Of a stretch of DNA of 37,483 nt, positions 1 through 37,483 are shown piece by piece. The position numbers and the translations under genes were made by a program. The notes below the pieces were generated by a model, which was not told the origin of the DNA, did not search any database, and was given only the letters and a program-made list of their open reading frames with translations. The stretch covers positions 1-37,483 of the forward strand of contig JAFAIO010000315.1 of NCBI GenBank assembly GCA_019236675.1, written 5' to 3'. The stretch is from Verrucomicrobiota bacterium (GTDB taxonomy: Bacteria; Verrucomicrobiota; Verrucomicrobiia; Chthoniobacterales; JAFAMB01). Each line of letters starts with the position of its first letter. Positions within the stretch are counted from its first letter, which is position 1.

Positions 1-219
1 TGAGAGGTGAGGAAATCCTCCGCCCTCTGAACGATTTACAAGCTCAAAGTTGGTTCGCAACAAAACGTCTGGGCCAAAGGAAGCCTAGGCAGCTCGCACG
101 TGATGGAGCTTCTCGTAACCTGTCCTGGCGGCTGGTTTTACCTTTCACTTTTCACCTTTCACAACGCACGTCTCACCAACCACTTCTCACCTCTCACGTC
201 TCACATCTCACTCCTTGGA
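1..219. repeat. Heptamer word array with inverted partner
   Basis: No gene is seen here. Positions 135-211 hold eleven consecutive 7-bp words; ten end in CAC and the first in TAC (for example CTTTCAC, GTCTCAC, CTCTCAC, ATCTCAC). The array lies directly downstream of the stop codon of the minus-strand TPR gene that ends at 220. The left edge (1-14, TGAGAGGTGAGGAA) is the near-perfect reverse complement of 184-196, so the block can fold back on itself. The function is unknown; a transcription end structure for the TPR gene is an inference. Confidence 0.75.
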
Positions 220-2820
220 TCACTCCGGCCAAAGAAAGTGTTCCAGTCGCAGCCGGGTTAGGCGATTCTTAGCTTCTTCCGCTCGACTACTGGGAGTTGC
301 TGCCAGTTTTTGATAAATAGCCGCAGCGGATGCCCAAGATTTCTTGGACTCCAAAATCTGGGCCGCGTCGAATCCAGCCCGGAAATACCAGATTTCGCCG
401 GGCGTACCATAGTCTATGCTGAGGACATCATAGTATGCGGCCAAAGCCTCATCCCATTGACCGATTTTCTCGTGGCATTTGGCCTTCTTATACAGGGCGC
501 TCTGCCGGCAAACTGCCGAAACTCCTTCGAGCACCGCTAATGAATCAAAAGTCTTAATGGCTTCACGGTACTCGGCTTCGTCTTTCGATCCTAAAGTGAA
601 TTCCGCATCTCCTTTGGCATCCATGGCTTCGCACCGAATGTCGGTAGGAACGGTTTGGTTCAATAGATCGTTCAGCAGAACAATCGCTTCCCGATCCTGC
701 AAAGCTTGTCTTTTAGTCAATGCCTGTTCCAGGCGTGCCCGGTAGCGAAGCGAACCGTTAATCTTGTAAACGTCCTCAAACAGCTCGACGGCGTGATCCA
801 TCGACGCGGAGTTCAGGCTCTTGCGAGCGGCTTCACCAGCCAGAAATAGGGCCGTCTCCAGCAGCGGCGAATCAGGGTCTTCTTCGGAGACCAGCTCAAA
901 TTGGGTCTGAGCATTTGGATAATCGTCTTGCCGAAAGTAAACTTCTCCCAGCTTTATTCGGATTTCCGGTCTGAAATGGGAATGCGGATATTTTTGGAGA
1001 AAATCTTGAGCCAGGAGCGACACGTTGGCGATCGGTTGATTGGTGTCATCGGCGGCTGCAAAAAATTCCAGTCGCGCTTTCTCTTCTTGGGTAGGGCTAT
1101 CGTCGGTAGCCACCTGGGTGAGTTCAGATTTTAGCCGGCTGCGATCCGAAGGCGACTGTGTAAAGGCGATTTCAGCCAGGGCTAAATGAGCTCGGAATCG
1201 ATGAGGATCTTCGGCAAAATCGGCCAGAAATTGGCGCAAGTTTTTTTCCGCGATCGCGCTTCCGCCTTTAGCTTGTAACATTGCCTTTTCGAACTCGAGC
1301 GCCGCGCGTTCGGATTCAGTGCCAGATAAGCGCGATAGCGCTTCGGCTGGTTGGCGATAGAGAGTCTCGTTACCGAGGCACAGGGCGGAAATGGCGGCAT
1401 TATACAGAAAGCGACCCCGGTTAGGCGTCGGTCCTTGGCTGAGCTGTGTGTAGAGGTCGAACGCGGAGGTGAAATTTTTCCCCTGGAACAAAGCATCCGC
1501 TAAAACTTCCTGAACGCCGGCCCGGTCAGCGGCGCTAGCATTGCTATTCGCCGCTAGCCATTGATTCGCGATCCCGACTGCCTCCCCGAAATTTCCATCC
1601 GCATCCAATTGCTGAGCCAGTGATATCACCGCCGCGCCGGCCAGTGGGTGGCTGGCGTGATCCGTAATGAATTGTCTCAGCAAGTTCAGCCCGTTCGTGT
1701 GCGAACCGATCTTGAGCTCGAGCTTGCCAAGGTAAAATTGGGCCAGTACCGGTCTATCCGAGCCTGACTGTTTCGGATCTTCCTGCGCCCAGCGGATCAG
1801 ATCGTCCAAAGAAGGGGTTTGTTCGAGCAAATAGATTGAATATAGGGCCTGAAAAAGGTCTGGCAGGTTTTCCGTCTGAGGTTGCTCGCCGATGATTTTC
1901 TCGACGATCGATTCGGCCTCTTCGTACTCTTTTCGCGCGATGTAAGTGTTTGCTAACCCGAGCCGAGCGATGGTGGTGACGCGCGAACTTTGTCCTGATT
2001 CAGATTTTAAGACTTGTTGAAAGCTGTTCTCGGCGGCATCGAGGTCTCCCGTTACCAACGAAAGCCGGCCGGAGAGCGCCTCTTTTCGGGCCGATTGCAC
2101 CCGGTCGGGATGATCTACCTTAGCCAGCAAATCCCGAGCTGCCTTAAAATCAGAAAGTTGGAGTTCCAATTCTGCCGCCATTAAAAACGGTTTGGCATCG
2201 CTCAAGGTTTGATCCTTGATCAGTGGCGATAGCGTCTGCAAAGCTTCGTGCGTAGCGCCTAGCTGTTGTTGGGCCTCCGCGAGACCGAGTCGGGCCTCGA
2301 CGATATCGCCGCCGACATTCGGATCCTTTACAATCTCCGACCACATGGTTTCGGCCTCTGCCCATCGACCGGAACGCAGCAATGCTTCAGCGTTCAAACT
2401 CCGGCCAACGATCGAATTCAGAGCCTGTGAATCTAAAACCTGGAGGGCCGCAGCCGGCTGATCGGTGGATAGTAAGCACTTGGCTAACAGGAGCTTTGCT
2501 TCAGCCACGTGCGTGACACCGGGTGCGGCTAGATAGTTGCGAAGCTTTTGAATGCTAACCTCAGGAATTCCTTCTTGGTCAGCCCGCACCGCTTCTTCGT
2601 ACAAATCCGCGGAAGCAATGACGGGGAGGAGGATAAGAGAAAAAAATATGCAGGCTAGTCGCGGCGTCGCATGCCCAGCGCCTGGAGGGGAGCCGCTTTT
2701 TAATTGGGCAGTTCTATCGGGTGGCAGCCGGCGGCTCCCGCGAACGTCCCAGCGCAATGTTTGTTCCCAGCGTCTCTGTTCCGATGGTGACCGATTTGCA
2801 CGCCGCCCATAGCCTTGCAT
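220..2820 (-). CDS. Secreted tetratricopeptide-repeat protein
   Basis: This is a long protein made almost entirely of helical TPR-like pairs, with recurring A-x-x-x-L/Y-x-A patterns such as ALQVLDSQAL, AEAETMWSEI and YPNAQTQFELV. A hydrophobic stretch (LACIFFSLILLPVIASA) just before DLYEEAVRAD looks like a Sec signal peptide, so the mature protein is probably periplasmic or attached to the outer membrane as an assembly scaffold. The start is uncertain. No ATG lies just before the signal segment. The nearest in-frame ATG is at 2820 (866 residues), with a TTG at 2757 in between. An open frame continues to 3108, but that part is antisense to uvrA and unlikely to be coding. The residues before the signal segment are encoded by an inverted repeat element. 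The gene lies downstream of uvrA on the same strand. The exact role is not recognisable. Confidence 0.8.
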   Translation of the reverse strand: MQGYGRRANRSPSEQRRWEQTLRWDVRGSRRLPPDRTAQLKSGSPPGAGHATPRLACIFFSLILLPVIASADLYEEAVRADQEGIPEVSIQKLRNYLAAPGVTHVAEAKLLLAKCLLSTDQPAAALQVLDSQALNSIVGRSLNAEALLRSGRWAEAETMWSEIVKDPNVGGDIVEARLGLAEAQQQLGATHEALQTLSPLIKDQTLSDAKPFLMAAELELQLSDFKAARDLLAKVDHPDRVQSARKEALSGRLSLVTGDLDAAENSFQQVLKSESGQSSRVTTIARLGLANTYIARKEYEEAESIVEKIIGEQPQTENLPDLFQALYSIYLLEQTPSLDDLIRWAQEDPKQSGSDRPVLAQFYLGKLELKIGSHTNGLNLLRQFITDHASHPLAGAAVISLAQQLDADGNFGEAVGIANQWLAANSNASAADRAGVQEVLADALFQGKNFTSAFDLYTQLSQGPTPNRGRFLYNAAISALCLGNETLYRQPAEALSRLSGTESERAALEFEKAMLQAKGGSAIAEKNLRQFLADFAEDPHRFRAHLALAEIAFTQSPSDRSRLKSELTQVATDDSPTQEEKARLEFFAAADDTNQPIANVSLLAQDFLQKYPHSHFRPEIRIKLGEVYFRQDDYPNAQTQFELVSEEDPDSPLLETALFLAGEAARKSLNSASMDHAVELFEDVYKINGSLRYRARLEQALTKRQALQDREAIVLLNDLLNQTVPTDIRCEAMDAKGDAEFTLGSKDEAEYREAIKTFDSLAVLEGVSAVCRQSALYKKAKCHEKIGQWDEALAAYYDVLSIDYGTPGEIWYFRAGFDAAQILESKKSWASAAAIYQKLAATPSSRAEEAKNRLTRLRLEHFLWPE

Positions 2821-2918
2821 CGCGCGGAAATGTTCCCGGGAGCCGCCTGTTTTACCCCGAAGGCTTTCGGCGGCAGCCACGTAGAGCTGCCCAATCGAAA
2901 AGCGGCTCCCCTCCAGGC
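2681..2918. repeat. Inverted repeat element with GGAGCCGC ends
   Basis: Positions 2681-2711 and 2888-2918 are inverted copies of each other, about 31 bp with roughly three differences. Both contain GGAGGGGAGCCGCTTTT and an ATTGGGCAG block. The inner edges repeat a CGGGAGCCGCC word (2837-2847 against 2732-2742). The element fills the gap between uvrA and the TPR gene and overlaps the 5' part of the TPR reading frame. It resembles a small non-autonomous palindromic element, with no coding capacity seen. Confidence 0.65.
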
Positions 2919-2966
2919 CGTGGGTGGCTTGATCACGCGGGTCACTCGTGCCTGTACCCACTCGCT

Positions 2967-5870
2967 TCAGGATCCCGCGCATTCGAACATTCTCCGCAAA
3001 TAGCGCCCTGTGTGGCTGGCTTCTACCTCGGCGATGTACTCCGGCGGACCTTGGGCAATGACCATTCCGCCTTCGACGCCGCCTTCTGGTCCGAGATCGA
3101 TGACCCAATCCGCGGTTTTGATTACCTCAAGGTTATGCTCAATGACGATTAGAGTGTTGCCTTGATTCCGAAGTTTTATCAGAACATCGAGGAGTTGGCG
3201 GATATCGGCGAAGTGAAGACCGGTCGTCGGTTCGTCCAGGATATACATTGTGCGTCCAGTCGCCTTTTTTGCGAGCTCCGCCGCTAATTTTACCCGTTGC
3301 GCTTCTCCTCCGGAAAGTTGGGTGCCGGATTGCCCCAGCGTCAGATAGCCCAGACCAACATCGACGAGCGGTTCCAATCGGTCATAGATCGCGGGCACAT
3401 TGCGGAAAAACCTGGCCGCCTCATCAACCGACATCGCCAGGATATCCGCGATGTTCTTTCCCCGATAGGTGATTTCCAGCGTCTCCCGGTTGTAGCGGGC
3501 GCCCCGGCAGATCTCACACTCAACGTAGACATCTGCGAGAAAGTGCATCTCGATTTTGATCACACCGTCGCCCTGACAATTCTCGCAGCGGCCTCCCTTC
3601 AGGTTAAAGCTAAACCGTCCGCTATCGTACCCGCGTATTCGGGCGGCCGGTAATTGGCTAAACAGCTCCCGAATTGGACCAAACGCGCCGGAGTAGGTCG
3701 CTGCATTCGAACGCGGCGTACGACCGATCGGACTTTGGTCGATGACGATTGCCTTGTCGACCTGGTCCAAGCCGAGTAGGCGATCGTGCGCACCCGGTTT
3801 ATCTTTGGATTGGTAAAAGTGCCGAAAGAGGGCACGCCGGAGGATATCGTCCACCAGGGTCGATTTACCGCTGCCGGAAACGCCGGTCACGCACACTAAA
3901 CAGCCTAAGGGAAACGATATGTTGAGATCCCGAAGGTTATTTTCCCGGGCGCCGGTTACCGTTAGCCAGCCTTCGGAGCCAGGCTCCGGCAGCCTGCCTC
4001 GGTTGTACAGGGTTCCGCGGGGCTGCACCCGGGATCGCGGTACCGGTATCTGGAGCGCTCCTTTAAGGTATTGGCCGGTGAGAGATTCTTCGCTCGATTC
4101 GATATCTGCCACTGAACCGGCTGCCACGATCTGACCTCCGCGGGGTCCGGCGCCTGGTCCGAGATCAATGACATAGTCGGCAGCTCGAATGGTGTCTTCG
4201 TCGTGCTCGACTACAACCACGGTATTCCCCATGTCACGGAGCCGTTTCAGGGTTTGGATCAGGCGGTCATTGTCGCGTTGATGGAGGCCGATGCTGGGCT
4301 CATCCAGTACATACAGAACGCCGGCCAATCCGGACCCGATTTGGGTGCCTAACCGGATACGCTGAGCTTCACCACCGGAAAGTGTTCCGCTCTCCCGATT
4401 CAACGTGAGATACCCGAGGCCTACCTCAGCCAAAAAACGTAACCGGGCTGTGATCTCCCTGAGCACTTCGGCAGCTACGTGTTTCTGATGCTTCGAAAGC
4501 GCGATTTCAGCAAGGAAACCCAACGAGTTTTCGATCGTTAACTGGCAAAATTGGTGGATGTTGACCTCAACACCCTTTGCGTTTTCGATCGTGACCGCAA
4601 GGATTTCCGGGCGTAAGCGGGCTCCGTTGCAAACTTCGCACGGCCGTCTGCCTTGGAAGCTCTTTAATCGGGCGCGAGTGAACTCGCTTTCGGTGTTTTT
4701 TCTCAGTTGTTCCAGCTGAGCCAAAACACCTTCGAAAGGTTTTTCGACATCCCGGCTTCCGAACTTGAATCGAAGCGCCAAGTCACCGGTGCCGTAGAGG
4801 ACAGCATCACGGCAATTTGCGGGCAAATCCGCAAACGGCGATTCCAGGTTACCTTTGTAAGCTTCAACCAGAGAGCCCAACAGGGCTTGATGGTAGGCAT
4901 GAATGCGTTTGCTCGCCTTGCGCCAGGGTGCGATCGCACCATCTCCCAAGGGTCGAGCCAAATCCGGGATCACCAACTCAGGATCGAAATAGCTGACAGA
5001 ACCAAGCCCTTGGCAATTCGGGCAAGCGCCGGCTAAGCTGTTGAAAGAGAAATGTTTGGGGGTCAGTTCCGGCAAAATGAACTCGGTCTTGGGATTACAA
5101 AATTCGGTCGAGTAGGCGAGTTCTTCCCAGTTTTCCGAGTTTGGCAGTTGCCGGCTGATCACGATGCGATTGCCGCCCCATTTTAACGCGGTGTCGATGG
5201 AATCGGCCAAGCGAGTGCGTACTCCTTCGCGCAACACCAACCGGTCAACGACGATCTCGATCGTATGCCGGCTATCTTTCGCCAGGCGGATTGGTTCCGG
5301 CCGGGCCAGCTCTAATATGTCTCCATCGACGCGGACTCGAACGAAGCCTTCTCGGCGGATCTTTTCCAGAACGTCGCGGAACTCTCCTATTTCGTGCCGG
5401 ACCACCGGAGCGATCACCAGAAACCTGGTTTCTTCCGGGTAAGTCAGAATTTGATCGACGATTTGCTGGGGCGTCTGTTTAAAGACTTTTTCTCCCGTAG
5501 CGGGATCGTGCGGTTGGCCGATTGCCGAAAAGAGCAGCCGCAGATAGTCATAAATTTCCGTCGTGGTTGCAATGGTTGATCGCGGGTTCGCGACCGATCC
5601 TCGCTGCTCAATGGCGATGGCCGGCGACAGACCCTCGATAAAGTCGACATCCGGCTTTTCCATCTTATCGAGAAATTGGCGGGCGTACGCAGAGAGACTT
5701 TCCACGTATCGACGTTGTCCTTCCGCGTACAGCGTATCAAAGGCGAGGGAGGACTTGCCCGATCCGCTCATACCGGTTATGACAACCAGTTTTTCTCGCG
5801 GAAACTCGACGTTAACTCCTTTAAGATTGTGCTGGCGAGCGCCTACAATGCGAATATTCTCCGCAGCCAT
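2967..5870 (-). CDS. uvrA: Excinuclease ABC subunit A
   Basis: UvrA is the damage-recognition ATPase of nucleotide excision repair. It dimerises, scans DNA with UvrB and loads UvrB on lesions in the cytoplasm. The protein has 967 residues, within the usual range of about 940-970. The first ABC module carries Walker A GMSGSGKSS at about residues 33-41 and the signature LSGGEAQRI. The second carries GVSGSGKST and LSGGEAQRV. Zinc-binding pairs are visible as CPNCQG, CEVCNG, CENCQG and CEICRG. The start MAAENIRIVGARQHNLKGV is typical of the family. It stands alone, followed by a repeat-filled gap. No frameshift or lost motif is seen and the identification is secure. Confidence 0.98.
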   Translation of the reverse strand: MAAENIRIVGARQHNLKGVNVEFPREKLVVITGMSGSGKSSLAFDTLYAEGQRRYVESLSAYARQFLDKMEKPDVDFIEGLSPAIAIEQRGSVANPRSTIATTTEIYDYLRLLFSAIGQPHDPATGEKVFKQTPQQIVDQILTYPEETRFLVIAPVVRHEIGEFRDVLEKIRREGFVRVRVDGDILELARPEPIRLAKDSRHTIEIVVDRLVLREGVRTRLADSIDTALKWGGNRIVISRQLPNSENWEELAYSTEFCNPKTEFILPELTPKHFSFNSLAGACPNCQGLGSVSYFDPELVIPDLARPLGDGAIAPWRKASKRIHAYHQALLGSLVEAYKGNLESPFADLPANCRDAVLYGTGDLALRFKFGSRDVEKPFEGVLAQLEQLRKNTESEFTRARLKSFQGRRPCEVCNGARLRPEILAVTIENAKGVEVNIHQFCQLTIENSLGFLAEIALSKHQKHVAAEVLREITARLRFLAEVGLGYLTLNRESGTLSGGEAQRIRLGTQIGSGLAGVLYVLDEPSIGLHQRDNDRLIQTLKRLRDMGNTVVVVEHDEDTIRAADYVIDLGPGAGPRGGQIVAAGSVADIESSEESLTGQYLKGALQIPVPRSRVQPRGTLYNRGRLPEPGSEGWLTVTGARENNLRDLNISFPLGCLVCVTGVSGSGKSTLVDDILRRALFRHFYQSKDKPGAHDRLLGLDQVDKAIVIDQSPIGRTPRSNAATYSGAFGPIRELFSQLPAARIRGYDSGRFSFNLKGGRCENCQGDGVIKIEMHFLADVYVECEICRGARYNRETLEITYRGKNIADILAMSVDEAARFFRNVPAIYDRLEPLVDVGLGYLTLGQSGTQLSGGEAQRVKLAAELAKKATGRTMYILDEPTTGLHFADIRQLLDVLIKLRNQGNTLIVIEHNLEVIKTADWVIDLGPEGGVEGGMVIAQGPPEYIAEVEASHTGRYLRRMFECAGS

Positions 5871-6157
5871 CGGTTCAAAACCCGTAAACTACCACCAAAG
5901 CACAAGACGACGGGCGGGACCAGCGGTTTTCGGCGGAAGGAGCCAGGAGGGGAATCTCTGCCTTATGGAAACCGTGGGCTCCGCGAACAAATAGGACTTA
6001 TGCGACCGATGAGATCTATGTGTTCAGGCCCCATGACTCTCATGAGCCACATCAGTTCTCGGCGCCCACATCACATACTGTCGTGGCATGTCGACACGCC
6101 CACACCCCTCCTAGCTCCTAGATTCTAGCTCCTAGGTCCTGGGTGGCATGGTCCGCC
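5871..6157. repeat. Intergenic gap with CTCCTAG heptamers
   Basis: No gene is seen in this gap upstream of uvrA. Positions 6108-6142 contain five 7-bp words in register (CTCCTAG, CTCCTAG, ATTCTAG, CTCCTAG, GTCCTGG). They begin about 16 bases past the stop codon of the NtrC-type gene that ends at 6158. The middle of the gap (about 5989-6053) has weak copies of the GGACTTATG and CCCATGACTC words seen at 30265-30337. The uvrA promoter must lie in this gap; I could not pick a convincing SOS box by eye. Confidence 0.6.
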
Positions 6158-7531
6158 TTACCCGCTGATATTATACTTCTGCAGCCGCCGGTAGAAGGCG
6201 CTCCGGCTTAGCCCTAAGGCTTTGGCCGCCGTAATCGCATTTCCGTTGTGCCGGTCGAGCGCTTTCCGGATGAGATGCGCTTCTACGGACTCGAGGTCCA
6301 TCTCTTCCAGGAGGCCGGCTCGGCTCTGCTGGGCAGTCTGTAAGCCCAGATCTCCCGGTTCGATGACATCGGAACGGGACAATAAAACGGCTCTCTCCAT
6401 CACGTGGCGAAGTTCTCGGACGTTTCCGGGCCAGTTGTGTTGGCGCAGTGCATCCACCGCCTTCGGTGAAATCTCGCCGATCTTTTTGCGGTAGCGCACG
6501 GCGAGTTCGTCCAAAAATACCTTTACCAGAGCCGGAATGTCGTCTCGGCGTTCGCGCAGCGAAGGTAGATGGATCTGAATCGTGTTCAGCCGGAAGTAGA
6601 GATCCTCTCTGAATTTCCCGGCCTCAATATCCTTTATCAGGTCAGCGTTAGTGGCACTCAGTAACCGCGTATTCGCTTTTTGGGTCCGAGAGGAACCCAC
6701 TCGCTCGAATTCGCCGGTCTCCAACACTCGGAGGATCTTGGCTTGTTGGGAGCCGGTCAAATTAGCGATCTCGTCGAGGAATAGAGTTCCTCCGTCGGCG
6801 AGCTCGAATCGACCCACGCGATCAGAGCGTGCGTCCGTAAACGCGCCTTTCACGTGCCCGAACATTTCGCTTTCGAACAATGTCTCCGGGATACCGCCCA
6901 TGTTGACACTGATCAACGGTTGTTGCACCCGGCCTGATAGCCGGTGCAGCATCCGCGCCACGACACCCTTACCAGTGCCATTCTCGCCCGTGATCAAAAT
7001 GTTCGCGTCGGATGGCGCCACCTGTTCCACGATTCTTTGCACCTCCTGCATAGCGGGAGATAGAGCCACAAAGTCGGAGATTGGATTTTGGGCGTTTCTC
7101 AGTACGAGGTTTTCGGCCTCCAGGCGTTCTTTGCCCTTGAGAGCGGCGCGCAACTGGATTTGAGTTCTTACAATCGAAAGAAGCCGTTCGTTCTCCCATG
7201 GTTTTTGGAGAAAATCTTTAGCTCCCGCCTGAACGGCTTCGACTGCAAGCGGGATCGATCCCCAGGCCGTCATCACCACCGCCGGCAGTGACGGATCAAT
7301 CTGTTGAACCCGCCGGAGCAGATCGAGACCCTCCTGACCTGAAGTGCGGTCCTGATGATAATTCATATCCATCAGGAGGAGATCGAACTCGCCCTTACCC
7401 AGGGCAGCGATCGCTGCCTCCGGGCTCTCAACACAGGTTGTGTGGTAGCCTTCCGCAGAACATATAAACGAGAGGGCGCTTAATATCTCCGGTTGATCAT
7501 CAGCAATAAGGATTTTAGCGCGATTCGGCAT
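6158..7531 (-). CDS. Sigma-54 activator response regulator (NtrC family)
   Basis: This 457-residue protein has the three standard parts of an NtrC-type activator. The receiver domain has the acidic pair D11/D12, predicted phospho-acceptor D55, T88 and K110. The AAA+ domain has Walker A GENGTGKG at 182-189 and Walker B GGTLFLDEI at about 247-255. A Fis-type helix-turn-helix lies at the C terminus (ALGLSRSAFYRRLQKY). It should use ATP to remodel sigma-54 RNA polymerase at distant enhancers. The sigma-54 contact loop reads GAFTDA (229-234) instead of the commoner GAFTGA. No histidine kinase is next to it, so its partner and targets are unknown. The start ATG is unambiguous. Confidence 0.93.
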   Translation of the reverse strand: MPNRAKILIADDQPEILSALSFICSAEGYHTTCVESPEAAIAALGKGEFDLLLMDMNYHQDRTSGQEGLDLLRRVQQIDPSLPAVVMTAWGSIPLAVEAVQAGAKDFLQKPWENERLLSIVRTQIQLRAALKGKERLEAENLVLRNAQNPISDFVALSPAMQEVQRIVEQVAPSDANILITGENGTGKGVVARMLHRLSGRVQQPLISVNMGGIPETLFESEMFGHVKGAFTDARSDRVGRFELADGGTLFLDEIANLTGSQQAKILRVLETGEFERVGSSRTQKANTRLLSATNADLIKDIEAGKFREDLYFRLNTIQIHLPSLRERRDDIPALVKVFLDELAVRYRKKIGEISPKAVDALRQHNWPGNVRELRHVMERAVLLSRSDVIEPGDLGLQTAQQSRAGLLEEMDLESVEAHLIRKALDRHNGNAITAAKALGLSRSAFYRRLQKYNISG

Positions 7532-7859
7532 CTTCAGACAGGGCGCGAGATATCGGGGTGCGGTTCCCTTAACTCCTCTAAGAAAGAGGGTTTACGCTCA
7601 TTCGTAAAGCAGAATGGTGTGGCCGGTTTGGATCGTCCTCGTACTCGTCCTCGACTTGGGGTGCACGTGGCCTCAATCGTGGCTATGGATCGGGCCCGCT
7701 CCAAACACAATAGTCCCATTTGTCCCATAAGTCCCATCCGTTGCACGTCTGAAGGTGTTGTTCCTGCTCGGAGCGCAGTGACATGGAGAACCCCGCCCAA
7801 ATCGAGGACGAGGACGACGACGAGGACGAGTACGATATGGGAATGCCGACTGCCAAGCC
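7532..7859. repeat. Composite repeat: GAGGAC words flanking TCCCAT nonamers
   Basis: No gene is seen here. A TCGTCCTCG-type block at about 7638-7660 and a GAGGACGAGGAC-type block at about 7802-7830 form inverted outer arms. Between them, 7711-7737 holds three 9-bp words (TAGTCCCAT, TTGTCCCAT, AAGTCCCAT). The right end, after the methyltransferase stop codon, carries a CCCATATCGTACTCG word (minus strand) that recurs after the stop codon of the dehydrogenase at 23442. The same outer and inner arrangement is repeated at 23455-23683. Confidence 0.75.
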
Positions 7860-8561
7860 CTACCCGACCTTCTTAAACCAAACCTTCGCCCGATCGATAT
7901 GGGCTCCGCGCCCGATAAAGAATTGCTTTAATGCGGGCGTATAAAAGGATCCGTCCTCTTCCGGATTCATCCCCAGGAAGATCTCTCCGCCGGGCTTGAG
8001 GAACCGCTTCTGCAAATCATCGAGAAAGAAGGACCATTCCTTTGAGGTCCAGAGGTTGGAGCGCTTATGGCCATTGAAACAGATAGAGAAAGCAGTGACC
8101 ATATCGAATCGCTCACCGAGATCCGGCAAAGGTTCATGCGCTTTGATCTCCCAAACCGTCCTCTTCAGCCCAAACAGCTCGAAGAGCTCTCCATACATCG
8201 GCGGCTCAGGAATATCTAAACCGACGCCCGAGTGCCCGAGGTATCGCGCAACCAAGAGAAACCAGCCTGCGCCACTACCCAAATCGAGGATCCGCAACGG
8301 TCGCGGACGAGCGGTCAAACGAAGCTCTTGCGCGCGCCGGATGTTAAGGCGGAGCCAACGGTTCGCGTCTAAATATTTAGGCCAATGCGTCCGTTCGCCC
8401 GGGACCGAAAATTGGTCGCGGATTTTAGCAAATCCTGCCAAATCAATTTTCTTGATGATTTCCTGGGGATCGATCGGATGCCGCCATCGATGGTAAGCGT
8501 TGCTGGTGCTTAACCAAGCAGTTCCATCGACCAATTTCGCGATTTTATTAGCAACACGCAT
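7860..8561 (-). CDS. Class I SAM-dependent methyltransferase
   Basis: This 233-residue protein has a Rossmann-type methyltransferase core. The SAM-binding motif I reads ILDLGSGAGWFLLVA, followed by GVGLDI as the acidic end of strand 2, FDMVTAF as motif II/III and FLKPGGEIFLGM near motif post-III. The N-terminal 90 residues form a basic, Trp-rich lead (WLSTSNAYHRWRHP) that may set the substrate. The substrate cannot be told from the sequence; small molecules or glycan-linked sugars are possible. The start MRVANKIAKLV lies downstream of a CTTTGTGGTGAA word. Its 3' end faces the composite repeat of the neighbouring gap. It is on the same strand as its neighbours, but repeats on both sides argue against a tight operon. 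Confidence 0.8.
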   Translation of the reverse strand: MRVANKIAKLVDGTAWLSTSNAYHRWRHPIDPQEIIKKIDLAGFAKIRDQFSVPGERTHWPKYLDANRWLRLNIRRAQELRLTARPRPLRILDLGSGAGWFLLVARYLGHSGVGLDIPEPPMYGELFELFGLKRTVWEIKAHEPLPDLGERFDMVTAFSICFNGHKRSNLWTSKEWSFFLDDLQKRFLKPGGEIFLGMNPEEDGSFYTPALKQFFIGRGAHIDRAKVWFKKVG

Positions 8562-8590
8562 TCTAAAACTGAAAAGACCTGAACAAAAAC

Positions 8591-8710
8591 TTCACCACAA
8601 AGACACAGAAGTTCAACGCCGACATCGCCGGCATCGCCGTGAACGCCGCGAACGTCCTAGTAGCATCTTCGCTCTCACTCGTTCCCGCCGTTCCCGGCGA
8701 TGTCGGCGTT
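8591..8710. repeat. GC-rich inverted repeat with TTTGTGGTGAA word
   Basis: Positions 8615-8631 (AACGCCGACATCGCCGG) are the exact reverse complement of 8694-8710, directly after the stop codon of the RsbW-like gene. The inner part contains a GACGTTC..CTAGTAGGA-type segment also found at about 22205-22230. On the side facing the methyltransferase, 8591-8610 reads on the minus strand as TTCTGTGTCTTTGTGGTGAA, a word that precedes two other start codons in this window (21888 and 22294). Confidence 0.75.
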
Positions 8711-8711
8711 A

Positions 8712-9119
8712 TTATTGAGCATCGCCGTTGTTGGACTTGAATTTTGTGAGGACGAGTGTGGTGCCTCGGCTCTTGCGCTGATAGTCGACTTGATCAAAGG
8801 CGTGACGAATCAAGTGCAACCCGAGACCGCCTGGGCGCACATGATCCAGCGGCCGGCCTTGGACCACCTCGGGTTGATCGCCGAAATCTCTCAACCGGAA
8901 GCGCACACCGCCAGAATACGTCTGCAGTGATAACGTGATCAGTTTGTCCTCGGCCAGATGGTAAGCGTGCCGGATAATATTTGTGCACGCCTCATCAACT
9001 CCCAGCACCATCAGATCGATTTGGCGCGCCGGGAAACCTTGCTCTTGCAAAAATTGCCGGACGCAACTGCGGACAAGACCCAAGTTGGCCGGGTGGCTGG
9101 CAAACTCTAGCTTCTTCAT
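8712..9119 (-). CDS. RsbW-like anti-sigma factor kinase (HATPase_c_2)
   Basis: This small protein of 135 residues has the GHKL ATPase fold used by anti-sigma serine kinases. The N box is DEACTNIIRHAY (about 42-53), the G1 region is LRDFGDQP and the G2 region is GGLGLHLI. In the Bacillus RsbW/SpoIIAB family, such proteins hold a sigma factor or an anti-sigma antagonist and phosphorylate the antagonist. Its start codon overlaps the stop codon of the upstream phosphatase by 4 bp, so the two are probably translated together. Neither a STAS-domain antagonist nor a sigma factor is nearby, so the remaining partners must lie elsewhere in the genome. The family assignment is firm; the target is unknown. 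Confidence 0.88.
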   Translation of the reverse strand: MKKLEFASHPANLGLVRSCVRQFLQEQGFPARQIDLMVLGVDEACTNIIRHAYHLAEDKLITLSLQTYSGGVRFRLRDFGDQPEVVQGRPLDHVRPGGLGLHLIRHAFDQVDYQRKSRGTTLVLTKFKSNNGDAQ

Positions 9120-10390
9120 TTCAAACCGATGGCCAAAACTGTCATGTCATCGTGAGGAGCAACCTCTCCGCGGTGCTCCGCCTCGGCCTTAATCAAGGCG
9201 GTAACCACCGTTGTCAAATCGGTGCCCGACTCCGCGAGCACTTTTTTCACCTGGTCGGAAGACAACGGTTTTCGGTCAGCATCAAACGACTCGATTAGGC
9301 CGTCCGTATAAAAAATCGCAAGCGATCGAGGCAATAGCTGGATCTGGTTCAATTCGTAAATCTGATCTCGAATAATACCAAGTGGTGGCGCAGCCAGGAT
9401 CCGCGGTTCTTCCACCGTGCCATCTTCGAAACGTAACCAGGGTGGGCTGTGACCCGCTACCGCGAACTCGATTAGCCGTTTTTCAGGGAAGATCCTTCCT
9501 AAGACGGCCGTGATAAACATCCCGTGAATGGTGCGATCGTAAAGGCGGTTATTCCATTTCGCCAACGCATCGATGGGAGACATTCCTTTGTGAACTATGA
9601 GGCGGAGCATGCTGATCGCTTGGGCCATCAATAAAGCCGCCGAAACCCCCTTTCCGGAGACGTCCCCAACCACGAAATAGAATTCTCCCTCGTTGCGCTC
9701 AAATACGTCGTAGAAATCGCCGGCGATGTTCCGCGCCGGGCGATAGTGAGAGGCGACGGTTAGGAGTTCAGTGGAAGGCAGGACGTCTGGCAAAAACGAA
9801 TGCTGAATTTCCGTCGCGAGCGCCAAATCCTTTTCGAGCTGTTTGCGTTCTCGCTCGCGCTCGATGGCCCGCATTTTGGCAATCGCGGTTGCGACCAGGT
9901 TTCCATACGCCTCGAATGCCTCCAGATCGAGACGATCGAAGAATGGTTTATCAGACGGGTTTAGAACCTGCAAAACGCCGATCTCGGTCTCTTGTTGAAA
10001 TAGCGGGATGCATAGGATTGACCGCGTCACAAAACCTGAACTCCGGTCCAGTTCCGGGTAGAAGCGCGCGTCTTTGTACGCGTCTGTAACTAGGACGCTA
10101 CGCCGATTCTCTCGAACCCAGCCCGCGATACCCTTGCCGCGAGGAATTTTAATCGGATGAGAAAGCGCGTCCTCGACCGGGCCACGAGCGATCACAAGTT
10201 CCAGGTCGCCGGTCGATTCGTTGATTAGAAAAAGCGAACTCGCCTCTGCGTGCATGACGCGACCTGCGACATCCAGAATCGCTGAAAGCAATTCGTTGAA
10301 ATCCGTGATCGAATTGATCAGTGCGCTTACCTCAACCAATCCGCGGTAGATGTTCACCGAACGTGCAAGCTCGTCGATGGTCGTCGTCAT
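9116..10390 (-). CDS. GAF-domain PP2C (SpoIIE/RsbU-type) phosphatase
   Basis: This 424-residue signalling phosphatase has an N-terminal GAF sensor domain (about 25-165). A charged helical linker follows (REREREKQLEKDLALATEIQ), then a SpoIIE-type PP2C domain. The metal-binding motifs GDFYDVF and VGDVSGKGVSAALLMA are intact, and the C terminus ends PHDDMTVLAIGLK as expected. In RsbU/RsbP relatives, this enzyme removes phosphate from a STAS antagonist and so releases a sigma factor under stress. The ligand of the GAF domain is not deducible. It is the first gene of a two-gene unit with the RsbW-like kinase. A TATACT hexamer on the minus strand (10400-10405) could be a -10 box but has no convincing -35. 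Confidence 0.92.
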   Translation of the reverse strand: MTTTIDELARSVNIYRGLVEVSALINSITDFNELLSAILDVAGRVMHAEASSLFLINESTGDLELVIARGPVEDALSHPIKIPRGKGIAGWVRENRRSVLVTDAYKDARFYPELDRSSGFVTRSILCIPLFQQETEIGVLQVLNPSDKPFFDRLDLEAFEAYGNLVATAIAKMRAIERERERKQLEKDLALATEIQHSFLPDVLPSTELLTVASHYRPARNIAGDFYDVFERNEGEFYFVVGDVSGKGVSAALLMAQAISMLRLIVHKGMSPIDALAKWNNRLYDRTIHGMFITAVLGRIFPEKRLIEFAVAGHSPPWLRFEDGTVEEPRILAAPPLGIIRDQIYELNQIQLLPRSLAIFYTDGLIESFDADRKPLSSDQVKKVLAESGTDLTTVVTALIKAEAEHRGEVAPHDDMTVLAIGLK

Positions 10391-10418
10391 TGGCGCCAGA
10401 GTATAACACGGGAAAAAT

Positions 10419-10697
10419 GGTAGGGCGAGGCTCCTGAAAGACCTGAAGGTTAGACCCGAAGCGACACGTTTGTCGGCGCTATTTCACTAACAAGTCCGAA
10501 CCGCGTGCCGAGCCGCGGCGCTGCGTGTGCCATCACGATATGATTCTACGACTCAAAGCCTCTGTTGCTTCACCGCTCGATTGATGCCATCTCCAACCCC
10601 TAGCTCGGCGCGCGAATTGGCGTCGCTTGCGGAAGAGCGCCGAAACCTCTTGTATCTCCGCTTGACTGTTCAGGTCTTTCGGGAACCTCGCCCTACC
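10419..10697. repeat. Nested inverted repeat element, GGGCGAGG family, copy 1
   Basis: The outer arms 10419-10447 and 10669-10697 are 29-bp inverted copies with two differences; each contains GGTAGGGCGAGG and GAAAGACCTGAA. Inside, a GCCGAGC word at about 10507-10513 faces its complement GCTCGGC at about 10603-10609. No coding sequence is seen. It lies between the divergent phosphatase and secreted-protein genes, so it sits where both promoters are expected. Related copies are at 13178-13370 and 20124-20401, with a half copy at 25907. Confidence 0.75.
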
Positions 10698-10759
10698 TAC
10701 CCCTCCATTCACAACAAACGCGATAAAATGTTGCAATCCCCATGGTAGGAGCGTATAAC

Positions 10760-11734
10760 ATGCCGGTTGTTATGCGTAGTTGGCTGTTCGTTTGTGGATC
10801 AACCATCTTATTTGCTGTAACTGGTCACACTCAGGTCACCGGTTATGCGGCTTTGCGGACTGTGGGGTCAAGCCGCGGAGAAAAAGTGCTGAGCCAGGTA
10901 CTCGCCATTTCAGGCGAAGGGTCGGGTGCGCAACCAAATCATTGGAAAGTCTGGATCGATGATCCAGCTGCGCGCGGTGGAGTACGTGAACTAGAGGTTT
11001 CTGGCAACCAGATTACCGCCGAACGAACCCCGGTGAAATCGGAATGGGCTGGCGGTAAAGATATGGATCTGGCCCATCTCAACCTCGATTCTGACGGCGC
11101 ATATCAAGTAGCGACTCAAGAGGCGAAAACGAAAGGGATCGAATTCTCGAAGGTCCAATTTCAGTTGGCCGCTGATCGGGACACCGGTAAACCAGGGTGG
11201 ACGGTACAACTGACAGACGCGAAGGATCAACGGGTAGGCGCGATCAAGGTCAATGCAGATTCGGGGACGATCGTGAGTTCGGCTTGGGGCGCGGACGCGC
11301 CTAATTTGGTGGCGCAGCGACGGACATCAGAAAACTCAGATGAACGTTTTCTAAATAGTCCCGAGTCACAAACGACGGGTCACCATTCTCAAGAAGAAGA
11401 AGCGGCGCCCGTGGCAAAAGCGTCACCGGAGAAGCAAACGCAAGCCCACTACGCGCAAGCGCAGGAGTACCCGGATGAGCCCGGCCAATATTCCACTCAA
11501 TCTGGCCAATCTGGTCAACAGTCGGGCTCGATCACCGACCGTGCCGGAAACTTCGGCCGTTCCGTTGTCAATCGAGTTGAGCGACCTTTCCTAAGAGCTG
11601 GAGGCTGGATTCAGAAAAAATTTACTGGTCAGGATACGATTAGTCCGCCGCGGACTAAAGATGACGACGATGACGATGATGATAATCGCTCGAACGACCA
11701 GTACAACAAGCCCGTGCATCCTGTGCCCCAATAA
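10760..11734 (+). CDS. Secreted hypothetical protein with acidic C-terminal tail
   Basis: I do not recognise this 324-residue protein. The start at 10760 is preferred over an ATG at 10742 because AGGAG lies eight bases before it. Residues 1-24 (MPVVMRSWLFVCGSTILFAV...) look like a signal peptide. The first half contains two segments resembling a PepSY-like beta fold (KVWIDDPAARGGVRELEV and GAYQVATQEAKTKG...FQLAADRDTGKPGW). The second half is low-complexity and rich in Gln, Ser and Glu. Near the C terminus there are eight consecutive aspartates (about 301-308). An acidic cluster could bind divalent cations, which is inference. It is monocistronic by context. Confidence 0.75.
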   Translation: MPVVMRSWLFVCGSTILFAVTGHTQVTGYAALRTVGSSRGEKVLSQVLAISGEGSGAQPNHWKVWIDDPAARGGVRELEVSGNQITAERTPVKSEWAGGKDMDLAHLNLDSDGAYQVATQEAKTKGIEFSKVQFQLAADRDTGKPGWTVQLTDAKDQRVGAIKVNADSGTIVSSAWGADAPNLVAQRRTSENSDERFLNSPESQTTGHHSQEEEAAPVAKASPEKQTQAHYAQAQEYPDEPGQYSTQSGQSGQQSGSITDRAGNFGRSVVNRVERPFLRAGGWIQKKFTGQDTISPPRTKDDDDDDDDNRSNDQYNKPVHPVPQ

Positions 11735-11800
11735 GCGGGTCTCTCGGCCCTCTGGGCAGCAGTTATCCAGCCCGTCGAAGCCGCGACCACATCATGATGG

Positions 11801-11917
11801 GAGCCTCGCGCAAAGGGCGCAGAGGACGCAAAGGTTGAAAAGCTTAGGAATTACTCAAAAAAAGTATTCTCCCGCTCTTCCTACCTCTGCGTCCGCCGCG
11901 TCCTCTGCGCGAGGCTC
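11801..11917. repeat. Inverted nonamer repeat upstream of moeA
   Basis: Positions 11801-11834 and 11884-11917 are 34-bp inverted copies with about five differences. The arms are built from 9-bp words of the type CGCAAAGGG and CGCAGAGGA, bounded by GAGCCTCGCG. The hairpin sits between the secreted acidic protein and moeA and could end the first transcript. Confidence 0.7.
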
Positions 11918-11974
11918 TTTCTCTGCTCTGTTTGCCTCGATCCACAACATCTGTGACGTTATTGTGCTGACTCC

Positions 11975-13150
11975 ATGCTTACAGAACAAGATGCGTTGAG
12001 CTCGATTCTGGCGGCAGTCCGGCCGCTGGAGATAGAGGAACTGCGATTGTTCGACGCTGGCGACCGCATTTTGGCCGAGGACGTCTTTGCCCGAGTCAGT
12101 CTGCCGCGGTTCGATAATTCCTCGATGGACGGGTATGCGGTCAGGGCTGCTGACGCCGTTGCGGGAGCAAAATTACGGGTCATTGGTGAGCAACCTGCCG
12201 GTCCCGATCAAGGGCTGACGGTCAACGCAGGGACTGCTGTGCGCGTGTACACAGGGGCGCCGATCCCAGCGGGCGCGAACGCGGTGGTAATGCAGGAAGA
12301 TTGCGACCGGCAAGGGGATCAGGTGACGATTAGAGAAGCCGCTTCGCCGGGAGAATTTATTCGACTACGCGGTGGAGACCTTTGTGAAGGACAGAAGATC
12401 GCTGCCGCCGGCGCTCGTCTGAACGGCCCGTTGCTCGCTACTCTTGCTTCCCAAGGCGTTGGTCGAGTCCACGCCTTTCGTCGACCGAACGTGGCGATTC
12501 TGGCAACGGGCAGTGAATTGAAGAACCCCGGAGAACCGCTCGGATCGGGTGAGATTTATGAAACCAATCGTGTGATGTTGCACGAACTGGTCCTGGATGC
12601 CGGAGGGATACCTCGCCTCTTCGAGCCGGTACCGGATGAAGAGAATGAACACCTGCGAGCGTTCCGGGACGCAGCGTCCGATGATGTGGTCGTCATTGCA
12701 GGCGGTGTTTCCGTCGGAGAACGAGACCTGGTGAAATCGACCCTTCAGAAACTCGGATGCAATATCGAGCTTTGGCGGGTTGCGGTTCGCCCTGGTAAAC
12801 CTTTTTTATTTGGTCGATTGAACGAAAAGTGGGTCTTTGGTTTGCCGGGTAATCCTGTCTCAGCCTATGTGACTTTTTTGTTATTTGTGCGACCGGCTCT
12901 GCTTGCGATGCAAGGTTGGCAAGGCGCCTCGGTGGCCAAGACCCAGGCCATCTTGTCCAAATCGGTGACAAACAAGGGCGAACGTCCGCATTACCTGCGA
13001 GGATACCTCGAGGCCGGTCGGTTTATGCCTTTCGAAAACCAGGAGTCTCATGCGCTATTCGCCCTGTCGCGAGCAAACGCGCTGTTACGGATCGGTGCCG
13101 GAGAACAAATTTCGGAATATCAAACCGTGGAGGTAGTCTTATTGCGGTAG
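11975..13150 (+). CDS. moeA: Molybdopterin molybdenumtransferase
   Basis: MoeA inserts molybdate into adenylylated molybdopterin, the last common step of molybdenum cofactor synthesis in the cytoplasm. The 391-residue length fits the family (about 390-410). The N-terminal signature LPRFDNSSMDGYAVR is intact (about residues 44-58). The MPT-binding core shows VAILATGSEL, GEIYETN, GGVSVGERD and VRPGKPFLFGRL, followed by GLPGNPVSAYVTF. A beta-barrel C-terminal domain ends the protein. No other cofactor genes (moaA, mogA, mobA) are in the window, so it stands apart from its pathway. A nested hairpin element separates it from nadA downstream. Confidence 0.97.
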   Translation: MLTEQDALSSILAAVRPLEIEELRLFDAGDRILAEDVFARVSLPRFDNSSMDGYAVRAADAVAGAKLRVIGEQPAGPDQGLTVNAGTAVRVYTGAPIPAGANAVVMQEDCDRQGDQVTIREAASPGEFIRLRGGDLCEGQKIAAAGARLNGPLLATLASQGVGRVHAFRRPNVAILATGSELKNPGEPLGSGEIYETNRVMLHELVLDAGGIPRLFEPVPDEENEHLRAFRDAASDDVVVIAGGVSVGERDLVKSTLQKLGCNIELWRVAVRPGKPFLFGRLNEKWVFGLPGNPVSAYVTFLLFVRPALLAMQGWQGASVAKTQAILSKSVTNKGERPHYLRGYLEAGRFMPFENQESHALFALSRANALLRIGAGEQISEYQTVEVVLLR

Positions 13151-13177
13151 GTTCGTAAGGAGAAATCAAATTTGATT

Positions 13178-13370
13178 GGGCGAGGCTCCAGAGCGTGATC
13201 CGAATTCAAGGCGAATTCGTCATGTGATGGGATTTGATCTAGACGCGAAGGAGCCATGGCCGAGCCGGGGTGGCGCGGTCCAACGGCTCGGCCATGCTGC
13301 TATACGTTGGGAGGAGCCAAACCAGGTGCCGAATTCGTTTTGAGGCCGGTCAGATTCTGGAGCCTCGCCC
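13178..13370. repeat. Nested inverted repeat element, GGGCGAGG family, copy 2
   Basis: The outer arms 13178-13192 (GGGCGAGGCTCCAGA) and 13356-13370 are perfect 15-bp inverted copies. A second, inner pair, 13255-13266 (CATGGCCGAGCC) and 13285-13296, is perfect over 12 bp with an 18-base loop. The two-layer plan matches copy 3 at 20124-20401, where the inner arm also carries GCCGAGCC. It fills the gap between moeA and nadA; a transcription barrier between them is likely but unproven. Confidence 0.8.
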
Positions 13371-13435
13371 CACCAAATAGTGGCTCGTTCCTACTGGAAC
13401 TATCCGTTTTCCGAAACTGCAAGTGAAAACAAGAT

Positions 13436-13452
13436 TGAATCCTAAAGATTCA
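13436..13452. promoter_or_regulatory. Small inverted repeat before nadA
   Basis: TGAATC at 13436-13441 and GATTCA at 13447-13452 form a 6-bp dyad 22 bases before the nadA start codon. The position would suit an operator or a small 5' hairpin. I do not recognise it as a site of a known NAD regulator (NrtR, NadQ, NadR), and a chance dyad is possible. Confidence 0.25.
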
Positions 13453-13474
13453 GAACTCATACTTACCTAATCAA

Positions 13475-14416
13475 ATGGTTGCTCTAAAGGAAGGGTACGA
13501 CCTAGCGAGTGAGGTGCGGCGTCTTAAGGTCGAACGCAATGCGGTCATCCTCGCTCACAATTATCAAGTACCTGAAATTCAGGATGTTGCGGATTTTGTC
13601 GGTGATTCTCTCGGGCTCAGCTATCGAGCAAAAGAGACTGACGCGGACGTCATTGTGTTCTGCGGAGTCCACTTTATGGCCGAGACCGCCAAAATCGTAA
13701 ATCCATCCCGCACCGTGATTCTACCGGACTTGGAGGCAGGGTGTTCGCTTTCCGACTCATGCCCTGCCGACCAACTGGCCGATTTTCTAACCAGGCACCC
13801 GGAAAAGAATTACTACGTCATTGCTTATATCAATTGCAGCGCCGGCGTTAAAGCTTTGGCCGATATCATTTGTACTAGCGGCAACGCGGTCAAGGTGGTA
13901 CAAAATGCGCCTGCGGATAGAAATATTCTCTTTGTTCCAGACCAGAATCTCGGTTCCTGGGTGATGGAGCAAACAGGCAGAAAGATGGATCTCTGGAAAG
14001 GGGCCTGTTATGTCCACGTTGAGTTCACCCAGAACAGTATCCAAAAGATCCGGGATGTGTATCCGGATGCGCCGGTCGTGGCGCATCCCGAATGCACCTA
14101 TGCGGTGCGGATGCTGGCAGACGAAGTTTGCTCGACCGAAAAAATGGTCAGCTACTGCCGGAATTCGCCGGCCGAAGCTTTTATTATCGTGACCGAATCC
14201 GGAATGCTGCATCGCCTGAGGAAAGAGATACCGAATAAGGAATTTATTCCTGGTCCCACCGATCACTGTTCGTGCGCCGATTGCCGGTTCATGAAACGCA
14301 ACACTTTAGAAAAACTGCGGGATGCGTTGGATGCGCTTCAACCCGAAATCATAATATCGGAAGTTATTAGAAAGCGAGCCGAGCAGCCGATTTTGCGGAT
14401 GCTTGAACTTAAGTGA
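13475..14416 (+). CDS. nadA: Quinolinate synthase A
   Basis: NadA condenses iminoaspartate with dihydroxyacetone phosphate to make quinolinate, the first committed product of de novo NAD synthesis. It is a [4Fe-4S] enzyme of the cytoplasm. The protein has 313 residues. The expected cluster cysteines are visible by comparison with the E. coli pattern: C90 in LEAGCSLSDSC, C178 in GACYVHVEF and one of the CSCADC group (265-270). Substrate motifs ILAHNYQVPEIQDVADFVGDS and TSGNAV are conserved. Its stop codon overlaps the GTG start of the next gene by 4 bp. nadB and nadC are not seen nearby. Confidence 0.97.
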   Translation: MVALKEGYDLASEVRRLKVERNAVILAHNYQVPEIQDVADFVGDSLGLSYRAKETDADVIVFCGVHFMAETAKIVNPSRTVILPDLEAGCSLSDSCPADQLADFLTRHPEKNYYVIAYINCSAGVKALADIICTSGNAVKVVQNAPADRNILFVPDQNLGSWVMEQTGRKMDLWKGACYVHVEFTQNSIQKIRDVYPDAPVVAHPECTYAVRMLADEVCSTEKMVSYCRNSPAEAFIIVTESGMLHRLRKEIPNKEFIPGPTDHCSCADCRFMKRNTLEKLRDALDALQPEIIISEVIRKRAEQPILRMLELK

Positions 14417-15606
14417 AATTCGATGGTGCGGTGGTGATTGGGGCGGGCCCGGCCGGATTGTGGGCAGCCGAGTCCTTAGGGCTTGCAGGGGTCACGGTCT
14501 GGATTTTTGATCATAAGCCATCGCTTGGCCGGAAATTCCTGGTGGCGGGTCGTGGAGGCCTCAATATCACGCACTCCGAAGAGCTCGATCAGTTTGCCTC
14601 GCGTTACGACAATCCCAAGCGTTGGACATCCCTTTTGGAGCGCTTCCCGCCTCATCGCCTTAAGACGTGGTTCGAGGAGTTAGGCGTACCAACCTACGTC
14701 GGCACGAGTGGACGCGTATTTCCGCGCTCCGCCCGTGCTCCTGAAATTCTGGAACGTTGGCTGGAGCGGCTTTATGAGCTCGGATGCGACATTCGTTTAG
14801 GTTATAGATTCCATCAGCTTTCTGCGAGCGGTCGCTCCCTTGAAGTTGTGTTTCAGAAGGGACAGGAGTTTTCGCCCGTGAACGCTTCAGCAGTCGTTTT
14901 CGCGCTTGGAGGAGCTTCCTGGCCACAGACCGGTTCTGACGGCCAGTGGACCCAGCAATTCGCGGATATGGGCGTCCGCATCAATCCGTTTTCACCCTCC
15001 AATGTAGGCTGGGAATATAATTGGTCTCCGGAATTCCTAAGCGTAGCAGAAGGCAAACCTTTGAAAAATCTAGCGGTGACCTGTGCCGGACAGAGGGTTC
15101 GGGGGGAGCTCCTGATCACTAAGTACGGGCTTGAAGGTGGAGCCCTTTATCAGTTGGGACGAAAGCTCAAATTGGATTCTTCGATTGAAATCGACTTTAA
15201 ACCCGATCTCACGGATGAAGAGCTCCAGAAAAAGTGGCGCAACGGTAGTAGCTTACAGGACTCCGCCTCCAAGTATTGGCGTTTGAGCCCGGCTGCGATC
15301 GCTCTGATCGATGAGGCCATGAAGCCGACAGACTTTAACTCGCTGCTGACCGCCGTCCGGCGTTGCCACCTTCGATTGAATCATCCTCGCCCAATCGACG
15401 AAGCAATTTCGTCAGCCGGGGGAATCGACTGGAGCGAGCTCGACGATTATCTAATGCTCGGTCGATTGCCGGGTGTCTTTTGTGCAGGAGAGATGATCGA
15501 CTGGGATGCCCCGACCGGAGGCTACTTACTCCAGGGTTGCTATGCGACCGGCAAAATTGCGGGAGAAGGCGCAGTGAAGTGGATTGCGCAGGGCACGGAG
15601 GCGTGA
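14413..15606 (+). CDS. HI0933-family FAD-dependent flavoprotein
   Basis: This 397-residue protein starts at a GTG that overlaps the nadA stop codon. The N terminus has a dinucleotide-binding fold (AVVIGAGPAGLWAAESLGLAG, with GxGxxG at about 10-15). The family block GRKFLVAGRGGLNITHSE follows, typical of HI0933/BaiN-like flavoproteins. The C terminus carries GVFCAGEMIDWDAPTGGYLLQGCYATG, the usual FAD-contact motif. The reaction of most members is unknown. Translational coupling to nadA is striking because L-aspartate oxidase, another flavoprotein, supplies NadA in the standard pathway. This protein lacks obvious NadB motifs, so a role in NAD synthesis is only a suggestion. Confidence 0.88.
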   Translation: MKFDGAVVIGAGPAGLWAAESLGLAGVTVWIFDHKPSLGRKFLVAGRGGLNITHSEELDQFASRYDNPKRWTSLLERFPPHRLKTWFEELGVPTYVGTSGRVFPRSARAPEILERWLERLYELGCDIRLGYRFHQLSASGRSLEVVFQKGQEFSPVNASAVVFALGGASWPQTGSDGQWTQQFADMGVRINPFSPSNVGWEYNWSPEFLSVAEGKPLKNLAVTCAGQRVRGELLITKYGLEGGALYQLGRKLKLDSSIEIDFKPDLTDEELQKKWRNGSSLQDSASKYWRLSPAAIALIDEAMKPTDFNSLLTAVRRCHLRLNHPRPIDEAISSAGGIDWSELDDYLMLGRLPGVFCAGEMIDWDAPTGGYLLQGCYATGKIAGEGAVKWIAQGTEA

Positions 15607-15633
15607 GAGCTTTTGCCACTTATTTCTGTGAAT

Positions 15634-16119
15634 ATGGAGCTGAAAATTGGTGATGCTGCCCCGGCTTTTCAGGCAACCGCCGTCGGGGGCATTTATGGAG
15701 CCGGACAGCCGGTGAAGTTGAACGATTTCAAAGGATCGATGTTGGTTCTTTACTTCTATCCGAAGGATGATACCCCGGGATGCACGCGCCAGGCGTGCGA
15801 TCTTCGCGATACTTGGGGCGACATTCAATCCCGGGCGGAGCTTTTTGGTGTCAGCGTTGATAACGCAGCGAGCCATGAGAAGTTCATCAAGAAACATGGA
15901 CTGCCTTTCCCTCTGCTGAGCGATCCCGACAAGCAGTTGGTTCAGAGCTACGGCGTGTGGGTCGAAAAGAGCATGTACGGAAAGAAATATTTCGGTACCG
16001 AAAGGACCACCTTTGTGATCGGACCGGATCTCCGAATCGTCAATATCCTGAAGAAGGTAAAACCGGCCGAGCATGTGACCCTGCTGGCAAAAGCGCTTTT
16101 GGAACGAGCGGCGGCTTAA
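15634..16119 (+). CDS. bcp: Bcp/PrxQ-type peroxiredoxin
   Basis: This thiol peroxidase reduces hydrogen peroxide and organic peroxides in the cytoplasm, using thioredoxin-type reductants. With the ATG at 15634 it has 161 residues. The active site YPKDDTPGCTRQACDLRD holds the peroxidatic cysteine C50 and a resolving cysteine five residues later (C55), which defines the atypical two-Cys PrxQ/Bcp class. GVSVDNAASHEKFIKKHGLPFPLLSDP and YFGTERTTFVIGPD are family-typical. A TTG 21 bases upstream is an alternative start but adds no conserved residues. It lies 27 bases after the flavoprotein and probably shares its transcript. Confidence 0.95.
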   Translation: MELKIGDAAPAFQATAVGGIYGAGQPVKLNDFKGSMLVLYFYPKDDTPGCTRQACDLRDTWGDIQSRAELFGVSVDNAASHEKFIKKHGLPFPLLSDPDKQLVQSYGVWVEKSMYGKKYFGTERTTFVIGPDLRIVNILKKVKPAEHVTLLAKALLERAAA

Positions 16120-16518
16120 AAACTAGCAGGAACGCCGGGATCGCCGTAACGATGAAGCGGCACAGTCAAGAACTGCCGACTCAATGGGTGCTGCCATGAT
16201 CAGCCATGAAATGGGGAAATAGAACAGCTCAGGGCTTTAGCCCTGGGTATGCCGAATCCGATGATCGCCCTGTAAGGGCGGCCGATTTGATCAGGGCTAG
16301 CTCGCGGATATAGCGGTGGAATTAATAGGTGCCGTTCGAGTGAATCGTTACGTTTCGGTCCCAGCACACGATTGCTGCCGCCCGTTTGCTACCTTATACC
16401 CGCCCGGCGCGGGCTGTAGTTCAGACAAAGTGCAGTACTCCGAAACTCCAACACTCCGATACTCCGCGCGGCCGGATTCGAGGACGAGGACGACGAGGAC
16501 GAGAACGAAGTGCTTCCC
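16120..16518. repeat. Repeat-filled gap with several hairpins
   Basis: No gene is seen. After the peroxiredoxin stop codon there is an AACGCCGGGATCGCCG word (16132-16147) shared with 22182-22200. Two small hairpins follow: CAGGGCT/AGCCCTG at 16230-16245 and CGCCCT/AGGGCG at 16266-16280. Farther right, about 16436-16467 holds 8-bp words of the ACTCCGAA/ACTCCGAT type. A GAGGACGAGGACGAC block (about 16478-16507) ends just before the next start codon. Confidence 0.7.
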
Positions 16519-17736
16519 ATGAACCAGCAGTTGTTGCTTAACATCTACGAGAAGATAGAAGCTTTGGTCGGCCGTCTTCCTGGGCCGTTGCAAAGCGCGG
16601 TGCTGAACGAGCTGCGGCCGATCAAGCAGATCTTTATCGCCCAACGCCCGGCCCGCCTCGCTTTACTTGGTCAAGCATCCGCGAATGCCTCCGCCCTTTT
16701 GTCGGCGCTACTCGGTTCCGAGCTTAAATTGATTGATTCCAACCAGAGCGCAGGCTGGGTCAGTTACGAACAGAAAGTCAAAGGTGGGTTCCGCGTACTA
16801 GACGCGCGCCAGCTAAATCAAAGCAGTCGGTCTTGGGCTGATCTGACGAATGTTCTTGCGGAGGAAGCGCCCGACCTCTGTCTGTTCTTGGTAGATGGAA
16901 ATACGCCGGGCAACCTTCTTGCCTACAATGAACACACCATTCGGGTATTGGACTTTGTTCGCGAGCGCTACGATCGCAAGGTCCCGCTGATCGGTGTCAT
17001 CGATTTCCCGGCAACAATTCCACAGGAAGCCGTTGATAAACGCCGTCTGGAGCTACAGTCATGGCTCAGCGGTCAAGGAGGGATCGCCTCTCACTTTGTC
17101 CGAGCTGTGGCAGTATCTTCCTTTGTCCGGTTTCGTCAGGACGGTACCCTTGATCCGGAGCGCGACGAAAGACGAAACATTCGCATGTTAGGTGATTTAT
17201 TGGCGCGGGAATTGCCGGATGAAGCGCAAGTTGACATGGCGCGTCTGGTTGGAGCCAAAGAGCTACAGACTGAGCTATCGATGCGTCTGGTACGATCGGT
17301 GACGGCGATCTGTGCCGCCGTTGGTGCGCAGCCGATCCCTTTAGCGGATTTTCCAGTTTTAACCACGTTGCAGTTCGCGATGGTGGCCGGTGTAATGCAC
17401 ATCGGCGGCCGTGAGCTCAGTTTAAGGGCTGCCGCTGAATTCGTGGGCGCCTTGGGAATGAATATAGGCGTCGGGATGGTCTTTCGCGAAGGTGCCCGAG
17501 CAGCGGTCAAAGTTTTGCCCGGTTGGGGTAATGCCATCTCCGGAGGGATCGCCGCTGCCGGTACGTATGGAATCGGACGAGCGGCGACCTCTTACTTCAT
17601 CGACGGGTTGGCACTCGCCGACGTTCGCCGCTTCCTTGGCCGGCGCCTCAAGCGCTGGAGAAAGCGAGGAGCCGCGGATTTAGAAGACGCGAAACAGGCC
17701 GAGACAAAGACCCGCGACCGTGACAAAGGGGTGTGA
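16519..17736 (+). CDS. DUF697-type protein with degenerate G domain
   Basis: This 405-residue protein has the layout of a bacterial Era/dynamin-like GTPase joined to a DUF697 membrane-associated domain. The P-loop position reads LLGQASANASALLSALLG (about 49-66): the leading glycine and spacing are kept, but the GKS/GKT residues are replaced by NAS. A DxxG motif and an NKxD motif are also not recognisable (LFLVDGNTPGN and LIGVIDFPA occupy the expected places). The C-terminal part (about 265-365: AQPIPLADFPVLTTLQFAMV, then two glycine-rich hydrophobic helices) fits DUF697, followed by a very basic tail. It is probably a membrane-associated protein that no longer hydrolyses GTP. ATG 16519 is preferred to GTG 16510; neither has a good ribosome site. 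Confidence 0.7.
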   Translation: MNQQLLLNIYEKIEALVGRLPGPLQSAVLNELRPIKQIFIAQRPARLALLGQASANASALLSALLGSELKLIDSNQSAGWVSYEQKVKGGFRVLDARQLNQSSRSWADLTNVLAEEAPDLCLFLVDGNTPGNLLAYNEHTIRVLDFVRERYDRKVPLIGVIDFPATIPQEAVDKRRLELQSWLSGQGGIASHFVRAVAVSSFVRFRQDGTLDPERDERRNIRMLGDLLARELPDEAQVDMARLVGAKELQTELSMRLVRSVTAICAAVGAQPIPLADFPVLTTLQFAMVAGVMHIGGRELSLRAAAEFVGALGMNIGVGMVFREGARAAVKVLPGWGNAISGGIAAAGTYGIGRAATSYFIDGLALADVRRFLGRRLKRWRKRGAADLEDAKQAETKTRDRDKGV

Positions 17737-17826
17737 ATAACTTGTTAAAAAATTCCCTCTTTTGGAGGAAAACGTGGTAGCAAGTGGCTTCCGATCGAGT
17801 TGAGCTGAGTGAAGATCTCCGAAATC

Positions 17827-19239
17827 ATGTCAACGCTGGAGAAGTTGAAAGCTTCACCACGTAAATCGCTCGGGCAAAACTTTTTACACGATAATAATCT
17901 CGCCCGTTGGATTGTTGAATGCCTCGAACTGCAGGAGGGCGAACACGTCTTGGAAATCGGCCCTGGTCTGGGTGCTCTGACCGAGTGGTTGCCCCTCGAT
18001 CGGGTGTCGGCAACTTTGCTCGAAAAGGACCGTTTGTTCGCTTCGTTTCTGCAGGAGCGGTTCAGTGAACCCTCCGTGGAGGTCAAGCTGGGCGACGCGC
18101 TTCAATACGATAAACGGGCTCTTTTCTGTAAAGGCGAGGTTAAGTTGGTCGGCAACTTGCCTTACTACGTATCGACAGCTCTGCTGTTCCATTTCTCCGC
18201 TGAGCCATGCCCAATCTCTCGCATGGTATTGACCGTCCAGAAGGAAGTCGGTGACCGTGTCACAGCTTCTCCCAGATCCGGCGAGTACGGTTCGCTTTCC
18301 GTTTTGCTGCAACGCCGGTGGCACATCAAACGGTTGCGGGTCCTCCCCCCGAGCGTATTTCTCCCACGGCCAGAGGTCGATTCCCTGGTAATCGAGCTTA
18401 GAAAAAAGCGACCAGAGGATGTGCCGGAGATCGGTGAGCAGCGGTTCGAGAAAGTCGTGAAGGCGGGATTCTCGGAAAGACGGAAGAAGCTGACGAATAC
18501 GCTCTCAAAATTGGTGCCCTCGCGAGCGGTAGAAGAAGCCCTGGCGGCCGGCGGGCTTAGCGGACTCTCGCGGGCGGAAGAATTATCGCCCGAGGCCTGG
18601 GTCAATCTAGCAATGCGCCTAGGGGATTTTTGCTCGGTGGCGAACCGCGATCTTCGGCCCGAGGGCTTAGGCCAACCTCGAGCTGAGGCCGTCGTGCCGC
18701 CGCCTCGAGCGGCAGCCGTGGATCCGAGAGAGAGTCTCCAGGTCGTGGATGAGCAAGATCGCCCAATCCGAGGTGTCGACCGGGCAACCGTCCACTCTCA
18801 GAAGCTCTTGCATCGCGCAGTCCATATTCTCGTGCTGAACCGCGCCGGCGAAGTGTTTCTACAACGGCGTTCTTACCGTAAAGATACTTTCCCCAGGAAA
18901 TGGGATTCTAGCGCAGCCGGGCATGTCGACGAGGGAGAATCCTACGACGCATGCGCTGGCCGGGAAGTGCGCGAAGAGCTCGGCTTGATCGCTGAACCCG
19001 TAGAGATCGCCCGGGTTACAGCCTCGGAAAAGACAGGTCAGGAATTCATAAGCGTTTACCTGGCCCAAGCCGAAGAAATTGTCGACCTCAACGAACGGGA
19101 GATAGAAACCGGCGGTTTCTTTCCGTTAGGGATCGTTGACGAATGGATCGAAAGCCGTCCTGGGGATTTTGCGTCTGGTTTCTTAGAATGCTATCGCAAG
19201 GTGCAAGCGAGGCTAGGAGCGGCGAAAAGTGACAGGTGA
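17827..19239 (+). CDS. rsmA: KsgA/RsmA rRNA dimethyltransferase fused to Nudix hydrolase
   Basis: Residues 1 to about 270 are a complete KsgA enzyme, which dimethylates two adjacent adenosines near the 3' end of 16S rRNA during small-subunit maturation. SPRKSLGQNFLHD, the SAM motif EIGPGLGALT, the catalytic GNLPYYVST and FLPRPEVDS are all present. After a linker of about 45 residues rich in Pro, Ala and Arg, a second domain follows. This has a complete Nudix box: G, five residues, E, seven residues, then REVREELGL. Its lead VVDEQDRPIRGVDR and ending resemble YfcD/IDI-like Nudix proteins. There is no stop or frameshift between them, so one polypeptide of 470 residues is predicted. A GTG at 17809 is an alternative start. 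It overlaps the next gene by 11 bp. Confidence 0.92.
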   Translation: MSTLEKLKASPRKSLGQNFLHDNNLARWIVECLELQEGEHVLEIGPGLGALTEWLPLDRVSATLLEKDRLFASFLQERFSEPSVEVKLGDALQYDKRALFCKGEVKLVGNLPYYVSTALLFHFSAEPCPISRMVLTVQKEVGDRVTASPRSGEYGSLSVLLQRRWHIKRLRVLPPSVFLPRPEVDSLVIELRKKRPEDVPEIGEQRFEKVVKAGFSERRKKLTNTLSKLVPSRAVEEALAAGGLSGLSRAEELSPEAWVNLAMRLGDFCSVANRDLRPEGLGQPRAEAVVPPPRAAAVDPRESLQVVDEQDRPIRGVDRATVHSQKLLHRAVHILVLNRAGEVFLQRRSYRKDTFPRKWDSSAAGHVDEGESYDACAGREVREELGLIAEPVEIARVTASEKTGQEFISVYLAQAEEIVDLNEREIETGGFFPLGIVDEWIESRPGDFASGFLECYRKVQARLGAAKSDR

Positions 19240-20032
19240 GACGGCTGTTCCCGGCGGTTCCTTCAACCCTGACTCCTTGCCCCGTATCCGCGAGATCCTG
19301 AATCGCGATAGGGAATGGAGTCTGTACGCTTTGGGTGATCTGGCGCTGGCGGAGGTTATGCATTGTGAGTGGCGCTTCAGTGCGGTTAATCCATCCGCCC
19401 TGACATTGTTTTATCGAGCCTTTGATCCTCCCGTTTTCTTCGCCATTGGCGCCGCTATGGCCTTAGAACGGCTTCTCGATCAGGCTCCGCTGCCTCCAAG
19501 GCTTTATCTGCATATTAGACCTGAGATTTTAGACTTAGTGTGTGCACGCTATCACCGAGTAACGACGAAGATGATGCAGAGGATGATCCTCCGGAGTGCC
19601 GCCTTGGCGGAATTCGCCGGCACTGAAATCATTTCAGCGAACGAATTGAATGAATTAGTCGAGCTCTACAATTGCCGCGACGGGAAGGAAAAAGAAGGAA
19701 CCTTCTTTTTGCCCGCTCAGGTGGAAGAAGGGATCTACTTTGGAGCCCGTTGCAACGGCCGGTTGGTGGCAGCAGCGGGAACGCATTTGATCAACCGGCG
19801 TGAGGGCGTTGCTGCCATTGGGAATGTTTTTTGTCTTCCCGCCTATCGCGGCAAAGGTCTGGGAGGCCGTGTGACCAGCGCGGTCGTTAACGCCCTGGTT
19901 AGAGAAGGCATCCAGACCATCGGCCTGAACGTTAGTCCCGAAAGCCCCGCAACGAGGCTTTATCACCGCCTCGGCTTCCGAGAAGCGTGTCGGTATGTAG
20001 AAGGAACGGCCGCAGGAAGAGCGAGGAGCTAG
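19229..20032 (+). CDS. GNAT-family N-acetyltransferase (C-terminal domain)
   Basis: This 267-residue protein starts at a GTG inside the 3' end of the KsgA-Nudix gene, with AGGAG nine bases upstream, so coupled translation is likely. The C-terminal half is a GNAT domain: GRLVAAAGTHLI, NVFCLPAYRGKGLGGRV (acetyl-CoA pyrophosphate loop RGKGLG), then LNVSPESPATRLYHRLGF. The N-terminal half (about 1-130) is a separate alpha/beta region typical of double-GNAT-like proteins, but without a clear CoA loop. The substrate is unknown. Its last three codons and its TAG stop codon lie inside a TAGGAGC-type heptamer array, so the repeat forms the gene end. Confidence 0.82.
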   Translation: MTGETAVPGGSFNPDSLPRIREILNRDREWSLYALGDLALAEVMHCEWRFSAVNPSALTLFYRAFDPPVFFAIGAAMALERLLDQAPLPPRLYLHIRPEILDLVCARYHRVTTKMMQRMILRSAALAEFAGTEIISANELNELVELYNCRDGKEKEGTFFLPAQVEEGIYFGARCNGRLVAAAGTHLINRREGVAAIGNVFCLPAYRGKGLGGRVTSAVVNALVREGIQTIGLNVSPESPATRLYHRLGFREACRYVEGTAAGRARS

Positions 20033-20498
20033 AATCTAGGAGCTAGGACGGGGTGGGCGTGCAAGGTGAGGGTGGCTCTTGTGGAGCGCTGCCTCGCTTG
20101 CGAGGCCGATGCGGTCGGAGACTTGGTGGGGCGAGGGCCTGCCGCGCCGTAGGCTTGGCGAAGGCGGGCTCCCGAAAGACCTAACGGTTTTACCGGAGGT
20201 GATGTGTTCGAAGGGTTTGCTTCGGGTGGCTACACCAAGACGCTCGCCGAGCCGCGGACATATCGCGTGTTCTCACTTTATGTGGTGCCACATCCTAGAC
20301 CCGCGGCTCGGCGAGTTTACAGGCCTAACGTGGCGCTTGGTATCCAGGTCGTTTCTTCGCCCTGGCTTTGCGTATCGGCCGTGCGGGAGCCTCGCCCCAC
20401 CAGGTGTCCGACCTCATCGGCCTCGCTTGCGAGGCAGCGCTCCACAAGAGCCAGCCTGACCTTGCACACCCCCGCCCCTCCTAGCTCCTAACTCCTAG
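20023..20498. repeat. Giant multilayer palindrome between convergent genes, includes GGGCGAGG copy 3
   Basis: The whole gap between two convergent acetyltransferase genes can pair with itself. The outermost layer is a heptamer array, 20023-20050 (GAGGAGC, TAGAATC, TAGGAGC, TAGGACG) against 20478-20498 (CTCCTAG, CTCCTAA, CTCCTAG). Next comes a long arm, about 20058-20135 against 20386-20470. It contains CTCTTGTGGAGCGCTGCC, the CCTCGCTTGCGAGGC palindrome and GGTGGGGCGAGG. The innermost arms are CTCGCCGAGCCGCGG at about 20243-20257 and its exact complement at about 20310-20324. No coding sequence is supported. The stop codons of both flanking genes are inside the outer arms. Confidence 0.85.
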
Positions 20499-20956
20499 TA
20501 GAGAATAAACTCGATCCAGCGTCCGATTTCATCGTGTCCCTGCTCACCTTCCCTCCAGCCCAAGTGCTGATAAAACTCGCGCGCATTTTTGTTAGCCGAT
20601 TGGCATTTTAGTTTAGCTGGTCTGGAAATAGTTCTGAGCGCCGAATCGAGCAGAGCTCGGCCAATGCCAACCCGGTGGAACTCCGGTAATACGTAAAGGT
20701 GATGAATGAAATTTTCTGGCATCCAGATTCCCACGAAGCCGATGACCCCATTCATCGAGTGATCCGCAACCAATAGCGATTCCCCCAGAGTGTCCGGACC
20801 GAAATCACTCGGTTTGAATCTTTTGGGATTTACCCACGAAAACGTCGAAGCGCGGACTTTGGTATAGATTTCCTGGCATCGGGCTGAGTCCCGGCGAGGT
20901 TCAAAGACACGAATCCGCAGCCCGGTATCTAATGTTCCTGTATTGAAGGAGTCCAT
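20495..20956 (-). CDS. GNAT-family N-acetyltransferase
   Basis: This small acetyltransferase has 153 residues from the ATG at 20956. Motif A is HLYVLPEFHRVGIGRALLDSAL, with the CoA loop HRVGIG, and the end reads SANKNAREFYQHLGWREGEQG as in many single-domain GNATs. The substrate is unknown. A TTG at 21025 would add 23 residues (basic, not conserved-looking) and is less likely. The TAG stop codon is supplied by a TAGGAGT heptamer of the adjoining repeat. It is divergent from the small secreted protein gene at 21190. Confidence 0.85.
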   Translation of the reverse strand: MDSFNTGTLDTGLRIRVFEPRRDSARCQEIYTKVRASTFSWVNPKRFKPSDFGPDTLGESLLVADHSMNGVIGFVGIWMPENFIHHLYVLPEFHRVGIGRALLDSALRTISRPAKLKCQSANKNAREFYQHLGWREGEQGHDEIGRWIEFILY

Positions 20957-21032
20957 CTGATAAGGCGATGCCGACCGAATCCGGCATTTTCCTGGATTTT
21001 TGCGATGAAAACCGAGTTTGTGCAAGTCATCA

Positions 21033-21130
21033 CCGTTTGGCGCTCAGGGTTCGGCGTACACCGTTTGCGGTTGGGGAGATCGAGTTGCGAACGCCAAACG
21101 CTAAACACCGAACGCCGAACGCTGAAATGT
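21033..21130. repeat. GAACGCC heptamer array with inverted partner
   Basis: Positions 21089-21130 hold six 7-bp words in register (GAACGCC, AAACGCT, AAACACC, GAACGCC, GAACGCT, GAAATGT). The left part, about 21033-21055, contains GTTTGGCGCT and GTTCGGCGT, complementary to those words, so a hairpin can form. Unlike most arrays here it lies between two divergent genes, upstream of both. Confidence 0.7.
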
Positions 21131-21189
21131 CATACGCCATCGTTCGGTGAATAAACCTTTTCCCGATTTCGTCCCATAAGCTTAGGACT

Positions 21190-21660
21190 ATGAAAGCGAA
21201 AATTCTCATCATAGCGACGGTCGTTGGGTTAGGAATCACCACGGTGGCGTTTGGGGACGAAATTCAATTCGTAACCTTACCTCAAGCGGTGCGGACAGCG
21301 GTTATTCGCGAGACGAATATTCCAGATTATTCGCGAGTCACCCGGGTATACCAAGACCAGAATGGATTATATGAAGTGACCGTGCGTAGAAACACGGATA
21401 ACGAGGTGCTCTATCTTGAGCCAACCGGCTCTGTAGTACGAGAGCAAACCGTAGCGTTGAACGCGCCGGTCGTGCCGGCGAGAGGAGTAATAACAAGGAC
21501 AGTTACAATCGAACAACCGACCGTCGATACTTTTGTCCGAGATCTAGATCAGCCCGACCGGTTCCAACTGATCGAGAAGAAAGGCCACAAAGAAGTCTAT
21601 CTTGATAAACAGACCGGCCAACGTTGGAGAGTTGAAGTTAGACAAGTACCCAAAGACTAA
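21190..21660 (+). CDS. Small secreted hypothetical protein
   Basis: I do not recognise this 156-residue protein. A clear signal peptide is present (MKAKILIIATVVGLGITTVAFG, cleavage near residue 22). The mature part begins with LPQAVRTAVIRETNIPDYSRVTRV, a helix-then-strand pattern like the PepSY/BLIP beta-lactamase-inhibitor-like fold. This is followed by EVTVRRNTDNEVLYLEPTGSVV, which fits such a fold. The tail VDTFVRDLDQPDRFQLIEKKG may be a second short unit. It is probably periplasmic. A GC-rich hairpin 53 bases after the stop codon could be its terminator. Confidence 0.78.
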   Translation: MKAKILIIATVVGLGITTVAFGDEIQFVTLPQAVRTAVIRETNIPDYSRVTRVYQDQNGLYEVTVRRNTDNEVLYLEPTGSVVREQTVALNAPVVPARGVITRTVTIEQPTVDTFVRDLDQPDRFQLIEKKGHKEVYLDKQTGQRWRVEVRQVPKD

Positions 21661-21713
21661 GCCGGGAATTGGTGGCTATAGATTGAGGCTTGTTAGTTTC
21701 TGTTGAAGTCCAC

Positions 21714-21743
21714 AGTAGCCCCGAGGACCTCGTCGGGGCTGCT
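21714..21743 (+). terminator. Terminator-like hairpin
   Basis: AGTAGCCCCGA (21714-21724) pairs with TCGGGGCTGCT (21733-21743) with one G-T mismatch and an 8-base loop. A short GTTTGG follows, a weak T tract. It lies 53 bases downstream of the small secreted protein gene. The stem is strong, but the missing U run makes an intrinsic terminator uncertain. Confidence 0.5.
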
Positions 21744-21775
21744 GTTTGGAAACAAATCGAACGTAAGCATTAAAT

Positions 21776-21887
21776 AGTAAGCGGTCAGCCCCTAATCAGT
21801 AGGAATTTCCGTTATGGGCATACCGCTTACGGCTTACTGCTTACTTTTCTTTGTGTCCTTTGTGTCTTTGTGGTGAATTCCTTTTCT
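21776..21887. repeat. GCTTA heptamers and start-proximal TTTGTGG word
   Basis: Positions 21823-21843 are three 7-bp words (CCGCTTA, CGGCTTA, CTGCTTA), with a weak inverted partner AGTAAGCGG at about 21778-21786. Immediately right of them, TTTGTGTCCTTTGTGTC and TTTGTGGTGAATT lie 10-40 bases before the ATG of the next gene at 21888. The same TTTGTGGTGAA word lies before the start codons at 22294 (+) and 8561 (-). Confidence 0.7.
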
Positions 21888-22181
21888 ATGGTTGCCGTCG
21901 TGGTACATCTTCAGGTTAAGCCCGAGTCTTTGGACCAATTCGTTGCGGAAACGAAAGAGAACGCCCGAAACAGTCGCAAAGAGTCGGGCGTGGTTCGATT
22001 CGACGTCATTCAACAGGTCGATGATCCGAGCCGGTTCGTGCTATTTGAGCTCTATCGCGATGAACAGGCGATTGAAGCTCATCGAGCCACTCCTCATTAC
22101 GGCAAGTGGCGAGACGCGGTTCCCGCTTTCCTCGTGACCGAGAGAACCCGCCAAATCTATCGGGCCATCGAACCAGATTAA
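21888..22181 (+). CDS. ABM-domain (antibiotic biosynthesis monooxygenase-like) protein
   Basis: This 97-residue protein has the ferredoxin-like ABM fold: VAVVVHLQVKPESLDQFV, an amphipathic helix, SGVVRFDVIQQVDDPSRFVLFELYRD, then the EAHRATPHYGKWRDAV helix typical of YgiN/LsrG/ABM proteins. Members act as cofactor-free monooxygenases, haem-degrading enzymes or isomerases, usually as dimers. The substrate cannot be inferred here. The ATG at 21888 is chosen; a GTG at 21870 lies inside the repeat word upstream and is probably not used. A repeat of about 100 bases separates it from the dehydrogenase downstream on the same strand. Confidence 0.88.
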   Translation: MVAVVVHLQVKPESLDQFVAETKENARNSRKESGVVRFDVIQQVDDPSRFVLFELYRDEQAIEAHRATPHYGKWRDAVPAFLVTERTRQIYRAIEPD

Positions 22182-22185
22182 AAAC

Positions 22186-22290
22186 GCCGGGATCGTCGGG
22201 AACGGAGCTGCTAGTAGGACGTTCCCGCTCGTTCTCGGCGCTCCCGGCGTTGCCGCTCGTTGACCTTCTGTGTCTCTGTGGTGAATTTCT
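22186..22290. repeat. GC-rich hairpin module followed by start-proximal word
   Basis: Right after the ABM gene, AACGCCGGGATCGTCGGGAACG faces GTTCTCGGCGCTCCCGGCGTT (about 22232-22252) as an inverted pair. The loop carries CTAGTAGGACGTTC, also present at about 8650-8665 in inverse orientation. At 22268-22287 the word CTGTGTCTCTGTGGTGAATT lies just before the next GTG start codon. The order (stop codon, GC-rich pair, TGTGG word, start codon) matches the gap at 8562-8711. Confidence 0.75.
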
Positions 22291-22293
22291 GCC

Positions 22294-23442
22294 GTGAGCT
22301 TTGAGCTATCGGTTCCGGAAAAGATTATTTTTGGCAAAGGCAGCCTAGCCCGGCTGGGACAGTTGGTTTCCGGTTTCGGGAGCCGGGTTCTCATCGCACA
22401 CGGAGCCAACCCTGATCGAGCCCACTCCATTGAGGGGCTGTTGGCCCAATCGACGATCACTTTGTACCCGGTCCGGAATGAGCCTACGACCGAAGACATA
22501 GCCAAGGGCGTCGCAGAAGCGAAAACGAGAGAAGTTACGCTCGTTATCGGTATTGGCGGCGGTAGCGTGATCGACGCCGCCAAAGCGATTTCCGCGCTTG
22601 CCACTAACACGGGTGATATTCTCGACTATCTGGAAGTGATCGGTCGAGGGAACCCGCTGACGAAACCTGGATTACCATGTGTGGCGATTCCCACCACAGC
22701 GGGTACCGGCGCAGAGGTGACCAAGAATGCAGTGATCGCGTCCCTAGAGCATCAGGTCAAAGTCAGCTTGCGCAGCCCCTTCCTTTTGCCGCGGATTGCG
22801 CTAGTCGACCCCGAGCTTACCTATTCGCTTCCAGTCAAGGTCACGATTGCAACCGGTCTGGATGCCTTGACACAGCTCATCGAGCCTCTGGTTTCCTCAC
22901 GAGCCAATCCGGCAACGGATGGCCTTTGCCGGGAAGGGATTCCTCGAGTCGCCCGTTCGCTGCCTGCGGTCGTACAGAACGGCAAAGATTTCGCTGCACG
23001 AGAGGGAATGGCCTTGGCAAGCTTGTTTGGAGGCTTGGCTCTGGCAAACTCCGGCTTAGGAGCAGTCCATGGGTTCGCCGGACCGATTGGCGGAATGTTC
23101 AGTGTATCCCACGGGTTGATCTGCGGAATTCTGCTGCGATTCGTTGTGGACGCCAATATTCGCGCTCTGCGGCTCCGCGCGCCGGATTCAATCGCCTTAG
23201 CCCGGTACGACGAAATCGGTCGTCTGCTGACGGGTTCGCCAGATGCGCTTGCTACCGATGGATTGGCATGGCTAACCGATGTCAGCAAAACCTTAAACCT
23301 GCCGGCCCTGTCGTCGCTTGGGATACCAAGAGAAGCAATCTCCGAGATCGCCAGCAAAACAGCCAAAGCCAGTAGCACGAAAGCGAACCCGATCGAGCTA
23401 ACCCTGCCCGAGCTAGAAGCGATCCTCGAGGCGGCATGGTAG
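22294..23442 (+). CDS. Iron-containing alcohol dehydrogenase family protein
   Basis: This 382-residue protein has the Fe-ADH fold. An N-terminal nucleotide-binding domain carries GIGGGSVIDAAKA (about 86-98) and IPTTAGTGAEVT, and a helical C-terminal domain follows. It should oxidise alcohols or reduce aldehydes with NAD(P). The metal site is altered compared with FucO-type enzymes: D190 is present in GLDALTQLIEP, but the next ligand is Q194 instead of His. In GAVHGFAGPIGG, H259 is kept while the catalytic second His is G263; H273 in SVSHG is kept. I recall this variant motif from other environmental members, so it is likely a functional subfamily with a different metal or chemistry. The start is a GTG. 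Confidence 0.88.
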   Translation: MSFELSVPEKIIFGKGSLARLGQLVSGFGSRVLIAHGANPDRAHSIEGLLAQSTITLYPVRNEPTTEDIAKGVAEAKTREVTLVIGIGGGSVIDAAKAISALATNTGDILDYLEVIGRGNPLTKPGLPCVAIPTTAGTGAEVTKNAVIASLEHQVKVSLRSPFLLPRIALVDPELTYSLPVKVTIATGLDALTQLIEPLVSSRANPATDGLCREGIPRVARSLPAVVQNGKDFAAREGMALASLFGGLALANSGLGAVHGFAGPIGGMFSVSHGLICGILLRFVVDANIRALRLRAPDSIALARYDEIGRLLTGSPDALATDGLAWLTDVSKTLNLPALSSLGIPREAISEIASKTAKASSTKANPIELTLPELEAILEAAW

Positions 23443-23454
23443 GGTAGGGTTAAC

Positions 23455-23683
23455 AGTTAGCGTTCCCATATCGTCCTCGTCCGCGTCGTCGTCCTCGTCC
23501 TCGATTTGAGTTGGGTTTGTCCGAGCGCCGGTTTGTCGGTTAGGGGTCGCACGCGCCGACACATAAGTCCCATTTGTCCCATAAGTCCCATCCGTCCCAC
23601 GCCTGAACGTTTTGTCTCTCTCCCTAGGATGCCATTGAACAGCGCGCACCAATTCGAGGACGAGGACGAGTACGACAATCTCT
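23455..23683. repeat. Composite repeat: GAGGAC words flanking TCCCAT nonamers, second copy
   Basis: The arrangement mirrors 7532-7859. Outer TCGTCCTCG-type block at about 23469-23503 and GAGGACGAGGACGAG at about 23654-23670 are inverted arms. Inside, 23565-23600 has four 9-bp words (AAGTCCCAT, TTGTCCCAT, AAGTCCCAT, CCGTCCCAC). Both flanking genes converge and each meets a GAGGAC arm soon after its stop codon. No gene is seen. Confidence 0.78.
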
Positions 23684-24229
23684 TTACGGGATCAGGGAGA
23701 ACACATATGCATCCTGCGGTTGGCCCCGGAGCAGTAATCGATTGCGGAGCAATCCTTCTCTAAGCGCGCCTACTTTCTCAGCGACCCGCTGGCTGGCGAC
23801 GTTGCCGGCAGCAACGAAGATCTCGATCCTGATCAACCCGAGCTGCGCAAAACCGAATTGCGCCAGCAGTGAGGCAGCTTCAGCCGCGAAACCTTGTTTG
23901 GTCCGGGAAGTTCTGATCCAGTAACCGATGGAGCCGTTGCGATGCGCCGGCCTGTCAAAAGTGATGCCGCATCCTCCCAGTATTTGATTGGTTTGTTGCT
24001 CAACAACTGTGAAGCCGAAACTGGAATCCGCTTCCCAGGCCTTCTGGCAATGCGCAACCCATTGCTCTGTCTCGGCTATCGAATAGTCGGGATGCAACCA
24101 TTCCATCCAAGGCGAAAGCTCGGCACTCGACTCGGTGATCGCTTCATAGAGTTCCTTTACCTGGCTCGCCTGGACCGGCGCGAGCGCGATTCGCCCGCCG
24201 TCGGCGATAGAGTGGGGAATGGCAAGCAT
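23684..24229 (-). CDS. RimJ/RimL-type GNAT acetyltransferase
   Basis: This 181-residue protein (from the ATG at 24229; a GTG at 24244 is possible) fits the Acetyltransf_3 group. Key features are IALAPVQASQVKELYEAI at the N terminus, IGYWIRTSRTKQGFAAEA as the CoA-binding region and IEIFVAAGNVASQRVAEKVGALREG near the end. The group includes N-terminal acetylases of ribosomal proteins and enzymes acting on amino acids or antibiotics; the substrate here is unknown. It converges with the dehydrogenase gene across the composite repeat. Confidence 0.87.
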   Translation of the reverse strand: MLAIPHSIADGGRIALAPVQASQVKELYEAITESSAELSPWMEWLHPDYSIAETEQWVAHCQKAWEADSSFGFTVVEQQTNQILGGCGITFDRPAHRNGSIGYWIRTSRTKQGFAAEAASLLAQFGFAQLGLIRIEIFVAAGNVASQRVAEKVGALREGLLRNRLLLRGQPQDAYVFSLIP

Positions 24230-24280
24230 GTGGCTATTTATCACGGTTCGAATGGATGAACGAGCTCAGCGCGCCCTCTC

Positions 24281-24428
24281 AAGTAGTCAGTAATCAGTGA
24301 GTCAGTAATCAGTACAGAAGATGTTCGCGACCAACTGCTTACCGCTTACCGCTTACTGCTTACTGCTTACTGCTTACTGCTTACCGCTTGCTGCTTACTG
24401 AATACTGAATACTGAATACTGAATACTA
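24281..24428. repeat. Long heptamer array CTTACTG/AATACTG
   Basis: Thirteen consecutive 7-bp words occupy 24338-24428 in perfect register: CTTACCG, CTTACTG, CTTGCTG and AATACTG variants. A shorter complementary set (AGTCAGT, AATCAGT) lies at about 24286-24314. The block is in the gap between two minus-strand genes, 23 bases past the stop codon of the glycoside hydrolase. No spacer pattern is present, so it is not a CRISPR array. Confidence 0.85.
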
Positions 24429-24450
24429 TTTCCCCGATCGAGTGCTGCCC

Positions 24451-25854
24451 CTACCGCAAGACGAACACCATCACGCTCCGGGCCGGCAGATCAAAGCTGA
24501 GCTCTGAGCTGTCGAGTGTAAAGGTGAAAGCCGGGACAAGCTGGGGAGTTGCTCCGTGGGAATCGAATCGGCGTCCCGAAACGACCTTGGTCGGAAACGG
24601 GGAGTTCACAATACGGGCATCGATCTTCCTGGAGTCCTGGCTCAAGTTCGCGGTTGCCAGTACCCAGTCGCGCTCAGTACGTACACAAACCGACGCCAGG
24701 CCGAAGGTAAGCTGTTTCTGCTTGGCGACATCGCAGTTTGGCGGGATGAGTTCCGAGAACATCTGGAGGGCGGCCGCAGCCGGTTTGCGTTGTCCCTCCT
24801 CGTTTAGAAGACCAAAAGCGTCCTGGGTCCAGGCCGGATCTTCTGCCTGCCAATAAGACAATGAATTGGCGCCGTCCCCGACTAGTTTAATTGCTTCGGC
24901 CACTACTGAAACCGCGAAATCAGGTGAATCAGCGGCATTATTGTCGCCGCGGTTTCGCGGGCCGGAATCGTAAGGGGACCGTTCCCATTGCGGGTTCTCG
25001 CTGCTGAATTCAGTGATCGCGATCGGTAGTTGATGAGCTTTCGCCAATAACCCCAACGGGATTCCGCAAAATCCAGCTGGCTCCGGCCGTCTGACGGTGT
25101 CCATGTCGTGCCAGGAAAGCTGTGCCAAAAGGGAGATATGCCCGGTTCGTTCCAGCACTTGGGTGTAAGCCTCGACAGTCGACGCGGAGGCTACACCAGG
25201 CCCTTCGATCCCAACCCCCGCTAGCCCCGTCCTATCAAGGGTCGCGCGGGTGGCAAACACCAAGGCATCGTATTGTTCCGGCGAAAATTGGGTGCCAGCC
25301 GCGCTATCCGGTTCATTGATCAACTCGATCGTGCTCGGCAGCAGTCGCAGGCGCTTGGCATATAACAGGTGGGCCGCGATCCAATTCGCGTAATCCTGGA
25401 TGTTATCCGGGTTGATCCTGGCGTGACTGAACTCGCTGTCACCACTGCTGATGCACCAGGTTGAAGGTACCTGCCAGAAAACCAGATCTAACTTGAGGCG
25501 CAGTTGGTTGATCTCGTCGTGCAGTTGCGAATAAACGGTTGTCTCATCGGCGTCGGCAGCCTTGTTGATCGCCGACGAGATCTCTGCGACCGACATATGG
25601 TTCTTTAATTGTTCGTCTGTGAGTCTCGAAGTGAAGCCGACGCGCACGAACCTGCAGTGCAGGTCGCGCAATAAGGCATCGCGTTCGGCTAAATGACTCG
25701 TGGCAGGCCAGAGCTGGACCCCGAATCCAGAGAACTTTCGCGGTGGGCCAAAATCAAAGACGAGACTATCGTCCGCAACGGCGTGTGAAGTCAGGATACA
25801 AGTTAGAAAAGCAACGATACCGGCGGATCTAGCAAAAAAGACAACATCGTTCAC
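24451..25854 (-). CDS. Secreted clan-A glycoside hydrolase (GH30/GH39-like)
   Basis: This 467-residue protein has a signal peptide (about 1-27, FLTCILTSHAVA) and a predicted (beta/alpha)8 barrel followed by a beta-sandwich. The two catalytic glutamates of clan GH-A are visible: acid/base E181 in STIELINEPDS and nucleophile E282 in PIAITEFSSEN, with QLSWHDMD between them. The opening FSGFGVQLWP resembles the G-F-G start of GH30 enzymes. The C-terminal part (VLATANLSQDSRKIDARIV to the end) fits the short beta domain found after GH30/GH39 barrels. A polysaccharide or glycoside outside the cytoplasm is the likely substrate; which one is not deducible. No transporter or regulator for sugars is adjacent. 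Confidence 0.85.
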   Translation of the reverse strand: MNDVVFFARSAGIVAFLTCILTSHAVADDSLVFDFGPPRKFSGFGVQLWPATSHLAERDALLRDLHCRFVRVGFTSRLTDEQLKNHMSVAEISSAINKAADADETTVYSQLHDEINQLRLKLDLVFWQVPSTWCISSGDSEFSHARINPDNIQDYANWIAAHLLYAKRLRLLPSTIELINEPDSAAGTQFSPEQYDALVFATRATLDRTGLAGVGIEGPGVASASTVEAYTQVLERTGHISLLAQLSWHDMDTVRRPEPAGFCGIPLGLLAKAHQLPIAITEFSSENPQWERSPYDSGPRNRGDNNAADSPDFAVSVVAEAIKLVGDGANSLSYWQAEDPAWTQDAFGLLNEEGQRKPAAAALQMFSELIPPNCDVAKQKQLTFGLASVCVRTERDWVLATANLSQDSRKIDARIVNSPFPTKVVSGRRFDSHGATPQLVPAFTFTLDSSELSFDLPARSVMVFVLR

Positions 25855-25906
25855 TCGAAACGCTTAGCGTGTTCGGAGGTCGGTTGCCAGTGGCTGTTCC
25901 AAGAAT

Positions 25907-26248
25907 GGTGGGGCGAGGGCGGGCGCGCGTAGGCTTTGCGAAGCCAGGCTCCCGAAAGGCTTGTCTCTTATCCCGAAGGGATTAAAGGACTAAGCCCGGG
26001 GTTTTAACCCCGGGGACACGCGATAAAATGCGTCCGCCCTCACAAGGGGCGGTAGAGATTTCATTTCGGACCCGGTTTTGACACCTGATCGCATCACATT
26101 GCGCTCTGCCGCCCCTTCAGGGCGGATCGCTTTTTTTCCCTACCCGGGGTTAAACCGGTTAAAACCCCGGGCTTAGTCCTTTAATCCCTTCGGGATAAGA
26201 CCGCCCTTCCAAGCTCCAAGCTCCTAGATTCCAGCTCCTGACTCCTTC
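25907..26248. repeat. Long perfect inverted repeat with nested inner pair and heptamers
   Basis: Positions 25967-26005 and 26161-26199 are 39-bp exact reverse complements; each carries TTATCCCGAAGGGATTAAAG and GACTAAGCCCGGGG. Inside, 26032-26057 and 26104-26129 form a second inverted pair (CCGCCCT..AGGGGCGG), and each arm is also a small hairpin. The left edge (25907-25960) is a half copy of the GGTGGGGCGAGG element. The right edge, 26214-26248, has five heptamers (CTCCAAG, CTCCTAG, ATTCCAG, CTCCTGA, CTCCTTC) that end exactly at the cysJ stop codon. No coding sequence is seen. Confidence 0.88.
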
Positions 26249-28030
26249 TCAATACACATCCCGCTGATACCGATGCTCCGCCTTTAGCCTTTTGACATAG
26301 GCATCGGCCTCTTCCTTAGACTTATTGCCAGCCTGCTCTATGATCGTGTGCAAAGCGGCATCGACATCTTTCGCCATTCTTTGGGCATCGCCACACACGT
26401 AGAAGTGGGCGCCTTCCTCCAGCCATGCCCATAGTTTCGCCGCGTTTTCCAGCATCCTCTTTTGAACATAGATCTTCTCGGGCTGATCCCGTGAAAAAGC
26501 CGTGTTGAACTGCGTGAGGAGGCCGTTCTTTTTGAAGCGGAACAGTTCGTCCTGATAAAGGAAATCCGTGCTCTCTTTCTGATCTCCGAAAAACAGCCAG
26601 TTGCGCCCGGCGGCGCCTATCGCCTCCCGTTCGTACAGGAATCCACGAAACGGCGCGATTCCGGTTCCGGGACCAACCATGATCACCGGTCTAGTCTGAT
26701 CCTCAGGTAAGCGGAAATGTGCGGACTGATGCACAAAAGTCCCAACTTTTTGCTGCGCTCGATCAGCTAAAAACGTGGAGCAAACTCCTTTGCGTTTTCT
26801 GCCATTGGTTTCGTACCGAACGATTGAAATGGTCAGATGAACCGAGTGGCCATGTGCTGCCGGACTCGACGCGATTGAGTAAAGACGCGGCGCCAGCTTT
26901 CTCAGGTGGGAAACAAACTCGCTGGCATTGATTTTCGTGGATGAATGTTCCAGTAGCAGGTCCACTATTTCTCTCTGGCTGACAAAACTCTTGAGCTGGT
27001 TAACGGCTGCCGGCTCTAATAGTTGTCGTAAACCAGGATCTGCGCTGCGTTCTGCAATGCATTTTAGGAGACCCACGGGAATCTTGGTAATCTCGTAAAA
27101 CTCCAGCAGCGCTTTGTGCAGCGGTACCTCAGTTCCTTCAGGCGACGGTACCGCCTCTTCGCCGTCGCAATTTAGCGCCTTAAGGATCTGCTCGACCAAA
27201 TCCGGGCAGTTGCACGGCAAGATTCCCAGCGCATCACCTGCGTTATACGATAGGTTTGATCCTTCCAGGGAAATCTCGAAGTGGCGGGTTTCCTTTGCAG
27301 AGGCCGGCGCTGTCAGCAGCCGATTGGCGGACACCGCGGCGAGGAATGGATGTTTTCGGTTGTAGACAGTTTCTCCGCTTGGCGATGATTTATCCGGGAC
27401 AGCCCGTGTTGGCTCCGGAGGGGGTGCTGCCTTGGCTTCAATCTTAGCCGATTGCGCTGGAGAAGCTGCTTCTAAGACAGTGGCAACACCATTTCGCCAA
27501 CCTTCTGCAGCTGCCTCATAATCGACGTCGCAATCCACTCGCTGATAAATTCTCTGGCCTCCAAGCGCCTCAAGGCGAGCATCGATATCCTTTCCACACT
27601 GACAAAACCGTTCGTAATTCCGGTCACCGAGTGCGAGCACTGAATATCGAAGCTCGGAAAGGCGAGGGTGATCCGGTGCTTGTAACTCGGTATAAAACGC
27701 TTTGGCGCTGTCCGGCGGGTCGCCGTCGCCGAAAGTGCTGGTAACGACGAGAGCACAAGCTTCGCCGGCTAGCGCACTGGATGAGATTTTACTTAGATTA
27801 ACGGCCTGGGATTCGAAGCCGCGGCTTTGGAGAAATTTCGCTGTCTGCTTTGCAACTGCTTCGGAATTGCCCGTTTCCGTGCCGAAATAAACATTGGCCC
27901 GAATCTTGGGCGCTTGAGTAGCCTCGGCCGGTTTCTGCGAAAAAAGCCCCGCCAAAAATCCATTCAACCATGCTCTTTGCGCCGGGCTGAACGGAGCATT
28001 TTCGGGTATGTACGGTACCTGGACATCCAT
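26249..28030 (-). CDS. cysJ: Sulfite reductase flavoprotein subunit (CysJ-type)
   Basis: This 593-residue diflavin reductase passes electrons from NADPH through FAD and FMN, normally to the sirohaem subunit CysI for sulfite reduction. Domains in order: a short lead [20 protein letters not shown]; a flavodoxin-like FMN domain with [13 protein letters not shown] (about 48-60) and [10 protein letters not shown]; an FAD domain with [13 protein letters not shown]; and an NADPH domain with [18 protein letters not shown]. The C terminus RYQRDVY is characteristic of CysJ. The frame is open for 62 further codons upstream, but those are repeat-encoded, so ATG 28030 is chosen. No cysI is in the window. 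Another redox partner is therefore possible. Confidence 0.92.
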
Positions 28031-28508
28031 CTTGAAACTTAAAAGCAAAAGATGAGGTGTTAGCGTGTCGCGTACCAGTTGGGCCCGGTGGAGGAGAAAA
28101 CCGCTGAGATTGAGCCGAATTCCCAATGCCTCCACCTTTCGTTCTCCCAACTTCGCCACCGTGCTCCTGTGGAGCGCGCCTCGCTTGCGAGGCCGACCTT
28201 GAGCGGGTGACAACATAGAGCCTGGGCTACGTCGGGCAGGCTGTCCTCGTCGTCGTCCTCGTCCTCGAGAGGGAACTTCGTGTGGAGCTCACGCTAGACG
28301 GAATATCGCGTCGGGAGGGATCGCGTCCCCGCGATCCGCCGGGTCCGGGAGCGAGGCGGATTCGATATTACTGATCTCGGGGTGATCTCCGTCCCGCGGC
28401 GCGCGGCGACCCGTGCCCTCCCTGCCTCCGGCGGCGGTCATGTCAATGGCAACTTTTTGACCTCGATGACAAAAATGCAGCAATGTCTTATTGCCGCGAT
28501 TCCTTGGC
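28031..28508. repeat. Repeat-rich gap upstream of cysJ
   Basis: No gene is supported. About 28167-28198 has GTGGAGCGCGCCTCGCTTGCGAGGC, closely matching the arms at about 20088-20105 and 20420-20445. A TCGTCGTCGTCCTCG block follows at about 28244-28268. At 28318-28337, GGATCGCG and CGCGATCC form a perfect 8-bp stem with a TCCC loop. The remaining GC-rich part (about 28338-28440) has further short dyads. An 87-codon minus-strand frame across this area has no recognisable features. Confidence 0.65.
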
Positions 28509-29231
28509 TTATCCCCGGTTAGCTCCAGCCTGCTTACCCTCGGTTGAGTCAATATATGGCAGCGGCGTCTTCTTTAGCCCGAGCTCAGCGTCGAGAAGAT
28601 TGCGCAGCTGATCGATATTGTTCTTCAGCGCGTTATAAGACTCAATCAGAGTCAACGCCCCAGCGTGCAAAGCATACGTCGTGTCCGCGGTGGCTCCGCT
28701 TGCGGGTTGAGCCGCATTTGTCGAGGCGCGAACATCCATGCGGTTATAGCCCTGGTATTGATCAACGAGACGTTTCGCGAACATATAGGTTCGCACCAGG
28801 CTCGAACGCAGTTGATCATTCTCGATCAATCCAATTGTGCCCGCATTACGGTCAAACACGGAGAAGTAACTCTGATTGTAGGACCAGTACGGCAAAGGTT
28901 TTCGCTTGAGGTCCAAATTTTCAATTGGCCCGCCCAGATCCTCGGCCACAATTATCCAGAGCTGCAAAATCTCCTCGCGTAGAGCGTGCAGAGTTCCTAA
29001 AACTCGATCCCGATCAGATGTCCGATTACGTTGGCGTTCCGCTTCGGCCTGCTCGAACCGTGACTTGTTTACGTTTCGATAGGCGGCGTTGGCTGCGATC
29101 ACCGCTCCTCCCAAAGCGATGACGGCCGCTAACAGGATAGTAACTGCTTGCAGCCAAACCGAGGGCCCAAGTTGTGAAAAGAACTGGGATAGAGAACTCC
29201 AAATCTGGTTTGTTAAAAGATGGGCGTCCAT
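28509..29231 (-). CDS. Single-span membrane protein, unknown function
   Basis: I do not recognise this 240-residue protein. One membrane segment is predicted at about 27-49 (WLQAVTILLAAVIALGGAVI). A basic, charged helix follows (NKSRFEQAEAERQRNRTSDRDRVLGTLHALREEI), likely a coiled coil in the cytoplasm, then a mostly helical domain. The layout resembles DUF4760-like or chemoreceptor-signalling-like membrane proteins, but no catalytic motif is visible. Its ATG overlaps by two bases the ATG of the divergent protease gene (shared CATG at 29229-29232). The 5' untranslated regions of both genes therefore lie inside the other coding region. Confidence 0.7.
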   Translation of the reverse strand: MDAHLLTNQIWSSLSQFFSQLGPSVWLQAVTILLAAVIALGGAVIAANAAYRNVNKSRFEQAEAERQRNRTSDRDRVLGTLHALREEILQLWIIVAEDLGGPIENLDLKRKPLPYWSYNQSYFSVFDRNAGTIGLIENDQLRSSLVRTYMFAKRLVDQYQGYNRMDVRASTNAAQPASGATADTTYALHAGALTLIESYNALKNNIDQLRNLLDAELGLKKTPLPYIDSTEGKQAGANRG

Positions 29232-30171
29232 GAGCTACCGCGATCTTGGCTTTTTCGCCGTAATTGTTCAGCTTTTTTTTGCTCTAGCGAGCGCACTAGC
29301 GAGCGAGTCGCCCGAGATCATCGATTTGATTCCCCAGGAGCTGCACCTGGTAACCAGCTTGTCCGGGGACACCGACACCCGGGTTGAACGTTTTTCTAAT
29401 CAGATTCTTGCGAGAGAACCAGAAGTTTATCAGCACCTTTGGCACTTCGATTCGGCGAAGGTCAAGGCTTTCGTGGCAAAAGTGCCGGAATACATTTCCG
29501 GGATTCGAAAGTTGCACGCTTTGTTCGAGCAGCAGGAACCAACAATACTCGGTCGTTTTTGTCAGGCTTTCCCGGAATTCGCCCCGGGAAAGGTCAAGAT
29601 CTACTTGATGCTCTCTCTCTTCCAGTTCGATGCCAAGATCCCGAGCGAGCATCCGGACTCGCTGCTAATAGGATTAGACGGGTTAGCCCGCTTCCATGGA
29701 ACCGATGCGCCGTTGGCGGTGATCCTTTCGCACGAATTCTTTCATCTCTATCATTTCCAGGTCAATCCGTTGCCGAAAAATCCGGACGACTTGCCCCTCT
29801 ATCGATTGCTCTGGCAGGAGGGACTGGCGGTCTATGCAAGCCAGCAACTCAATAGCGGAGCATCGTTGGCTGACGTCTTGCTTGACCCTCGACTAGCAAC
29901 AAACGGTCCCACGTCGGTCCGGGCCGAAGCAAAACGGCTCCTATTATGTCTGGACTCACGCGAGGACATCACGGCTGCGCATTTTCTCGCCAAAAGCGAA
30001 AACGGAGAAGTTCCCGGGAGAATCGGCTATCTCATCGGATATGATATAGCTGCCCGGTTAGCCCAGAAACGATCGCTGAGCGCCTTAGCCCGGCTCCGAG
30101 ACCCTGGCCTCCGCTTTGCCTTACACCGGGAGGTATATCGGCTGGCCTACGGCACGGCGACATCGCCGTGA
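29230..30171 (+). CDS. Exported HExxH zinc metallopeptidase (gluzincin type)
   Basis: This 313-residue protein starts at the ATG at 29230, which is followed by a signal peptide (MSYRDLGFFAVIVQLFFALA, cleavage near residue 25). The zinc motif HEFFH is at 168-172, and a downstream WQEGLAVYAS supplies the likely third ligand E197 in an EGLA.Y context. This is like DUF2268 and related predicted Zn-dependent proteases. It should act in the periplasm. The rest is helical with no other known domain. It is divergent from the membrane protein at 28509 with overlapping start codons, so the two may be co-regulated. An open frame upstream of 29230 is antisense to that gene and was not used. Confidence 0.82.
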   Translation: MSYRDLGFFAVIVQLFFALASALASESPEIIDLIPQELHLVTSLSGDTDTRVERFSNQILAREPEVYQHLWHFDSAKVKAFVAKVPEYISGIRKLHALFEQQEPTILGRFCQAFPEFAPGKVKIYLMLSLFQFDAKIPSEHPDSLLIGLDGLARFHGTDAPLAVILSHEFFHLYHFQVNPLPKNPDDLPLYRLLWQEGLAVYASQQLNSGASLADVLLDPRLATNGPTSVRAEAKRLLLCLDSREDITAAHFLAKSENGEVPGRIGYLIGYDIAARLAQKRSLSALARLRDPGLRFALHREVYRLAYGTATSP

Positions 30172-30432
30172 AGGAGCTAGGAGCTAGAATCTAGGAGCTA
30201 GGAGGGACAGTGTGGTGTGGCGTCTCAGATCGTGAGCGTTCCCGAATCCTGCGCGCCGCAATCGGATGGGACCTATGGGACTCATACGACCAACGGGAAA
30301 TGAAAACATAAGTCCCATGAGTCCCATAGGTCCCATCGATTAGCAGCGCCTACCGCACCCTCATACCGGGCAGTGTGGAGATACCTTGCGGCTTTCCCTT
30401 CTAGCTCCTAGATCCCAGCTCCTAGCTCCTAT
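30171..30432. repeat. Two-layer palindrome between convergent genes
   Basis: The outer layer is a heptamer array: 30171-30205 (AAGGAGC, TAGGAGC, TAGAATC, TAGGAGC, TAGGAGG) against 30398-30432 (CTTCTAG, CTCCTAG, ATCCCAG, CTCCTAG, CTCCTAT). The inner layer, 30265-30285 and 30317-30337, is a perfect 21-bp inverted pair made of 9-bp words (ATGGGACCT, ATGGGACTC). Each outer array begins at or within a base or two of a stop codon of a flanking gene. Confidence 0.87.
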
Positions 30433-30433
30433 C

Positions 30434-31246
30434 CTACTTCAACTGATAGCCGGCCTGCACCGCGGCATCCGAGAACGCTTTCCCGAGTTGCTGGGCTTTG
30501 GTAACAGCTTCTTTATCGTGGAACGAAAGGGTACCGTCAGGCTTACGTGTCCAAGAATTTTTGCTCTCCTTCAGAAAATCGACGTAAGCGGCCGTTGCGT
30601 CGGCGAATTTGCTCGTGTTCTGTGCCGTTTTCAGATCATCGGGTACGTTGCCTTGCTTAGCGAAAGCGTCGGCCACTTGGGTATTGAGCGGATCGGCCAC
30701 TCCAATATCGGCCAAGCGCTTGGCTAACTCATTTTGCACGTCTTGAAAAACGCCGACAGCGTCCTCCGAACTTTGTTTCAGGTGCATCGCTGCATCTCTG
30801 ATCTTTGCCAGATCGTCGTCGGTTTTAGCCTGAGCAAGTGGTTGAAAGATTAACGTCACCTGAGTGTTGGAATCGACCGTTTCCTTTTCTTTAGTTTTCG
30901 TGATCTTGTCCAGCTCATCGCTAAAGATGTTTAATATCTTCTTGTTTGTGTCCGAGAGAGTGCTGGCATTCACCTTCAACAAGTTGAGAAAATCATCCGG
31001 AGTTTTCAGCTCGCCGACAGCGCTGGCAGCGGCCGATGCTGAAGCGGATGCCGAAGCTTCAGCGTTGGCCTGGGCCATCGTCTTCCCTTGGCTTGTGGCC
31101 TGCGCGTACTTCATCAGGTTGATGAACGGCGCCGGATTAAGGAACAGGTAAACCAGCGCCGCGATCACGATCGCCATTACAATTAACGGCGCCATTCGCC
31201 CCAGGGAGCCGTGCGGCTTGTCAATTTGGGATTTTTTTAACTCCAT
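30434..31246 (-). CDS. Membrane-anchored helical protein, unknown function
   Basis: I do not recognise this 270-residue protein. A basic N terminus (MELKKSQIDKPHGSLGR) precedes one membrane span (about 19-37, PLIVMAIVIAALVYLFL), suggesting an inside-to-outside anchor. A low-complexity Ala/Ser stretch (about 62-78) acts as a spacer. The rest is helical and charged (DDFLNLLKVNASTLSDTNKK, DLAKIRDAAMHLKQSSEDAV). It lies 13 bases downstream of the exported nucleosidase gene, so the two form an operon. Its job is unknown. Confidence 0.75.
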   Translation of the reverse strand: MELKKSQIDKPHGSLGRMAPLIVMAIVIAALVYLFLNPAPFINLMKYAQATSQGKTMAQANAEASASASASAAASAVGELKTPDDFLNLLKVNASTLSDTNKKILNIFSDELDKITKTKEKETVDSNTQVTLIFQPLAQAKTDDDLAKIRDAAMHLKQSSEDAVGVFQDVQNELAKRLADIGVADPLNTQVADAFAKQGNVPDDLKTAQNTSKFADATAAYVDFLKESKNSWTRKPDGTLSFHDKEAVTKAQQLGKAFSDAAVQAGYQLK

Positions 31247-31259
31247 AATGTTCGTTTTC

Positions 31260-32162
31260 TTACTGTGCGGATTCGATTTGTTCGACGATCTCAGCAGTGA
31301 CTTCTGCGGCGTTGCTGGCCGCCAACTGAGTATTTCTCTCCTCCTGATTCACACCTCTCTGGCCTCCTGCCAAGTCGCTCAGTCCTCGGACTATCAGGAT
31401 CGGGACACGATTAGAGTATCCTACCTGGGCGATTGCGGTTCCTTCCATCTCGTGGATCCTGGCATGCCATTTTTGAAATGCAAAATCACGAAAAGAACGA
31501 TCATCTAAAAATATCGGTCCGCTCATTCCGATGCCGCCAATCACAACGTTGGCTTTACTACCGTCTGGCCGGCGAATCGAGACCTTTGGAGCGGTTACTC
31601 GAGCTGCATCGAACAAGTTTGGATCCATCGCAAAAGCATGAACTCGATGCGGTGTTGTGTCGCCTTTCCGCACGACCCAGACATCGTCCGGAAAGATATT
31701 GCCGAAGTTCGGATAGCGTGGCCGAAAATATTCAGGGATGACATACGAGCCGGACCGCTCCGGATCTCGGTTTAGCCAGGCTGCTTCGGCTTGGTGAATC
31801 CATCGCTCGGGAATAACCACGTCGCCGGGCTGAAAAGAGGGATCGAGGCCGCCGGCAATCCCGCTGAACAGAATTGCGTCCGGATGAAAATGATCAATCG
31901 CCAACTGCGTCGACATGGCGGCATTGATCATACTGACGCCGCTCATCCAGATGACTAGGCGCCGGCCGCGCTGTTGCACCTCCGAAAAGACCGTGCCGTC
32001 GATTTCCGTGTTTCGAACATTGGCGCCCGGAGCCAATACGGCTCGCTTCAACGCCTTCATTTCCGGGTCCCAAGCCGAGACCAGGCCGATCGTCTTGAAC
32101 GGTGAAGCGTAAACCGAAACTGCGCTGAAAAGGGAAAAGAAGCAGAGGAGGGCGAATGGCAA
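31260..32162 (-). CDS. Exported nucleoside phosphorylase/nucleosidase-like protein
   Basis: This 300-residue protein has a PNP/MTAN fold: IGLVSAWDPEMKAL, WMSGVSMINAAMSTQLAIDHFHPDAILFSGIAGGL, then HEMEGTAIAQVGY with E240 as the ribose-contact glutamate and RGLSDLAGG with D263 in the catalytic aspartate position. Family members hydrolyse or phosphorolyse nucleosides such as methylthioadenosine or S-adenosylhomocysteine. Unusually, residues 1-19 (ALLCFFSLFSAVSVYA) look like a signal peptide, so the enzyme is predicted to act in the periplasm. The start is a TTG with AGGT about 8 bases upstream. A 13-base gap links it to the membrane-anchored protein gene downstream. Confidence 0.83.
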   Translation of the reverse strand: MPFALLCFFSLFSAVSVYASPFKTIGLVSAWDPEMKALKRAVLAPGANVRNTEIDGTVFSEVQQRGRRLVIWMSGVSMINAAMSTQLAIDHFHPDAILFSGIAGGLDPSFQPGDVVIPERWIHQAEAAWLNRDPERSGSYVIPEYFRPRYPNFGNIFPDDVWVVRKGDTTPHRVHAFAMDPNLFDAARVTAPKVSIRRPDGSKANVVIGGIGMSGPIFLDDRSFRDFAFQKWHARIHEMEGTAIAQVGYSNRVPILIVRGLSDLAGGQRGVNQEERNTQLAASNAAEVTAEIVEQIESAQ

Positions 32163-32187
32163 TGAAGTGACCTATTTTTTTGCCGCC

Positions 32188-32216
32188 TAGCATGTTATGT
32201 ACCAGCGTTTTGTCAA
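32188..32216 (-). promoter_or_regulatory. Possible promoter of the nucleosidase operon
   Basis: On the minus strand a perfect TTGACA lies at 32211-32216. With a 17-base spacer the -10 position reads ATGCTA (32188-32193), a weak match. The site is about 25-50 bases before the TTG start codon at 32162, a reasonable distance. The 199-base gap (32163-32361) between the divergent nucleosidase and permease genes is otherwise free of the word repeats that fill other gaps. Confidence 0.3.
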
Positions 32217-32361
32217 ATTCAGCGCTAAGAAATGTTGTGCAACGCTCCTGGAAAATGCTTTGAGAAGGGCCCTGAAGCTGCTAGTTCTCGGAGCAGCGCT
32301 CACCCGCTCCCAGCGCATGGAAATCAATTTCAGCTGAAGAAGAAATAGCATTAGCTAAACC

Positions 32362-33783
32362 ATGGACTTACTCCGCCTAAAACCGGTAGAACCGACGACT
32401 ACAGAGGAAAATCCGCTTCGTCGTGAGTTGGGCGGCCTGCAGCTCACGCTATTGGGTATCGGTTGCATCGTCGGCACAGGAATTTTCGTGATCACAGGGA
32501 CCGCAGCCGCTGAACATGCTGGTCCCGCCATCGTCCTGTCATTCATCATATCGGCGCTCGGTTGTCTTTGCGCGGGGTTTTGTTACGCCGAATTAGCATC
32601 GATGATCCCACTTTGCGGCAGCGCCTACACCTACGCTTACTCAACCATCGGAGAAATCTTTGCGTGGATCATTGGCTGGGACTTGATTCTCGAATATTTA
32701 GTTGGTTCGGCCACAGTTGCGGTCGGTTGGTCTGCTTATGTGGTTTCGTTCCTTTCCGGTATCGGAATCCCTTTTCCAGCGGCGCTAGCTAATGCACCCC
32801 TATTGTTCAAGGACGGCTGGGTAGCTTCGGGCGCTATTCTCAATCTACCTGCAGTTCTGATTGTCTTAGCCGTTACCCTGCTCCTGATCCTCGGCATCCG
32901 CGAATCCTCCGCCGTCAACGCCATCATTGTCGCGATCAAAGTGGCGATCATTATACTCTTCCTGGTGTTCTGTTTCCATTACGTCCAGCCCTCGAACTGG
33001 GTGCCCTTCATCCCACCCAGTACTGGTTTCGGCCAATTCGGTTGGACCGGCATCATGGCCGGAGCAGGGGTGATTTTTTATGCCTACATCGGGTTCGATG
33101 CTGTAACCACCGCCGCCCAAGAAACCAAGAAACCGCAACGTGATCTTCCAATGGGAATCCTGGGATCACTTCTTATCTGCACGATTCTTTATGTGCTGGT
33201 ATCGCTGGTTTTAACCGGCGTGGTTAACTACAAACAACTCGATGTAGCGGCGCCGGTTGCTTATGCGATTCAGCAAATCGGCCCGGCCGTCGCTTGGCTG
33301 CGGCCCCTGGTCGAACTGGGGGCAATAGCCGGCATTACTTCGGTAATCCTGGTGCTCCTCTTGGGACAGCCGCGAATTTTCTATCGGATGGCCGTAGACG
33401 GGCTATTGCCGAAGGTCTTCACAAAGGTCCATTCAACTTTTCGGACTCCGCATGTTACCACTGCGGTTACCGGGATCGTTTCCGCCACCTTAGCCGGTCT
33501 GTTCCCGATCGGTGTACTCAGCGAGTTAGTCTCCATCGGAACTTTGCTCGCTTTCGTGATCGTCTGTATCAGTGTGATGGTACTACGTGCGACCCGTCCG
33601 GACGTACCGCGGTTATTCAAGACACCGTTAGTTCCTTTTGTGCCAATAGTCGGCGCCATCCTCTGCTTCGCTCAGATGGTGTTTTTACCGCCCCCCACCT
33701 GGGTCCGTCTCCTAATCTGGCTCGCGATCGGCCTGGCAATCTATTTCGGCTACGGATACCGTAAGAGCCGGTTGAACGGTTAG
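32362..33783 (+). CDS. APC-family amino acid permease (CAT/YfnA-like)
   Basis: This 473-residue inner-membrane transporter has about 12 hydrophobic spans. The first transmembrane motif LTLLGIGCIVGTGIFVITG is the substrate-binding GxG turn of the amino acid-polyamine-organocation superfamily. FYAYIGFDAVTTAAQETKKPQRDLPMGI marks the span 6 region, as in cationic amino acid transporters. It probably takes up amino acids by proton symport; the exact substrate is unknown. The stop codon TAG sits inside a TTAGCAG heptamer. It is divergent from the nucleosidase gene. Confidence 0.93.
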   Translation: MDLLRLKPVEPTTTEENPLRRELGGLQLTLLGIGCIVGTGIFVITGTAAAEHAGPAIVLSFIISALGCLCAGFCYAELASMIPLCGSAYTYAYSTIGEIFAWIIGWDLILEYLVGSATVAVGWSAYVVSFLSGIGIPFPAALANAPLLFKDGWVASGAILNLPAVLIVLAVTLLLILGIRESSAVNAIIVAIKVAIIILFLVFCFHYVQPSNWVPFIPPSTGFGQFGWTGIMAGAGVIFYAYIGFDAVTTAAQETKKPQRDLPMGILGSLLICTILYVLVSLVLTGVVNYKQLDVAAPVAYAIQQIGPAVAWLRPLVELGAIAGITSVILVLLLGQPRIFYRMAVDGLLPKVFTKVHSTFRTPHVTTAVTGIVSATLAGLFPIGVLSELVSIGTLLAFVIVCISVMVLRATRPDVPRLFKTPLVPFVPIVGAILCFAQMVFLPPPTWVRLLIWLAIGLAIYFGYGYRKSRLNG

Positions 33784-34040
33784 CAGTAAGCAGTTAGCGG
33801 TTGGCGGTTGGACGTTCTTCGTCCTCGTCGTCGTCCTCGTCCTCGAAAGGTTTGCCGTTGGCGCCGGTTGCCGGCGCGGAATCGCTCATCCGCTTTTGGT
33901 CTTGTGTCCCGGAGGGACTGAATGAAAGTAGCCTGGCACGAGGTGCCTGGAAAAACGTCCCCCACGACCCGTCCCGGAGGGTACGGTATGATCGGGATTT
34001 GATTGCGGCGTCTTTCGCAAAAAACGCGTGCTAGCCGACA
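33780..34040. repeat. Heptamers, GAGGAC block and GTCCCGGAGGGAC element
   Basis: Five 7-bp words (TTAGCAG, TAAGCAG, TTAGCGG, TTGGCGG, TTGGACG) run 33780-33814 and include the permease stop codon. A TCGTCGTCGTCCTCG block follows (about 33819-33846). At about 33907-33950, GTCCCGGAGGGACTGAATG and GCCTGGCACGAGGTGCC parallel the layout of the 39-bp arms at 25967 (TCCCGAAGGGATTAAAG, then GCCCGGGG). A second GTCCCGGAGGG copy is at about 33970-33980. No gene is seen. Confidence 0.65.
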
Positions 34041-34049
34041 CCGATTTAA

Positions 34050-34571
34050 TTGGAAACCAACCGACACTATTCAATCTGGGCGATCCTGAAGCTCCTTATT
34101 TTTTGGATCGCGATTTTGATCCCGCCCATCATCGAGCGAACTGTCCTTGGTTCGAGGACCTACTATTTCCTCTATATCGGACTCGCATCGGTTTTTGTGA
34201 TGTACGGGATAACAGTGCGTACGGTTTTCAACTACCTGCGCCACACCAGACGAGAGCCAATTTTCGTTTGGATCGGGTACCTTCTCTGGTCTGTTTTTCT
34301 GTGCGGCGTTTTAGCCGTCTTCCCCTTCGAATACGATCTGTTGCCGCGTATCTCAGACCCGTCCGCGGCCCAAAGCCGCCCGTTGATCGATTACCTCTAT
34401 TTTGAGGTAATCACGTTCACCACCGTCGGCTACGGCGATATAGTTCCTGCCACGGTGCCAGCAAAGATTCTGGCCATGTGTACTGCTTTGTTTGGCGCCA
34501 CCCATGGGGTTACATTCGTAGCCATCGCTCTCCAGGCTTTGACCCACACGCCATCAAAAGGCGAGGAGTGA
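34050..34571 (+). CDS. Two-pore-type K+ channel-like protein
   Basis: This 173-residue membrane protein has the potassium selectivity filter TTVGYGD (124-130) in the pore-loop context YFEVITFTTVGYGDIVP. Hydrophobic spans are predicted at about 11-29, 38-56, 73-92 and 140-163, the last forming the inner pore helix. This fits the Ion_trans_2 group of small prokaryotic K+ channels, which work as tetramers. No RCK or cyclic-nucleotide domain is attached, so gating is unclear. The start is a TTG at 34050 because no ATG lies before the first span. A start codon farther left in another frame does not fit. Confidence 0.82.
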   Translation: METNRHYSIWAILKLLIFWIAILIPPIIERTVLGSRTYYFLYIGLASVFVMYGITVRTVFNYLRHTRREPIFVWIGYLLWSVFLCGVLAVFPFEYDLLPRISDPSAAQSRPLIDYLYFEVITFTTVGYGDIVPATVPAKILAMCTALFGATHGVTFVAIALQALTHTPSKGEE

Positions 34572-34602
34572 TTCGGGTCCCGTTGGGTTCCGCCCTCAAG
34601 AT

Positions 34603-34773
34603 CACAATACGGAAAGATCACAAAGGTCACAAAGACAGAAGAACTGACCGTCCTACAGATTTAGAGGAAGACGATTATACCTACGCACTTCCGGCTCTGT
34701 ACAACCCTGACGACCTGGTCCTGAAGATACGGCAAGGTTATCTTTGTGATCTTTGTGATCTTTCCGTATTGTG
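34603..34773. repeat. 33-bp inverted repeat of TCACAAAG nonamers
   Basis: Positions 34603-34635 and 34741-34773 are inverted copies over 33 bp with one difference. They consist of CACAATACGG followed by 9-bp words such as ATCACAAAG and GTCACAAAG. The pair encloses about 105 bases without recognisable content and fills the gap before the NTF2-like gene. Confidence 0.87.
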
Positions 34774-34805
34774 CGCATAGAAGCGGGCAAAAGTATAATC
34801 GATCC

Positions 34806-35210
34806 ATGGCCAACGAAGCTGTGAACCAAGTCATCGCCGATTACTATCGCGACTTTAGCACGCTGAATGTCCGGACGATTCTACCGTACTTTAACGAGCC
34901 TTCGTTGCTTGTCGGGCCGCAAGGAGTGATCCCGATACCTAATCACGCAGCGCTCGTGTTTGTTTTTGGGCCGGTGATGGAAGGTCTGCGAGGGAAAGGC
35001 TATGGCCGGAGCGAATTCGAACTGGATTACGCCAAGTCGCTCAGTTCATCCGCCGCATTAATTGCTGGGGTAGCGGTGCGACACGACACTGCTGGCCAGC
35101 AACTGGAGCGCGTGGGTATAACCTACGTGCTCCACAAAACGGAGAGCGGCTGGAAGTTCGTCACCGTTATCCTTCACGATCCAAACCCGCCAGGCGGAGG
35201 CAAGCAGTGA
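34806..35210 (+). CDS. NTF2-like (SnoaL/DUF4440-type) small protein
   Basis: This 134-residue protein fits the NTF2-like cone fold: an N-terminal helix pair (VNQVIADYYRDFSTLNVRTILPYF), a strand with NEPSLLVGP, a helix with FVFGPVMEGLRGKGY, then long strands (SAALIAGVAVRHDTAG, QQLERVGITYVLHKTESGWKFVTVILHD). Such proteins serve as isomerases, hydratases or ligand carriers, and no catalytic residue can be named. The ATG at 34806 is chosen. The TGA stop codon forms the left end of an inverted repeat shared with the convergent gene. Confidence 0.78.
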   Translation: MANEAVNQVIADYYRDFSTLNVRTILPYFNEPSLLVGPQGVIPIPNHAALVFVFGPVMEGLRGKGYGRSEFELDYAKSLSSSAALIAGVAVRHDTAGQQLERVGITYVLHKTESGWKFVTVILHDPNPPGGGKQ

Positions 35211-35279
35211 GCTCGATTTTTGTGGTGTAGCATCAGCTTGCCTCTCGATCCATGCGCCCCCGCCCGATAATCGAGCTCA
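35208..35279. terminator. Bidirectional hairpin joining two convergent stop codons
   Basis: TGAGCTCGATT (35208-35218) and AATCGAGCTCA (35269-35279) are perfect 11-bp reverse complements. The first three bases are the TGA stop codon of the NTF2-like gene, and the last three are the TGA stop codon of the minus-strand gene. A TTTTT run lies next to the left arm. The loop is 50 bases, long for a classic intrinsic terminator. A shared end structure for both transcripts is likely by position. Confidence 0.55.
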
Positions 35280-37483
35280 GCCTCTGACTATCATCCTGAC
35301 TATTCTATTATGGTTTCCCTTTTCTACGTACACGGATACCAGCAAGCGTTCCTTGCACGAGAGTAAGGCAATCTCGCCGATCGCTCTTTCGCAGCTCTTA
35401 AAGGAATGCCTGGCGCAACAGCTCGCCAGAACAAAACCTTCAAAATCGGCGAAGCAATCGTAGATCACTTCACACACTTTGCCGGTGTATTCTTCATATT
35501 CAGTTTGCGGTTTTATTTTAATCGGGATGCCTGTCTGAGAGGGCATAATACCGGCAGCGTAACCACCCGCGCCGTCAACTCGCGCTGAAAGATACGCGAT
35601 ATATTTTTTCACAACTGGGTACCACCTGTATTCGGGCGTCATGTTATCGAGCCGCCATTTCATGATAGCCAGAGTGTTTTCATCAGAGGGAAGCATCGCC
35701 TCCTCTGTTGTGACCGGGATAGTGACCTGGAAGGCACCGGTCACATAACGCCATTTGGCATATTTGCCGTTTGTGGAATATGCCACCGTATTAATCTCGT
35801 CCCTTATGGGTATCGTCCCCGTGGTTAGCCGGCGAACGGTGATTCTAAACAGTTGTCCCCTGGTGATCCCCCTTGGTAAATCGACCGTCAAAAGGCCTGC
35901 AAATTGTTTGCCTGCCGCGGACGGTATAGGAATATACGTTACTCCATTTACCACCTTGCAAGTAATAGTATTTGTCTCGGAGGCCGTGAGCAGATGCGTC
36001 CCATATATCTCTGCTGCCAGTTGCACCACGTCGGCGGCTTTTACCTGGGGCCAGTAAATATGAGCGACACTGCCGGGAGGCGTATTCCCCCAATCGATCA
36101 TCAACTCATCGGGATTGTTGACCAGGCTGCCGTTGGTATCGCGGAAAGGTGGACTCGGACGCGTGTCAAATGCTTGCGGAATTCGGTGAGTCGATGCCGG
36201 CCCCGGGTTGCCTGACGATGTAATCTGGAGATTGCGCTGCGCCAACTTATCCGAATTGCCCGGGTATGTGGTAACAGAGCTTGAATAGTTAATCGGGGCT
36301 CCGTCGTAAGCGATCTGAGCCACCAAACAGTGGTGTGTGCCCGGATACAAACTATTATTATTGGAGTCATACACGTCAAGATAACAACCGTAGTAGGCCC
36401 ATACGCTATCCCGACCGGATATAACTGGGACTTCGATAGTTTGTATATTGTTGTTGATATTCGGGTTAGTAAAAGTTGGATTATAATCGTTGGTACCATT
36501 ATCCGTAGCAAAAAACGGAACTGTCTGGATGCCAGCCCCAGTGGGATCCGGTGGCAGGCTGGCCGACGAGGGTAAGGGATTAGTCGGCAAAGCCGGGTAC
36601 CCGGGATTGCTCGGGTAAGTGGTGTAGGGCTGGAAGTCAGTATCAAACGATGGAGCGACCCAGAGCCTAAAAAATACCCTTACATTAGTCGCTTCTCCCG
36701 CTGAGCCCTGCTGATCGCTTCTCAGGCGCACTCTGGCTATGGCAAAATTGTAATTCTTTTCGTTGCCATTCAACGGAGTTACCGATGTTTCCCCAGTCTC
36801 GTATCCTGCCTGGTCCGGTAAGCCGTTTAACGGATCGGAGGAGCTGCTCAGGACGGGGGTTGTATAGGCACTGGAATCGTTTAGATAACCGAGAAACGCT
36901 TGAAGGTATTCGTGTGCGGTTTGACTGGCTGAAAACGTAGGAGCATTAGTGTCATTAGGCAATCCTGACGCTCCCTGGGTAATAGTAAACACCCGCAAAT
37001 CTTGGCTTAAATAAGAAACCGCATCGTTATTAGCAGGGTCGATATTTGAGAAGTAAGGGTCAGCGCCGGACACCAATTCAAAATCAACCGTATCCTGTGA
37101 GTGAACACCGGGTACAGTTACACCGCCAATAGTAAAAGTCGTGTTCAGCGGGTACTCCTGATTACCACTCGAGGGAAACGCCGACGTATCCGTAAAAATG
37201 ATATCAAAAGAGTATCTGATCCTTTGTACGAGGGACGGGTTATTCGGGTCTTCGTAGACCGGAAACGGCTGAGCCGGAGTAGGTCCACCGGGCATCTGTG
37301 GCGAAGGCGCTACCTTAATCCCGGTCAGACCCAAAAACGACCCTGATACCGTGGGTATGCCTACGCCAAAGGATTTAAAGGTATTTATGCTGAAGCCGTC
37401 GAGCGCAAGCCAGAAGGCGTTGGAAAATACCCCGCCGTTGGTATTGATTGCGTCCGTCACTTCGTCTACACCGAAGGTATTTT
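35277..37483 (-). CDS. Large Asn/Thr/Pro-rich protein of unknown function (5' end outside window)
   Basis: I do not assign this protein to a named family. The frame stays open to the window edge: codons for TFGVDEV precede the GTG at 37460 with no stop, so the N terminus lies outside. About 735 residues are visible. The first 400 are rich in Asn, Thr, Ser, Pro and Tyr and look like beta-rich extracellular or surface modules (NVRVFFRLWVAPSFDTDF, YPGTHHCLVAQIAYDGAPI). DELMIDWGNTPPGSVAHIYWP and GLLTVDLPRGITRGQLF follow, which give the impression of a conserved core. The last 60 residues are Cys-rich (EVIYDCFADFEGFVLASCCARHSFKSCERAIGE would hold six cysteines). Base composition is visibly lower in GC than the flanking genes. 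Confidence 0.75.
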   Translation of the reverse strand, partial: NTFGVDEVTDAINTNGGVFSNAFWLALDGFSINTFKSFGVGIPTVSGSFLGLTGIKVAPSPQMPGGPTPAQPFPVYEDPNNPSLVQRIRYSFDIIFTDTSAFPSSGNQEYPLNTTFTIGGVTVPGVHSQDTVDFELVSGADPYFSNIDPANNDAVSYLSQDLRVFTITQGASGLPNDTNAPTFSASQTAHEYLQAFLGYLNDSSAYTTPVLSSSSDPLNGLPDQAGYETGETSVTPLNGNEKNYNFAIARVRLRSDQQGSAGEATNVRVFFRLWVAPSFDTDFQPYTTYPSNPGYPALPTNPLPSSASLPPDPTGAGIQTVPFFATDNGTNDYNPTFTNPNINNNIQTIEVPVISGRDSVWAYYGCYLDVYDSNNNSLYPGTHHCLVAQIAYDGAPINYSSSVTTYPGNSDKLAQRNLQITSSGNPGPASTHRIPQAFDTRPSPPFRDTNGSLVNNPDELMIDWGNTPPGSVAHIYWPQVKAADVVQLAAEIYGTHLLTASETNTITCKVVNGVTYIPIPSAAGKQFAGLLTVDLPRGITRGQLFRITVRRLTTGTIPIRDEINTVAYSTNGKYAKWRYVTGAFQVTIPVTTEEAMLPSDENTLAIMKWRLDNMTPEYRWYPVVKKYIAYLSARVDGAGGYAAGIMPSQTGIPIKIKPQTEYEEYTGKVCEVIYDCFADFEGFVLASCCARHSFKSCERAIGEIALLSCKERLLVSVYVEKGNHNRIVRMIVRG

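Follow-up and report, generated by a model that had tools for sequence, protein, structure and literature searches.

A CATG shared by the start codons of two divergent verrucomicrobial genes and its probable origin by loss of a spacer

Introduction

In contig C214 of G000, a verrucomicrobial metagenome-assembled genome of 5.87 Mb, two genes on opposite strands appear to begin within a single CATG, so that their start codons overlap. The arrangement raises the questions of whether both starts are real, how they came to be joined, and whether the junction acts as a regulatory switch. The contig was analysed as a whole and is referred to here as the window (37,483 nt); the gene on its minus strand is called P1 and the gene on its plus strand P2. 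The reading favored here, to which a probability of about two in three is given, is that the CATG is the true shared start of two unrelated neighbouring genes and that it arose by loss of the spacer between them.

Short divergent overlaps between opposite-strand genes have been surveyed before. In 58 species, Lillo and Krakauer (2007; PMC2174442) counted 331 divergent overlaps, 57 of them (331 minus 274) shorter than 5 nt, and Palleja (2008; PMC2478687) recorded 457 in 338 genomes, or 1% of overlaps, with all 75 of those longer than 60 bp judged to be start errors. Roughly one short divergent overlap per genome is thus on record, which makes them a rare but real and already catalogued kind. 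P1 and P2 resemble these cases in being opposite-strand genes that overlap by a few bases at their start codons; they are distinguished by an overlap of exactly 2 nt that three species share, and by a homologous pair with a spacer in a fourth.

The two genes and their shared start

The features of the locus are given in Table 1. The start of each gene was picked independently by a home-made gene caller trained on G000; the genome statistics given below come from an 836-kb sample of this genome, in which 573 genes were called. A sequence-only reading of the locus had claimed that the two ATG codons share two bases, and this is borne out: the overlap consists of the A and T at 29230-29231.

Table 1. 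Features of the P1/P2 locus, in coordinates of the window.
Feature	Coordinates	Strand	Remarks
P1, 240 aa	28509..29231	-	Hydrophobic/TM helix at the N-terminus, then a helical domain; dN/dS 0.04-0.09
P1 5' coding region	29130..29229	+	Must hold the P2 promoter/leader if transcription starts nearby; no good promoter hexamers
CATG with both starts	29229..29232	.	Minus-strand ATG is the complement of 29229-29231; plus-strand ATG is 29230-29232
P2, 313-aa exported putative zinc metallopeptidase, DUF2268-like	29230..30171	+	HEFFH at residues 168-172, WQEG at 195-198; dN/dS 0.14-0.17
P2 signal-peptide region (MSYRDLGFFAVIVQLFFALASALA/S)	29230..29304	+	Must also house the promoter and leader of P1 if its transcription starts nearby

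P1 matches no Pfam family above the cut-off, and its AlphaFold2 model is poor (mean pLDDT 59). Searches of relatives' genomes and a scan of a large species collection found P1 in this genus only. P2 is a predicted member of the DUF2268 (PF10026) putative zinc proteases, for which it has both a sufficient Pfam score (27.2 bits against a gathering cut-off of 23.6, over residues 159-285) and an HExxH motif, the invariant HEFFH. The AlphaFold2 model of P2 is likewise poor (mean pLDDT 43), and PDB sequence searches gave nothing useful. A second, diverged P2 paralogue with 32% identity is encoded in the same genome (L007, G000:C420:1414-2319); it is divergent from a gene resembling DmpA/P1-type aminopeptidases (L018, 1666-2871), a family call made by eye alone.

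Evidence for the two starts

The identical shared CATG is present in two congeners, G002 and G003. In G002 the P2 start is at 2620 and the P1 match ends at 2621, and the same two-base overlap is found in G003, where an assembly break divides P1 between the ends of two contigs (C645 and C166; L010 and L012); the gene itself is not broken. Its occurrence in both congeners shows that the shared CATG did not arise through faulty assembly and is no artefact of ORF calling. For three species pairs, dS of the two genes is about 0.2-0.7 and dN/dS is 0.04-0.17 (0.05 for full-length P1); because the CATG is kept at this level of divergence and constraint, the comparison indicates that both P1 and P2 are genuine genes under purifying selection.

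An in-frame TAG lies 6 nt upstream of the P1 ATG in G000, G002, and G003, which rules out an earlier start for P1. Within P1 the first in-frame alternative (ATG, GTG or TTG) comes at codon 29 or later, inside the membrane segment, and the P1 N-terminus aligns from Met1 across four species, including the more distant congener G001 (69% identity overall). In P2 the next such codon is at position 23 or later, at or beyond the end of the signal peptide. With no alternative start, Met1 of P1 kept, and the CATG in three species, the two starts appear to overlap without over-extension of either frame. No orthologue was found to begin deep within the present frame; the different start of P2 in G001 results from an indel of roughly 125 nt and is not such a case. 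The starts proposed by the sequence-only reading are thus real by comparative evidence.

The P2 frame is open for 48 codons upstream of its ATG, antisense to the conserved coding region of P1, and it would be conceivable that P2 truly starts there, at TTG 29089 or at ATG 29119 (the latter conserved in G002 and G003), which would give a longer overlap and make the CATG incidental. Such a mis-assigned start is very improbable: the upstream openness is already explained by the coding constraint on P1, with the third positions of the two frames facing each other; in G001 a stop closes the P2 frame 17 codons ahead of the ATG, and no homologous extension can therefore exist there; and an upstream start would bury the canonical signal peptide of P2 behind at least 37 residues. 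The literature verdict on divergent overlaps longer than 60 bp also counts against it (PMC2478687).

The shared start is unusual for its own genome. The 81 divergent pairs in the 836-kb sample have a median gap of 318 bp and a 5th percentile of 57 bp; only four have a gap of 10 bp or less, and the three others look by eye like 5' over-extensions.

Origin of the overlap

The origin of the shared CATG is best approached through G001, whose proteins have 61-69% identity to those encoded here. G001 has the same gene order and has kept the CATG of P1, but its P2 ATG is 125 nt further away, leaving a 123-nt spacer between the two start codons; the plus-strand ATG within the CATG of P1 is present in G001 but out of frame with P2. 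The simplest history, and the most likely one on this comparison, is loss of the spacer: an ordinary spacer between divergent genes would have disappeared in the ancestor shared by G000, G002, and G003, and its loss would have set the P2 frame in register with a plus-strand ATG that already lay across the CATG start of P1. Such an ATG need not be special. In the G000 sample C precedes about 30% of start codons, so a start codon often reads CATG and thereby places a chance ATG on the opposite strand.

We infer the direction of this change, since P1 and P2 were not found together beyond the genus, whether among 97 relatives, in a 384-genome sample of the class, or in one scan of an 84,980-species collection. 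The opposite history, in which the genus began with the overlap and a spacer of about 123 nt was later inserted in G001, draws what strength it has from this lack of a polarizing outgroup. It is nevertheless unlikely, since an insertion that spared the P1 ATG and also supplied a new in-frame ATG for P2 is less probable than a loss, and since spaced divergent pairs are the rule in the G000 sample; the usual gap is so much larger than the one seen here that the spaced state is the likelier ancestor. As to the junction expected from spacer loss, similarity to G001 beyond ATGAGC is at chance level, and an exact deletion junction at ATG microhomology could not be shown.

Promoters and translation initiation

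A transcript that includes its start codon must begin at or before that codon, so P1 has to be transcribed from within P2 and P2 from within P1, and the two promoters point toward each other from either side of the CATG. The earlier proposal that each promoter and ribosome site falls within the coding region of the other gene therefore holds by geometry. Each promoter would sit near the start of the other gene's coding sequence, any leaders on the two mRNAs would be complementary at their 5' ends, and some promoter interference may follow from the facing arrangement.

Scans for sigma-70 promoters at the CATG and in the G001 spacer gave no site above chance, and no promoter was identified on either strand. 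Two weak, conserved -10-like sites are present: AAAGAT, which ends 8 nt before the P2 ATG, scores 5/12 overall and is the best conserved in the 5' region of P1, and CAAGAT, which ends 11 nt before the P1 ATG. Together with a -35, the -10-like sites at the CATG reach at most 7/12.

Neither start has a good Shine-Dalgarno (SD) sequence, as the sequence-only reading had pointed out, but its suggestion that this might indicate leaderless transcription does not follow. Fully 83% of called starts in the 836-kb sample lack even a 4-nt SD match; matches of at least 4 nt occur at 17% of starts versus 7% of internal start-like codons, a mild enrichment. Some Verrucomicrobia have been listed as SD-scarce (PMC10783764), and the G000 sample agrees. 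Because SD scarcity is usual in this genome, its absence at P1 and P2 is ordinary and is no pointer to leaderless transcription. A TANNNT peak at 7-12 nt upstream of starts, as expected of leaderless genes, was not evident genome-wide in the G000 sample. The mRNAs of P1 and P2 would rely for translation on the SD-poor initiation typical of G000, and the folding energies of both start regions are average.

A possible regulatory switch at the CATG

The overlap might be a functional device, in which facing promoters and complementary 5' ends make expression of P1 and P2 mutually exclusive or tightly coupled, as in an excludon or by promoter occlusion. The geometry does force the promoter territories to overlap, and the arrangement has been retained in G000, G002, and G003. 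In these three species codons 1-7 of P2 are identical, and of the third positions of P2 codons 2-21 a single one varies where 6.6 would be expected to do so (permutation p = 0.004), a possible trace of a regulatory element under selection. Among 49 orthologous control genes compared between G000 and G002, variability tends to be lower at 5' ends (ratio 0.77), and three of the 49, P2 itself being one of them, show 5'-end conservation as high as that of P2; the suppression in P2 falls only in the 6-10% tail of the controls, and the case for a selected promoter inside the P2 signal peptide is weakened accordingly. In P1, codons 2-21 show no suppression (7 variable third positions versus 6.4 expected).

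Retention of the CATG needs no regulatory function either, since an overlap once formed stays simply because each ATG is needed. In addition, the same gene pair exists with a spacer in G001, and P2 occurs without P1 in G005 and G006; in G005 it lies 3 bp behind a UspA-like gene, and P1 and P2 are therefore not an obligate pair. A functional device is accordingly improbable. Its stricter form, a fused start that was itself selected as a switch, in which crossed promoters in the first codons of the partner occlude each other and leave a cell with only one of the two products, membrane protein or exported peptidase, is extremely improbable. The claim of mutual exclusion or tight linkage thus found no positive evidence: the pair has a normal spacer in G001, P1 is confined to the genus, and P2 has orthologues elsewhere without P1. 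The two genes appear to have no dedicated switch at their start.

In bidirectional promoters a shared core serves start sites that point outward, and simultaneous binding of opposing RNA polymerases is not possible (Warman et al., 2026; PMC12825309). Like P1 and P2, genes with such promoters are divergent and served from very little DNA; in contrast, a bidirectional promoter lies between its genes, whereas the promoters of P1 and P2 must be crossed, face to face. A bidirectional promoter at the CATG itself was considered and rejected, as there is no intergenic space to hold it and outward start sites would leave out both start codons. Excludons (Toledo-Arana and Lasa, 2020; PMC7154746) are comparable in that overlapping 5' mRNA ends are expected for P1 and P2 if either has a leader. 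They are, however, defined by long overlapping transcripts with inverse expression, while the transcripts of P1 and P2 might overlap by as little as 2 nt.

Other features of the window

Several other genes of the window were noted. A 476-aa ORF at 17809-19239 (+) joins an rRNA adenine dimethylase domain (RsmA/KsgA-like, residues 18-270) to a C-terminal NUDIX domain (334-441). Downstream of P1, the flavodoxin/FAD/NAD-binding reductase ORF at 26249-28216 (-) extends too far at the 5' end; judged from alignment with G002, its start is probably at about 28030, which leaves a spacer of about 480 bp before the P1 stop. On the other side of the pair, 30434-31246 (-) encodes a 270-aa membrane-anchored protein with an Ala/Ser repeat (ASASASASAAASA) and no Pfam family; full-length matches to it were found in this genus only, with weak partial paralogues elsewhere in the same genomes. 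The 727-aa ORF at 35277-37460 (-) has no Pfam match and is rich in N, P, T, and S, with a Cys-containing C-terminal part of different composition. Rfam and tRNA scans of the window were empty.

Concluding remarks

The joining of P1 and P2 at one CATG is a rare but ordinary case of gene compaction, and its kind is already known. Its value lies in the comparison that it offers: sister species carry the same divergent pair either fused at the start codons or 123 nt apart, a clean natural case of before and after, which could serve to study how promoters and ribosome sites persist once no intergenic DNA is left.
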